Source of the DNA: an uncultured Clostridia bacterium
GTDB taxonomy: Bacteria; Bacillota; Clostridia; Oscillospirales; Acutalibacteraceae
Direction of reading: 5' to 3'
Length of the DNA: 49,288 nt
Assembly: GCA_947166625.1 (NCBI GenBank)
Contig: CAMVEX010000020.1
Location: forward strand, 1-49,288
Part shown: positions 1 through 49,288 of the stretch, in pieces
Layout: each line of letters begins with the position of its first letter
Numbering within the stretch: position 1 is the stretch's first letter
The notes under the pieces: model-generated
Told to the model about the DNA's origin: nothing
Database searches by the model: none
The model's input: only the letters and a program-made list of their open reading frames with translations
Translations under genes and position numbers: made by a program

Positions 1-718
1 CGGGCGGATGATATCCGCCCCTACGGTGTAAAATACTTTTAAGTTATCAAATTTACGAGGTAAAATATAAATCTCACCCATGGGTTACGGCGAATTTATC
101 TTCAGCAATCAGTAACGGGTGCAAATAAAAATACACACCCCAACCAACCGCTTATCCTCGGGATGAGGCACATTGCCCTTAATTTATCAGTGAAAGGAGT
201 ATATAAATATCGCCACACCCGTCTCGGCTACGCCTCGCCACCCTCTCCGGTCTTGGAGAGGGCCAATGCTCCGCATATCCTTGAAAATACACTTTTACTC
301 ACTCACGGGATGAATCACATTACCCCCATTTAATCAATAAAAGGTGTAATCGAATAAACGGGATGAATTAAATTTATCTCACTTGATTTGTAGAGGGTGT
401 AATCGAACAAACGGGATGAATCACATCTCCGTCAATTTATCAGTAGCGGGTGACAACAAAAAAGCGGGCGGATAATATCCGCCCCTACGTGATTAAATGC
501 TTGTGAGTTATCAAATTTACGAGGTAAAATATAAATCTCATCCACAGGTTGCGACACATTACCCTTATTTAATCGGTAAAAGGTGCATATAAAAGCGGAG
601 CGCAGCGACCCGAAATTGCTAATTACTCATTACTAATTGCTAATTGAATTTAAGGGATGCGGCGCATTACCCTTCTGCAATCGGTAGCGGGTGACAACAA
701 AAAAGCGGGTGACAACAA
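1..718 (-). repeat. Intergenic repeat array A1 (modules R1, R2, R3, R4)
   Basis: No gene is visible in these 718 bases. The stretch is built from repeat modules read on the minus strand. R1 hairpins lie at 1-24 (cut by the window edge) and 464-489. An R2 unit lies at 201-293, with the CTCGGCTACGCCTCG variant of its second hairpin. An R4 unit lies at 594-648. Several R3 separators (CGGGATGAATCACAT type) lie between them. The orientation matches the minus-strand gene whose 3' end lies just to the right. Short open frames here are not considered genes. Confidence 0.9.
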
Positions 719-752
719 AAAACTCCCTTCGCTTGGTCGGTGAAGGGAGTTT
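719..752 (-). terminator. Intrinsic terminator of the WG-repeat/SH3 gene
   Basis: On the minus strand a 10-bp stem (AACTCCCTTC pairing with GAAGGGAGTT) is followed by a T run. It lies about 80 bp past the stop codon at 832 and separates the gene from array A1. Confidence 0.8.
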
Positions 753-831
753 GTTTCATACAGGCAGTGGTATTAAAATTTTTGCTGCGTTGCTTTGAAT
801 GTTTACAAGCGTTTGCAGCCGTGCGTAAAAT

Positions 832-1980
832 TTATTCTTTGGGTTTGATATAATTTGCGCTGACGAAGCCGGAGTAGGTGCCGTATCTGACGTTTGCCCA
901 GCCGTTTTCGACGGTGATGACATATATTTCGGCGCCGTTGGGTATCTCGGTGACTATCCGCGCGGAGGTATTCGCCTGCTCTCTGAGGTTGAGTGTGCTG
1001 CCGTTTGTGCTGACGGTGTAGTTATTCATATTCGCCTCGGTCTGCGGCTCGGTGGTGGTGTTCGCCTTGGCGAAAATATCCTCATTGATGGTGAGGATCC
1101 CCCATTTTCCGTCCTTGTTGGCGATATATTTGCCGTCTTTGCCCTGGAGGATCTTATCAAATTCAAATTCAACGGCTGCCCTGCCCCTGCGGTCGAGGAT
1201 ACCGTATTTCGCATCCTTCGTGACGGGCACGAGCCCGTTTCTGAATGAATACGCCGTCTCCCCCATCGGGTCGAATTCAAAGGGGATCTCGATGCCGCCG
1301 GATTCGTTTATATAGCCCCAGCTCCCCGCCTGACTCACCGCCGCCAGACCTTCGCTGAATTTACACGCGCGGTCATAGCTGAAATCTATCGCAACGCGCA
1401 GAGAATCATTGACATAGCCGTATTTCGCGCCCGGCTCATCAGACTGCGCGGCGGGGAACATTTTGCCGAGACCGCTTATATCGGCAGCCGAAACTCTGTC
1501 GATGTAGCCGTCCGCGCCGTACCAGCAGAGGGCGGCGAGCTCCTCATTCCAATAGGCGGTTTTTTCGGGAGTGTCGGCTTTGTTATATTGCCTTTTGCCT
1601 ATTTTCCCCGTCTCCTCATCAACTGTCAGCGGATATTCAAATTTCGGGGAGGTGGCGACGATCTTTGTTTTGAGCCATTCGTCGCTGACGATGCGGAATT
1701 CATAATCCCCCGCCTTTTCCGTCACCTCGCCGTCAAGGGTCATCAGCCCTTTTTTGCCGGATGAATCCGTGAATACGCAGACGGACTCATTCAGACATTC
1801 GGCGTTTTTTACATCTTTGAATCCGGAGGTTGAGAAGGAGTAGCCCGCCTGCTTCTCCGCCTTCTTTTTGCTTATCGCCCTGACCGCCGACGAAACGCCG
1901 ATGACAATGAGCGCGAGGATAAGCGCCGCCGCGGCGAGCAGCATCAGCTTGCGCTTATCGGAAGTCTTCATTTTTTTCAT
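832..1980 (-). CDS. Membrane-anchored WG-repeat protein with C-terminal SH3b domain
   Basis: 382 codons. The N-terminus is short and basic and is followed by one hydrophobic segment (about residues 12-34), so the protein is probably anchored with its bulk outside. Residues about 180-310 carry WG beta-hairpin repeats (KYGYVND, SWGYINESG, KYGILDRRG, KWGILTI). The last ~60 residues form a bacterial SH3 domain (NLREQANTSARIV through GFVSANYIKP), a fold that commonly binds cell-wall peptides. I chose the ATG at 1980 because GGGGGAGAG lies just upstream; an upstream TTG would add 14 residues without a good ribosome site. It is monocistronic and convergent with array A1. A cell-wall sensing or scaffold role is inference from the domains only. 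Confidence 0.75.
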   Translation of the reverse strand: MKKMKTSDKRKLMLLAAAALILALIVIGVSSAVRAISKKKAEKQAGYSFSTSGFKDVKNAECLNESVCVFTDSSGKKGLMTLDGEVTEKAGDYEFRIVSDEWLKTKIVATSPKFEYPLTVDEETGKIGKRQYNKADTPEKTAYWNEELAALCWYGADGYIDRVSAADISGLGKMFPAAQSDEPGAKYGYVNDSLRVAIDFSYDRACKFSEGLAAVSQAGSWGYINESGGIEIPFEFDPMGETAYSFRNGLVPVTKDAKYGILDRRGRAAVEFEFDKILQGKDGKYIANKDGKWGILTINEDIFAKANTTTEPQTEANMNNYTVSTNGSTLNLREQANTSARIVTEIPNGAEIYVITVENGWANVRYGTYSGFVSANYIKPKE

Positions 1981-2122
1981 TTCACTCTCCCCCGAAGCAT
2001 TGATTTTTCGGATCTGTTTCAAATCATACCGTTCTGCCGGATTTTTTTAATTGTAACACAGCGTTTTGAAAACTTCAATTACATTCCTTAATATAATGAA
2101 ACTTTATTTTATGCCAAAAAAC

Positions 2123-2151
2123 TTGACTAATGATTTGTTTTGTAATATTAT
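2123..2151 (+). promoter_or_regulatory. Sigma-A-type promoter for the epimerase gene
   Basis: TTGACT at 2123-2128, a 17-bp spacer, then TATTAT at 2146-2151. The ~90-nt leader contains a potential hairpin with arms GAAGCGC (about 2183) and GCGCTTC (about 2218), ahead of the GGAGGA ribosome site. Confidence 0.6.
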
Positions 2152-2249
2152 ATGATTTAATATAGGGGAGCGCTGATCAAATCGAAGCGCATAAAGCGGC
2201 AAGCGGTTTTTTCGTGCCGCGCTTCCCAAAAAAGCTTGGAGGAATTGCA

Positions 2250-3269
2250 ATGAACGTATTTATGATCGGCGGCACCGGCCTTCTCGGCTGCGAGGCGGCG
2301 CATCAGCTTATCAAAAAAGGCCACAAGGTGTCTTCTGCGGCTCTGCCCCCCCTGCCCCAGGGCGCTCCCATTCCCGAGGAAATGGAGCTTGTTTTCGGCG
2401 ACATCAATAAAAAGACCGATGATGAGATCCTCGAGATGCTCAAGGGCAAGGACGCTTTCATCTTTGCCGCGGGTGTTGACGAAAGAGTTGAATTCCCCGC
2501 TCCCGTTTATGATTACTATTACAAATTCAACATCGCTCCTCTTGAGAGGATCTTCCCCCTGTGCAAGCAGGCGGGGGTCAAGAGAGCGGTAGTCCTCGGC
2601 TCATATTTCTCATATCTTGCCAAGCAGAAGCCCGAGAGACATTTTGAAGATAAAAACCCGTATTTCAAATCCCGTCTCGCTCAGGAGAAGGTCTGCGAAG
2701 ACGCGAGCGACGAAACCTTCAGCGTCAAGGTGCTTGAGCTGCCTTATATTTTCGGCACCCAGCCCGGCAGAAAGCCCGTATGGACCATCCTCATCGAGCA
2801 GATCGCGTTTATGGATAAGTGGCCGTTTACCATGTATCCCGCCGGCGGCACCGCGATGCTCACCTGCCGCCAGGTAGGCGAAGTTATCTGCGGAGCGGCT
2901 GAGGATGAGACTCCCGGCTTCACCGCCTATCCGATAGCGATGTATAACCAGACCTGGAAGGAATTCCTCTCGATCGTTTATGACGCAAGAGGGATGAAGG
3001 GCCGCAAGATAGTCAGCGTTCCGCCCTGGATGATGAAAATGGGCATGGTAAAGGTGGTCAAGGATTACGCCGCCAGAGGCATCGACTCCGGCATGGATCC
3101 CTATTCACTGCCCGATATCATGGATATCAACCTTTTCATCGACCGTAAATACAGCGAAAAACTCGGCGCCACTGAGGACGACATCAAAGCCGCCATTTTC
3201 GATTCCATCAAGGTAAGCGAGGCCGCATATAACGGCAAGGTAGAGCTTCTTGAGATGAAGGGCGAATAA
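2250..3269 (+). CDS. NAD(P)-binding epimerase/dehydratase-like protein (atypical SDR)
   Basis: 339 codons. The N-terminus (MNVFMIGGTGLLG) is the Rossmann dinucleotide-binding motif GxxGxxG of the extended SDR / NAD-dependent epimerase family, and the length is typical. The middle (LGSYFSYLAKQKP) sits where the active-site Tyr-x3-Lys normally lies, but I do not see an unambiguous YxxxK, so catalysis is uncertain. The start at 2250 follows GGAGGAATTGCA; an in-frame upstream ATG at 2214 lacks a ribosome site. A GPH-type sugar transporter follows 113 bp downstream, so a role in sugar or sugar-nucleotide metabolism is plausible. The substrate cannot be stated. Confidence 0.75.
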   Translation: MNVFMIGGTGLLGCEAAHQLIKKGHKVSSAALPPLPQGAPIPEEMELVFGDINKKTDDEILEMLKGKDAFIFAAGVDERVEFPAPVYDYYYKFNIAPLERIFPLCKQAGVKRAVVLGSYFSYLAKQKPERHFEDKNPYFKSRLAQEKVCEDASDETFSVKVLELPYIFGTQPGRKPVWTILIEQIAFMDKWPFTMYPAGGTAMLTCRQVGEVICGAAEDETPGFTAYPIAMYNQTWKEFLSIVYDARGMKGRKIVSVPPWMMKMGMVKVVKDYAARGIDSGMDPYSLPDIMDINLFIDRKYSEKLGATEDDIKAAIFDSIKVSEAAYNGKVELLEMKGE

Positions 3270-3303
3270 TCGGAACGCGGCGATCCGATCAATGTTTCCC
3301 AAA

Positions 3304-3338
3304 CGACTCGCAGGGGTTTTGAAGCATCCTTGCGGGTC
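3304..3338 (+). terminator. Possible weak terminator/attenuator hairpin
   Basis: GACTCGCAGG can pair with CCTTGCGGGTC (one bulge, one G-T pair) between the epimerase and the transporter. The following T run is poor, so partial read-through is likely. Confidence 0.4.
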
Positions 3339-3382
3339 TGTTTAGTTAGATACTTCCGAATTTTTAAGAAAGGGTTGTATAT

Positions 3383-4876
3383 ATGGAAGAAAAGAGATAT
3401 GTCAGCAAAAAAGAGCTGTGGATGTATGCGCTCGGCGCAGGCGGTCAGGGAATGATCTACGCCATGATGTCCAGCTACATCAGCGACTATTATGTAAATA
3501 TCCTCCAGCTTCCGCTTGTTTTTGTTTTGCTCCTTATGCTCCTCGCGAGAGTGTGGGACGCGATTAACGATCCGCTCATGGGAATGATAGTTGACCGCAG
3601 GACTACGAAATGGGGCAAGATGAAGCCCTATATCCTCTTTGCGAGCGTGCCTATCGCGGTGCTCACGATATTGATGTATTCGAGCCCCGATATAAAGAAT
3701 GCGACCGCCCTCAAGATCTTCGCGGCAACCGTGTATGTGCTCTGGGGAATGAGCTACACCATGGCGGATGTCCCCTTCTGGTGCCTGCCGAATGTCATGA
3801 CTCCGGACGCCAGGGAGCGCGGCTCCGTTATCTCTTTCACCAAGATAATCAACAGCATCGGCTCCGCCCTGCCCGAGATATTCTTCCTTGTAGCGGGCTT
3901 CGCCCTTCCCAAGCTTATCAGCACCTCCGACCCCCTCGCCTATGATAAAAAGAGATACCTTATCATCGCCATTGTCACCGTGGGGATCGGCATAGTGCTC
4001 TATATCAATTCCTATTTCCATGTAAAAGAGCGCGTTGTGCCGCCCGTAAAAGAGCGCAGAGAGGGCGACCCCTCCCAGCTCAAGAGAGTATTCACCTGCA
4101 AGCCGCTCATGCTCGTGCTTGCAATGGGCGTTCTCTCAAGCGGCAGATATATGGTCCAGGCGGCTGCCATTCACGTGGCGAGATACGCCTTCTATATCGG
4201 GCCCGACCTTGACGGCCTCAGCCTCGAGGAGAGGACGGCGGCGATCTCCGGCAGCGTTTCATCGGTCAAGACGATATTCCAGGTGTGCGCGATAGTGGGT
4301 ATGTTCGGCGCGATGCTCTTTATGCCCAAGCTCATGAAGATCTTTGATTATAAAAAAATACTCATCACCACCTGCCTTGCAGGCGCGGTCGCGAGCGTAG
4401 GCACCACCCTCATCGGCTGGTTTACCTCAAACCTCTATGTCTGCATCCCCTTCATCATCATCTCCTGCATTCCGCTCGGCGTTATCAACGTTTTGACCTT
4501 CGCCATGATCTGCGACTGCCTCGATTATATGGAGCTCACCACCGGATTCAGAGATAACGGTCTCGGCTCCGCGATCAGCGGATTCATAAATAAGATCGGC
4601 AACGCCCTCTCGACCAGCGGCATTATCATCATGTATATGATAATCGGCTTCGAGCCCTCCGAAATGCTTTCGAGCACTGCGATAAAGGCGGCGACCGACC
4701 TCACCCACGCGCAGAATTTCGCGGTATTCTCTCTCGTTTCCGTCATCCCCGGCGTGAGCCTGCTGCTCTGCGCCCTGCCGATGTTCTTCTATAAGATCTC
4801 CGGCAAGGAGAAAGAGAGGATAGTCAACGAGCTCAAAGCCAAGCGCGAGGCGGAAGGAATAGTAATAGAAGAATAA
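3383..4876 (+). CDS. MFS/GPH-family sugar:cation symporter (MelB-like)
   Basis: 497 codons with about twelve hydrophobic segments. The signature DAINDPLMGMIVDRR followed by KWGKMKPYI near residues 53-85 is the cytoplasmic loop motif of the glycoside-pentoside-hexuronide:cation symporter family. DYYVNILQLPLVFV and the later DCLDYMELTTGFRDNG segment fit the same family. It should sit in the cytoplasmic membrane and import a sugar or glucuronide with Na+ or H+. The substrate cannot be predicted. It lies between the epimerase and typA; the typA start is only 26 nt after its stop, so read-through into typA is likely. Confidence 0.85.
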   Translation: MEEKRYVSKKELWMYALGAGGQGMIYAMMSSYISDYYVNILQLPLVFVLLLMLLARVWDAINDPLMGMIVDRRTTKWGKMKPYILFASVPIAVLTILMYSSPDIKNATALKIFAATVYVLWGMSYTMADVPFWCLPNVMTPDARERGSVISFTKIINSIGSALPEIFFLVAGFALPKLISTSDPLAYDKKRYLIIAIVTVGIGIVLYINSYFHVKERVVPPVKERREGDPSQLKRVFTCKPLMLVLAMGVLSSGRYMVQAAAIHVARYAFYIGPDLDGLSLEERTAAISGSVSSVKTIFQVCAIVGMFGAMLFMPKLMKIFDYKKILITTCLAGAVASVGTTLIGWFTSNLYVCIPFIIISCIPLGVINVLTFAMICDCLDYMELTTGFRDNGLGSAISGFINKIGNALSTSGIIIMYMIIGFEPSEMLSSTAIKAATDLTHAQNFAVFSLVSVIPGVSLLLCALPMFFYKISGKEKERIVNELKAKREAEGIVIEE

Positions 4877-4902
4877 ATCAACAAGTAATTCAGGTGATAC
4901 CC

Positions 4903-6723
4903 ATGTCCCAAAAGAAGAATTTAAGAAACATTGCCATAATCGCTCACGTTGACCACGGCAAGACCACCCTCGTCGATCAGATGCTCCGCCAGAGCGGCAC
5001 CTTCAGAGAAAATGAGCAGGTCGCCGAGAGAGTGATGGATTCAAACGATCTCGAGCGTGAGCGCGGCATTACCATACTTTCAAAAAACACATCCATCCAT
5101 TACAAGGATACAAAGATAAATATAGTCGATACCCCCGGCCACGCGGATTTCGGCGGCGAGGTGGAGCGCATCCTCATGATGGTTGACGGCGTTCTGCTGC
5201 TCGTTGACGCCTTTGAGGGCTGTATGCCCCAGACGAGATTCGTGCTCAAAAAAGCGCTCAATCTCAAAAAAGAGATCCTCGTTGTCATCAATAAGATAGA
5301 CAGGCCCAACGCCCGCCCCTATGAGGTGGTTGATGAGGTGCTCGATCTCTTCATCGATCTCGGCGCGGAGGAGGATCAGCTTGAATTCCCGGTGGTTTAC
5401 GCCAGCGCGAAAGACGGCTATTCCTCGCTCGATCCCGATGAGCGCTCCGGCGATATGAGGCCGCTTTTTGACGCCATCCTCGAGCATATCGACCCCCCTG
5501 CCGGCGACCCGGACGGCGCCCTTCAATGCCTGTTTTCATCGCTCGATTATGATGATTATATCGGCAGGATAGGCGTTGGCAGAATGGAGCGCGGCAGGAT
5601 AAAAAGAAACGAAAACTGCGTCCTCTGCAAGGCGGACGGCACTCAGCAGAATGTAAAGATCTCCCGTCTTTATCAGTTTGAAGGTCTCAGGCGCGTGGAA
5701 TGCGAGGAGGCAGAGGCGGGCGACATCATCTGCGTGAGCGGTATAGAAGATATAAATATCGGCGAGACTCTCTGCGACCCGGAATGCATTGAGCCCCTGC
5801 CCTTCATCAAAATAGACGAGCCCACCATAGCGATGAATTTCATCGTGAATGACAGCCCCTTCGCGGGCAAAGAGGGCAAATTCGTCACCTCGCGCAACCT
5901 CCGCGACCGCCTCTTCAAAGAGGTAGAGACCAATGTGAGTATGCGCGTGGAGGAGACGGAGACTACCGACACCTTCAAGGTTTCGGGCAGAGGCGAGCTC
6001 TCGCTCTCCATACTCATAGAAACAATGCGCCGCCAGGGCTATGAATTCCAGGTTTCGCGCCCGAAGGTCATCCTCAAAGAGATCGAGGGCAAGGTCTATG
6101 AGCCCATGGAGCTGCTGATAGTCGAGGTGCCCGAGCAGTATGTCGGCATAGTTATCGAAAAACTCGGCTCCCGCAAGGGCGAGCTTGAGAATATGGGCGC
6201 GCGCGACGGCGGCTCATCCCATCTTGAATTCAAGATCCCCTCAAGGGGGCTTATCGGCTACCGCTCCGAATTTATGACGGATACCAACGGCAACGGCATT
6301 ATGAATCAGCTTTTTGACGGCTACGAGCCGTGGAAGGGCGATATTCAGACGAGGGAGCGCGGCTCGATAATAGTCCACGAAACGGGCGTTTCATCCGCCT
6401 ACGGCCTGTTTAATACACAGGATCGCGGCCGCCTTTTCATAGGCGCAGGCGTTGATGTCTATGAAGGAATGATCATCGGAGAAAGCGCAAAGAATGAGGA
6501 TGTCACCTGCAACGTATGCAAATTGAAGCACCTCACCAATACCCGCGCCTCCGGCTCGGACGAGGCTCTGCGCCTTGTGCCCCCGAGCACCCTTAGCCTT
6601 GAGCAGTGTATGGAATTCATTAAGGATGACGAGCTGCTTGAGGTCACCCCCAAATCCCTCAGGCTGCGTAAGAGGATCCTCTCAAAAGAGCAGAGGATGA
6701 AGCAGCAGTTCAGGAAGAAATAA
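4903..6723 (+). CDS. typA: GTP-binding ribosome-associated protein TypA/BipA
   Basis: 606 codons, the usual TypA length. The translation-factor GTPase motifs are clear: P-loop AHVDHGKTT at residues 14-22, RGIT switch, DTPGHADFGGEVER (G3), NKID (G4), then EF-G-like domains and the TypA C-terminus (GLIGYRSEFMTDTNG, NVCKLKHLTNTRASGSDEA). Known role of the family: ribosome-binding GTPase helping 50S assembly and growth under stress or cold. The ATG at 4903 follows CAGGTGA; a GTG three codons upstream is an alternative with a worse ribosome site. ribF begins 13 nt after the stop, so this is probably one operon. Confidence 0.95.
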   Translation: MSQKKNLRNIAIIAHVDHGKTTLVDQMLRQSGTFRENEQVAERVMDSNDLERERGITILSKNTSIHYKDTKINIVDTPGHADFGGEVERILMMVDGVLLLVDAFEGCMPQTRFVLKKALNLKKEILVVINKIDRPNARPYEVVDEVLDLFIDLGAEEDQLEFPVVYASAKDGYSSLDPDERSGDMRPLFDAILEHIDPPAGDPDGALQCLFSSLDYDDYIGRIGVGRMERGRIKRNENCVLCKADGTQQNVKISRLYQFEGLRRVECEEAEAGDIICVSGIEDINIGETLCDPECIEPLPFIKIDEPTIAMNFIVNDSPFAGKEGKFVTSRNLRDRLFKEVETNVSMRVEETETTDTFKVSGRGELSLSILIETMRRQGYEFQVSRPKVILKEIEGKVYEPMELLIVEVPEQYVGIVIEKLGSRKGELENMGARDGGSSHLEFKIPSRGLIGYRSEFMTDTNGNGIMNQLFDGYEPWKGDIQTRERGSIIVHETGVSSAYGLFNTQDRGRLFIGAGVDVYEGMIIGESAKNEDVTCNVCKLKHLTNTRASGSDEALRLVPPSTLSLEQCMEFIKDDELLEVTPKSLRLRKRILSKEQRMKQQFRKK

Positions 6724-6736
6724 CGAAGGAAATAAA

Positions 6737-7642
6737 ATGGCTCAGTCAGTAAAAACCGCTTTGGCGCTCGGCACCTTTGACGGTCTTCACAAAGGTCATA
6801 AAGCCGTTATCGCCTGCGCTCTCTCTCAAAAGGAGCGTGGGCTTATTCCTGCCGTCCCGCTGTTTGATTCCCACCCCGCCCTCACCCTGCGCGGCGTTTC
6901 GCCCGGCATCATCTTACAGGATGATCTGAGGGACGAAATGATAAGGGAAGCGGGCGCCGAAGTCCATATAATTTCTTTTTCGGAAATATGCGGCTACACT
7001 CCGGAGCAGTTTGCCGACGAGATCCTTATAAAAAGGCTGAATGCCGGCTTTGTCTGCTGCGGAGAGAATTATTCCTTCGGCAGCGGCGGATCGGGAAACC
7101 GGGAGATACTCGCCGCCCTCTGCCGCGATCGCGGGATCGGCTTTGAAGCGGTGCCGACCGTCAGATTCAGAGGGTCGCCCGTAAGCTCATCGAGGATAAG
7201 GAGCAACATCATCCGCGGCAACATCCGCGAGGCAAACCGCCTGCTCGGCTATGAATTCCGCTACAAAAGCGTTGTAAAAAGCGGCTTCCACAGAGGCAGG
7301 CTCCTCGGAGCGCCCACGATAAATCAATATTTTGAAGAGAATTTCTGCGTCCCGAAGGCGGGAGTTTACGCCTCGGTGACGGTCATCGACGGCGCGGAAT
7401 ACCCGTCCGTTACGAATATAGGCATCCGACCGACCTTTGAAAACAGCGATCTGAGAAGCGAGACCTGCATCATCGGCTTTGACGGCAACCTTTACGGGCA
7501 ATATCTCGAGGTCCGCCTGCTCGACAGGCTGAGGGGTGAGGTCAGATTCAATTCCGGCGAGGCGCTGAGCAATCAGATAGCCGCCGACGCGGAGCAGGCC
7601 AAACACATTTTTGCGGAAAGGAACAGAAAAAATGTACGCTGA
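6737..7642 (+). CDS. ribF: Bifunctional riboflavin kinase / FAD synthetase
   Basis: 301 codons. The N-terminal nucleotidyltransferase has GTFDGLHKGH (residues 12-21) and SSSRIRSNI, and the C-terminal riboflavin kinase domain has LLGAPTIN (the PTxN metal/flavin motif) and NIGIRPTF. Known reaction: riboflavin to FMN to FAD in the cytoplasm. FMN and FAD are needed by many enzymes, including MnmG (FAD) encoded two genes downstream. The ribosome site is GAAGGAAAT just before the ATG. The 3' end overlaps the next gene by 11 nt, suggesting translational coupling. Confidence 0.92.
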   Translation: MAQSVKTALALGTFDGLHKGHKAVIACALSQKERGLIPAVPLFDSHPALTLRGVSPGIILQDDLRDEMIREAGAEVHIISFSEICGYTPEQFADEILIKRLNAGFVCCGENYSFGSGGSGNREILAALCRDRGIGFEAVPTVRFRGSPVSSSRIRSNIIRGNIREANRLLGYEFRYKSVVKSGFHRGRLLGAPTINQYFEENFCVPKAGVYASVTVIDGAEYPSVTNIGIRPTFENSDLRSETCIIGFDGNLYGQYLEVRLLDRLRGEVRFNSGEALSNQIAADAEQAKHIFAERNRKNVR

Positions 7643-8210
7643 TTTTGAATCTCTCAAAAAAGACTGCGCCGCCTGCAAAAAATGCCCTCTCGGCGAAACG
7701 CGCACCAACCTCGTTTTCGGCGTGGGGAATGAGCGCGCCGAGGTCATGTTCATAGGAGAAGGCCCCGGCTACAACGAGGATATGCAGGGCGAGCCCTTTG
7801 TGGGCAGAGGCGGTCAGCTCCTCGATAAATTTCTCGAATATATCGACCTTGACAGGCATAAAAACATTTATATAGCGAATATGGTGAAATGCCGCCCGCC
7901 CGAAAACAGGGATCCGACCGAAAAAGAGCAGGATCTCTGCATTGAATGGCTGCGCGAGCAGACGAGGCTCATCCGCCCCAAAATCATGGTGTGCCTGGGC
8001 AGAATTTCAGCTCAGCGCCTGATATCAAAGGATTTCAGGGTCACCGTTCAGCACGGTCAGTTTATCGAAAAGGGCGGGATCCTCTTTATGGGCACCTTCC
8101 ACCCCGCCGCCCTTCTGCGTAATCCCAATAATAAACCGGCGGCGCTTGAGGATTTCATCGCGCTCAGAGAAAAAATCAAAGAGGTATGTGAACACACCTA
8201 TGAAATATGA
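7632..8210 (+). CDS. Family-4 uracil-DNA glycosylase (4Fe-4S)
   Basis: 192 codons. It has the family-4 UDG motifs [20 protein letters not shown] (active-site region) and [10 protein letters not shown] (second motif). It carries four cysteines expected to bind a 4Fe-4S cluster: CAACKKC near the N-terminus, then [10 protein letters not shown] and a cysteine 15 residues further on (DLCIEW). It removes uracil from DNA as the first step of base-excision repair. The ATG at 7632 overlaps the ribF end by 11 nt and has AAAGGA upstream. Its own stop overlaps mnmG by 11 nt. Cytoplasmic. Its position in the mnmG operon in place of mnmE is unusual for Bacillota. Confidence 0.92.
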
Positions 8211-10077
8211 CAGCGAAAATTTCGATGTCGCCGTTATAGGCGCGGGCCACGCAGGGATCGAGGCGGGGCTTGCCTCGGCGCGTCTGGGCTGCAAAACAGC
8301 CGTATTCACCCTCAATCTCGACTGGGTGGGCAATATGCCCTGCAACCCCTCGATCGGCGGCACCTCAAAGGGCCACCTCGTCAGAGAGATCGACGCTCTC
8401 GGCGGCGAAATGGGCAAGGCGGCTGATCTGAATACCATACAATCCCGTATGCTCAATCTCGGCAAAGGTCCCGCGGTGCATTCGCTCAGGGCGCAGATAG
8501 ACCGCCGCGCATATTCGGATTATATGAAGCACACCCTCGAAACTCAGCCGAATCTTTTTCTCAGGCAGGCGGAGATAGTTGATATTAAAAAGGACGGGGA
8601 TGAATGGGTGCTGACCACCCTGCTTGAAGCCGTCCACAGAGTTAAGGCGGTGATCCTCGCGACGGGCACCTTCCTCGCAGGCAGGGTGTATGTGGGCGAT
8701 GTCTCCTACGAGAGCGGGCCGGACGGGATGTTTCCCGCGGCAAAACTCGCCGCCTCTCTCAAAAGTCTCGGGATACCGACCCGCAGATTCAAGACGGGCA
8801 CTCCCCCGCGCGTAAACCGCAGAAGCGTTGATACAGCGGCGCTTGAGCCGCAATACGGCGACGAAAAGATAACTCATTTTTCTTTTATGGAAATTTGCGA
8901 GATTGAAAACAAACAGCCATGCTATATCGCCTACACGGGCGAAGAAACAAAGCGTATAATTCTCGACAATCTCCACCGCTCCCCTCTTTATTCCGGCAAG
9001 ATCGACGGCGTAGGCCCGAGATACTGCCCGAGCATTGAGGATAAGATAGTCCGCTTCTCCGACAAGGAGCGCCATCAGATCTTTGTTGAGCCCTGCGGGA
9101 TGAAGACGGATGAAATGTATCTGCAAGGTCTGTCATCCTCCCTCCCCGAGGATGTTCAGCTTAAAATCGTGAGGAGCATTCCGGGGCTTGAAAAGGCGGA
9201 ATTTCTGCGCACGGCATACGCCATAGAATACGATTGCGTCGATCCGCTTGCCCTTCGTCAGACCTTGGAATTCAAGGATTTTGCCGGTCTTTACGGCGCG
9301 GGTCAGTTCAACGGCTCCAGCGGATATGAGGAGGCGGCGGCGCAGGGGCTCATCGCGGGCGCAAACGCGGCGCTTAAAATTCTCGGCAGAGAGCCTCTTA
9401 TCCTCGACCGCACCACCTCTTACATCGGCACCCTCATCGACGACCTCGTGACCAAGGGCTGCCGCGACCCTTACAGAATGATGACCGGCAGATCCGAATA
9501 CAGGCTGATACTCCGCCAGGATAACGCCGACAGACGCCTTACGGAATACGGCTACAAGACGGGGCTGATTTCCGAGGAGCGCTACGCGAAATTCAAAGAA
9601 AAGCTCGCCATGATAGAGGCGGAGCACGAAAGGGTCAAAACCGTTTCGATCAAAAAAACTCCCGAGCTCGACGCGGCTCTTGTTTCACGTGGAACAGTCC
9701 CCCTCGAAAAGGGAATGAAAATGGCGGAGCTTCTCAAACGCCCGCTTGTGGATTACGATCTGCTCTCCCCCTTTGACCCCGGCAGGCCGGATATTCCCCG
9801 TGAAGTCTGCGAGCAGGTCGAAATTGACATTAAATACGAGGGCTACATCAGGCGTCAGCAGCAGCAGATCGCGGAGATGAAGCGCCTTGAAGTGCAGAGC
9901 ATCCCGCAGGAGACGGATTATTCAAAAATAACCGGTCTGCGCCTTGAAGCTATCGAAAAGCTCACGAAGGTAAAGCCCGAAACCATAGGGCAGGCGTCGA
10001 GAATTTCGGGCGTCTCCCCTGCCGACATCAGCGTTCTCATCATCTATCTCGAAAGGAACAGACGCAATGAAATTTAA
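8200..10077 (+). CDS. mnmG: tRNA uridine-5-carboxymethylaminomethyl synthase subunit MnmG (GidA)
   Basis: 625 codons, full family length. The FAD-binding Rossmann motif [12 protein letters not shown] is at residues 10-21, with the MnmG-specific [15 protein letters not shown] just after. [18 protein letters not shown] and the C-terminal helical domain are intact. With MnmE it modifies U34 of several tRNAs; mnmE is not in this window. The start at 8200 overlaps the UDG gene by 11 nt. A parS-like site lies inside its coding sequence (9681-9696). rsmG overlaps its end by 11 nt, giving the classic mnmG-rsmG-parA-parB order of origin regions. Confidence 0.95.
9681..9696. other. parS-like centromere site inside mnmG
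   Basis: TGTTTCACGTGGAACA differs from a perfect 16-bp parS palindrome by one base; read on the other strand it is TGTTCCACGTGAAACA, the form known from Bacillus subtilis. Presence inside coding DNA close to parAB is typical of chromosomal parS sites. Binding is inferred. Confidence 0.8.
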
Positions 10078-10768
10078 TGCGGATCTTTTTCTCAAAAACG
10101 CCGACGCCCTCGGCATAGCCGTAACGGACACGCAGCTTTCGCTCTTTGAAAATTACGCGGCGGCGCTTGTCGAGAGAAACAAGGTGATGAATCTGACCGC
10201 AATAACCGACGCAGACGGGATTGCCGTAAAGCATTTTGCGGATTGCGTGAGCCTTCTCAAAGTCATAGGCGGCAAGCCTTCAAAGATAATCGACATCGGC
10301 ACCGGCGCGGGATTCCCCGGCATTCCCCTGCTCATTATGGAGCCCTCGCTGAGCCTCACCCTGCTTGATTCCACCGGCAAAAAACTCTCGTTCATCGCCG
10401 ATTTCCTTGATTCACAGGGTCTCAAAGCAAAAATCATCCACGGCAGAGCCGAAGACATCGCCGCGAAACACTCGGAGCGAGAGACATACGATTTTGCCGT
10501 ATCGCGCGCCGTTGCGAATCTGGCGACCCTCAGCGAATACTGCCTGCCCTTCGTCAAAACGGGCGGCTCATTCATCGCCATGAAAAGCGAAAAAGCGGAT
10601 GAGGAGATCGCCGGCGCAAAAACCGCGATAAAAACCCTCGGCGGAGAAATAAAAGAAACCATTGATATAAATCTGACCGACGGTGCTGTCAGAAAACTGA
10701 TCGTAATCAAAAAAATCACCCGCACTCCCCCGAAATATCCCCGCTCGAATTCAAAAATAAATTGGTGA
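10067..10768 (+). CDS. rsmG: 16S rRNA (guanine-527-N7)-methyltransferase RsmG (GidB)
   Basis: 233 codons. The SAM-binding motif [12 protein letters not shown] (about residues 75-86), NLTAI, the [12 protein letters not shown] motif and GRAED are all family hallmarks. It methylates G527 of 16S rRNA. The ATG lies inside the end of mnmG (11-nt overlap), with GAAAGGAA as ribosome site. The last residues after the methyltransferase fold ([14 protein letters not shown]) are poorly conserved and end just before repeat array A2. Confidence 0.93.
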
Positions 10769-10789
10769 TAAAATCGGCAACATGATTTT

Positions 10790-11745
10790 TCCTTAAAATA
10801 CAATTATTTATTATCACCCTTTACCGAGCGGATCAGATAAATGTTCCGCATCGCGTAGGTGAAATTTGAATTTTTACTGTGTAGATTTATTTACTTAAAA
10901 TATTTGCCATTGTAGGGGGCGGATATCATCCGCCCGCTTTTTTATTATCACCAGTTATTAATTACAGAAGGTAAATATGATTCATCCCAATAGCAAATTT
11001 TAATTTTACCATGTAATTCTGATTATTCTCATATATTTTTACACCGTAGGGGCGGATATCATCCGCCCGCTTTTTTATAAGCACCCGATACCGATTGCGT
11101 AAGGTAAATGTGATTCTTCACGGAGATGATTCAATTAGCAATGAGCAATTTCGGGTCGCTTCGCTCCGTTTTTACGGCGCCCGATACTTCTTTTGGGAGG
11201 GTGATGTTCCTCATCCCGTTTTCATTTACACCTGTACCGATTAAGTAAGATAAATGTGATTCATCCCGGGAATGAGTAATTGTATTTTTACCGTGCAAAT
11301 TTGGTTATTTCCAAACATTTGCCATCGTAGGGGCGGATATCATCCGCCCGCCAACAGGATATGCGGAGCATTGGCCCTCTCCGAGACCGGAGAGGGTGCC
11401 CCGAAGGGGCGGGTGTGGCGATATTTATATGCACCATTCAACGATTGCAGAAGGGTAATGTGCTACATCCCGTTTATTCGATAACACCCTTTTGCGATTA
11501 AGTAAGGTAAATGTGATTCATCCCAATAGCAAATTCTTAATTTTACCATGTAATTCTGATTATTCTCATATATTTTTACACCGTAGGGGCGGATATCATC
11601 CGCCCGTTTTTTTATATGCACCCGTTATTGATTACAGAAGGTAAATGTGATTCATCCCGTTTATTCGATTATATCTTTTACCGGTTAAGTAAAACAAATA
11701 TAATTCATCCAAAAATGCGAAGCGACCCTCAACTACTCATTACGC
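10790..11745 (+). repeat. Intergenic repeat array A2
   Basis: No gene is supported here. Modules are plus-oriented, matching rsmG upstream. R1 hairpins lie at 10911-10937, 11045-11070, 11326-11351 and 11582-11606; three of them run directly into CTTTTTT or GTTTTTTT like intrinsic terminators. R2 is at 11355-11435 (GCCCCGAAGGGGC form). R4 is at 11132-11176, with a decayed R4 near 11716. Many R3 separators occur. The segment 11284-11371 is almost identical to 15670-15757. Confidence 0.9.
11284..11371 (+). repeat. Left copy of 88-bp direct repeat flanking the parAB block
   Basis: Matches 15670-15757 with one mismatch seen by eye. It covers an ATTTTTACCGTG leader, R1, and the start of R2. The pair brackets parS, parA, parB, the CapA-like gene and the cupin (about 4.3 kb). 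Confidence 0.85.
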
Positions 11746-11752
11746 CCTGTCC

Positions 11753-11791
11753 ATCCCCGATGTTTCACGTGAAACATACGGGGATTTTTTT
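11753..11791 (+). terminator. Terminator-like hairpin containing parS
   Basis: ATCCCCG (11753-11759) pairs with CGGGGAT (11779-11785), followed by seven T. The interior of the stem is the 16-bp parS palindrome, so the whole element is one long hairpin with a single A bulge. It lies ~60 bp upstream of the parA promoter and would insulate parAB from array read-through. Confidence 0.7.
11761..11776. other. Perfect parS centromere site
   Basis: TGTTTCACGTGAAACA is a perfect 16-bp palindrome identical to the bacterial parS consensus. ParB, encoded 900 bp downstream, is the expected ligand; ParB loading here organises the origin for segregation and SMC loading. It lies 112 bp before the parA start. 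Confidence 0.95.
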
Positions 11792-11848
11792 ACTGCAAAC
11801 TGTAATTTTGCTTTTTTGCCTCAAACACTTTCATTTTATAAAACATTA

Positions 11849-11857
11849 TGATATAAT
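11849..11857 (+). promoter_or_regulatory. Extended -10 promoter of parA
   Basis: TGATATAAT gives a TGn extension plus a perfect TATAAT at 11852-11857. The -35 position (TTTCAT at 11829-11834) is poor, as usual for extended -10 promoters. About 30 nt separate it from the parA start. Confidence 0.6.
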
Positions 11858-11887
11858 CGACCCATTAAGGAAGTCAGGGGGCTCGTT

Positions 11888-12652
<765 letters not shown>

Positions 12653-12664
12653 GGGGGAGACAAA

Positions 12665-13537
12665 ATGGCAGTTAAAAAATCGGGGCTGGGCAGGGGACTC
12701 AGCGATCTTTTCAGCGATAACGCGACCGAAACGGCGGCAAATTCATCCACGGTCATCCTCAAACTTTCCGAAATCAAGCCCAACAAAGAGCAGGCAAGGA
12801 AGGATTTTAACGACGACGCGATAGCGGAGCTCGCGGATTCCATAGCGGAGCACGGCGTTTTACAGCCCCTTCTCGTCAGGCCTCTGATGAACGGCGGCTA
12901 TCAGCTCATAGCGGGCGAAAGGCGCTGGAGGGCGGCGAGGATCGCGGGTCTGAGCGAAGTTCCCGTTATCGTAAAGTCGCTCAGCGACGAAGAAGCGGCG
13001 GTCATCTCGCTCATCGAGAATTTGCAGAGAGAAAATCTCAACCCCGTCGAGGAGGCATACGGCTTCGCGGAGCTGATAGAAAAATTCGGCCTCACGCAGG
13101 AGGCGGCGGCTCAGAGGGTCGGCAAATCGAGAGTTGCGGTCACAAACGCGCTCAGAATCATAAAACTGCCCAAAAAAGTGATCGAAATGGTGCGCGACGG
13201 CAGGCTCAGCGCGGGCCACGCCAAGGCGATAGCCGGCATTGAGGGCGATAAAAACATCATCGCCGCCGCTCAGATAATAGTCGAAAAAGAGCTTTCGGTC
13301 AGAGAAGCCGAAAAACTCGCCAAAAATTTCGGCAAAGAAAAGAAACCCGCGCAAAAGCAGGTTTCAAAGCGAAACAGCTATTTTGATGAGGTCGAGCTGG
13401 CATTGTCAAACGCTCTCGGTCGCAAGGCCAGAGTCATTACAAACGGCAGAAAGGAATCCGGCACTCTCGAAATTTCATTCAACGATAAAGAGGATCTCGA
13501 GGCGATAGCCAAGGCGCTCGCGGCACTCGAAGATTGA
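12665..13537 (+). CDS. parB: Chromosome-partitioning CTPase/DNA-binding protein ParB (Spo0J)
   Basis: 290 codons. The basic N-terminus KKSGLGRGLSDLF is the ParA-stimulating peptide. The ParB/Srx CTP-binding domain carries GERRWRA at residues 84-90 and ENLQRENLNPVEEA. The helix-turn-helix (GLTQEAAAQRVGKSRVAVTN, about 131-150) recognises parS, and the C-terminus should dimerise. Two parS candidates are present in this window (9681 and 11761). GGGGGAG gives the ribosome site. It is co-transcribed with parA. Confidence 0.95.
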   Translation: MAVKKSGLGRGLSDLFSDNATETAANSSTVILKLSEIKPNKEQARKDFNDDAIAELADSIAEHGVLQPLLVRPLMNGGYQLIAGERRWRAARIAGLSEVPVIVKSLSDEEAAVISLIENLQRENLNPVEEAYGFAELIEKFGLTQEAAAQRVGKSRVAVTNALRIIKLPKKVIEMVRDGRLSAGHAKAIAGIEGDKNIIAAAQIIVEKELSVREAEKLAKNFGKEKKPAQKQVSKRNSYFDEVELALSNALGRKARVITNGRKESGTLEISFNDKEDLEAIAKALAALED

Positions 13538-13553
13538 TGAAGGGCGCGCTGAA

Positions 13554-14903
13554 ATGAAAAAGAAATATATTTTCACGGCGGTCTGTCTGCTGCTTGCGCT
13601 TGCGGCTGCCGCCGCGGGATTCGCGGCAATCAGATACCAATCGGCTTCGCCGACCTTCGATCCGGGGCAGGGGAGCAAATCAGATTCTTCCCCGCAGACC
13701 TCAACGCAGGCTCATGCCGATCTCAGCGCCCTCGCTTTGAAACTCTCATCGCTCTCGGGCAGGGAGATAACAGCGGAAATTCTCAAAAATCTCGGCTCCG
13801 ACGCAGTTTCCGGGCTTGAAAAGGCGGCAGAAGGCGGCTCCTTCACGGCGGAGGAATGCCGCGCGGCGACGGGCTTCACGATCAACGCTTTGGTCGATAA
13901 GTATTCGACCTTTGAGAGCAAAGATATGGGCAGCAACGGCTCGGATTCCTTTACCGTAGGCTTCACCGGCGATATAAATTTCACCGAAACCGGCTATGTG
14001 ATGACCCATGCGAAGCAGATGCCCGGCGGCGTGCTCGACTGCATCGACCGGGTTTTTCAGGACGAGATGCGCTCGGCCGACATTATGCTGATAAATAACG
14101 AATTTCCTTACACCGACAGGGGAGCGCCGACCCCGGGGAAAAAATACACCTTCAGGGCGGACCCGGAAAACGTGCATTATCTGAATGATCTCGGAGTTGA
14201 CGTCGTTTCTCTCGCCAACAATCACGCGAGCGACTACGGCAGCGAATCATTTATCGACACCGTCGAAACCCTCAAAAGCGCGGATATACCGTATGTCGGC
14301 GCAGGGATGGATATTGACGAGGCAAAGCGCCCCGTTTCCTTTATTATCAACGGTTACAAGGTTTCGTTCCTCGCCTGCTGCGGCGTGGAATCCCCGATAA
14401 AAACGCCCCTTGCGACAGAGGATTTTGCCGGCATTCTCGGTTCCTATGACAACGGCGAAACGATGGCGCAGGCGATCCGCGAGGCAAAGCAGACGAGCGA
14501 TTTCGTCATCGCCTATCCCCACTGGGGAATTGAAAACACCACCTCGCTCACGAACGCACAGCAGGTCAACAGCAAAAAGTGGATAGACGCGGGCGCAGAT
14601 GCTGTTATCGGCGGTCACCCCCATGTTTTACAGGGCTTTGAATTCTACAACGGCGCGCCCATAGCGTATTCGCTCGGCAACTTCTGGTTTAACACCAGGA
14701 CCGTGTACACCGGGCTTCTCAAGCTCACCTTCGGCGCAGGAGGCATAACGACCTCATTCGTGCCCGGGATCCAGAGCGGCAGCGAAACGCATTATCTTGA
14801 GGATGCGTCCGCCCGCAGGAATTTATATGACACGCTCGAGGGCTATCAGCCCTTCAACAAAGTTAAAATCGACGACAGCGGAGTGATAACTCCGACGGAA
14901 TAA
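13554..14903 (+). CDS. CapA/PgsA-like metallophosphatase-fold lipo- or membrane-anchored protein
   Basis: 449 codons. A hydrophobic N-terminal segment (residues 5-25) suggests a signal anchor, followed by a Ser/Gln-rich linker. From about residue 125 the CapA fold is clear: FTGDINFTETG, LINNEFPYTDRG, SLANNHASDYG, YPHWGIENT, GADAVIGGHPHVLQGFE and YSLGNFWF. The family (PgsA/CapA) takes part in poly-gamma-glutamate capsule synthesis in some bacteria, but no pgsB or pgsC partner is seen here, so the substrate is unknown. It begins 16 nt after parB and is probably in the same transcript. The cupin follows after 14 nt. Confidence 0.8.
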   Translation: MKKKYIFTAVCLLLALAAAAAGFAAIRYQSASPTFDPGQGSKSDSSPQTSTQAHADLSALALKLSSLSGREITAEILKNLGSDAVSGLEKAAEGGSFTAEECRAATGFTINALVDKYSTFESKDMGSNGSDSFTVGFTGDINFTETGYVMTHAKQMPGGVLDCIDRVFQDEMRSADIMLINNEFPYTDRGAPTPGKKYTFRADPENVHYLNDLGVDVVSLANNHASDYGSESFIDTVETLKSADIPYVGAGMDIDEAKRPVSFIINGYKVSFLACCGVESPIKTPLATEDFAGILGSYDNGETMAQAIREAKQTSDFVIAYPHWGIENTTSLTNAQQVNSKKWIDAGADAVIGGHPHVLQGFEFYNGAPIAYSLGNFWFNTRTVYTGLLKLTFGAGGITTSFVPGIQSGSETHYLEDASARRNLYDTLEGYQPFNKVKIDDSGVITPTE

Positions 14904-14917
14904 AGGGAGAATTCAAC

Positions 14918-15265
14918 ATGGTAATCAGAGCAAACGAATGCAAAACAGAAGAGAGAATCAACATGCGCGGGGGAGAGGGGAGCGTTAAAATCGTGAACTT
15001 CGCCGGCAAGGAAGAACTGCTCGGCAAGGGCAGATTTTTCGCGAGGATGACCCTTGAGCCCGGCTGCTCGATAGGCGAGCACACCCACGAGGGAGACAGC
15101 GAAATCTTCATCGTCGAGCGCGGCTGCCCGACCTACAATGACGGCGGCACACTTGTGGAGGCAAAGCCCGGCGATGTGCTCATCTGCCCCGCCGAAACCG
15201 CCCACTCAATAGCAAACAACACCGACGAAACCGTCGATATCATCGCCCTCATAATCTACTCGTAA
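14918..15265 (+). CDS. Small single-domain cupin protein
   Basis: 115 codons. Both cupin motifs are present: HTHEGDSE (metal-binding His, His and Glu) and GDVLICPAETAHSIANN (third His). Such cupin_2 proteins bind a metal and are sugar isomerases, dioxygenases or ligand sensors; this one has no extra domain to tell which. AAAGGGAG precedes the ATG. It ends the parAB-capA run, and repeat array A3 begins immediately after its stop codon. Confidence 0.85.
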   Translation: MVIRANECKTEERINMRGGEGSVKIVNFAGKEELLGKGRFFARMTLEPGCSIGEHTHEGDSEIFIVERGCPTYNDGGTLVEAKPGDVLICPAETAHSIANNTDETVDIIALIIYS

Positions 15266-15616
15266 TTATTTACACCCGTTACCGGGTAAGTCAGGTAAAT
15301 TCTCTTCATCCCGTAAATAAGTGCTTGGTTGGGGTGTGTTTTTATATGCACCCGCTAACGATTGGGTAAGGGAAATGTACTTCATCTCAAAGATGAGCGG
15401 TTGGTTTTAGTGTATATTTTCAAGGATATGCGGAGCATTGGCCCTCTCCGAGATCGGGGGCGAACCGCCGAAGCGCCGCCGGTGGCGGATGAAGCGAGGC
15501 GGTGAGGTGAAGAAACAAGGAGCAATGCGCAGCGCTTCAAGCAAGCAGTGCGACTATGTTTCTGAGGGGGCAGGTGGCGAGGCGCAGCCGAGACGGGTGT
15601 GGCGATATTTATATGC

Positions 15617-15737
15617 ACCCGTTACCGATTAAGTAAGGTAAATGTGATTCATCCCAAAAGTGAGATATGATTTTTACCGTGTAAATTTGGTTATTTCCAA
15701 ACATTTGCCATCGTAGGGGCGGATATCATCCGCCCGC
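15617..15737 (+). repeat. Left arm of ~120-bp inverted repeat around the orphan gene
   Basis: 15669-15737 is identical by eye to the reverse complement of 16303-16371 (69 bp), and similarity extends through R3 back to 15617, matching up to 16425. Together the arms bracket a single AT-rich gene. Confidence 0.88.
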
Positions 15738-15757
15738 CAACAGGATATGCGGAGCAT
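15670..15757 (+). repeat. Right copy of 88-bp direct repeat flanking the parAB block
   Basis: See 11284-11371; one mismatch seen between the copies. Confidence 0.85.
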
Positions 15758-15856
15758 AATCAAAAGTCAAAAAACCCGCATCACAAAGGTGAGCGGTTGT
15801 TTACGGGGCGGCATACTCAAAATTCATGCCTTTATGTCATGTATGGAGAAAAAACA

Positions 15857-16270
15857 ATGATCAAAATAAGTGAAATCATGTTTTACGGAAGATATTTCGA
15901 CAACGGGAAACAAAAATACAACAATTATTGGTGGTACAGTAAAGCGGATGAAAAATTATTTTCGATTGAAGAAATAATGCAATCGTTCAACTATGAATCC
16001 GAGGTCGAAATATCCGAAAGCGACATTTTCATTCCCTTGTTTAAGGTAAATATCTACAGTCTGGAAAAGGCTTTTATCAGCGATTTGAATAATAAAGAAA
16101 TATCAAAAAAATTCAAAAACAAAGACGGAGAAATGCTGGACATAAGTTTTTTGCAATATATAGAAAGAGAACCTTTTATTGGAAATTCATGGTTTGATTA
16201 CGAACGCAAGATTCTTTGTTCCGAAGCAGAAAAATGGTGCAAGGAAAACAACATACCCTATAAATTATAG
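15857..16270 (+). CDS. AT-rich orphan protein of unknown function
   Basis: 137 codons, soluble, acidic and aromatic-rich. I chose the ATG at 15857, which has GGAGAA upstream. Codon use is AT-rich (AAA, ATT, AAT, TTT), unlike the GC-rich neighbours, which suggests recent transfer. The C-terminus (SWFDYERKILCSEAEKWCKE) faintly resembles the end of UPF0158-type proteins, but I would not assign it. A free-standing immunity protein is another guess from size and composition. It is the only gene between two inverted repeat arms (15617-15737 and 16303-16425), so it looks like cargo of a repeat-bracketed cassette. No promoter was identified. Confidence 0.6.
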   Translation: MIKISEIMFYGRYFDNGKQKYNNYWWYSKADEKLFSIEEIMQSFNYESEVEISESDIFIPLFKVNIYSLEKAFISDLNNKEISKKFKNKDGEMLDISFLQYIEREPFIGNSWFDYERKILCSEAEKWCKENNIPYKL

Positions 16271-16302
16271 CTTTGATTCACGGGGCGCTGCGCATCCTTT
16301 TT

Positions 16303-16500
16303 GCGGGCGGATGATATCCGCCCCTACGATGGCAAATGTTTGGAAATAACCAAATTTACACGGTAAAAATCCAAATCTCACTGTCTGGATGAATCACATT
16401 TGCCTTACTTAATCGCTAAAGGGTGTTATCGAATAAACGGGATGCGGAACATTTGCCTCAATCTATCAGTAACGGGTGTCATCAAAAAAACGGAGGATTT
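16303..16500 (-). repeat. Array A4: right inverted arm and R3 copies, fused to cstA remnant
   Basis: R1 at 16303-16328, the 69-bp inverted match to array A3 at 16303-16371, R3 copies to about 16480, then AAAAAAACGGAGGATTTC directly joined to the broken cstA. The orientation is minus although both neighbours are plus, the only clear exception to the array-orientation rule; the inverted-cassette structure explains it. Confidence 0.85.
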
Positions 16501-16812
16501 CAGATTGTCTGGCGCTACTTCTCCTGGAGCAATCAGACTCTCGCCATGATTGCCCTTTGGGTATCGACCGCCTATCTGATAAAGAAAGGCAAATACCGTT
16601 TCGGCTCTCTGCTGACCGCATTCCCTGCGGCGTTTATGACAGCAGTCAGCGTAACATACATCCTTATGGCGAAGGAAGGATTCAGACTGAATCAGACTGT
16701 TTCATATATTGCAGGAGCGTTTGCGGCGGCGGCATTGTTCACAGTTTATCTTGCCGCGCTTAAACGTCATTCGAAGCGCGATAATTCCGCTTTGCAGGAA
16801 GAAAACCGATAG
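16501..16812 (+). pseudogene. cstA: Remnant of carbon starvation/peptide transporter CstA (C-terminal end)
   Basis: About 103 codons matching only the end of CstA-type permeases: WRYFSWSNQTLAMIALW, then two further membrane segments (SLLTAFPAAFMTAVSVTYILMAKEGF). Full CstA proteins have well over 450 residues, so most of the gene is missing. The left break falls exactly at the end of an array module (16500), not at a gene boundary. A formal open frame from 16423 runs through repeat sequence and has no ribosome site. The family imports peptides or pyruvate during carbon starvation; this fragment is not expected to work. Confidence 0.75.
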
Positions 16813-16963
16813 AAAGCGTCGAAATCATAAACGCGTGTTTCCGGTTTTTTAATCCGCAGATTAAAATTTCACCGCCGTTCAACCCTTGAAAACAAACGAC
16901 TCGACTGACAATCCCGTGACAAATCCGTAACGGTGTGATACATTTTTTACGGAGGTGATCGCT

Positions 16964-17958
16964 ATGATCAACAAATCAATATTCGGTTCTTTCATCCGTG
17001 AAAAAAGAAATGAAAAAGGTCTGACGCAAAAGGAGCTCGCGGAGATACTTTTTGTTTCGGAATCAACAGTCAGCAAATGGGAGGTCGGAAAGAGCTATCC
17101 CGATATTACTCTTGTGCCCGATATATGCAAGGCGCTTGATGTTTCCGAGCACGAGCTTATCGGCGGAGCGGAAGACACGGAATACAGAAAAGTTAAAAAC
17201 GAGGCGCGGCTGTACAGAAGAATCAGCGAATCTTTCTTTCTGTTTCCTACCGCCGCTTACATTCTCGCTCTCGTAATCTGTTTTATCTGCGATATATGTA
17301 TCAACAAACGTCTGACTTTTACTCCCGTGGTTTTCGGCTCGCTTCTCACAGCGTTTACTTTCATACCCACCTGCATCAGATTTACCGAGAATCATAAGCT
17401 CGCGGTTTTTGCCGGCTCGACTTATCTTGCGCTTGTGATTCTGTTTATTATCTGCTGTGTAAAATACCGGCAGAACTGGTTTTTGAACGCCGCTATGGGT
17501 AGCTCGGTTATGCCGTTATTTTCATTCCGTTTCTTCTGAGAAGATACCTTCCCGAAAACAAAAGGAAATTCACTCTGCTTATTTACTTTACCGCTGTTTT
17601 TATCCTTGTGATTCTTTTGCTGTGCGCGGTCAGAGCAACCGTCACTTTCAATCTTATGCAGGGAACGCTTATAACGCTGTACGCTTTTCTGCCGTTCGCG
17701 GTTATTTCCCTGATGCATCTTACACCTTTAAACAGGTGTTTCAAAGCGGCGGCCGATGTTTTGTTTTCCGGATTATGCCTGTACGGAATGTCCTTTGTCA
17801 TCTCCGTAATCACCGGAGAAAAATCCGGCAGCTACGCCGTTGATTTCAACGACTGGGCAAACTGCATCAACGGCAACATTTATCTTCTGACGCTGATTGC
17901 CTGCTTGACTGTCGCAGTTGCGCTGACTGTGTCGGGTATAAAAAAGAGAAAAGGATAA
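16964..17958 (+). pseudogene. XRE-family HTH regulator with membrane domain, frameshifted
   Basis: Residues 1-65 are a Cro/C1-type HTH (GLTQKELAEILFVSESTVSKWEVGKSYPD), typical of regulators sensing through a membrane tail. A series of hydrophobic segments follows. The first frame stops at 17539, but the next frame continues with matching membrane helices (RRYLPENKRKF then VILLLCAVRA) to 17958, so a single-base change near 17515-17525 (a T run) splits the gene. Excellent ribosome site GGAGGTGATC before the ATG at 16964. It is either a real pseudogene or an assembly error; a shorter HTH protein could still be made. Confidence 0.75.
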
Positions 17959-18067
17959 TATAATCTGTATATAAATCATCCCGGTTTCACCCGCTATGAG
18001 ACCCGTAACATTTCCGGGCGCGTCAACATTTTTTAATTTCTTCAGGTATTATCCCTATATAACAAAC

Positions 18068-18097
18068 GACCCGCAAGTCATTTAAGACCTGCGGGTC
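18068..18097 (-). terminator. Hairpin terminator after the secreted-protein gene
   Basis: GACCCGCA pairs with TGCGGGTC, and GTC/GAC extends the stem inside with one mismatch. It lies 23 bp past the stop at 18120 on the minus strand; the T run is weak (GTTTGTT). Confidence 0.65.
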
Positions 18098-18119
18098 ATA
18101 TCTTTAGTTATTACATTTA

Positions 18120-19010
18120 TCACCATACAAATATTGCTTTGAATATGCCGGCTATTCCTTCAATTATTCCGCTGAAGATTGCCCCTGCGGGAAGAAGGGT
18201 GAGAGGGTTGAATGAAAACAGTATTCCCAAAGGAAGCACGCGCAATCCTTCGCCGAGTAATTCAAAACTATGTTCAAGGTCTTCTTGTTTTGCCTGCGCT
18301 TTTGACGAAACGCTGACCGGCAGTTCCGTGTTAAGTATCTCGTTAAGATATATTTTAAGAGTATGTTCTCCCGCGTTATCAAAGGTAATATCAAATACGG
18401 TCGGTCCCTGTGAAATCAGGTTATCATCAATATAAACCTTATATTCATCGCTGTACGGTCCGCGCATCGAAAATCTGATTTTATCTCCCTGCGTAAGACT
18501 CAGCGTTCCGTATGAAGCGTCAACAAAATAATCGCCGTCATATTTTTTATATGAGTATAAAGTGTCGCCGGAGGTGTTCGGAAAATATGAAATCTGAGGG
18601 TTGCCGTTTCCTTCGGCGTCCTCAAGAGAATTCTTAAGAATGTGGAATTTGAGATAACCGCTGTATGATATAAAGTGAACGAAAATCGCGAAATGCTCAA
18701 TTCCGTTTGTGTTCTTTCTCTCTATAACATAATCTTCTTTAGGAACCTTTTTGATATCAAGAGTATTCCCGGAATGCATAGGGTAGTATTGAAGATACAA
18801 TTCAAAAGAATCTGTAACGGTTACAAATTTCGGGTCGAGCTGAATTGTCAGGAATCTGTCGTCGGACGCGTATATCCACTGACTGCAAACACCGAGCAGC
18901 AGGTCGGCGTTATGGTTAACAGCAAACACCGACGTAACGAAAACGCACGAAATAAGGCAGAACGCAAGCGCTGATGAGATAATCATTTTTGATAATCGTT
19001 TGATTTTCAT
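18120..19010 (-). CDS. Exported protein of unknown function
   Basis: 296 codons. The N-terminus (KIKRLSKMIISSALAFCLISC then VFVTSVFA) is a signal sequence; LISC could be a lipobox, or cleavage may follow VFA. A beta-rich middle domain (about 170-230, GDKIRFSMRGPYSDEYKVYIDD) looks Ig-like. The last 35 residues are hydrophobic (LTLLPAGAIFSGIIEGIAGIFKAIF), probably a membrane tail. I chose the ATG at 19010, preceded by AAGGAG; the longer frame from 19145 reads into repeat R2L and is rejected. AT-rich and alone in a decayed zone. Confidence 0.6.
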   Translation of the reverse strand: MKIKRLSKMIISSALAFCLISCVFVTSVFAVNHNADLLLGVCSQWIYASDDRFLTIQLDPKFVTVTDSFELYLQYYPMHSGNTLDIKKVPKEDYVIERKNTNGIEHFAIFVHFISYSGYLKFHILKNSLEDAEGNGNPQISYFPNTSGDTLYSYKKYDGDYFVDASYGTLSLTQGDKIRFSMRGPYSDEYKVYIDDNLISQGPTVFDITFDNAGEHTLKIYLNEILNTELPVSVSSKAQAKQEDLEHSFELLGEGLRVLPLGILFSFNPLTLLPAGAIFSGIIEGIAGIFKAIFVW

Positions 19011-19113
19011 AATCACACAACTCCTTATTTTTCGGAAATAGTTTTTAATATTTCCATATATAAGTGTTGTGAAAGGATTGTTATGTTGCATTTCGTTTGC
19101 GAAATTAAAAAAA

Positions 19114-19382
19114 GGTGTCGTGCGCTCCATATTTTGTTTCGTCACACCCGCCTCGTCGTCACAAGCTCCGTATCTCTCGCGCCTGCGCCTTCAAAAAACT
19201 GCTTGCGCAGGCTCTCAATCACTCCGCTGCTCCTCTCCCCAAAAAGTCTGTCGGACTTTTCGGGGACCCCTTATAAATTACTCCCTGTTTCCTCATCTCA
19301 CCGCCTCGCTGTATCGTCCACCGGACGCGCTTCGGCGGTTCGCCCCCGATCTCGGAGAGGGCCAATGCTCCGCATATCCTGT
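19114..19382 (-). repeat. R2L: long (~269 bp) relative of repeat R2
   Basis: On the minus strand it starts with GGATATGCGGAGCATTGGCC and GAGA like ordinary R2, and ends with GGCGGGTGTGACGAAACAAA like the R2 end GCGGGTGTGGCGATATTTAT. In between it shares GGCGAACCGCCGAAGCG and GCGAGGCGGTGAG with the 198-bp copy at 15421-15618. It adds two hairpins (GCCTGCGC/GCGCAGGC, and AAAAGTC/GACTTTT). A T run follows. No protein is supported. Confidence 0.8.
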
Positions 19383-19850
19383 TGGCGGGCGGATGATATC
19401 CGCCCCTACGAGGTCAAATGATTGTAAATGCTCAAAATTGCGGAGTAAAAAATGAATTTAATTTATATGGTGAATCGTGTTTTTACCCAATATGATAATC
19501 GGTAACGGGTGCATATAAATATCGCCACACCCGCCCCTTCGGGGCACCCTCTCCGGTCTCGGAGAGGGCCAATGCTCCGCATATCCTTGAAAATACACAC
19601 CCCAAATACCCACTCATTCCCGGGATGCGGTACACTTACATCATTTAATCAATAAAAGGTGTAATCGAACAAAAGGGATGCGGAACATCACCCTCCCAAA
19701 AGAAGTATCGGGCGCCGTATAAACGGAGCGAAGCGACCCGAAATTGCTCATTGCTAATTGCTAATTGCTCATTGAATCATCCCCGGGTTGCGTCACATTT
19801 CCCTCACTTAATCACTGTCGGGTGCCGTAAAAAAACGGAGGATTTCGGGT
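19383..19850 (-). repeat. Intergenic repeat array A5
   Basis: Minus-oriented, matching alaX to its right. R1 is at 19385-19410, R2 (CCCCTTCGGGG form) at 19509-19590, R4 at 19731-19775, with R3 copies between. The rightmost bases (to about 19850) form the end of the alaX coding sequence. Confidence 0.88.
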
Positions 19851-20953
19851 TTCGGGGCGGAGACGGAGCCCATGACGATATCGGGTTTGCCGCCGCCTCT
19901 GCCGTTCAGGGCGGCGTTGATTTTTTTGCCGAATTCGCGGATATCGCCGTCTTTTGAAACGGCGGCGTATTTGTAGCCGTCGGCGTCGCAGCCCGAAAAG
20001 GCAAATCCGCGCCCGAATTTTTCGGCGAGGCATGAGGCGAGGAGCCTTGCGTCATCGGCGTTTCCCGAATCGTCAAATACCAGCGGAAGCCCGGGGTCCG
20101 CTCCCTCGCATTTGAGGGCGAAATATTTATTTTTCAGCTCATACAGGGCAAAATGCTCTTTTTCGAGTTTTTCTTTGAGTTTTTCAACGGCGTCGGCTGT
20201 TTCTCCCGTTTTCGCGCAGAGCGAGGCGGAGATCCGGGCGGCGTTTTCGTTCTTTTCGGCGTAGTCCGCGAGCGCCTGAGCGCCGATTTTGAGGGTGATC
20301 CTCACGCCCTGCTTATAATTCATCATCGCGACCGCCTTTATGACCCCGACCTCGCCGGTGAAGGCAGTGTGAGTGCCGCAGCAGGCGCAGAGATCGGCGC
20401 CGCCTATCCTGATGAGGCGCACCTGACCGTTTATTTCTTTTTTGCTCCGGTAATCGTAATTTTTCAGTTCGCCGTCGGCGGGATAAATCGTTTCGACGGG
20501 GATATTCGCCCAGACGGTCTCATTTGATCTTTTTTCTGTTTCGGAAAGAATCGAAGGATCAACAGAGCCGTTGAAATCAACGGTTACGGCGTCCTCGCCC
20601 ATGTGGAATCCGACATTGTCGAAGCCCGTGAGCGAATGGAGGATCCCCGAAAAAATATGCTCGCCGGTGTGCCTCTGCATATTGAGAAATCTGAAATCCC
20701 AATCAATTTCGCATTCGACCTCGCCCGAAACGGCGCCGGCGCAGATATGGATGATCTCGCCGTTTTTTTCAATGGTATCCGTGACCTTCGCGCCGCCGAT
20801 GAAGCCGCGGTCGCCCGGCTGGCCTCCGCCCTCCGGATAAAAGGCGGTTTTGTCGAGAATCACCTCAAAATTTTTCCCGCCGCCCTCGCACGAAATCACG
20901 CTCGCCTTAAAACGGCGGATATATTGATCCTTATAAAAAAGCTTTTCGGTCAT
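19808..20953 (-). CDS. alaX: Alanyl-tRNA editing protein AlaX (long form)
   Basis: 381 codons. GGGQPGD and the zinc-binding motifs RHTGEH (editing core) and CACCGTHT are those of the AlaRS editing domain; the C-terminal part resembles the AlaRS C-Ala/DHHA1 region and ends near GGGKPDIVMGS. It hydrolyses Ser- or Gly-mischarged tRNA-Ala in trans. Start 20953 has GGAGGG five bases upstream. The last ~13 residues (PKPEILRFFTAPDSD) appear to be encoded by repeat sequence, so the natural end was probably replaced when the array was installed. Convergent with array A5; divergent from the SRP RNA. Confidence 0.88.
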   Translation of the reverse strand: MTEKLFYKDQYIRRFKASVISCEGGGKNFEVILDKTAFYPEGGGQPGDRGFIGGAKVTDTIEKNGEIIHICAGAVSGEVECEIDWDFRFLNMQRHTGEHIFSGILHSLTGFDNVGFHMGEDAVTVDFNGSVDPSILSETEKRSNETVWANIPVETIYPADGELKNYDYRSKKEINGQVRLIRIGGADLCACCGTHTAFTGEVGVIKAVAMMNYKQGVRITLKIGAQALADYAEKNENAARISASLCAKTGETADAVEKLKEKLEKEHFALYELKNKYFALKCEGADPGLPLVFDDSGNADDARLLASCLAEKFGRGFAFSGCDADGYKYAAVSKDGDIREFGKKINAALNGRGGGKPDIVMGSVSAPKPEILRFFTAPDSD

Positions 20954-21048
20954 ACTATCCCTCCGAACGGATTTTAACATTTTTTGCCGCGGATATCAAT
21001 ATGAGGGCGCTTTATCGGCGAAATATTTATAAAATCGTGAATTTTCAC

Positions 21049-21077
21049 TTGATATTATATAAAAATTATATTATAAT
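21049..21077 (+). promoter_or_regulatory. Promoter of the SRP RNA gene
   Basis: TTGATA at 21049-21054, 17-bp spacer, TATAAT at 21072-21077, in an AT-rich context. The predicted start near 21084 coincides with the base of the SRP RNA stem. Confidence 0.8.
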
Positions 21078-21084
21078 AATTGAG

Positions 21085-21238
21085 ATTAAAAAGGCTTTTC
21101 TTTAATCATGTGGCGTGTGGGTCCTGTGCGACAGGGCGCCGTGAACCATGTCAGGCGGGTGAACCGAGCAGCATTAAGCGGTCAGTCTTGTGCGCCACAG
21201 TCTGCCTGCCGCCATATGATTAAGGGAAAGCTTTTAAT
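21085..21238 (+). ncRNA. ffs: Signal recognition particle RNA (small bacterial type)
   Basis: The conserved Ffh-binding helix 8 region is present: GAACCATGTCAGGC on one side and GAACCGAGCAGCATTAAG with the GGTGAA loop segment on the other. The 5' and 3' ends pair over a long stem (TTTAATCATGTGGCG with GCCATATGATTAAGG, extended by AAAGG/CTTTT). About 150 nt with its closing stem, shorter than the Bacillus scRNA with its Alu domain. It scaffolds Ffh for co-translational membrane targeting. Location directly before dnaX is typical of Bacillota. Confidence 0.9.
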
Positions 21239-21480
21239 GTCACCCGTTACCGAGCGGGTAAGGGGAATGTGATTCATCCCGGGGATGATTCAATGAGCAA
21301 TTAGCAATTAGCAATGAGCAATTTCGGGTCGCTTCGCTCCGATCATATCGCCACACCCGCCCCTTCGGGGCACCCTCTCCGGTCTCGGAGAGGGCTACGA
21401 GGTGCGACTCTTTAATCCGAAAAGCAAATCATCCCGGAAATCAGCAATCACTCGGAGCGTGCATATCTGACATCTGATTT
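21239..21480 (+). repeat. Repeat array A6 between SRP RNA and dnaX
   Basis: Plus-oriented R3 (21241-21283) and R4 (21290-21343), then an R2 piece in minus orientation (21347-21400, CCCCTTCGGGG form), then an ATCTAATATCTA-rich module (R7) shared with 40388-40455 in reverse. No gene. Confidence 0.85.
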
Positions 21481-21516
21481 CTACCATCTAATATCTATCT
21501 TAAGGCGGTGTGCGGC

Positions 21517-23286
21517 ATGTACAGAGCATTATACAGAAAGTGGAGGCCTCAGACATTTGACGATGTTTACGGCCAGCCGCATGTTACCCGTACTCTCAAA
21601 AACGAGCTTGCGACGGGCAGGATCTCCCACGCCTATCTTTTCACCGGGTCGAGGGGGACGGGCAAAACCTCGTGCGCAAAGATACTCGCGAAGGCGGTCA
21701 ACTGCCTTCATCCCGCAGACGGGAATCCCTGCAACGAATGTGAGATCTGCAAGTCTATAGACAACGGCTCGATTCTTGACGTCATAGAGATCGACGCGGC
21801 TTCAAACAACGGCGTTGACAATATCAGGGATCTTCGCGAAGAGGCGAATTTTTTGCCCGCGAGCGCGAAATACAGAGTTTATATAATCGACGAGGTCCAC
21901 ATGCTTTCAACGGGCGCATTCAACGCGCTGCTCAAAACTCTCGAGGAGCCGCCCGCCCATGTGATTTTCATTCTCGCCACCACGGATCTGCAAAAGCTGC
22001 CCGCGACCATTCTTTCGCGCTGCCAGAGATTTGATTTCAAGAGGATCTCGGCGGATGAGATAGTCAGGCGCCTCAAGGTGGTCGCCGAGGGCGAAGGCGT
22101 CACGATAAACGACGAGGCGGCGAGCCTTATCGCAAATCTGGCGGAGGGCGGAATGAGAGACGCTCTCTCTATCATGGACCGATGCCTTTCCGTGACAGAA
22201 AACATCGATGAAAACACCGTCAGCGACGTTTCAGGAATAGCGAATACCTCATATATGTTCCGCTTTTCCGATTGCATAGCCCGCAGGGATTATACCTCGG
22301 TGCTGGGGCTTGTGGATGAGCTTTACAACGGCTTTTGCGATGTGGACAGGATCTGCAGCCGCCTTGCCGATCATTTCAGAAATCTCATGGTCGCGCTCAG
22401 CGTACACAACTGCAAGGATCTGATAATCTGCTCCGAAAACGAGCTTGAGCTTTACAGAGCCGAGGCAAAGAAATTCAAGCTCGGCAAAATTCTCGAATGT
22501 ATAGATATAATCGGCGAAACCTCAAAGACCCTCAAAAGCGCCGCCGACAAGCGGATAATTTTTGAGGCGTCGGTCATCAAGATGTGTTCGTCGGGCTCCG
22601 GCTCCGCCGTCATCCCTTCGGATTTTGAAGAGAGAATTTCGGCTCTTGAAGATAAACTGAATCTGATTTTGCAGGGCGCGGCCGTTCAGCCCGTTCAGGC
22701 GGCTCCGGTCAAACCGGAAATTTCCGCCGCTCCCTCGGAAGAAAAGAGCAAGGACGAAGCGTCTGCCGGCGATAAGCCGGAGGAAAACGCCGCTCCCGCG
22801 CCTCATACAAATGCGGAAGAAGCTTCTCAGCCCGCCTCAAAGCAGGAGGAGCGCGCCCCGAAACCGATAAATCCGCCGGTCGTTACCGAACGCCCCGCCC
22901 AGGCGGAGGGGGAGAAGGGCGAGCCTGAAGTGCCGGTGCTCTCAGATTTCAGCGAAGGTCCGTTTACCGATTGGCCGGAGATAGTTGAGCGCATAGGCAC
23001 AAAGGATATCGTCTTTTACGGCCTTTTATCCGATACCTCAGCCTTTGTAAAAGACGGCAAGCTGGTCATTAAAACGGCAAACCCCGCCCTCTATGATTTC
23101 ATAGTGAAGGATGCGGAGAGGGCGCATTACAAAGAGCTGAAATCCGCGATCCTCAACATCACGGGCAAGGATATCAAGCTCGTTATAAACACCGTCGGCG
23201 AACGGGACGATGATAAAAAGGATGATTCGCCCCTCGCTCAGATAAAAGAAAAAATCAGAAATTTCAAATCCGAAGAAGGAGAATGA
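21517..23286 (+). CDS. dnaX: DNA polymerase III subunit gamma/tau
   Basis: 589 codons. AAA+ clamp-loader ATPase: Walker A GSRGTGKT at 44-51, zinc-binding cysteines 63, 72, 75 and 78, DEVHML Walker B, and SRCQRFDF (sensor 1/SRC motif). After about residue 390 comes a Pro/Ala/Glu-rich linker, then a tau-like C-terminal domain. It loads the sliding clamp encoded by dnaN nearby. The ATG at 21517 follows AAGGCGGTG. A GTG three codons upstream is the alternative. ybaB starts 3 nt after the stop. Confidence 0.95.
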   Translation: MYRALYRKWRPQTFDDVYGQPHVTRTLKNELATGRISHAYLFTGSRGTGKTSCAKILAKAVNCLHPADGNPCNECEICKSIDNGSILDVIEIDAASNNGVDNIRDLREEANFLPASAKYRVYIIDEVHMLSTGAFNALLKTLEEPPAHVIFILATTDLQKLPATILSRCQRFDFKRISADEIVRRLKVVAEGEGVTINDEAASLIANLAEGGMRDALSIMDRCLSVTENIDENTVSDVSGIANTSYMFRFSDCIARRDYTSVLGLVDELYNGFCDVDRICSRLADHFRNLMVALSVHNCKDLIICSENELELYRAEAKKFKLGKILECIDIIGETSKTLKSAADKRIIFEASVIKMCSSGSGSAVIPSDFEERISALEDKLNLILQGAAVQPVQAAPVKPEISAAPSEEKSKDEASAGDKPEENAAPAPHTNAEEASQPASKQEERAPKPINPPVVTERPAQAEGEKGEPEVPVLSDFSEGPFTDWPEIVERIGTKDIVFYGLLSDTSAFVKDGKLVIKTANPALYDFIVKDAERAHYKELKSAILNITGKDIKLVINTVGERDDDKKDDSPLAQIKEKIRNFKSEEGE

Positions 23287-23289
23287 TAT

Positions 23290-23628
23290 ATGAAGGCAAG
23301 GATCCCCGGCGCTCCCCAGGGCGGCGCAAACAATATGATGAAAAAAATCCAGGAAATGCAGGAAAATATGGAAAAGATTCAGGCTGAGATCGAGGCGACA
23401 GAATTCACCTCATCCGTCGGCGGAGGAGCGGTCGAAGTCACCGTTACCGGCGCTCACGAGATCAAAGCCGTCAATCTCAAGCCCGAGATAGTCGATCCCG
23501 ATGATATCGAGATGCTTCAGGATCTCATCATTTCAGCCGCGAATGAATCTATCCGCAAGGCAAACGAAGCCATGGAGCAGGGTATGGAAAAGGCTAAGGG
23601 CGGCCTGTCGATACCGGGTCTTTTCTGA
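23290..23628 (+). CDS. YbaB/EbfC-family nucleoid-associated protein
   Basis: 112 codons. Coiled-coil N-terminus (MKKIQEMQENMEKIQAEIEA), then the beta-strand core SSVGGGAVEVTVTGAHEIKAV and the helix ending AMEQGMEKAKGG, all matching the YbaB family. It binds DNA as a dimer; the exact role is unsettled, but the dnaX-ybaB-recR order is nearly universal. AAGGAG ribosome site. recR overlaps its stop by one base (TGATG). Confidence 0.95.
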   Translation: MKARIPGAPQGGANNMMKKIQEMQENMEKIQAEIEATEFTSSVGGGAVEVTVTGAHEIKAVNLKPEIVDPDDIEMLQDLIISAANESIRKANEAMEQGMEKAKGGLSIPGLF

Positions 23629-24227
23629 TGGCGGGCTTTACACCTTCTCTCGAAAATCTGATAGATAAATTCGCAGCGCTCCCCTCGATCGGGCGAAAGA
23701 GCGCCCAGCGCCTCGCCTTCCACATTTTGGGTATGGATAATGATTCGGTCGGGGCGTTTATCGAAGCCATCAACAACGCGAGGTCAAGCGTTCACCGCTG
23801 CAAGATCTGCTGCAATTTTACCGATAACGAGATCTGCGACATCTGCGCCTCAAAAGAAAGAGATAGGACCACGGTCTGCGTGGTCGAGGATCCGCGCGAT
23901 GTGATGGCGTTTGAAAAAACTCATGAATACAGCGGGCTTTATCATGTGCTTCACGGGGTGATCTCCCCGATGAATGATGTGAGCCCCGAGGATATCTGCA
24001 TAAAAGAGCTTATCGCGCGCCTGTCCGACGGCGAAATAAAAGAGATAATCATGGCGGCGAATCCCACGGTAGAGGGCGAAGCGACCTCGATGTATATCTC
24101 AAAGCTCATCAAGCCGCTCGGCATCAAAGTGACGCGCCTCGCTTACGGGATCCCCGTCGGGGCAGACCTTGAATACGCCGATGAATTCACTCTTATCCGC
24201 GCCATGGAGGGCAGGAAGGATATCTGA
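23628..24227 (+). CDS. recR: Recombination mediator RecR
   Basis: 199 codons. Helix-hairpin-helix at the N-terminus (LPSIGRKSAQRLAFH), four-cysteine zinc finger (C58, C61 or C62, C70, C73), Toprim domain (VVEDPRDVMAFE) and the Walker-B-like C-terminal region. It acts with RecO (and RecF, also encoded here) to load RecA at gapped DNA. It ends 293 bp before dnaN; that gap is the candidate replication origin. Confidence 0.95.
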   Translation: MAGFTPSLENLIDKFAALPSIGRKSAQRLAFHILGMDNDSVGAFIEAINNARSSVHRCKICCNFTDNEICDICASKERDRTTVCVVEDPRDVMAFEKTHEYSGLYHVLHGVISPMNDVSPEDICIKELIARLSDGEIKEIIMAANPTVEGEATSMYISKLIKPLGIKVTRLAYGIPVGADLEYADEFTLIRAMEGRKDI

Positions 24228-24505
24228 ATTTCACGGTTATTCAACATCTTTTTAACAATCGCTCCAAGTGAATTGAGTGAAAACGGGGTCGGTTTATAAA
24301 ACGAAATTTTCACTTGTTTTCATTCTGATTTCACTTTTTCCACCCGGTTTCGGGTTATTCACTTTACCCACATTTTATTCAATTTCAAAAGTTAAAAAAA
24401 TTCGGCTCAAAACCCAATCATATCAAGCGATGTGGGAGTTATACCGCATTTTCACGCCCCCTACTACTACTACTATATATCTTATATATTATTTATGTTT
24501 TGAAT
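24228..24505 (+). other. Candidate oriC: DnaA-box cluster, GC cluster, DnaA-trios and AT-rich unwinding element
   Basis: Seen directly: a GC cluster CGCCCCC (24455-24461), then four TAC repeats plus TAT ATA (24462-24476), then an AT-rich run to about 24500. This copies the order of the Bacillus subtilis basal unwinding region (GC cluster, DnaA-trios, AT-rich DUE just upstream of dnaN). Upstream are DnaA-box-like 9-mers: TTATTCACT and TTACCCACA abut at 24355-24372 (one mismatch each to TTATNCACA). Weaker ones lie at 24237, 24336 and 24375. Repeated TTTTCACTT-type words occur too. dnaA itself is absent; recR takes its place. Function is inferred. Confidence 0.65.
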
Positions 24506-24520
24506 TCCGGAGGTATTGTT

Positions 24521-25630
24521 ATGAAATTTACCTGCAACTCATTTGAATTATCGGATGCCTGTCAGATCGTTCAGAGAGCGACCTCGGCTAAAACTGCTTT
24601 CCCTTCGGTGGAGGGTATTCTTCTCTCTGCCGAATCCGGCTCTCTCACCCTAACCGGCTACGATCTTGAAATGGGCATCACCACGACCATCCCCTGCAAT
24701 GTAGAAGAGAGCGGCAGGATCATCGTTAACGCTCATATGTTCAGCGAAACGGTGAGGAAGCTCCCCGACAAGCCCGTTCATATCGACTCTGACGCAAGGC
24801 AGATAGCGGAGATAAAATGCGGTGAATTCAAAACAAAAATAATAGGTATGAGCGCGGATGAATACCCCGAGCTTCCCTCGATAACCGGCGGCTACGATCT
24901 GAGCCTGAGCCAGCCGATGATAAAGGATATGATCAAAAAGACCATATTCTCCGCGGCGATAAAGGATGCCAAAGTTATTCACACGGGCGTGAAGTTTGAG
25001 ATAGACGAAAACCACATAAGGCTCATCGCGGTTGACGGAGTCCGCCTCGCTATCAGAAACGAAGATATTGAATACAGCGGCGAGCCTCTCTCATTCGTTG
25101 TGCCGGCAAAAACCCTCTCCGAGGTGATGAAGCTGCTTTCGGACGGCGAAGAGAATGTAAATATTTCCGTAGGCAAGAGGCATATAATATTCAAGATAGG
25201 CAGCTATGATGTGATCTCGCGCCTGCTTGACGGCGAATTTCTCAATTATAAATCCGCCATTCCCTCATCATACAAGACCGTCGCTTCGGTCGATACGATG
25301 TCATTCCTCAACAGTATCGACAGGACCTCGCTCATCCTTGCAGACCGCCTCAAGAGCCCCATCAAATGCGTTTTTGCAAATAATATGATCCAGCTTTCGA
25401 GCAACGCCTCGATCGGCGCTTCGAGCGATAAAATAGATGTGGAGATCACCGGCGAAGACTGCGTAATAGGATTTAATAATAAATATATGCTCGATGTGCT
25501 CAAGGTCTGCGACACCGACAAGGTGAGGATCATGCTCAACGGGCCCATTTCGCCCATCCTCGTAGTCCCGAGCGAGGGTGACAGCTTCATATTCCTCATT
25601 CTTCCGGTGAGGTTGAAGAATGAAGATTAA
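24521..25630 (+). CDS. dnaN: DNA polymerase III beta sliding clamp
   Basis: 369 codons, normal length, three repeated clamp domains. The N-terminus MKFTCNSFELSDACQIVQRA and the C-terminal LILPVRLKNED fit the family. It encircles DNA and tethers polymerase. ATG 24521 has GGAGGT upstream; an upstream TTG is rejected. The end overlaps the S4-domain gene by 11 nt. Confidence 0.96.
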   Translation: MKFTCNSFELSDACQIVQRATSAKTAFPSVEGILLSAESGSLTLTGYDLEMGITTTIPCNVEESGRIIVNAHMFSETVRKLPDKPVHIDSDARQIAEIKCGEFKTKIIGMSADEYPELPSITGGYDLSLSQPMIKDMIKKTIFSAAIKDAKVIHTGVKFEIDENHIRLIAVDGVRLAIRNEDIEYSGEPLSFVVPAKTLSEVMKLLSDGEENVNISVGKRHIIFKIGSYDVISRLLDGEFLNYKSAIPSSYKTVASVDTMSFLNSIDRTSLILADRLKSPIKCVFANNMIQLSSNASIGASSDKIDVEITGEDCVIGFNNKYMLDVLKVCDTDKVRIMLNGPISPILVVPSEGDSFIFLILPVRLKNED

Positions 25631-25871
25631 AGTCAGACTTGCCGAAAAAAAGACGGTCGAAAAAAAGATAAATACCGAATTCATCAGGCTTGACGCCTTC
25701 TTGAAGCTCACGGACGCGGTGCAGTCCGGCGGCCACGCAAAAATTGTCATCCAGGGCGGCGAGGTCAAAGTTAACGGCGAAGTATGCCTCCAGAGAGGCA
25801 AAAAACTCCGCCCCGGCGACACCGCAGAATATAACGGCACCGTTTATTCAATTACATCCGTCAGCGATTAA
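25620..25871 (+). CDS. yaaA: S4-domain RNA-binding protein YaaA
   Basis: 83 codons. The S4 fold is visible in IRLDAFLKLTDAVQSGGHAK, followed by VNGEVCLQRGKKLRPGD. The family sits between dnaN and recF in most Bacillota and is thought to help ribosome assembly. It overlaps dnaN by 11 nt, the fourth such overlap in this window. Array A7 starts right after its stop, separating it from recF. Confidence 0.92.
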   Translation: MKIKVRLAEKKTVEKKINTEFIRLDAFLKLTDAVQSGGHAKIVIQGGEVKVNGEVCLQRGKKLRPGDTAEYNGTVYSITSVSD

Positions 25872-26500
25872 GTAAAACAAATGTGCCTCATCCCGTAAAT
25901 TCAATTAGCAATTAGCAATGAGTAATTAGCAATTTCGGGTCGCTGCGCTCCGCTTTTATATGCACCTTTTACCGATTAAATTGAGGGTAATGTACTGCAT
26001 CCCGCGGATGAGTGATTGTTTGGAGTGTGTATTTATTTTTACCCTTTACTGATAAATTGAGGGTAATATGCCGCATCCCGGGAATGAGTGATTGTTTGAA
26101 ATGTGTATTTTCAAGGATATGCGTAGCATTGGCCCTCTCCAAGACCGGAGAGGGTGCCCCGAAGGGGCGGGTGTGGCGATATTTATATACTCCCCTTACC
26201 GATTGGGTAAGGGCAATGCGCCTCATCCCGCGGGTGAGCAATCATTTGAAGCGTGTATTTTTATTTGCTCCCGTTTTCATTTGCACCCGCTACCGATAAA
26301 ATAAGGGTGATGTGCCTCATCCCGTAAATTCAATTACACCCTTTACCGAGCGGGTGAGGGGAATGTGATTTATCCCGTGAGTGAGAGATTGATTGAAATG
26401 TGCATTTTATATGTGCAAATTTGATAACTTACAAGCATTTAATCACGTAGGGGCGGATATCATCCGCCCGCCAACAGGATATGCGGAGCATAATCAGTGA
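25872..26500 (+). repeat. Intergenic repeat array A7 between yaaA and recF
   Basis: Plus-oriented. R4 at 25899-25957, R2 at 26112-26195, R1 at 26446-26471 followed by a truncated R2 start (to 26491), and several R3 separators. The segment 26192-26294 is nearly identical to 27941-28043 on the other side of recF-remB. No gene is supported. In most relatives yaaA and recF are adjacent or overlap. Confidence 0.9.
26192..26294 (+). repeat. Left copy of 103-bp direct repeat flanking recF-remB
   Basis: Matches 27941-28043 with three mismatches by eye, starting at CCCCTTACCGATT and ending at CACCCGCTACC. Confidence 0.85.
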
Positions 26501-26568
26501 AGCAATACGGGGTATGTAAATCCGAAATCTTAAATCCAATATCTATCATCTAAAAGGGGGAACGGAAT

Positions 26569-27666
26569 ATGAAGATCATAAACCATTCCTCTTTTAATTT
26601 TCGCAATCTCGAGCGCGCGGAAATCGCCCCTCACGGCGAAATGAACATCATCTACGGCGAAAACGCGCAGGGCAAGACAAATCTCATCGAAAGTATATGG
26701 ATGATGACGGGATTTTACAGCTTCAGGGCGCGCAAAAATATCCAGCTTATCAGAAGCGGCGCGGATGAGGCAAAAATCGTTTCACAGTTTTATTCACACG
26801 GCAGGGAGCAGACTGCCGAAATGCTTATAAATCAAAAGAAAGAGCTCACCCTGAACGGAGTCAAAGAGGATTCTCCGCGCGCCATGATGGGCTCGTTTTA
26901 TGCTGTCGTTTTTTCGCCCTCGACCCTCGGTATCGTAAAAGAGGGGCCGTCCGAGAGGAGGAAGCTGCTCGATATCGCCCTGAGCCTGATGAAACCGAAT
27001 TACGCGCTCATAATGTCAAAATACATCAGGGCGCTCAACCAGAGAAACAATCTCTTCAAAAAACTCGGAGAAAAAAGCCGCAACAGCCGCTTTTATTTTG
27101 AACCCTGGGAGGAGGAGCTCATCCGCCTCGGCACCAAAATAGTAAAATACCGCCTCGACTACATAGATGAGCTTGAGGCGGCGGCTTCCGAAATTTACAG
27201 AGATATGAGCTCCGGCAGAGAAGATTTTACATTCAGATATGATTTTCAGCCCGAAAACGCGGATCCCGACGCGATTTCAGAAAAACTGAGGCAAAATATG
27301 GATCGCTCCTGGGAATCCGATCTCAAAAAGCTTTATACGACCTGCGGACCCCACGCGGACGATCTGATAATGACTCTCAACGGCAACGAGGCGAAGATCT
27401 ACGGCTCACAGGGTCAGCAGCGCTCCTGCGCCCTCGCGATAAAGCTTGCGGAGGCGTCTATGATAGAAAAAACCGCGGGCGAGGCGCCCGTAGTTCTGCT
27501 CGACGATGTGATGAGCGAGCTCGACGAAAAACGCCAGTCCTTCATCCTCAATTATCTCGACAACAGGCAGGTATTCATCACCTGCTGCGAGCCCTCGACC
27601 CTTCTGAGAAAAGAGCGCGGCAAAATTTTTGAGGTGACGGCGGGCGAAGTAAAGGAGATGGTCTGA
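26569..27666 (+). CDS. recF: DNA replication/repair protein RecF
   Basis: 365 codons. ABC/SMC-like ATPase: Walker A GENAQGKT at 30-37, the RecF signature around GPHADDL, and LLDDVMSELDEKR (Walker B and D-loop). It recognises gapped DNA and works with RecO and RecR. The ATG has AAAGGGGGAAC upstream. The remB-like gene overlaps its stop by one base. The recF-remB pair is isolated from dnaN-yaaA by array A7 and bracketed by direct repeats. Confidence 0.95.
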   Translation: MKIINHSSFNFRNLERAEIAPHGEMNIIYGENAQGKTNLIESIWMMTGFYSFRARKNIQLIRSGADEAKIVSQFYSHGREQTAEMLINQKKELTLNGVKEDSPRAMMGSFYAVVFSPSTLGIVKEGPSERRKLLDIALSLMKPNYALIMSKYIRALNQRNNLFKKLGEKSRNSRFYFEPWEEELIRLGTKIVKYRLDYIDELEAAASEIYRDMSSGREDFTFRYDFQPENADPDAISEKLRQNMDRSWESDLKKLYTTCGPHADDLIMTLNGNEAKIYGSQGQQRSCALAIKLAEASMIEKTAGEAPVVLLDDVMSELDEKRQSFILNYLDNRQVFITCCEPSTLLRKERGKIFEVTAGEVKEMV

Positions 27667-27938
27667 TGTATCTGCATCTCGGTCTTGACAAGGTGATAAG
27701 AGTGGACGACATCATCGGGATTTTCGATCTGGAAAACACCACCGCGTCAAGCTCAAATATCACAAACAGCTTTTTGTCGAAGGCGACCTCCGACGGCATC
27801 GTCGAAAATGTCTGCACGGACCTCCCGAAATCCTTCGTTTTATGTCTCAAAGACGGCGCTCGCCGCGTCTATATCACCCAGATAGCCCCCTCCACCATCC
27901 TCAAACGAATCTCAAATAAATACAAAGGTCTTTTATAG
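27666..27938 (+). CDS. remB: RemA/RemB-family (DUF370) regulatory protein
   Basis: 90 codons. LHLGLDKVIRVDDIIGIFDLEN at the N-terminus and RRVYITQIAPSTILKRI near the end are hallmarks of the DUF370 family, whose RemA member activates biofilm matrix and osmoprotection genes in Bacillus by forming DNA-wrapping rings. Position right after recF corresponds to Bacillus yaaB/remB; gyrB, usually next, is not here. Array A8 begins at its stop codon. Confidence 0.88.
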   Translation: MYLHLGLDKVIRVDDIIGIFDLENTTASSSNITNSFLSKATSDGIVENVCTDLPKSFVLCLKDGARRVYITQIAPSTILKRISNKYKGLL

Positions 27939-29340
27939 AACCCCTTACCGATTAAGTAAGGGAAATGCGCCTCATCCCGCGGGTGAGCAATCATTTGAAG
28001 CGTGTATTTTTATTTGCTCCCGTTTTCATTTGCACCCGCTACCTATTGCAGGAGGACGATGTGCCTCATCCCGTGGATGAGCGGTTGGTTTGGGTGTGTA
28101 TTTGTTTACTCCCGTTACCGATTGCGGAAGGTAAATATTCCACAGCCCGTTTATTCGATGATACCCTTTACTGATTGAATAAGGGTAATATGCCTCATCC
28201 CAATAGTGAAATTTGAATTTTTACTGCATATATTTGATAACTTACAAACACTTAATCACGTAGGGGCGACAATCTGTCGCCCTTTTTTATATGCACCCGT
28301 AACCGATTACGGAAAGCAAATACACCTCATCCCGTGGATGAGCGATTGGTTTGGGTGTGCATTTGTTTACTCCCGCTACCGATTGCAGGAGGACAATGTG
28401 GCGCAACCCGTTTATTCATTCACACCCGTTACTGAGCGGATAAGAGAAATTTACCGCATCCCATAAATGAGTGATCATTTGAATCATGTATTTTCAAAGA
28501 TATGCGGAGCATTGGCCCTCTCCGAGACCGGAGAGGGTGGCGAGGCGCAGCCGAGACGGGTGTGGCGATATTTATATACACCCGTTATCGATTGCTGAAG
28601 ATAAATGTGACGCAACCTAATAGTGAAATTTGAATATTTACTGCATATATTTGATAACTTACAAGCACTTAATCACGTAGGGGCGGATATCATCCGCCCG
28701 CTTTTAATTGTTACCCGTCAGTGATTACGGAAGGCAAACATACAGCATCCCGAAAATGAGCGATAGTTTAAAGCTTGTAGATTATTAACTGAGCAATCAG
28801 TAATTTGCACGCTGTAAATGATTGCTCATCCACGGAATGAATCATATTACCCTCATTTAATCAATAAAGGGTGTTAACGAATAAACGGGATGCGGAACAC
28901 TGCCCTTATCTATTCGGTAGCGAGTGTGTATAAATATCGCCACACCCGCCCCTTCGGGGCACCCTCTCCGATCTCGGAGAGGGCCAATGCTCCGCATATC
29001 CTGTTGGCGGGCGACAGGTTGTCGCCCCTACGATGTCAGGTATATGTAAATAATCAATATTACACAGTAAAAGCATAAATCTCACTGTCGGGATGCGACA
29101 CATTACCCTTAATCTATCAGTAAGGGGTGCAAGTGAATAAATGGGATGAAACACATCACCCGCTACCAAATCGGTGACGGGTGATAATAAATACTCACTT
29201 TAAATAATTGCTCACTTATGGGATGAATCACATTACCCTTACCCGGTCGATGACAGGTGCAAATAAATACACACTCCGAACTTATCGCTCACCTACGGGA
29301 TGAGGCGTATTACCCTTCCCCGCTCGGTATCGGGTGCATA
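27939..29340. repeat. Intergenic repeat array A8 with orientation switch at about 28.8 kb
   Basis: No protein gene is supported in these 1.4 kb. 27939-28780 is plus-oriented (following remB) and 28830-29340 is minus-oriented. R1: 28259-28282 (GACA/TGTC stem), 28676-28701, 29007-29032 (GACA/TGTC stem, minus). R2: 28499-28585 and 28926-29003. At the switch GAGCAATCA (28791) and TGATTGCTC (28819) form an inverted repeat. The remainder is tandem R3. The stretch 29341-29395 to its right shows no feature. Confidence 0.9.
27941..28043 (+). repeat. Right copy of 103-bp direct repeat flanking recF-remB
   Basis: See 26192-26294. Confidence 0.85.
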
Positions 29341-29395
29341 TATATATTCATAAAATTGTAATTGAATTTTGCGGGATAATGGTTTATTATATTTT

Positions 29396-29537
29396 CAATA
29401 CAGAATGTTATGATAGCAGAATAGTCATCGCATATAAAATGTAACAGCAATACAGAATGTTATCGCAATGCGAAATGTCACGGCAATACAAATTGTCACG
29501 GCAATGCGGGATCTGATCGCAATGCGGAATTTGATCG
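29396..29537 (-). repeat. 18-bp tandem minisatellite with Cys-hexapeptide frame on the minus strand
   Basis: Five perfect-length 18-bp units at 29448-29537 (CAATACAGAATGTTATCG, CAATGCGAAATGTCACGG and so on), with degenerate units back to 29396. One minus-strand frame (29408-29602, 64 codons) stays open through all units and reads hexapeptides ending in Cys (DQIPHC, DQIPHC, RDNLYC, RDISHC, DNILYC). No convincing ribosome site was found, so I do not call a CDS. The flanking region 29538-29766 holds only the leader of the next gene. Confidence 0.7.
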
Positions 29538-29766
29538 GTGCGGCGGGGCGGATATGATCGGTCTCCAAAGTGATCCGGGTAAGAGCGTTCCCGGCGGATC
29601 ATATCCCGGCGGCGGGGCCGTCAAAGGCGCAGATTTGCGCGAGGCGCTGTCCGGTCAATAAATAAAATCAAACGCAGGAGCCGTTTGACACAGTAAATCA
29701 TCATCGCAAGATACAATATAAAATCCATTCATCGCAAAATACGTTCGCTCCGAACGGAGGAAAAAT

Positions 29767-30840
29767 ATGAATTATGAAAATGTTCCCTGCCCTGTATGCG
29801 GCAAGCCGCTTCACGAAGCGGATGATGTGGTGGTCTGCCCCGATTGCGGCACCCCTCAGCATCGCGAATGCTGGTTTGCCGAAGGGCATTGCGCCAATGA
29901 AAGCGCGCATTCATCGGGCTATGTGTGGCAGGCGGGAGACGCCGCTGCGGTAACCGAAACCGAAAATCCCGCTCAGACCGCGAGCGCCGACGATATACCG
30001 CCGGATACGGTATTCTGCCATATATGCGGCAGCGAAAATCCGTCGGATATGAAAAACTGCGGCCACTGCGGGGCGAAGCTCCCCGATTACAGCGCCGTCG
30101 ATTACTCTTCTCACGGCGAAATGCGCTGCCCTTACTGCGGTATGCTCGTTGACGGCGGCGATAAAATATGCAAAAACTGCGGAGCGCCTCTCGCGCTCAT
30201 CCCCGGTCAGAGGCTCACGGAGAGTGAGCATTCCGAATCCGGCAGGATCATCGGAAACAATACCGAGGGCGAGCTGAGCAGCTTCGTGAGGAAGAATACG
30301 GACAGATACATCCCCCTGTTTGAAAAATTTGAGCAGGGCAAAAAGCTCTCATTCAACCTCGGCGCCTTCATTTTCGGGCCGATGTGGCATTTCTTCAGAA
30401 AGCTCTATAAATCGGGCATAGCGTTCATCCTCGTCACCGCCTGCGCCGCCCTGTTTTTCTCGACGGCGGTGAACAGGATGAATACGATAATGGAGCCATA
30501 CGCGGACGCTCTCAATAACAGGACTGTCAGCGCCGAGGAGATGACTGCCCTCTCGGAAAACCTTCTTAAAGAGACAAAGACGCCGCTCCTCATCGGCTCC
30601 GCCCTGCTTCTGGCGGCAAATCTGATCTGCGCCTTTACGGCGGACAGGATCTATTACAAGAAGATAAAGCGCGATCTCGATTTTATCAAATCCGAAATAC
30701 CGGATGCAAATATGCGCAGAGCCCTGATAATCCGCAACGGAGGCACTTCGCTGATAGGCGGAGCCTGCGCGTTTTTCACCTTGAGGATCGCGAATACGGT
30801 GATCCTTTACATTGCTGAATTCGTATCAAACCGTTTTTGA
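29767..30840 (+). CDS. Prokaryotic RING/zinc-ribbon membrane protein (DUF2628-like)
   Basis: 357 codons. Residues 7-42 form a RING-like zinc module (CPVCGKPLHEADDVVVCPDC, then HRECWFAEGHC). Two zinc ribbons follow (CHICGSENPSDMKNCGHCG at about 83, CPYCGMLVDGGDKICKNCG at about 120). From about 195, FNLGAFIFGPMWHFFRKLYKSG resembles the DUF2628 membrane domain, with about three membrane segments. Prokaryotic RING plus DUF2628 is a known pairing of unknown function. A 6-bp hairpin (CGTTCG/CGAACG, 29742-29756) abuts the GGAGG ribosome site. galU follows after 10 nt. Confidence 0.8.
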   Translation: MNYENVPCPVCGKPLHEADDVVVCPDCGTPQHRECWFAEGHCANESAHSSGYVWQAGDAAAVTETENPAQTASADDIPPDTVFCHICGSENPSDMKNCGHCGAKLPDYSAVDYSSHGEMRCPYCGMLVDGGDKICKNCGAPLALIPGQRLTESEHSESGRIIGNNTEGELSSFVRKNTDRYIPLFEKFEQGKKLSFNLGAFIFGPMWHFFRKLYKSGIAFILVTACAALFFSTAVNRMNTIMEPYADALNNRTVSAEEMTALSENLLKETKTPLLIGSALLLAANLICAFTADRIYYKKIKRDLDFIKSEIPDANMRRALIIRNGGTSLIGGACAFFTLRIANTVILYIAEFVSNRF

Positions 30841-30850
30841 GGTAAAAATC

Positions 30851-31741
30851 ATGAAAATCAAAAAAGCTATCATCCCCGCCGCGGGTCTTGGCACGAGAGT
30901 TCTCCCCGCGTCAAAATCCGTCCCGAAAGAAATGCTCAATATCGTCGATAAGCCCGCGATACAATATATCGTTGAGGAGGCGGCGAGAGCAGGGATAGAA
31001 GATATCCTTATCATCACAAACAGAGGCAAGACCGCCATAGAGGATCATTTTGACCATTCGTTTGAGCTTGAATATCAGCTCGCGAAAAATCCGGCGAAAG
31101 CGTCGCTCTATGAGAGCGTTAAAAAATGCTCGTCTCTCGCCAATATCTATTTCGTTCGCCAGAAGGAGACGAAGGGGCTCGCCCACGCAATCCTCGCGGG
31201 CAAATCGTTTATCGGCGATGAGCCCTGCGCCGTTCTCTACGGCGACGATGTGATAATCAATGACGAAGACCCGGTTATCGGTCAGATGTGCCGTCTTTAT
31301 GAAAAATACGGCAAGGGCTTAGTCGGGGTCAAGGCGGTCCCGGAGGAGCTGATACCCCTCTACTGCACTCTCGACGTCACTCCCGTTGAGGGCGAGGAGC
31401 GCCTGATGGATTGCCACAATATCATTGAAAAGCCTGAAAAAGAGCAGATCATGTCGCCCTACTCCATCCTCGGCAGGGTCATACTCCCCCCGGGCGGTAT
31501 GGAGCTGATACAGAAGGGCATTGACGAAACGCCCGACGGTGAGGAATTCCTCTTTACCGATACTCTCACGGAGCTTGGCAGAGAGGGCAGGCTCTTCGCC
31601 TATGATTTTGACGGCGTAAGATATGATATGGGCAACAAGCTCGGGATCATGCAGGCAAACTGCGAGGTCGCCCTCAGCCACCCCGAGATCGGAGCGGCGT
31701 TCAAAGAATATATCAAGGCACTCGCCGCCTCTCTTGACTGA
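30851..31741 (+). CDS. galU: UTP--glucose-1-phosphate uridylyltransferase
   Basis: 296 codons. Nucleotidyltransferase motif IIPAAGLGTRVLPASKSVPKEML at the N-terminus, KGLAHAILAGK, YGDDVI, and NIIEKPEKEQ match GalU. It makes UDP-glucose for envelope glycans and glycolipids. I chose the ATG at 30851 (GAGGT upstream, MKIKKAIIPAAG); the frame upstream reads into the previous gene. Followed immediately by a bidirectional terminator. Confidence 0.93.
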   Translation: MKIKKAIIPAAGLGTRVLPASKSVPKEMLNIVDKPAIQYIVEEAARAGIEDILIITNRGKTAIEDHFDHSFELEYQLAKNPAKASLYESVKKCSSLANIYFVRQKETKGLAHAILAGKSFIGDEPCAVLYGDDVIINDEDPVIGQMCRLYEKYGKGLVGVKAVPEELIPLYCTLDVTPVEGEERLMDCHNIIEKPEKEQIMSPYSILGRVILPPGGMELIQKGIDETPDGEEFLFTDTLTELGREGRLFAYDFDGVRYDMGNKLGIMQANCEVALSHPEIGAAFKEYIKALAASLD

Positions 31742-31745
31742 TAAA

Positions 31746-31769
31746 AAATCCCGCCTCAGGGCGGGATTT
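31746..31769. terminator. Bidirectional intrinsic terminator
   Basis: AAATCCCGCC pairs with GGCGGGATTT around a 4-nt loop, with A on the left and T on the right. It serves galU (+) and the convergent EEP gene (-), whose stop codon is 7 bp away. Confidence 0.85.
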
Positions 31770-31775
31770 CGGTGT

Positions 31776-32702
31776 TTATTTATCCGTCAGGCGCAGGTCT
31801 GTATAGAGCGGGAAATGATCGCTCGGATATACGCCGTCGTATGTGTCGGTGACGGTGAAGCAGGCGTTCACCTCAAAGCCTGTTTTTGAGATCATAAAAT
31901 AATCTATCCTGCCGGAATCAAGAGATGAGCCGAAACCCTGATAGGTGCAGGAGCCGGGATTTGAGTTTTCCGTCTTGAGAGCGGCGTCGTCAAATACGGC
32001 GGTCGCCGCGGCGTAGGTTTCGCTGTCTGTCTGAGCGTTGAGGTCGCCCATAAGCACTGCGGGGACGCTTCCGAACTGACGGATCTTTTCGAGCACGAGA
32101 TTTATCCCGTTTATCCGCGCGAGCTCGCTCACATGGTCAAGGTGGGTGTTGAATACCGCGAAGCGTTTGCCGGTCTCTCTTGTTTCAAGCACCGCGTAGC
32201 TGCATACCCTGTAGCAGGCGGCGCCCCAATCCCTGCTCATTTTGTCGGGAGTTTCGGAGAGCCAGAAGGTGCCTTTATCTATCAGAGAATAAAGATTCAC
32301 ATTATAGAATACGGGGCAGCCCTCGGAATTCACGGCGTTGTCGCGGTAGGTTATCGTGGAGTCATATTCCGGCAGGCAGTCCGTCAGATATTTATATTGC
32401 CAGCGGGTCGCCTCCTGGAAGCCGATAATGCCGGGCGCCGCTTTTTCGATTCCGTCAAGGAGCAGGCCGGCTCTGTAAAACCAGCTTTTTTTGCCCGTGT
32501 CGCCCGGGTTGATACATCTCAGGTTACAGCTCATCACCCTCATTTCGTCGCCCGAGAGGGTGGGGGCAATGTCGCGGCTGCGCTTTTCGCTCTTATACTT
32601 GGGATAATATACAAACATGATTCCTCCGAGCACGATGACCGAAACGAGTATAACAGAAATCAAACCGAGGCATACGCCTTTAACAATCTTTTTCATCGGC
32701 AT
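31776..32702 (-). CDS. Membrane-anchored endonuclease/exonuclease/phosphatase (EEP) family protein
   Basis: 308 codons. One membrane segment at about 8-31, then an extracytoplasmic EEP domain with the expected catalytic residues: SCNLR (Asn), GFQEA (Glu), NTHLDH (His), GDLNAQTDS (Asp/Asn), and SDHFPL (final His). The family includes nucleases, sphingomyelinases and inositol phosphatases; surface location suggests a phosphodiesterase or phospholipase-like role (inference). AAGGAG precedes the ATG; a second ATG two codons later is equally possible. Promoter at 32722-32750. Divergent from the glycosidase gene. Confidence 0.85.
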   Translation of the reverse strand: MPMKKIVKGVCLGLISVILVSVIVLGGIMFVYYPKYKSEKRSRDIAPTLSGDEMRVMSCNLRCINPGDTGKKSWFYRAGLLLDGIEKAAPGIIGFQEATRWQYKYLTDCLPEYDSTITYRDNAVNSEGCPVFYNVNLYSLIDKGTFWLSETPDKMSRDWGAACYRVCSYAVLETRETGKRFAVFNTHLDHVSELARINGINLVLEKIRQFGSVPAVLMGDLNAQTDSETYAAATAVFDDAALKTENSNPGSCTYQGFGSSLDSGRIDYFMISKTGFEVNACFTVTDTYDGVYPSDHFPLYTDLRLTDK

Positions 32703-32721
32703 TTATCTCCTTTACCGCTTC

Positions 32722-32750
32722 ATTATAAACCGCGGCGGATAAAAGGTCAA
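32722..32750 (-). promoter_or_regulatory. Promoter of the EEP gene
   Basis: On the minus strand TTGACC (32745-32750), 17-bp spacer, TATAAT (32722-32727), 20 bp before the start codon. Confidence 0.75.
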
Positions 32751-32769
32751 TAAATTTGTGAGGTGCATT

Positions 32770-35208
32770 ATGGCAAAAATGATCGCCGTGATACTGTCGC
32801 TTTTTACCGCGCTTTCATTCGTTTTCCGCGCGATACCCTACGCTTTCACGCCCACGGTCGAATTCAATCTCTCTCATACAGACTCCGCTCCCGAAATATC
32901 ATCGAGGGCGTGCGGCTTCCTTTACGGGCTGGCGCAGGAGGATGTGCCCTCGCGCGAGGCGGTCAGGACCCTTGAGATTTCGAGCGTTTCCCAAAAGGTC
33001 GCCGGAGGGCTTCAGCATCCGATAGGCGATGTGGACGATGTGAGCGGAAATCTCGGCTCCTGCGATTATATCGTCGTCTATCTTCAGGATTGTTTTGACA
33101 CCTGGTATTACTGCTATGACGAAATAATGAGCCTGCGTGATTCCGGCGGATACGATTGCGAAAAATTCGTCGATGAGCGCTTCCTTCCGCTTGTCAGAGA
33201 AAAAGCGGCGGAAATTTCGCGCAGGGATTACGCAGACAGGATCGTTTACTGCCCCTATAACGAATGTGACAATGCCGTTTGGTTCGGCACCCGCAACGCG
33301 CAGGGAGGGCTTGAATTTGATGATGCCGCCAAAGAGAGATTTTATTCCGCCTGGAAAAAGACGGTCGGCATAATCAGGGAGCTTCACCCCGGCTGCCGCG
33401 TGGGAGGCCCCGGCTATTGCGATTATGATATAGACGAGATAACGGATTTCCTCCGTTATTGCAAAGATAACGCCTGCCTGCCCGATATTATGATCTATCA
33501 CGAGCTTTATCCCGATTCATCCGTGTGGTGGAGAGACCATGTGGAAGAATACAGGCGGGAGGAAAAATCGCTCGGCGTCGGCGAGATCCCAATAATTGTC
33601 ACGGAATACGGCACTATGGAGGAATGCGGAGTGCCGTCAAAAATGCTGCGCTATATCACCGCGGCAGAGAAAAGCGGAGTTTACGGCAACATTGCCTACT
33701 GGCGGCTCGCCGACAATCTCTGCGACACCTGCGCCAAGGGCAATCTGCCCAATTCCTGCTGGTGGCTGTATAAATGGTATTGCGATATGAGCGGCAGCCT
33801 GATAGATTCCGAAACCGTCGATCTGCTCCATTCGGATTTTGAAAACACCGTAAAATACGCGCGCAAGAGATTCCATAAATCCCCGCTTGACGGCATAGGC
33901 GCATTTGACCCCGAAGAAAAGAGGATCGACATCATCTGCGGCGGCTGTGATTATGATTTTCAGGCGGCTCTGCGCGGGATCTCAAAAATCTTCTCCCCGG
34001 GCAAACTCCGAGTCACCGTTGAGGCGGTAACTTATTCGGGGCTTGAGGGCGAGGTGCTTTCGCCCGTCACGGTGAGCGACAGAGCGGTGACCCCCTTCGG
34101 CACTCTCAAAATAAAGATCCCCGCACCCGATAAGGACGCGGTTTATCATATCATCATCACCCCATACGGCGGCGAAACGCTCAGAGAAGCGGAAAAACTG
34201 CCCGAAAGATTTGAATTCGAGAGCGGAAAGCTCATCGGCTCCGCCTATACTTATGACAGCGCCTACGGCACGACCGGCGATTTGAAGGGGATGTGCGGCG
34301 GCTTTGAGAGCGAGGCGGACGGAGTTTCGCTTGATTTCGCCGTTCCTGAGAGCGGGATTTACGATCTGTCGCTGATCTACGGCAAGGCGAATGACGGCTC
34401 CGCCCCAGCGGACAGGATCCCCGCGCGCGTTTTCCTCGAAATCGACGGGAAGAGAAGCGAAATCTCACTGCCCAATACGGTAAAGAGCGAATATACGGAT
34501 AAATTCACCCTGACCGCTCCGCTATCCGCGGGCAGCCACAATATCACTCTCATGCATTCCGGCGGCACCTTCGTCGTCGATTCCCTTCTCGTTTCTCCTC
34601 ACAAAGAGGTAAGCGTCGTGTATTCTGAATTTGAAAAGAAATACGGCGAGCATCTTGTGATCGCGCCCGAAAACGGCTATTACAAAATCGGAAGCGCCGA
34701 AAAATACCTCAAAAAAGGCTTCAACTATGTCGCCGCCGCGCAGGATATTCCGCCCGTAACGGCATGTGAATTCACCGACGGATTCACCCTCGATCTTTCG
34801 GCTTTGAGGCTCGAAGGAACGGCGGAAATCGCCCCTATCGGCGGCAGGGAATGCCTCACGGGGATCTCCTCAACCGGCGGCTCGGCGGAATTCATATTCA
34901 ACGCCCCGTCGCAGGGCGAATACGCGCTGACCCTGACCTATTCAAACAACGGCGAGGGCGGGCATCACGCATATAATGTCGATCTGCTCGAGCGGTATGT
35001 GACGGTGACCGCGGGCGAAGAGAAGCGCGAGGTATGGTGCGTCAACACAAAGAGCGACTTCACTGCCTTCACCGCCGTCGCGTATATCCGCCTTGAAGCG
35101 GGAGAAAACAGGATCGTTCTTTCAAATGACGGCTTCAATTCCTTCGCGGGAACGCCCGCCGTCTGCCCGGATATATCCGCCGTTACGCTGAATCCCGCGC
35201 TCAGATGA
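32770..35208 (+). CDS. Exported clan GH-A glycoside hydrolase (GH39-like) with carbohydrate-binding modules
   Basis: 812 codons. A signal-like N-terminus (IAVILSLFTALSFVFRA) suggests export. The catalytic TIM-barrel carries a clan GH-A acid/base motif (YNECDNAVWFG, about residue 173) and a nucleophile motif (VTEYGTMEECG, about 285), both on expected strand ends. Two beta-sandwich modules follow (about 490-620 and 680-810), CBM6/35-like (FESGKLIGSAYT; SAEFIFNAPSQGEYALTLTYSNNG). Substrate is probably a plant or host glycan, but family and specificity are uncertain. ATG at 32770 has GAGGTG upstream. The SGNH hydrolase follows 86 bp downstream. Confidence 0.75.
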   Translation: MAKMIAVILSLFTALSFVFRAIPYAFTPTVEFNLSHTDSAPEISSRACGFLYGLAQEDVPSREAVRTLEISSVSQKVAGGLQHPIGDVDDVSGNLGSCDYIVVYLQDCFDTWYYCYDEIMSLRDSGGYDCEKFVDERFLPLVREKAAEISRRDYADRIVYCPYNECDNAVWFGTRNAQGGLEFDDAAKERFYSAWKKTVGIIRELHPGCRVGGPGYCDYDIDEITDFLRYCKDNACLPDIMIYHELYPDSSVWWRDHVEEYRREEKSLGVGEIPIIVTEYGTMEECGVPSKMLRYITAAEKSGVYGNIAYWRLADNLCDTCAKGNLPNSCWWLYKWYCDMSGSLIDSETVDLLHSDFENTVKYARKRFHKSPLDGIGAFDPEEKRIDIICGGCDYDFQAALRGISKIFSPGKLRVTVEAVTYSGLEGEVLSPVTVSDRAVTPFGTLKIKIPAPDKDAVYHIIITPYGGETLREAEKLPERFEFESGKLIGSAYTYDSAYGTTGDLKGMCGGFESEADGVSLDFAVPESGIYDLSLIYGKANDGSAPADRIPARVFLEIDGKRSEISLPNTVKSEYTDKFTLTAPLSAGSHNITLMHSGGTFVVDSLLVSPHKEVSVVYSEFEKKYGEHLVIAPENGYYKIGSAEKYLKKGFNYVAAAQDIPPVTACEFTDGFTLDLSALRLEGTAEIAPIGGRECLTGISSTGGSAEFIFNAPSQGEYALTLTYSNNGEGGHHAYNVDLLERYVTVTAGEEKREVWCVNTKSDFTAFTAVAYIRLEAGENRIVLSNDGFNSFAGTPAVCPDISAVTLNPALR

Positions 35209-35294
35209 GCGGCAGATCCCGAGAATCGCGATATTCCCGTATTGAATAAGTCCGATGATAAGCCGGTCTTTTTATGATAAAAGGAGGATTTCAG

Positions 35295-36695
35295 ATGAGA
35301 AATACCGTTAAAAAGGCAGTTTCTTTGATAATGATTATGCTTCTCGCCGCTTCGTCTCTTGTGATAAAAGCCTTCGGAGCCGACGCCGAAACCGTGAGGC
35401 AATACGGCAGCGAGGGCGGCTACCTCGCCATAGGCGACAGCATTTCTCGCGGCTGCGGAGCCGAAGGATTCTACATTGATACCGATAAGGCGGAGGGCGG
35501 CCAGTATGATGAATTTGAGCTGAGAAATGTTGAGGGGGCTTTCCCCTACCTCGTAGCCAAAGCGGTCGGTTGCGCCGCGCCCGCGGATATTACGGATGAG
35601 AGCGGCAACTACTGGCCCTGCGCCTATCCGGGGATGACGGTCGCGATGATGCTTGACCTGCTCGGAGTGGAAGATGATTTCACCGACACGGCTCTGGATT
35701 ATTCATATTATGACGATATGCTCAAATATTTCGGCAGCCCGCTCTCTTTTGACGGCACTCACGATGGCGAAACCTATGTTGAGGGCGAATGCGGCCTTTG
35801 CGGAGATATAACCGATCTCGCCGGCAAGGCGAGCCTGATAACCGTTCAGCTCGGTATGGCGGATGTATTTTACCGCGCTTACAGGATCGCCACCAACGGC
35901 AACAGCCTCGCGGACGGCCTGAGCTTCGATCTGAGCAGCGCGGACGCGATAAAAGAGCTTGTGGCAGGCGTGATAAAAGAGCTTAAATTCGGCGTGGATT
36001 ACTGGAAAACATATTATCCCGTTCTCATCCGAAAGCTCAAGGAGCTGAATCCCGGCGCGACGATAGTCATGGTCGGCAATTTCAACCTCGTCGCCGACCT
36101 CACCCTCGCGGATGAGACGATGGCTCCCCTCGGCTCGATCCTTTCGGGGATCCCCGAAACGATGAATAACTGCCTTCGCCGCTGGGAAAAGGAATTCGGG
36201 GTCATTTACGCCGACATAAGCGCGGCGGAGACCCTTGCCACGGAGAAGGGCTGGTCGATTCTCGGCGATTTTATTGATAATTCGTTCACCGCCACCCATC
36301 CGAGCCAGAAGGGCTATGATTATATCGCCCGTCAGGTGCTTTCGGTATTGCCCGAAAAGGCGGAGTATGACGGGCTTGTCCTCGATATCGGCACCCTCGA
36401 TACAGTCGATTATGTGCTCGTAAACGGGATCAGGACGGAGAATTACACACTTGACGGCAAGCTGCTGACCGTTAAATGCTCCCCGCTCACGGTCAACCTC
36501 ACGGTAGGTATGAAAAATGAGGACGGCACCGTAACCGTGCGCGTCTATCGGGTGAGCTACAGCCCCTCCGACGGCTTCAGGACCCGCCGACTTTACGGAA
36601 ACAGCGACGCACTCGGCCTCTTTATGCGCCCCGTCAACCTCATTATCTCCCTCGTAAATTTGATTATCGAAAAAATCCGCCCGCTTTTTCATTGA
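35295..36695 (+). CDS. Exported SGNH/GDSL-family hydrolase
   Basis: 466 codons. A signal peptide (KKAVSLIMIMLLAASSLVIKAFGA) is followed by YLAIGDSISRG, the block I nucleophile Ser motif. TVQLGMADVF and MVGNFN may be blocks II-III; ATHPSQKGYDYIARQ near residue 330 supplies the catalytic His. A Big/cadherin-like domain (LDGKLLTVKCSP) and a hydrophobic C-terminus (LIISLVNLIIEKI) follow, perhaps a membrane tail. Likely an esterase or lipase, possibly removing acetyl groups from glycans used by the upstream glycosidase. ATG 35295 has AAAGGAGG. The stop is immediately followed by array A9. Confidence 0.8.
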   Translation: MRNTVKKAVSLIMIMLLAASSLVIKAFGADAETVRQYGSEGGYLAIGDSISRGCGAEGFYIDTDKAEGGQYDEFELRNVEGAFPYLVAKAVGCAAPADITDESGNYWPCAYPGMTVAMMLDLLGVEDDFTDTALDYSYYDDMLKYFGSPLSFDGTHDGETYVEGECGLCGDITDLAGKASLITVQLGMADVFYRAYRIATNGNSLADGLSFDLSSADAIKELVAGVIKELKFGVDYWKTYYPVLIRKLKELNPGATIVMVGNFNLVADLTLADETMAPLGSILSGIPETMNNCLRRWEKEFGVIYADISAAETLATEKGWSILGDFIDNSFTATHPSQKGYDYIARQVLSVLPEKAEYDGLVLDIGTLDTVDYVLVNGIRTENYTLDGKLLTVKCSPLTVNLTVGMKNEDGTVTVRVYRVSYSPSDGFRTRRLYGNSDALGLFMRPVNLIISLVNLIIEKIRPLFH

Positions 36696-37762
36696 CACCC
36701 GTACCGAGTGCAGGAGGGAAATGTACCGCATCCCGTTTATTCAATTAGCAATTAGCAATGAGTAATTAGCAATTTCGGGTCGCTGTGCTCCGTTTTTATA
36801 TGCACCTTTTACCGATAAATTAAGGTAAGTGTGATTCATCCCGTGGATGGGCGGGTATTTGGAATGTGTATTTTCAAGGATATGCGGAGCATTGGCCCTC
36901 TCCGAGACCGGAGAGGGTGGATTGCGAGCATAGCGAGCAAGACGGGTGTGGCGATGTTTATATACACCCTTTACCGAGTGCAAGAGGGGAATGAGCCGCA
37001 ACTCGTTTATTCGTTAACACCCTTTACCGAGCAGATAAGGGGAATATGATTCATCCCGGTTATTTACTTACACCTTTTACTGATGAGTTATGGGTAATGA
37101 GCCTCATCCCTTAAATGAGCGGTTGGTTGAAACGTGCATTTTCAAGGATATGCGGAGCATTGGCCCTCTCCAAGACCGGAGAGGGTGCCCCGAAGGGGCG
37201 GGTGTGGCGATATAATCGGGGCGAAGCGACTCGAAATTGCTGACTATGTATGCTCTGCATATCCTTGTGGCGGGCGGATGATATCCGCCCCTACGATGTG
37301 AAATACTTGTAAATAATCAAGATTGCACGGTAAAAACACAAATCTCACTATCGGGATGAGGTACATTACCCTTAATTTATCAGTAAAAGGTGTAAGTAAA
37401 TAAACGGGATGAGGCACATCACCCGAACCTGCTCGGTAAAGGGTATATATAAACATCGCCACACCCGTCTCGGCTGCGCCTCGTCACCCTCTCCGGTCTT
37501 GGAGAGGGCTATGAGATGAGATTCATCCACGGGATGAGTTGCATTTGCCTTTCGCAATCAGTATCGGGTAACAATAAAAAAGCGGGCGGATGATATCCGC
37601 CCCTACGTGATTAAATACTTGTAAACATTCAAATTTACACAGTTAAAATTCAGATTTCACTTACGGGATGAATAGTATCTATTTTACTTAATCAGTAAAG
37701 GGAGTAATCGAAAAAACGGGATGAGGCACATCACCTGAACCTGCTCGGTAAAGGGTGTAAAC
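36696..37762. repeat. Intergenic repeat array A9 between convergent transcripts, with orientation switch
   Basis: 36696 to about 37240 is plus-oriented (after the SGNH gene); about 37250-37762 is minus-oriented (after the minus-strand RNA). R4 36741-36797 and a partial 37216-37245. R2 36876-36966 (with a third hairpin form, GCTCGCTATGCTCGC), 37142-37212, and 37448-37510 (minus). R1 37270-37295 and 37582-37607 (minus). R3 between. No gene is supported. Confidence 0.9.
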
Positions 37763-37910
37763 AAAAAGAGCCATCCATTATTATTCTTTTTTAGAATAAT
37801 AATGGATGATAAAAGACGGAGAACGAAATCATTCTCCGTCTTTTATCGGATGGCTCTGTAATTGTTGCTCACAAATTGCAGATGCATAATATTAGCTGGA
37901 TACTATGCAC
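37763..37910 (-). ncRNA. Candidate small structured RNA (about 148 nt)
   Basis: Read on the minus strand from about 37910: an 11-bp hairpin (GTGCATAGTAT / ATATTATGCAT, loop CCAGCTA; 37882-37910); a short AAUU/GU stem around GAGCA; a 16-bp perfect hairpin (arms 37832-37847 and 37808-37823, loop of 8); and a 14-bp perfect hairpin (arms 37794-37807 and 37773-37786). The outer words GAGCCATCC (37848-37856) and GGATGGCTC (37768-37776) pair around both, giving a three-way junction, then TTTTT. ATCC can pair in either of two helices, so branch migration is possible. I recognise no Rfam family. Confidence 0.75.
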
Positions 37911-37914
37911 CTAT

Positions 37915-37943
37915 ATTATATCTATGAGTTTCGGGTTTGTCAA
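37915..37943 (-). promoter_or_regulatory. Perfect consensus promoter of the small RNA
   Basis: TTGACA (37938-37943), 17-bp spacer, TATAAT (37915-37920), all on the minus strand; expected start 37908-37911, at the first base of the 5' hairpin. Upstream, an inverted A/T tract (TTTTTCAAAAAA and mirror, 37948-37983) could be an UP element or operator. This is the only all-consensus promoter I saw in the window. Confidence 0.88.
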
Positions 37944-38059
37944 GAGCTTTTTTCAAAAAAATCCATAATTTTTTGAAAAATTTCCGCGCAGGGGGATTTG
38001 TGATGAGGCGTGTATCATAAAATCGGGGATCCCGCCTGCTGCGGTTTCGTCCGCCGCCG

Positions 38060-39547
38060 TCAGATCAGAGGCAGGCGGAAGATAAATTCAGTATATTCAT
38101 TCAGCTCGCTTCTCGCGATAATATCGCCGCCGTGGAGCTCGACGATGGTTTTGCACAGATAAAGTCCGAGGCCTGCGCCCTTGACATCGTAGCTTCTCGA
38201 CTTGTCGATTTTATAAAATCTCTCAAAGATCCGTTCGATCTCATCGGGCTCGATGCCCGCGCCGCTGTTGCGGATCTTTACGATGGCCTTTTCGGCGTCG
38301 CGCTTTGAGTTTATCTCGATATATCCGCCCTCGGGGGTGAATTTAACGGCGTTGTCGATCAGATTGTAAACCACCTGATTTATCATATCTTTGTCGGCGT
38401 AAATCTCGTTTTTGCCTATATCTTCAAGCCCTTTTATCTCGATGTTTTTGCCGTCGATCTTCTGCTCGAATGTGAGCAGGGTGTTGAAGAGCATTTCGCT
38501 GATATCGAATTTCACGGGCTTTATGTCGATCTTGCCCGCCTCGATCTTGCTCATATTGAGCATACCCGTGACAAGGCGCGAAAGGCGCTTGACCTCATCG
38601 GAGACGATGCCGAGATATTTATCTCGCTCGCTGTCGGGGATTGTGCCGTCAAGGATACCGTCGATAAATCCGCTTATGGAGGTCATCGGAGTTTTGAGCT
38701 CGTGAGAAACATTTGAAACGAAGCTCCTTCTCGACATTTCAAGGTCGGAGAGGTCGTTTGCCATTGAATTGAACGAATCCGCCAGCTCGTCTATTTCGGT
38801 GCGGGTGCGGCTGCGGATATTTATCCTGTTTGAAAAATCGCCGAGCGCGTATTGCTTCGCCGCGAGAGACATCTGCCTGAGAGGCCTTACCATCCTCGCC
38901 GTGGAAATATATACAAGGACAAAGGCGATGATGAATGAGGCGAGGAACGAAATGAAAAACATGGTGAGGATCGTGCTGACATAGGGCACAAGCCCTGTTG
39001 CGATCGGCTTCGTTGCGACTACCGCGCCGCGCAGGGTGTCGCCCGCCATAATGGGCACCGCGACTATAAAGCTCTGATTTACGAGATGCCCGCCGAGGTC
39101 GCCGCCGGAGGAGCTGTAGGTTTCGCCGCTTTTCAAACTTTCGATTATCGTATCGGGGATTTGGTAATGGCTGTGGACAAGGCATTCGCCCCGTGAATCT
39201 ATCATCCCGCCGGGGCGGATAAGATCCTTGCAGTAAACGGGCTGACCGAGTTCATTCACTATGAAATAGTCGGCGTCCGTCGCCCCGGAGATCTGGAGCA
39301 GATTGTTGCATATCATAATGACAGAGCCGCGGCTGTTGCCCTCAAGATAGCTCGATTTGAGCAGTTCTTCGGTGCTGTCTCTGATATTCGTGGCGTTTTC
39401 ATCGAGCATTTCGAGGCGTTCATTCAGCCAGACGCCCGAAACCATGAGCATCAGCGACGCGCCCGCGAATAAATAGGCGATGAGGATTATCGCCATAGTG
39501 ATGAAGAAATATTTCCTGAAAAGTCCGCTCCTGCGCTGTTTTTTCAA
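38060..39547 (-). CDS. Two-component sensor histidine kinase
   Basis: 495 codons. First membrane helix at 10-33, an extracytoplasmic sensor domain to about 170, second membrane helix (MFFISFLASFIIAFVLVYIS), HAMP linker (RMVRPLRQM), phospho-acceptor motif FVSNVSHELKTPM (His box), and ATP-binding N and G boxes (NLIDNAVKFTPEGG, GAGLGLYL). Forms a pair with the response regulator 69 bp upstream. The start is TTG at 39547, with GGGAGG 9 bp before. Unknown signal. A terminator-like hairpin between the two genes could lower its expression. Confidence 0.9.
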   Translation of the reverse strand: MKKQRRSGLFRKYFFITMAIILIAYLFAGASLMLMVSGVWLNERLEMLDENATNIRDSTEELLKSSYLEGNSRGSVIMICNNLLQISGATDADYFIVNELGQPVYCKDLIRPGGMIDSRGECLVHSHYQIPDTIIESLKSGETYSSSGGDLGGHLVNQSFIVAVPIMAGDTLRGAVVATKPIATGLVPYVSTILTMFFISFLASFIIAFVLVYISTARMVRPLRQMSLAAKQYALGDFSNRINIRSRTRTEIDELADSFNSMANDLSDLEMSRRSFVSNVSHELKTPMTSISGFIDGILDGTIPDSERDKYLGIVSDEVKRLSRLVTGMLNMSKIEAGKIDIKPVKFDISEMLFNTLLTFEQKIDGKNIEIKGLEDIGKNEIYADKDMINQVVYNLIDNAVKFTPEGGYIEINSKRDAEKAIVKIRNSGAGIEPDEIERIFERFYKIDKSRSYDVKGAGLGLYLCKTIVELHGGDIIARSELNEYTEFIFRLPLI

Positions 39548-39568
39548 CTCCGCGCGCCTCCCAAAAGC

Positions 39569-39594
39569 AAAACGCTTGCGGTAACAAGCGTTTT
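39569..39594 (-). terminator. Hairpin between response regulator and kinase genes
   Basis: AAAACGCTTG / CAAGCGTTTT, a 10-bp stem with a 6-nt loop, followed on the minus strand by TGCTTTT. It looks like a partial intrinsic terminator within the operon. Confidence 0.6.
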
Positions 39595-39616
39595 TAAGTG
39601 ATGAAATTCTGCCGTA

Positions 39617-40306
39617 TTATTCCGTTGTGGCAAATTTATAGCCGACGGACCAGACGGTCTTGAGCTCCCATTTATCGGAAACTCCCTCAAGCTTTGCGCG
39701 AAGGCGCTTGACATGGACATCGACGGTCCTCGAATCGCCGTAATAATCAAATCCCCAAACCTCGTCGAGGAGCTGATCCCTGGTAAAAACTCTGTTGGGA
39801 TTGCTCGCGAGGTGATAGATAAGCTCAAGCTCTTTGGGGGGAGTGTCTATCTTTTTGCCGTCAACGATAAGCTCGTAATTCGTGAGATTTATGATAAGCT
39901 TATCGAATCTGACCTCTTTTATATCCTGCCTGTCGGCGCTGCCGCTTCTGCGAAGCACCGCCTTCACTCTCGCCATAACCTCTTTGGGCTCAAAGGGTTT
40001 TACGATATAGTCATCCGCGCCCAGCTCAAAGCCGAGCACCTTATCGAAGGTTTCGCCCTTCGCGGTGATCATAATGATCGGCTTCTCGGAGAATTTCCTG
40101 ATTTCGCGGCAGACCTGCCAGCCGTCAAGAACGGGAAGCATAATATCAAGGAGCATGAGATCGGGCTCCTTTTCCTTATAAACTTTAACAGCATCCGCGC
40201 CGTTGTTGGCGGTGGATACGTCGTAGCCCTCTTTTTCGAGATAGAGTCTGAGTAATTCGCAGATGTTGCTGTCATCATCAACTACGAGAATTCTTTCCGC
40301 TGCCAT
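39617..40306 (-). CDS. OmpR/PhoB-family response regulator
   Basis: 229 codons. Receiver domain with acidic pocket VVDDD, phosphorylated Asp in LLDIMLP, conserved Thr/Ala in MITA, and Lys in VKPFEPKE. C-terminal winged helix: LTNYELIVDGK, PPKELELIYHLASNPNRVFTR, and DVHVKRLRAKLE with WSVGYKF. It would bind DNA as a dimer when phosphorylated by the adjacent kinase. GGAGGG ribosome site. The regulon is not inferable from sequence. Confidence 0.93.
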   Translation of the reverse strand: MAAERILVVDDDSNICELLRLYLEKEGYDVSTANNGADAVKVYKEKEPDLMLLDIMLPVLDGWQVCREIRKFSEKPIIMITAKGETFDKVLGFELGADDYIVKPFEPKEVMARVKAVLRRSGSADRQDIKEVRFDKLIINLTNYELIVDGKKIDTPPKELELIYHLASNPNRVFTRDQLLDEVWGFDYYGDSRTVDVHVKRLRAKLEGVSDKWELKTVWSVGYKFATTE

Positions 40307-40339
40307 AAAATGTCCCTCCTGCTTCGATTTTATAATTTA

Positions 40340-40370
40340 ATTATACATGGGAATATAGAATTTTTGTGAA
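40340..40370 (-). promoter_or_regulatory. Possible promoter of the two-component operon
   Basis: TATAAT at 40340-40345 is good, but the best -35 (TTCACA, 40365-40370) is 19 bp away, so this is tentative. Confidence 0.4.
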
Positions 40371-40384
40371 TTCGAGAATAAAGA

Positions 40385-40951
40385 ATTATGAATTTGAATG
40401 TTAGATTGCAGATATTAGATGTTAGATATGCACGCTCCGAGTGATTGCTGACTGTTTATGCTGCGCATCCTTTTTGCGGGCGGATAATATCCGCCCCTAC
40501 GATGATAGGGATTAGGTTAGTAGGAATTAGGGGTTAGGTTTTGCACATTACAGACGATTACTTATTCACGGGAAGCGGCACATCGCCCTCAATCTATCGG
40601 TAAAGGGAGTAAATAAATACACACCCCAAAAACCCACTCATCCGCGGGATGCGGTACACTTACCTTATCTTATCGGTAAATGGTGTAATCGAAAAAACGG
40701 GATGCGGTACATTGCCCTTCCGCAATCGTTGAATGGTGCATATAAATATCGCCACACCCGCCCCTTCGGGGCACCCTCTCCGGTCTTGGAGAGGGCCAAT
40801 GCTCCGCATATCCTTGAAAACACACATTCCAAACAACTACTCATCCGCGGGATGCGGTACACTTACCTCATTTAATCGGTACAGGTACATATAAAAACGG
40901 AGCGCAGCGACCCGAAATTGCTAATTACTCATTGCTAATTGCTAATTGAAC
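40385..40951 (-). repeat. Intergenic repeat array A10 after PBP2
   Basis: Minus-oriented, matching PBP2. ATCTAATATCTA-rich module (R7) at 40388-40455; R1 40476-40501; a word set AGGGATTAGGTTAG and AATTAGGGGTTAGG at about 40505-40540 seen elsewhere only in array A11; R3; R2 40739-40826; R4 40895-40950. No gene. The PBP2 stop codon is inside an R3-type CTTACGGGATGAAT word. Confidence 0.88.
40460..40578 (+). repeat. Left arm of 119-bp inverted repeat flanking the mre block
   Basis: The reverse complement of 49097-49215 matches this arm at all but one position (GATAAT versus GATGAT). It contains R1 and otherwise array-unique sequence. The arms are 8.5 kb apart and face each other across PBP2-mreDCB-lipoprotein-FGGY kinase and the exported protein. 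Confidence 0.9.
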
Positions 40952-43003
40952 TTACGGGATGAATTCGCCGACGGATTCGAGGCCTTCGGCGGAATCGGAG
41001 GCGCCGAGCCAATATTCCACGGCGGCGGCGACCACGGGGGCGAGGTATTTGCCCGAGACGAGGCCTTCGCCGACAACGGCGACCGCGATCTGCGGATTGT
41101 CATAGGGGGCGAACGCGATCAGGAAGCCGTTGTTTATCTTGGTCGAATATCCGTATTCATTCTTTCTTATTTCCTGGCTGGTGCCGGTTTTACAGGCGAC
41201 CTTTACGGGCAGATGCCAGAAATACGGCGCGCAGTAGCCGGTGGTGCCGACCTCAAGCATTCCGCGCTTGACAATATCGAGAGTTTCTTTTGAAATACCC
41301 GTCTGGACCACCACCTCGGGGCCGTTATCGAGCACCGTCTTGCTGTAATCGGAACTTTTTACGCTCTTTATCACATGCGCTCTGTATCTGACGCCGCCGT
41401 TTGCGATGGTGTTCACATAGTTCGCGAGCTGTATCGGGGTCCAGAGGTTGCCCGCCTGACCTATGGCGGACTGCACGGTATAGCCCGGCAGCCAGGCCTG
41501 ATTTATCGAGGCGCGGTATTCGGGGCTGTCAAGCACGCCGACCGCCTCATTGAGCTCTATGCCCGTCTTTGAGCCGAGCCCGAGAAGGGTGCGGTATTCA
41601 TTCATTTTGTCTATTCCGAGCATATCGCCGACCTTCAAAAAGAATGTGTTGCAGGATTCGTCTATCGCGTGGATGACATTTACATAAAGATTTTCGTGGG
41701 CCTGCTCGCATTTGAAGGTCTGGCCCATATAGGTATAGGTGCCGTTGCAATAAACGGTATAATCCTCGTCGATTATCTTTTCTTCCAGGGCGGCTATCGC
41801 GACGGAGGGCTTTGCGGTCGAGCCGCAGGCGTAGGTTGACATAAGAGCGCGGTTCCAGAGCGGAGCGCCCTTATCGGTATTGAGAGAGGCGGCATTCTCG
41901 CTGTAAGTCGAGATGTCGTAGGTGGGGTATGAAGCCTCGGCAAGCACCGACGCATCCTTGCAGCTGAGCACCACGCAGGCGCCCGCGTTCGGCACGACGG
42001 CGTGGAAGCTGTTTTCTTCTATACAGACCTTTTCGAGAGCGTCCTGCACGACCTTTTGCATACCGGAATCTATGGTGAGCACTACCGTATTGCCCTGCTC
42101 GGGCTGCTTGGTTATCTCGGTGGTGCGGTTTCCGTTCGCGTCGGTATAGACGGTCTTTTCGCCGTCCTTGCCCTTGAGATATTCTTCGGCGGCTGATTCT
42201 ATGCCGCTCTTGCCGATCTCGGATTTATCGGTGTAGCCCTTATCCTTGAGCTTTTCAAATTCCTCGGCGGTGATGAGCCCCGTCATACCGAGGACGTGCG
42301 GGGCGATGGTGCCGTCCGTATAGGTGCGCACGGGAACTATCTCAACATCCACGCCTTTATAGAGGTCGCTGCGCTCTTTTATGAGCGAGATCACGGTCTC
42401 GGGCACCTTCTGCGCGAAGGTGAAGGGTATGCTGATGCTGAAATAGGTGCGATCCATTTCAAAGAGGACGGAGGCGATGTTTCTCGCATCCTTATCCCCG
42501 TATTTTTCAAGCCCGTATTTCTCGATGAGGGCGTCAAAGCAGTTTTGAGCGTCCGCATATTCATTGAGATTGAGCATATCTCTGCTCTTTAATTTTTTGA
42601 TGAGAACATCGCTGTCTTTCTTAAAAGAAGCCTTGCCCGCCGCGTCAACGGTAAGGGGCAGATTGTCGTTCCATTCGAGGTGCCTTGAATCAAAAAGGCG
42701 GATGAGGCTGTTGATTATCTTGTTCCTCTCATCCTGCTCGGAGGCGGAGGGGAAAAACGCCGCGTCAAATATCACGGAATATCCCTGCTCATTATAGACG
42801 AGCTTTTTGCCGTTGCAATCGACTATCTCTCCGCGCGAGGCTCTGATGGGGGATTTCCTTGAGGATACGTTTGAGACGATATCCTTATACATCTGAGTTT
42901 CGACCACCTGGAGTTTGAATAGATCGCCTGCCAGGATCCCGAAAAACAGGGCTATTATGCAGACCGTCGCAATGCGTCTGCCGCGCGAGATATTCAGTTT
43001 CAT
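40952..43003 (-). CDS. mrdA: Penicillin-binding protein 2 (elongasome transpeptidase)
   Basis: 683 codons. N-terminal membrane anchor (ATVCIIALFFGILAGDLFKLQVVET), PBP dimerisation domain (SPIRASRGEIVDCNG), then the transpeptidase motifs: STAK (SxxK nucleophile), SCN (SxN), and KTGTSQ. It crosslinks peptidoglycan in the rod complex and belongs with mreBCD just upstream in the operon. Its last residues (EFIP, stop) lie in array sequence, so the C-terminus has been set by the repeat. ATG with AAAGGAAG upstream. Confidence 0.92.
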   Translation of the reverse strand: MKLNISRGRRIATVCIIALFFGILAGDLFKLQVVETQMYKDIVSNVSSRKSPIRASRGEIVDCNGKKLVYNEQGYSVIFDAAFFPSASEQDERNKIINSLIRLFDSRHLEWNDNLPLTVDAAGKASFKKDSDVLIKKLKSRDMLNLNEYADAQNCFDALIEKYGLEKYGDKDARNIASVLFEMDRTYFSISIPFTFAQKVPETVISLIKERSDLYKGVDVEIVPVRTYTDGTIAPHVLGMTGLITAEEFEKLKDKGYTDKSEIGKSGIESAAEEYLKGKDGEKTVYTDANGNRTTEITKQPEQGNTVVLTIDSGMQKVVQDALEKVCIEENSFHAVVPNAGACVVLSCKDASVLAEASYPTYDISTYSENAASLNTDKGAPLWNRALMSTYACGSTAKPSVAIAALEEKIIDEDYTVYCNGTYTYMGQTFKCEQAHENLYVNVIHAIDESCNTFFLKVGDMLGIDKMNEYRTLLGLGSKTGIELNEAVGVLDSPEYRASINQAWLPGYTVQSAIGQAGNLWTPIQLANYVNTIANGGVRYRAHVIKSVKSSDYSKTVLDNGPEVVVQTGISKETLDIVKRGMLEVGTTGYCAPYFWHLPVKVACKTGTSQEIRKNEYGYSTKINNGFLIAFAPYDNPQIAVAVVGEGLVSGKYLAPVVAAAVEYWLGASDSAEGLESVGEFIP

Positions 43004-43045
43004 ACAGTCTGCACTTCCTTTCGGTCAAAAGATAAAATTCAGCCG

Positions 43046-43567
43046 TCAGTCGGGGTCGGGGAATTTCCTGCCGAGCTTCACGAGGGCAAAGAATATTATC
43101 GGCGCAAAAACGAGGGTATAGATCGTCGCGGGGATGAACGAGGTGAGCAGGGCGTAAACGCTGCCGCTGAGCCCCGCAAAAACATAATGCCAGAGCCAGT
43201 AGCCGAGATTATATACGGCGACCGTCACCCCGGTGAGAAGCAGGTGAGTGACGAAATTGTTTCTCATTATCGTATTTATGAGCATTCCGCAGGCATAGCC
43301 GGCGATAACGAGGAATATCGCGTTAAAGCTGTTTCCGCGCGCCGAGGTATCCCACAGAGCGCCTGCCAGAAGCCCGTAGAGTATCCCCGCCTTCTCTCTC
43401 TCCGTCATCGCTATTGCGGTAACGAGCGGTATGAGAATCAGAGCCCGGACTCCCGCTATGCTCGGAAACCAACCCGGCGTATTTTGCAATACGGCAAAGA
43501 TGATGACCGCCGCGGCGAGGCAAGCTCTGCGGATTATCGTATTTTTTTTGCTCAAACTTAATGTCAT
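43046..43567 (-). CDS. mreD: Rod-shape protein MreD
   Basis: 173 codons, about five hydrophobic segments, a typical length. Weak primary conservation but position between mreC and PBP2 fixes the call. It stabilises the MreBCD-PBP2-RodA complex in the membrane. It starts 2 nt after mreC ends. Confidence 0.88.
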   Translation of the reverse strand: MTLSLSKKNTIIRRACLAAAVIIFAVLQNTPGWFPSIAGVRALILIPLVTAIAMTEREKAGILYGLLAGALWDTSARGNSFNAIFLVIAGYACGMLINTIMRNNFVTHLLLTGVTVAVYNLGYWLWHYVFAGLSGSVYALLTSFIPATIYTLVFAPIIFFALVKLGRKFPDPD

Positions 43568-43569
43568 TT

Positions 43570-44412
43570 TTATTTTGCCTGCCCGTTGAAATCGGTGATG
43601 ATAAACACATCGGTGAGCTGTGAAAAATCCACTCCCGGCTTGATTATCGCGCTCGCGGAGATATCGACCGTGGCGTCAACTATATCATCCACAGTGCCGA
43701 TTATCAGATCGGCGGGGTAAATTCCGCTTATGCCGGCGGTCGCGATAATTCCGCCTGAGGCAACTGCCGTTGTCGGCGAGAGGCCGGGCATCACGCACAT
43801 CCCCTGCTTTGAATATTCGACCGTGGTGGTCACATAGCCAACCTCGCGGGTGCGCGCGTCATAGGCGCTGATGTTCACCTTGGGGTTGAGCAGGGTATTC
43901 ACAACGCAGCGGGTGGGGGTAACGCTTTTGACCGTCCCCACCACATATTTGCCGTAGATCACGGGGTCATTGACCTCTATTCCGCTCGACGAGCCTTTGT
44001 TGAGGGTGAATGAGCCGAATCTGTCTGCGGCGTCTGAGCCGATGATGGCAGCCTGGGTGAATTCATAATCGCTGTGTTCCTCTTTGAGATCGAGGAATTC
44101 TTTGTAGAATTCATTTTGATGCACCAGATCCTCATAATCCACAAACTGCTCTCTGAGGCGGTCTATCTCCTTCTCAAGGCGCTCATTTTCTCTCTTATAA
44201 TATGATGAGGAGCGGAATGAGATGGGCAGATCGTTAAAGCCGGAGGAGAGAGCCCCCGCGAGGCGCGAGGCAGGCCCGAAGACCACGCTGACCGCCTTAT
44301 TGAGGGGCGAGGAGCCGCTTCTCGAAGCAACGGAAATAATACTCCCCGCTATGAGAGCGGCAAGTATCACTGCAAAAAGTTTGAAGCCCGAGCTTTTGAA
44401 AAAACGACTCAT
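43570..44412 (-). CDS. mreC: Rod-shape-determining protein MreC
   Basis: 280 codons. A short N-terminal membrane helix (LFAVILAALIAGSIISV), coiled coil at about 70-115 (YYKRENERLEKEIDRLREQF), then the beta-barrel MreC domain (NKGSSSGIEVNDPVI, GTVKSVTPTRCVVNTLLNP). It links MreB filaments to PBP2 on the outside. Gap of 52 bp after mreB. Same operon. Confidence 0.92.
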   Translation of the reverse strand: MSRFFKSSGFKLFAVILAALIAGSIISVASRSGSSPLNKAVSVVFGPASRLAGALSSGFNDLPISFRSSSYYKRENERLEKEIDRLREQFVDYEDLVHQNEFYKEFLDLKEEHSDYEFTQAAIIGSDAADRFGSFTLNKGSSSGIEVNDPVIYGKYVVGTVKSVTPTRCVVNTLLNPKVNISAYDARTREVGYVTTTVEYSKQGMCVMPGLSPTTAVASGGIIATAGISGIYPADLIIGTVDDIVDATVDISASAIIKPGVDFSQLTDVFIITDFNGQAK

Positions 44413-44464
44413 TTTGATTCTCCCGTAAATAATTATTGAAACGCCGGTTTAACGGCGGATAGTG

Positions 44465-45484
44465 TCAGATGTATTTCTTGCCGTCCGGCGAGGCGCCCGG
44501 CAGTTTCCCTTCAAGGCATACGCCGGTACCCTCTACTACGCAGTCAAGCGGTTTCGCCGCGACCGAGCAGGGTATCTTTGTCTCATCCGTGATGAATTTA
44601 TCGAGCCCTTTGATAAGCGCTCCGCCGCCCGTGAGCATAATGCCCCTGTCTATAATATCCGAGGCGAGCTCGGGAGGGGTGCTCTCAAGGGTGGATTTGA
44701 CGAGGTCGGCTATCTGCGAAATGGGCTCTGCCATAGCCTCCCTGATCTCTTCGCTCGTAATATCTATATTTTTGGGCAGGCCGTCCATAAGGTTTCTGCC
44801 CTTGATATTCATCGAGCCTTCGCCTTCGTAAGGGAACGCGGAGCCGATTTTTATCTTGATATCCTCCGCCGTTCTCTCGCCGATAAGCAGATTGTATTTC
44901 TTTCTGATATATGAAATTATCGCCTCGTCTATTTTGTCGCCCGCTATGCGGCACGAATTTGAGGTGACCACTCCGCCGAGCGAGATCACGGCGACTTCGC
45001 TGGTGCCGCCGCCGATATCGACCACCATGCTGCCGGTGGGCTCCGCTACGGGCATACCCGCGCCTATCGCCGCCGCCATGGGCTCCTCGATAAGCGAAAT
45101 ATAGCTGGCGCCCGCGCTCTTGGCTGCGTCATGGACCGCCTTGCGCTCCACCTCGGTAACGCCCGAGGGTATGCAGATAAGCACCCTTATTTTGAGGAAG
45201 GGCTTTTTTCTTATGGTGCGCTTGATGAAAGTCTCTATCATTTCGGCGGTGATGTCAAAATCCGCTATTACGCCGTCTTTTAACGGACGCACCGCGACTA
45301 TCGAGCCCGGGGTCCTGCCTATCATTTCTTTTGCCTGGGTGCCCACGGCGACCACCTTGGGCGGAGTCGTCTTTTGATCGACCGCCACCACGGACGGCTC
45401 TCTGATGACAACGCCCTTACCCTTAACGAAAACGAGCGTGTTTGCGGTGCCGAGGTCTATACCGATTTCCTGCGTGAATAACAT
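44465..45484 (-). CDS. mreB: Rod-shape actin-like protein MreB
   Basis: 339 codons. Actin-fold phosphate motifs [12 protein letters not shown] (N-terminus) and [18 protein letters not shown], plus [12 protein letters not shown]. Length and order are typical. Membrane-associated filaments guide elongasome movement. It begins 12 nt after the lipoprotein gene ends. Intact. Confidence 0.95.
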
Positions 45485-45496
45485 TTGCCGTACTCC

Positions 45497-46183
45497 TTAT
45501 TTGAACTGAACGGAATTCAGAATTTTTTCGATTTCGCCGAAATCCTTATCGAGATCTCTCTCTGCCGTGATCATTACAGAATAAACGGCGTCGGGTCTGT
45601 CGAGGAAGATATACGCCATATAGAAGGGCTTGCCGCTCTTTGATTCGGCAACATATACGGAGTAAACGGAGGTGTCCTCACCGCTTATCTTTATCCCTCT
45701 GGTGTCAAATTCGGCGTCCTTATACATCTCGCCGATGGGGCCGTAAAATGTTTTCATATCGGCGTATTTGCTCTCAAAGGTCGCGTCCGGATTTCTCTGA
45801 ATGGTGATCTTATCGGCGGAGCCGGTCTTTTTGAGATTTACATTATTGTAACTCTTTGAATTCTCCCACCCTTTGGGGATGTCGATATAATATTCGTTGA
45901 ATTCTATGCGGTTGTCATAGACGAGAGCGGTGTTGAGATCGACCGCCTCGGTCTGCTGCTTGCCGTCGGCGTCTGTCTGGGCGTTGCCCTTATCGTCCGT
46001 TACGACCGCCACTACCTGACCGTCTTCGTTTCTGTCAAGTCCGCCGCCCTCTTTGGTGACCACCGCGAGGCTGTGACCGTCCTGGACCGTGACGCTGTCG
46101 GTGCCTTCGGGCTTTTTGGCGCAGGCTGTGAAAATACATACGGCGAGCATTGCCGTAACTGCGAGAGCGATATATCTCTTCAT
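45497..46183 (-). CDS. Putative lipoprotein of unknown function
   Basis: 228 codons. The signal (KRYIALAVTAMLAVCIFTAC) ends in a lipobox-like IFTAC. An acidic linker follows (DRNEDGQVVAVVTDDKGN), then a domain of ~150 residues ending in ERDLDKDFGEIEKILNSVQF, reminiscent of PsbP-like or DUF4367-type surface domains but not assignable. It sits between the sugar kinase and mreB with 18- and 12-nt gaps, so it is very probably in the same transcript. A surface role linked to wall growth is inference. Confidence 0.75.
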   Translation of the reverse strand: MKRYIALAVTAMLAVCIFTACAKKPEGTDSVTVQDGHSLAVVTKEGGGLDRNEDGQVVAVVTDDKGNAQTDADGKQQTEAVDLNTALVYDNRIEFNEYYIDIPKGWENSKSYNNVNLKKTGSADKITIQRNPDATFESKYADMKTFYGPIGEMYKDAEFDTRGIKISGEDTSVYSVYVAESKSGKPFYMAYIFLDRPDAVYSVMITAERDLDKDFGEIEKILNSVQFK

Positions 46184-46201
46184 AATGAATCCTCCTTGAA
46201 T

Positions 46202-47797
46202 TTACGCGTTGAGGGATGCGAAAGCCTTCTTGTTATTGGCGTAAAGGGTTTTGTAAACCTCATAGTTGCGGTCATAGACCGATTTGTTTCTGCCGTCCGG
46301 CTTGAATACCTTGCTGGCGGGGATGAGCTTCTTTGCTTCGCCCACATTGTCTATTATTCCGAGGCCGACCGCCATAAGAGCCGCCGCGCCGACCGCGCCG
46401 ACATTCTGCGGGCTGTCAACCGTTTCAACCACTCTGCCGGTGATGTCGGAGAGTATCTGGCAGGTGACGTCGCTCAGAGCGCCGCCGCCAACGAAGCGGA
46501 TGGTATCCGAGGTCTTGATCTTCTTATCCTGCGTTTCGATAAACCAGCGCATGTGGAAGCAGACGCCCTCGATGACCGAGCGGATAAGCTGAGTTTTGCC
46601 CGTTTCGAGCGAGATATTGAAAAACATTCCTCTTGAGAACGGGTCTTCAAACGGGCAGCGGTTTCCGTGAAGCCACGGGGTGAAAACGACTCCGCCGCTG
46701 CCTGCGGGAGTTTCGTTTATTACCTTTGAAAGATAATCGTAAAGAGAAGTATAGACCGTCTCTTTGGATTCCGCAACGTGCTTCTTTTCGAGATAAATGC
46801 CGATCTCGTCAAGAGCGAGGTGATCCTTGACCCATTCAAGGCATTTGCCCGCCGTCTCAAGCTCGGCGAAATAATTGTATCTGCCGTTTTGAACTCCGAC
46901 GATGGCGGCTATCATCGAGGAGGTATCCACAACGCTCTTGTCTATAACCGTGGAGACCCAGCCCGAGGTGCCCTGATAGATGTGAGTGTCTCCGAGCCCC
47001 GCCGCTCCGGCGCCGACTCCGATGAGAGAAGCGTCCATACCGCCGCCGAATACCGCGGTGCCCGCCTTGAGGCCCAGCTCCCCGGCCGCTTTTGCGGAGA
47101 GCTCGCCCGCCTTCGCGTCGCTGTCGATTATCTCGGGCAGATGCTTCATATCCACTCCGAGCAGCTTGCAAATCTTGGGGCTCCAGCATTTGTGACCGTC
47201 TCTGAGATCATAGAGGAGGGTGCCGAACGCCGAATCTCTCGTCATCACGAATTTGCCGGTCATACGGGCAATGAGATATTCCTTGACATCGAGCCATTTA
47301 TGCACTCTTTTGAAGTTTTCGGGCTTGTTATCCTTCATCCAGTTGTATTTCCATACGGGGTCCTTTACGCTCAGCGCGGCGGCTCCGGTTATGATAAGCG
47401 AGGGGATGAGCTTGAATATGTTGCCGCCGGCTATCTGCGGGCCGTAAGCGATGCCCTTCTTTATCTGCTCGGTGGCGCGCTGATCCATATAGCTGAACGC
47501 TCTGTGGACGGGCTTCCCGTCTTTATCAACGAGCACAAGCCCCTGCGCCTGAGAGCAGAAGGAGATGCCCTCTATCATTTCGGGAGTAACATCGCATTTG
47601 GCAAACGCCTCTTTGGTGGTCTTGCACATCGCCGCCCACCATTCGTCGGGATCCTGCTCGGCTCCGCCGTTGGGCATAACATAGAGGCTGTAGCCCTCCA
47701 TGCTCGCTCCGGCGAGCTTTATGGTCTTGTCGATTTCAAAAATGCAGGTTTTGACGCCCGTGGTGCCGATGTCATAAGAGATAACGAATTTGCCCAT
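46202..47797 (-). CDS. FGGY-family carbohydrate kinase (xylulokinase-like)
   Basis: 531 codons. Phosphate-binding DIGTTGVKT at the N-terminus, the FGGY core (GTAVFGGGMDASLIGVGAGAAGLGD), QGTSGW, FTPWLHGNRCPFEDPFSRG, and adenine-binding RFVGGGALSDVTCQILSD, GAVGAAALMAVGLG. It phosphorylates a sugar in the cytosol; xylulose is the commonest match of this shape, but substrate cannot be fixed. It is the first gene of the run that ends in mreBCD-PBP2. Strong GAGGAGGATC ribosome site, promoter at 47863-47891, operator-like palindromes just past it. Confidence 0.85.
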   Translation of the reverse strand: MGKFVISYDIGTTGVKTCIFEIDKTIKLAGASMEGYSLYVMPNGGAEQDPDEWWAAMCKTTKEAFAKCDVTPEMIEGISFCSQAQGLVLVDKDGKPVHRAFSYMDQRATEQIKKGIAYGPQIAGGNIFKLIPSLIITGAAALSVKDPVWKYNWMKDNKPENFKRVHKWLDVKEYLIARMTGKFVMTRDSAFGTLLYDLRDGHKCWSPKICKLLGVDMKHLPEIIDSDAKAGELSAKAAGELGLKAGTAVFGGGMDASLIGVGAGAAGLGDTHIYQGTSGWVSTVIDKSVVDTSSMIAAIVGVQNGRYNYFAELETAGKCLEWVKDHLALDEIGIYLEKKHVAESKETVYTSLYDYLSKVINETPAGSGGVVFTPWLHGNRCPFEDPFSRGMFFNISLETGKTQLIRSVIEGVCFHMRWFIETQDKKIKTSDTIRFVGGGALSDVTCQILSDITGRVVETVDSPQNVGAVGAAALMAVGLGIIDNVGEAKKLIPASKVFKPDGRNKSVYDRNYEVYKTLYANNKKAFASLNA

Positions 47798-47829
47798 AGA
47801 TGATCCTCCTCAATCGTGTTTCTTTTTGC

Positions 47830-47853
47830 GGATAATTATCCTATTTTAGGATA
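47830..47853. promoter_or_regulatory. Operator-like overlapping palindromes in the FGGY-kinase leader
   Basis: GGATAATTATCC (47830-47841) and TATCCTA-TTT-TAGGATA (47837-47853) share a half-site. They lie just past the predicted start of transcription (about 47856), a usual place for repressor binding. Confidence 0.5.
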
Positions 47854-47862
47854 GTTGAGATT

Positions 47863-47891
47863 ATTATAAAATATTTATGTAAAAAAAACAA
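47863..47891 (-). promoter_or_regulatory. Promoter of the FGGY kinase-mreBCD run
   Basis: On the minus strand TTGTTT (47886-47891), 17-bp spacer, TATAAT (47863-47868). Confidence 0.7.
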
Positions 47892-47937
47892 GTACAAATT
47901 ATTAACAATTACCCGGCGCATTTTCTCCAACTTCGGA

Positions 47938-47966
47938 TTGATTTTTTTGCCGGCGGAATGTATAAT
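47938..47966 (+). promoter_or_regulatory. Promoter of the exported papain-like protein gene
   Basis: TTGATT (47938-47943), 17-bp spacer, TATAAT (47961-47966). Back-to-back with the kinase promoter; 40 bp before the start codon. Confidence 0.7.
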
Positions 47967-48006
47967 ATGAATTTAAGGAAAGATCGTTGTGTATAAGGAG
48001 GAAAAG

Positions 48007-48999
48007 ATGAAAAGAATTCTCAGTGCGATCCTCGCGGCGGCAATATTGATCCTCGGCTGCTGCCTGCCCGTATATTCTCTCGTATCCGACGCCGACGAGG
48101 CTCCCGGCGAGCCCGCGGAATCTCAGGCGGAGCTTACCGGAGCGAGGATAATCTCCATCCCCGATAAAAACAAGACCGTCGCCAAAGACGGAGCCCCTGA
48201 AGACCCGGACGGCATAGTGCTCCTGCTCGTCTATTCGGACGGCACCGAAAAAGAAGAAGAGATCAAAGAGATCGGCGGCGAATTCTTTGCCGGCACCGAA
48301 AAGGTGGAATACATCGGCAAAGAGGGCGAAGAGAAGCTCTACGGCGAGCTGACCGCCCGCCTCACCCTCAAGGACGGCGAAATAGAATTATCCTATGAAT
48401 TCACCTCTCCCGAGCCGGAGGAGCCCGAAGAGCCGGAAAAACCCGATGATGAAAGCAGATACGCCGAGATGTCGCTCGTTTCAAACTGGAACAGCTGGCA
48501 GCCGCACGTATTCGTCTATTTCAAGAATCTCACCGATCACGATATTACCGTAGGCTGCTACACCTGCCCGGCGGGTCAGGGCGTTTCCGTAGGCTCGCTC
48601 GGTCTTTCCGTCAGCGACGGCGACGGGGCAGGCATCTATTATAATATCGAAACTTACCGCAATGCCCACACGGGGCGCTACAGGGGGATATACTGCATCT
48701 CAAAGGTAGTCTCAAAGAGCGAACTTGAGAATGTTTCAGACTTCATAATAAACCACAACAAATGGGAATTTTTCATCCTCAACTGCTGCTGGTTTGCCGC
48801 CAAATGCTGGAATGCGGGCGGCGGAGCCTACATCCTCCCGATAGTCGTATTCCCTTCGATCACAAGGATCCAGATGCTGTTTCATCACTCGACAAGGAGC
48901 ATAGATATGTATGCCGCGCCGGCGGAGCAGGTGATGCGCCAGGTGGGCGAGGGCAGCTCGGCTTATTGCAAGGTCGCCGACACCGCCTCGCTGACTTAA
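48007..48999 (+). CDS. Exported protein with Ig-like domain and possible papain-like cysteine hydrolase domain
   Basis: 330 codons. Signal peptide (MKRILSAILAAAILILGCCLPVYS). Residues about 45-140 fit a bacterial Ig-like domain (VLLLVYSDGTEKEEEI, ITGARIISIP-type start). A Pro/Glu linker follows (SPEPEEPEEPEKPDDE). The C-terminal half has PHVFVYFKN (possible catalytic His) and then LNCCWFAAKCWN (possible catalytic Cys), the His-before-Cys order of circularly permuted NlpC/P60-like hydrolases. Active-site assignment is inference. AAGGAGG just before the ATG at 48007. Ends at array A11. Confidence 0.65.
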   Translation: MKRILSAILAAAILILGCCLPVYSLVSDADEAPGEPAESQAELTGARIISIPDKNKTVAKDGAPEDPDGIVLLLVYSDGTEKEEEIKEIGGEFFAGTEKVEYIGKEGEEKLYGELTARLTLKDGEIELSYEFTSPEPEEPEEPEKPDDESRYAEMSLVSNWNSWQPHVFVYFKNLTDHDITVGCYTCPAGQGVSVGSLGLSVSDGDGAGIYYNIETYRNAHTGRYRGIYCISKVVSKSELENVSDFIINHNKWEFFILNCCWFAAKCWNAGGGAYILPIVVFPSITRIQMLFHHSTRSIDMYAAPAEQVMRQVGEGSSAYCKVADTASLT

Positions 49000-49288
49000 A
49001 ACAGTTAGCAATGAGCAATTAGTAATTAGTAATTTCGGTTGCCGCTTCGCGGCGGTTTTATATGCACCTGTCAGCAAACAAGCAAGGTAAGGTTTACCGC
49101 TTCCCGTGAATAAGTAATCGTCTGTAATGTGCAAAACCTAACCCCTAATTCCTACTAACCTAATCCCTATCATCGTAGGGGCGGATATCATCCGCCCGCA
49201 AAAAGGATGCGCAGCGCGCCGTAGGGGACGTCATCAAGGATATGCGGAGCATTGGCCCTCTCCGAGACCGGAGAGGGTGCCCCGAAGG
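49000..49288 (+). repeat. Intergenic repeat array A11 (cut by window end)
   Basis: Plus-oriented after the exported-protein gene. R4 variant at 49003-49055 with a different but still paired hairpin (GCCGC-TTC-GCGGC), R3, the AATTCCTACTAACC word set shared with A10, R1 at 49174-49199, and an R2 start at 49234. Confidence 0.88.
49097..49215 (-). repeat. Right arm of 119-bp inverted repeat flanking the mre block
   Basis: See 40460-40578; one mismatch in 119 positions by eye. Confidence 0.9.

Follow-up and report, generated by a model that had tools for sequence, protein, structure and literature searches.

What kind of gene begins with a perfect consensus promoter and continues into a dense run of hairpins with no notable reading frame? 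The question is raised by a locus on the minus strand of a 49,288-nucleotide contig from an uncultured Clostridia bacterium (the whole stretch is referred to here as the window). A first-pass annotation, made from the letters alone, had described it as an unrecognised RNA of about 148 nt with a strong promoter and a branch-migrating three-way junction. The basic elements of that description are present. The -35 hexamer TTGACA lies at 37943-37938 and the -10 hexamer TATAAT at 37920-37915, and the window contains the exact promoter pattern, with a spacing of 15-19 nt allowed, a single time; shuffled sequence gave a mean of 0.02, and 2 of 100 shuffles contained one. Folding of 150 nt of the minus strand gave -69.2 kcal/mol (z = -11.5), a value not reached by any of 200 shuffles, and the hairpins were found where they had been placed, as inverted repeats at 37808-37826/37829-37847 (19 nt, 95% identity) and 37772-37787/37793-37808 (16 nt, 100%). 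An outer stem can be drawn on the minus strand between GAGCCATCC at 37856-37848 and GGATGGCTC at 37776-37768, with TTTTT following at 37767-37763. No listed open reading frame of 60 or more amino acids overlaps the element. Its features are as follows.

37915..37943, minus strand: predicted sigma-70/A-type promoter, TTGACA and TATAAT separated by 17 nt, matching the consensus at 12 of 12 positions.
37882..37910, minus strand: P1, a 5' hairpin at or near the transcript start, from folds and alignment A3.
37855..37882, minus strand: P2, a bulged hairpin with a GAGCA loop, from alignment A2, pair counts and minimum free energy (MFE) folds.
37848..37854, minus strand: the linker GCCATCC, of which CCAUCC is invariant in all 29 aligned rows of A2.
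37808..37847, minus strand: P3, a predicted intrinsic-terminator hairpin, GATAAAAGACGGAGAA...TTCTCCGTCTTTTATC, from covariation and sequence.
37772..37808, minus strand: P4, an AU-rich 3' hairpin of the window, where it is seen as an inverted repeat, and of its nearest relatives, from their folds.
37768..37776, minus strand: the 3' strand of the outer stem, able to pair with 37848-37856 and followed by the run of five T at 37763-37767.

A search with the sequence itself already gave clear relatives within the genus. Homologues were then sought with a covariance model of the RNA core (R1), an approach suggested in the first-pass annotation. Exactly one strong match (61–103 bits) was found in each of 33 of the 45 genomes of the genus; the next-best match, at 49 bits, was the opposite strand of the same place. 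The remaining 12 genomes had no strong match, and one of them (G012) holds only a piece of the RNA at a contig end. An exact search with the core pattern returned 20 stretches from named records, all of them metagenome-assembled genomes labelled Clostridia, Ruminococcaceae or Oscillospiraceae, with isolate names mostly from ruminant, deer or horse gut samples. A mobile or phage origin was considered and rejected, given the single strong copy per genome and the lack of any sequence in a viral collection that matches the core pattern exactly at its 24 fixed bases.

Beyond the genus, searches were made of samples of 398 genomes of the family, 394 of the order and 391 of the class, all including the window genome (G000) and the family sample including at least six further members of the genus; the filters applied here were stricter, at the cost of missing weak matches. 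Nothing outside the genus was found in the family sample at an E-value of 1e-6. In the order sample 174 of the 394 genomes had some match at an E-value of 0.1, the best one outside the genus scored 37.4 bits, and none was a convincing homologue: among 29 of these loci that were checked, none had a convincing P2 and linker, and three gave hits only at the limit of four substitutions, which look like chance. The class sample gave one match, at 38.7 bits, which on reading was a bare terminator. An unrelated terminator at L197 1521-1560, in a genome from another family of the class (G966), has a stem, AAAAGGCGGAGAAC...GTTCTCCGCCTTTT, with nearly the letters of P3, and stems of this kind account for the weak match there. 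Among the genomes sampled, the RNA family appears confined to one genus of gut Clostridia. Since most close relatives keep the RNA and the sampled distant ones are without it, it looks like an undescribed regulatory RNA.

Comparison of the homologues defines what is conserved. A promoter of the form TTGACN-16/17-TATA(A/C)T was found by pattern search immediately upstream of the RNA in all 32 homologues examined (a set that leaves out G028, whose RNA is identical to that of G009, and G012), in keeping with the strong promoter of an RNA gene that had been proposed. Transcription would start near position 37908. From there the conserved RNA is about 100 nt long and, as judged from the alignments, ends at P3, the first terminator hairpin, which is likely to be the main 3' end; the 3' arm of P3 runs into a series of U residues in G024, G025 and G032. 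The length of 148 nt finds no support as a feature of the family, as the conserved unit stops at P3.

The stems were assessed in two alignments. In alignment A1, MAFFT had misaligned the variable P1, so that RNAalifold recovered neither P1 nor most of P2, and the structures of A2 and A3 were therefore assigned by hand. A2 has 29 rows (25 distinct), with G007, G060, G061, G012 and some duplicates left out and one row (L018) hand-trimmed by 8 nt; A3 has 15 rows selected for an alignable P1, without the window clade, and two of them (L047 and L048) are misaligned in P1. Changes on both sides of a pair were seen at 12 of 27 pairs in A2 and at 11 of 33 in A3, numbers not reached in any of 500 shuffles of either alignment, with slid registers giving at most five and at most one, respectively. 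Four of five whole-structure measures of A3 exceeded the shuffles; the fifth, further pair types, did not (346 of 500 as high). The stems differ in their share of this signal. In P3, 9 of 17 pairs changed on both sides and 99.5% of cells were paired (A2), and in P1, which varies in letters and length among homologues, 5 of 6 pairs did so in A3. P2, with 91% of its cells paired in A2, had fewer double changes, at three of its 10 pairs there and one of 10 in A3. Covarying pairs, which the first-pass annotation had suggested looking for, are thus present in the homologues, in P1 and P3 and more weakly in P2.

P1 formed in 30 of the 32 homologues when the 5' region was folded alone, the exceptions being G024 and G025, and in 29 of 32 folds of the whole unit, from which G060 also lacked it. 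The P2 loop and the linker are far more conserved than P1, and CCAUCC is unpaired in MFE folds of the conserved unit, being partly paired in G032 and G060 only. In its letters P2 resembles a lac operator, and a role as a DNA operator is conceivable.

We next consider the genes around the RNA. In 24 of the 32 genomes the RNA is preceded, on its own strand, by a gene for a WG-repeat/SH3 protein, and in 23 the promoter is no more than 70 nt from this gene. The gene is not beside the RNA upstream in G000, G003, G020, G023 and G067, lies downstream and convergent in G009 and G026, and cannot be placed in G014, where the contig ends too soon. A match to the protein was found somewhere in 43 of the 45 genomes of the genus. 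In the window genome the best such match is at 844-1938 on the minus strand of the same contig, 36 kb from the RNA, which here has a histidine kinase and a response regulator as its upstream neighbours. In several genomes that lack the RNA, another gene comes directly after the WG-repeat gene. Just downstream of the RNA in the window, positions 36700-37773 are densely packed with imperfect repeats, direct and inverted, in a mosaic of which 681 bases gave 215 matches within the same genome. Across the genomes examined, the RNA is retained with different neighbouring genes.

This bears on whether the element is a cis-acting leader, in which P2 and the linker would sense something and P3, as an attenuator, would set read-through into a metallophosphoesterase and/or DUF218 gene. 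In 11 of the 32 genomes (G002, G008, G011, G017, G019, G021, G023, G027, G036, G061 and G062) P3 is followed by such a gene on its own strand, and a leader role is possible there; in nine of these the similarity begins no more than 30 nt beyond P3, too close for another promoter to fit between. However, the other 21 genomes have no such gene within the 471–1500 nt examined downstream and still keep the promoter, linker and P3. The sole antiterminator drawn, UCCG with CGGA, was rejected as a conserved feature; G017, G024, G025 and G027 are among the genomes in which it is disrupted. The persistence of the RNA despite its changing neighbours makes a stand-alone small RNA likelier than a leader, and we consider the leader unlikely. 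The same region could instead be a short reading frame (MSEPSDKRRRT...), as an AUG stands in frame just before the linker and the 5' arm of P3 in 18 of the 32 genomes. But 14 do not have it: the window clade has AUU, G014 reads AUG-UAG, and in G004, G010 and G060 an AUG is in another frame; moreover, indels in loops shift the frame, and changes in P3 are compensated in the opposite arm. A coding role is exceedingly improbable. In G002 (L039) and G017 (L035) the MSEPSDKRRRT frame, with its AUG in P2, is open through the linker and P3 into the downstream DUF218/metallophosphoesterase gene, and in G011, G019 and G021 the listed downstream gene begins after P3.

The sequence 3' of P3 is the part of the first-pass description that gave the three-way junction. 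It had proposed that an RNA of about 148 nt acts as a switch by exchanging the outer stem for the longer inner terminator stem. The two pairings are mutually exclusive and in the window both are populated, with an outer-stem pair probability of 1.0 in the middle of the stem and 0.31 at its inner end. The T5 run directly after the outer stem, and two compensated pairs by which the P4 of G000 differs from that of G026, also speak for it. Among nine close-clade genomes that were folded, the best fold has P3 and a 3' hairpin enclosed by an outer stem in only four (G000 and, more weakly, G009, G028 and G026, which have a hairpin equivalent to P4), and nine perfect outer pairs followed by T5 were seen in G000 alone. 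In G064 and G020 linker bases were paired with other downstream letters, and in G003, G067 and G034 with none. In G000 the linker pairs with the 60 nt that follow P3 at a probability of 0.72, against a shuffle mean of 0.13 and with 1 of 60 shuffles as high, although a single value of this kind among 32 genomes is only weak evidence, even for the window. For the 31 remaining genomes the masking was not above that in shuffled sequence: between 15 and 60 of 60 shuffles were as high, with 51 for G009 and 16 for G026, and masking of the linker by downstream sequence was rejected as a general feature. The terminator P3, furthermore, precedes the 3' strand of the outer stem. In G003 (L008) the letters of the linker recur on the same strand, as CAGCCATCCG, about 75 nt after the first copy and ahead of another terminator-like hairpin.

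According to these folds, the three-way junction is a local feature of the window genome, not of the RNA family. What stands of the first-pass interpretation is an unclassified RNA gene with its own promoter and covarying stems, and the two exclusive pairings within the window; not supported for the family are the 148-nt length and the branch-migrating three-way junction, and the enclosing stem is above chance in the window genome alone. Confinement of the masking to the window lowers our estimate both of the switch, which we would give only a slight chance, and of a related reading that we hold to be very unlikely. In the latter, the window lineage would have acquired a mask of its own, read-through of P3 yielding a long form in which the complement GGAUGGCUC hides the linker in a three-way junction. 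If that were true, one promoter would give a short, active RNA or a long, inactive one, depending on the efficiency of the terminator.

Comparison with known RNA classes bears out the statement that the element matches none that could be named. At both gathering and permissive thresholds, no Rfam family reached its gathering score within it, and there was no Rfam match to 6S, tmRNA, SRP or T-box RNAs. The best sub-threshold matches were the Plastid-psbM 3' UTR on the RNA strand (32.1 bits against a gathering score of 52.7) and, on the opposite strand, the SpF39 sRNA (27.8 against 60) and the sxy leader (24.2 against 70), each of which resembles the element in hairpin shape only. The 6S model (RF00013) gave no match at the element which, like 6S RNA, would be a stand-alone structured RNA but lacks the long hairpin with a central bubble; a canonical 6S RNA is present separately in 7 of 13 genomes of the genus, the window genome included (G000:C7, 56.9 bits). 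The window also carries a bacterial small SRP RNA at 21115-21214 on the plus strand (53.1 bits), and ARAGORN found no tmRNA in it. In 11 of the 32 genomes the element, like riboswitch and attenuator leaders, has a terminator hairpin a short way ahead of a gene; it differs from riboswitch and T-box leaders in that the downstream gene is not conserved, no Rfam riboswitch matches and no conserved antiterminator was found. The listings and abstract openings of the open-access literature held no description of this RNA, and a string search gave one paper, which was unrelated.

The element may also be compared with the intrinsically terminated, trans-acting small RNAs of Gram-positive bacteria. RNAs such as RsaE/RoxS have a sigma-A promoter, stem-loops, an exposed C-containing stretch and a terminator, and are not known to need Hfq. 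The element resembles them in its own sigma-A-type promoter, its stem-loops, its exposed C-containing stretch and its terminal terminator hairpin; it differs in having CCAUCC as its linker, in being found in one genus only and in matching no Rfam family at threshold. Three of the traits by which trans-acting small RNAs are recognised, namely a near-consensus promoter of their own, a predicted 3' terminator and varied neighbours, are found here. Across the genomes, sequence comparison gives a promoter, three hairpins, an invariant linker and one strong copy per genome, retained across most of the genus while the neighbours change. We conclude that the element is probably a stand-alone small RNA of about 100 nt, found in one genus of gut Clostridia, and that it would act in trans and independently of Hfq, making contacts through its linker and P2 loop, most likely as an antisense RNA.

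In the mechanism that we propose, RNA polymerase would start at the consensus promoter, transcribe P1, which probably stabilises the 5' end, then P2 and the linker, and stop at P3. The RNA would then act in trans, with the exposed CCAUCC, perhaps together with the GAGCA loop of P2, contacting a target RNA or protein; antisense pairing to an mRNA would be the likeliest mode. In the window genome, transcripts passing P3 could fold into a three-way junction and so conceal the linker. A search of 13 genomes of the genus found no Hfq (the same search was positive in four other genomes of the order and in 5 of 14 control genomes), so pairing would be independent of Hfq. A scan of six genomes for exact 10-nt complements of AGAGCCATCC gave no translation-start site common to the genomes; the matches were scattered and mostly within open frames, and the one clearly common to G000 and G024 was inside a coding frame. 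This argues against long perfect pairing, not against a seed of 6–8 nt. A 12-nt complement of the linker region was rejected as a target, 26 of its 32 places being the RNA itself by position and the other six scattered. The conservation of the P2 loop and linker, so far above that of P1, would also suit a protein-binding decoy or scaffold whose site is the bulged P2 with its GAGCA loop and the linker. We regard this as improbable, as no candidate protein is known and G007 has a rearranged P2 yet retains P1, the linker and P3.

The trans-acting RNA that we favour is a new small-RNA family of an ordinary kind: one more orphan family, and not a new kind of system. If it is transcribed as predicted, it would be an undescribed and perhaps abundant small RNA; the genus of gut Clostridia that carries it is represented here by metagenome-assembled genomes, and no Hfq was found in the 13 genus genomes searched. 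With its invariant linker, the RNA lends itself readily to target searches and binding tests.
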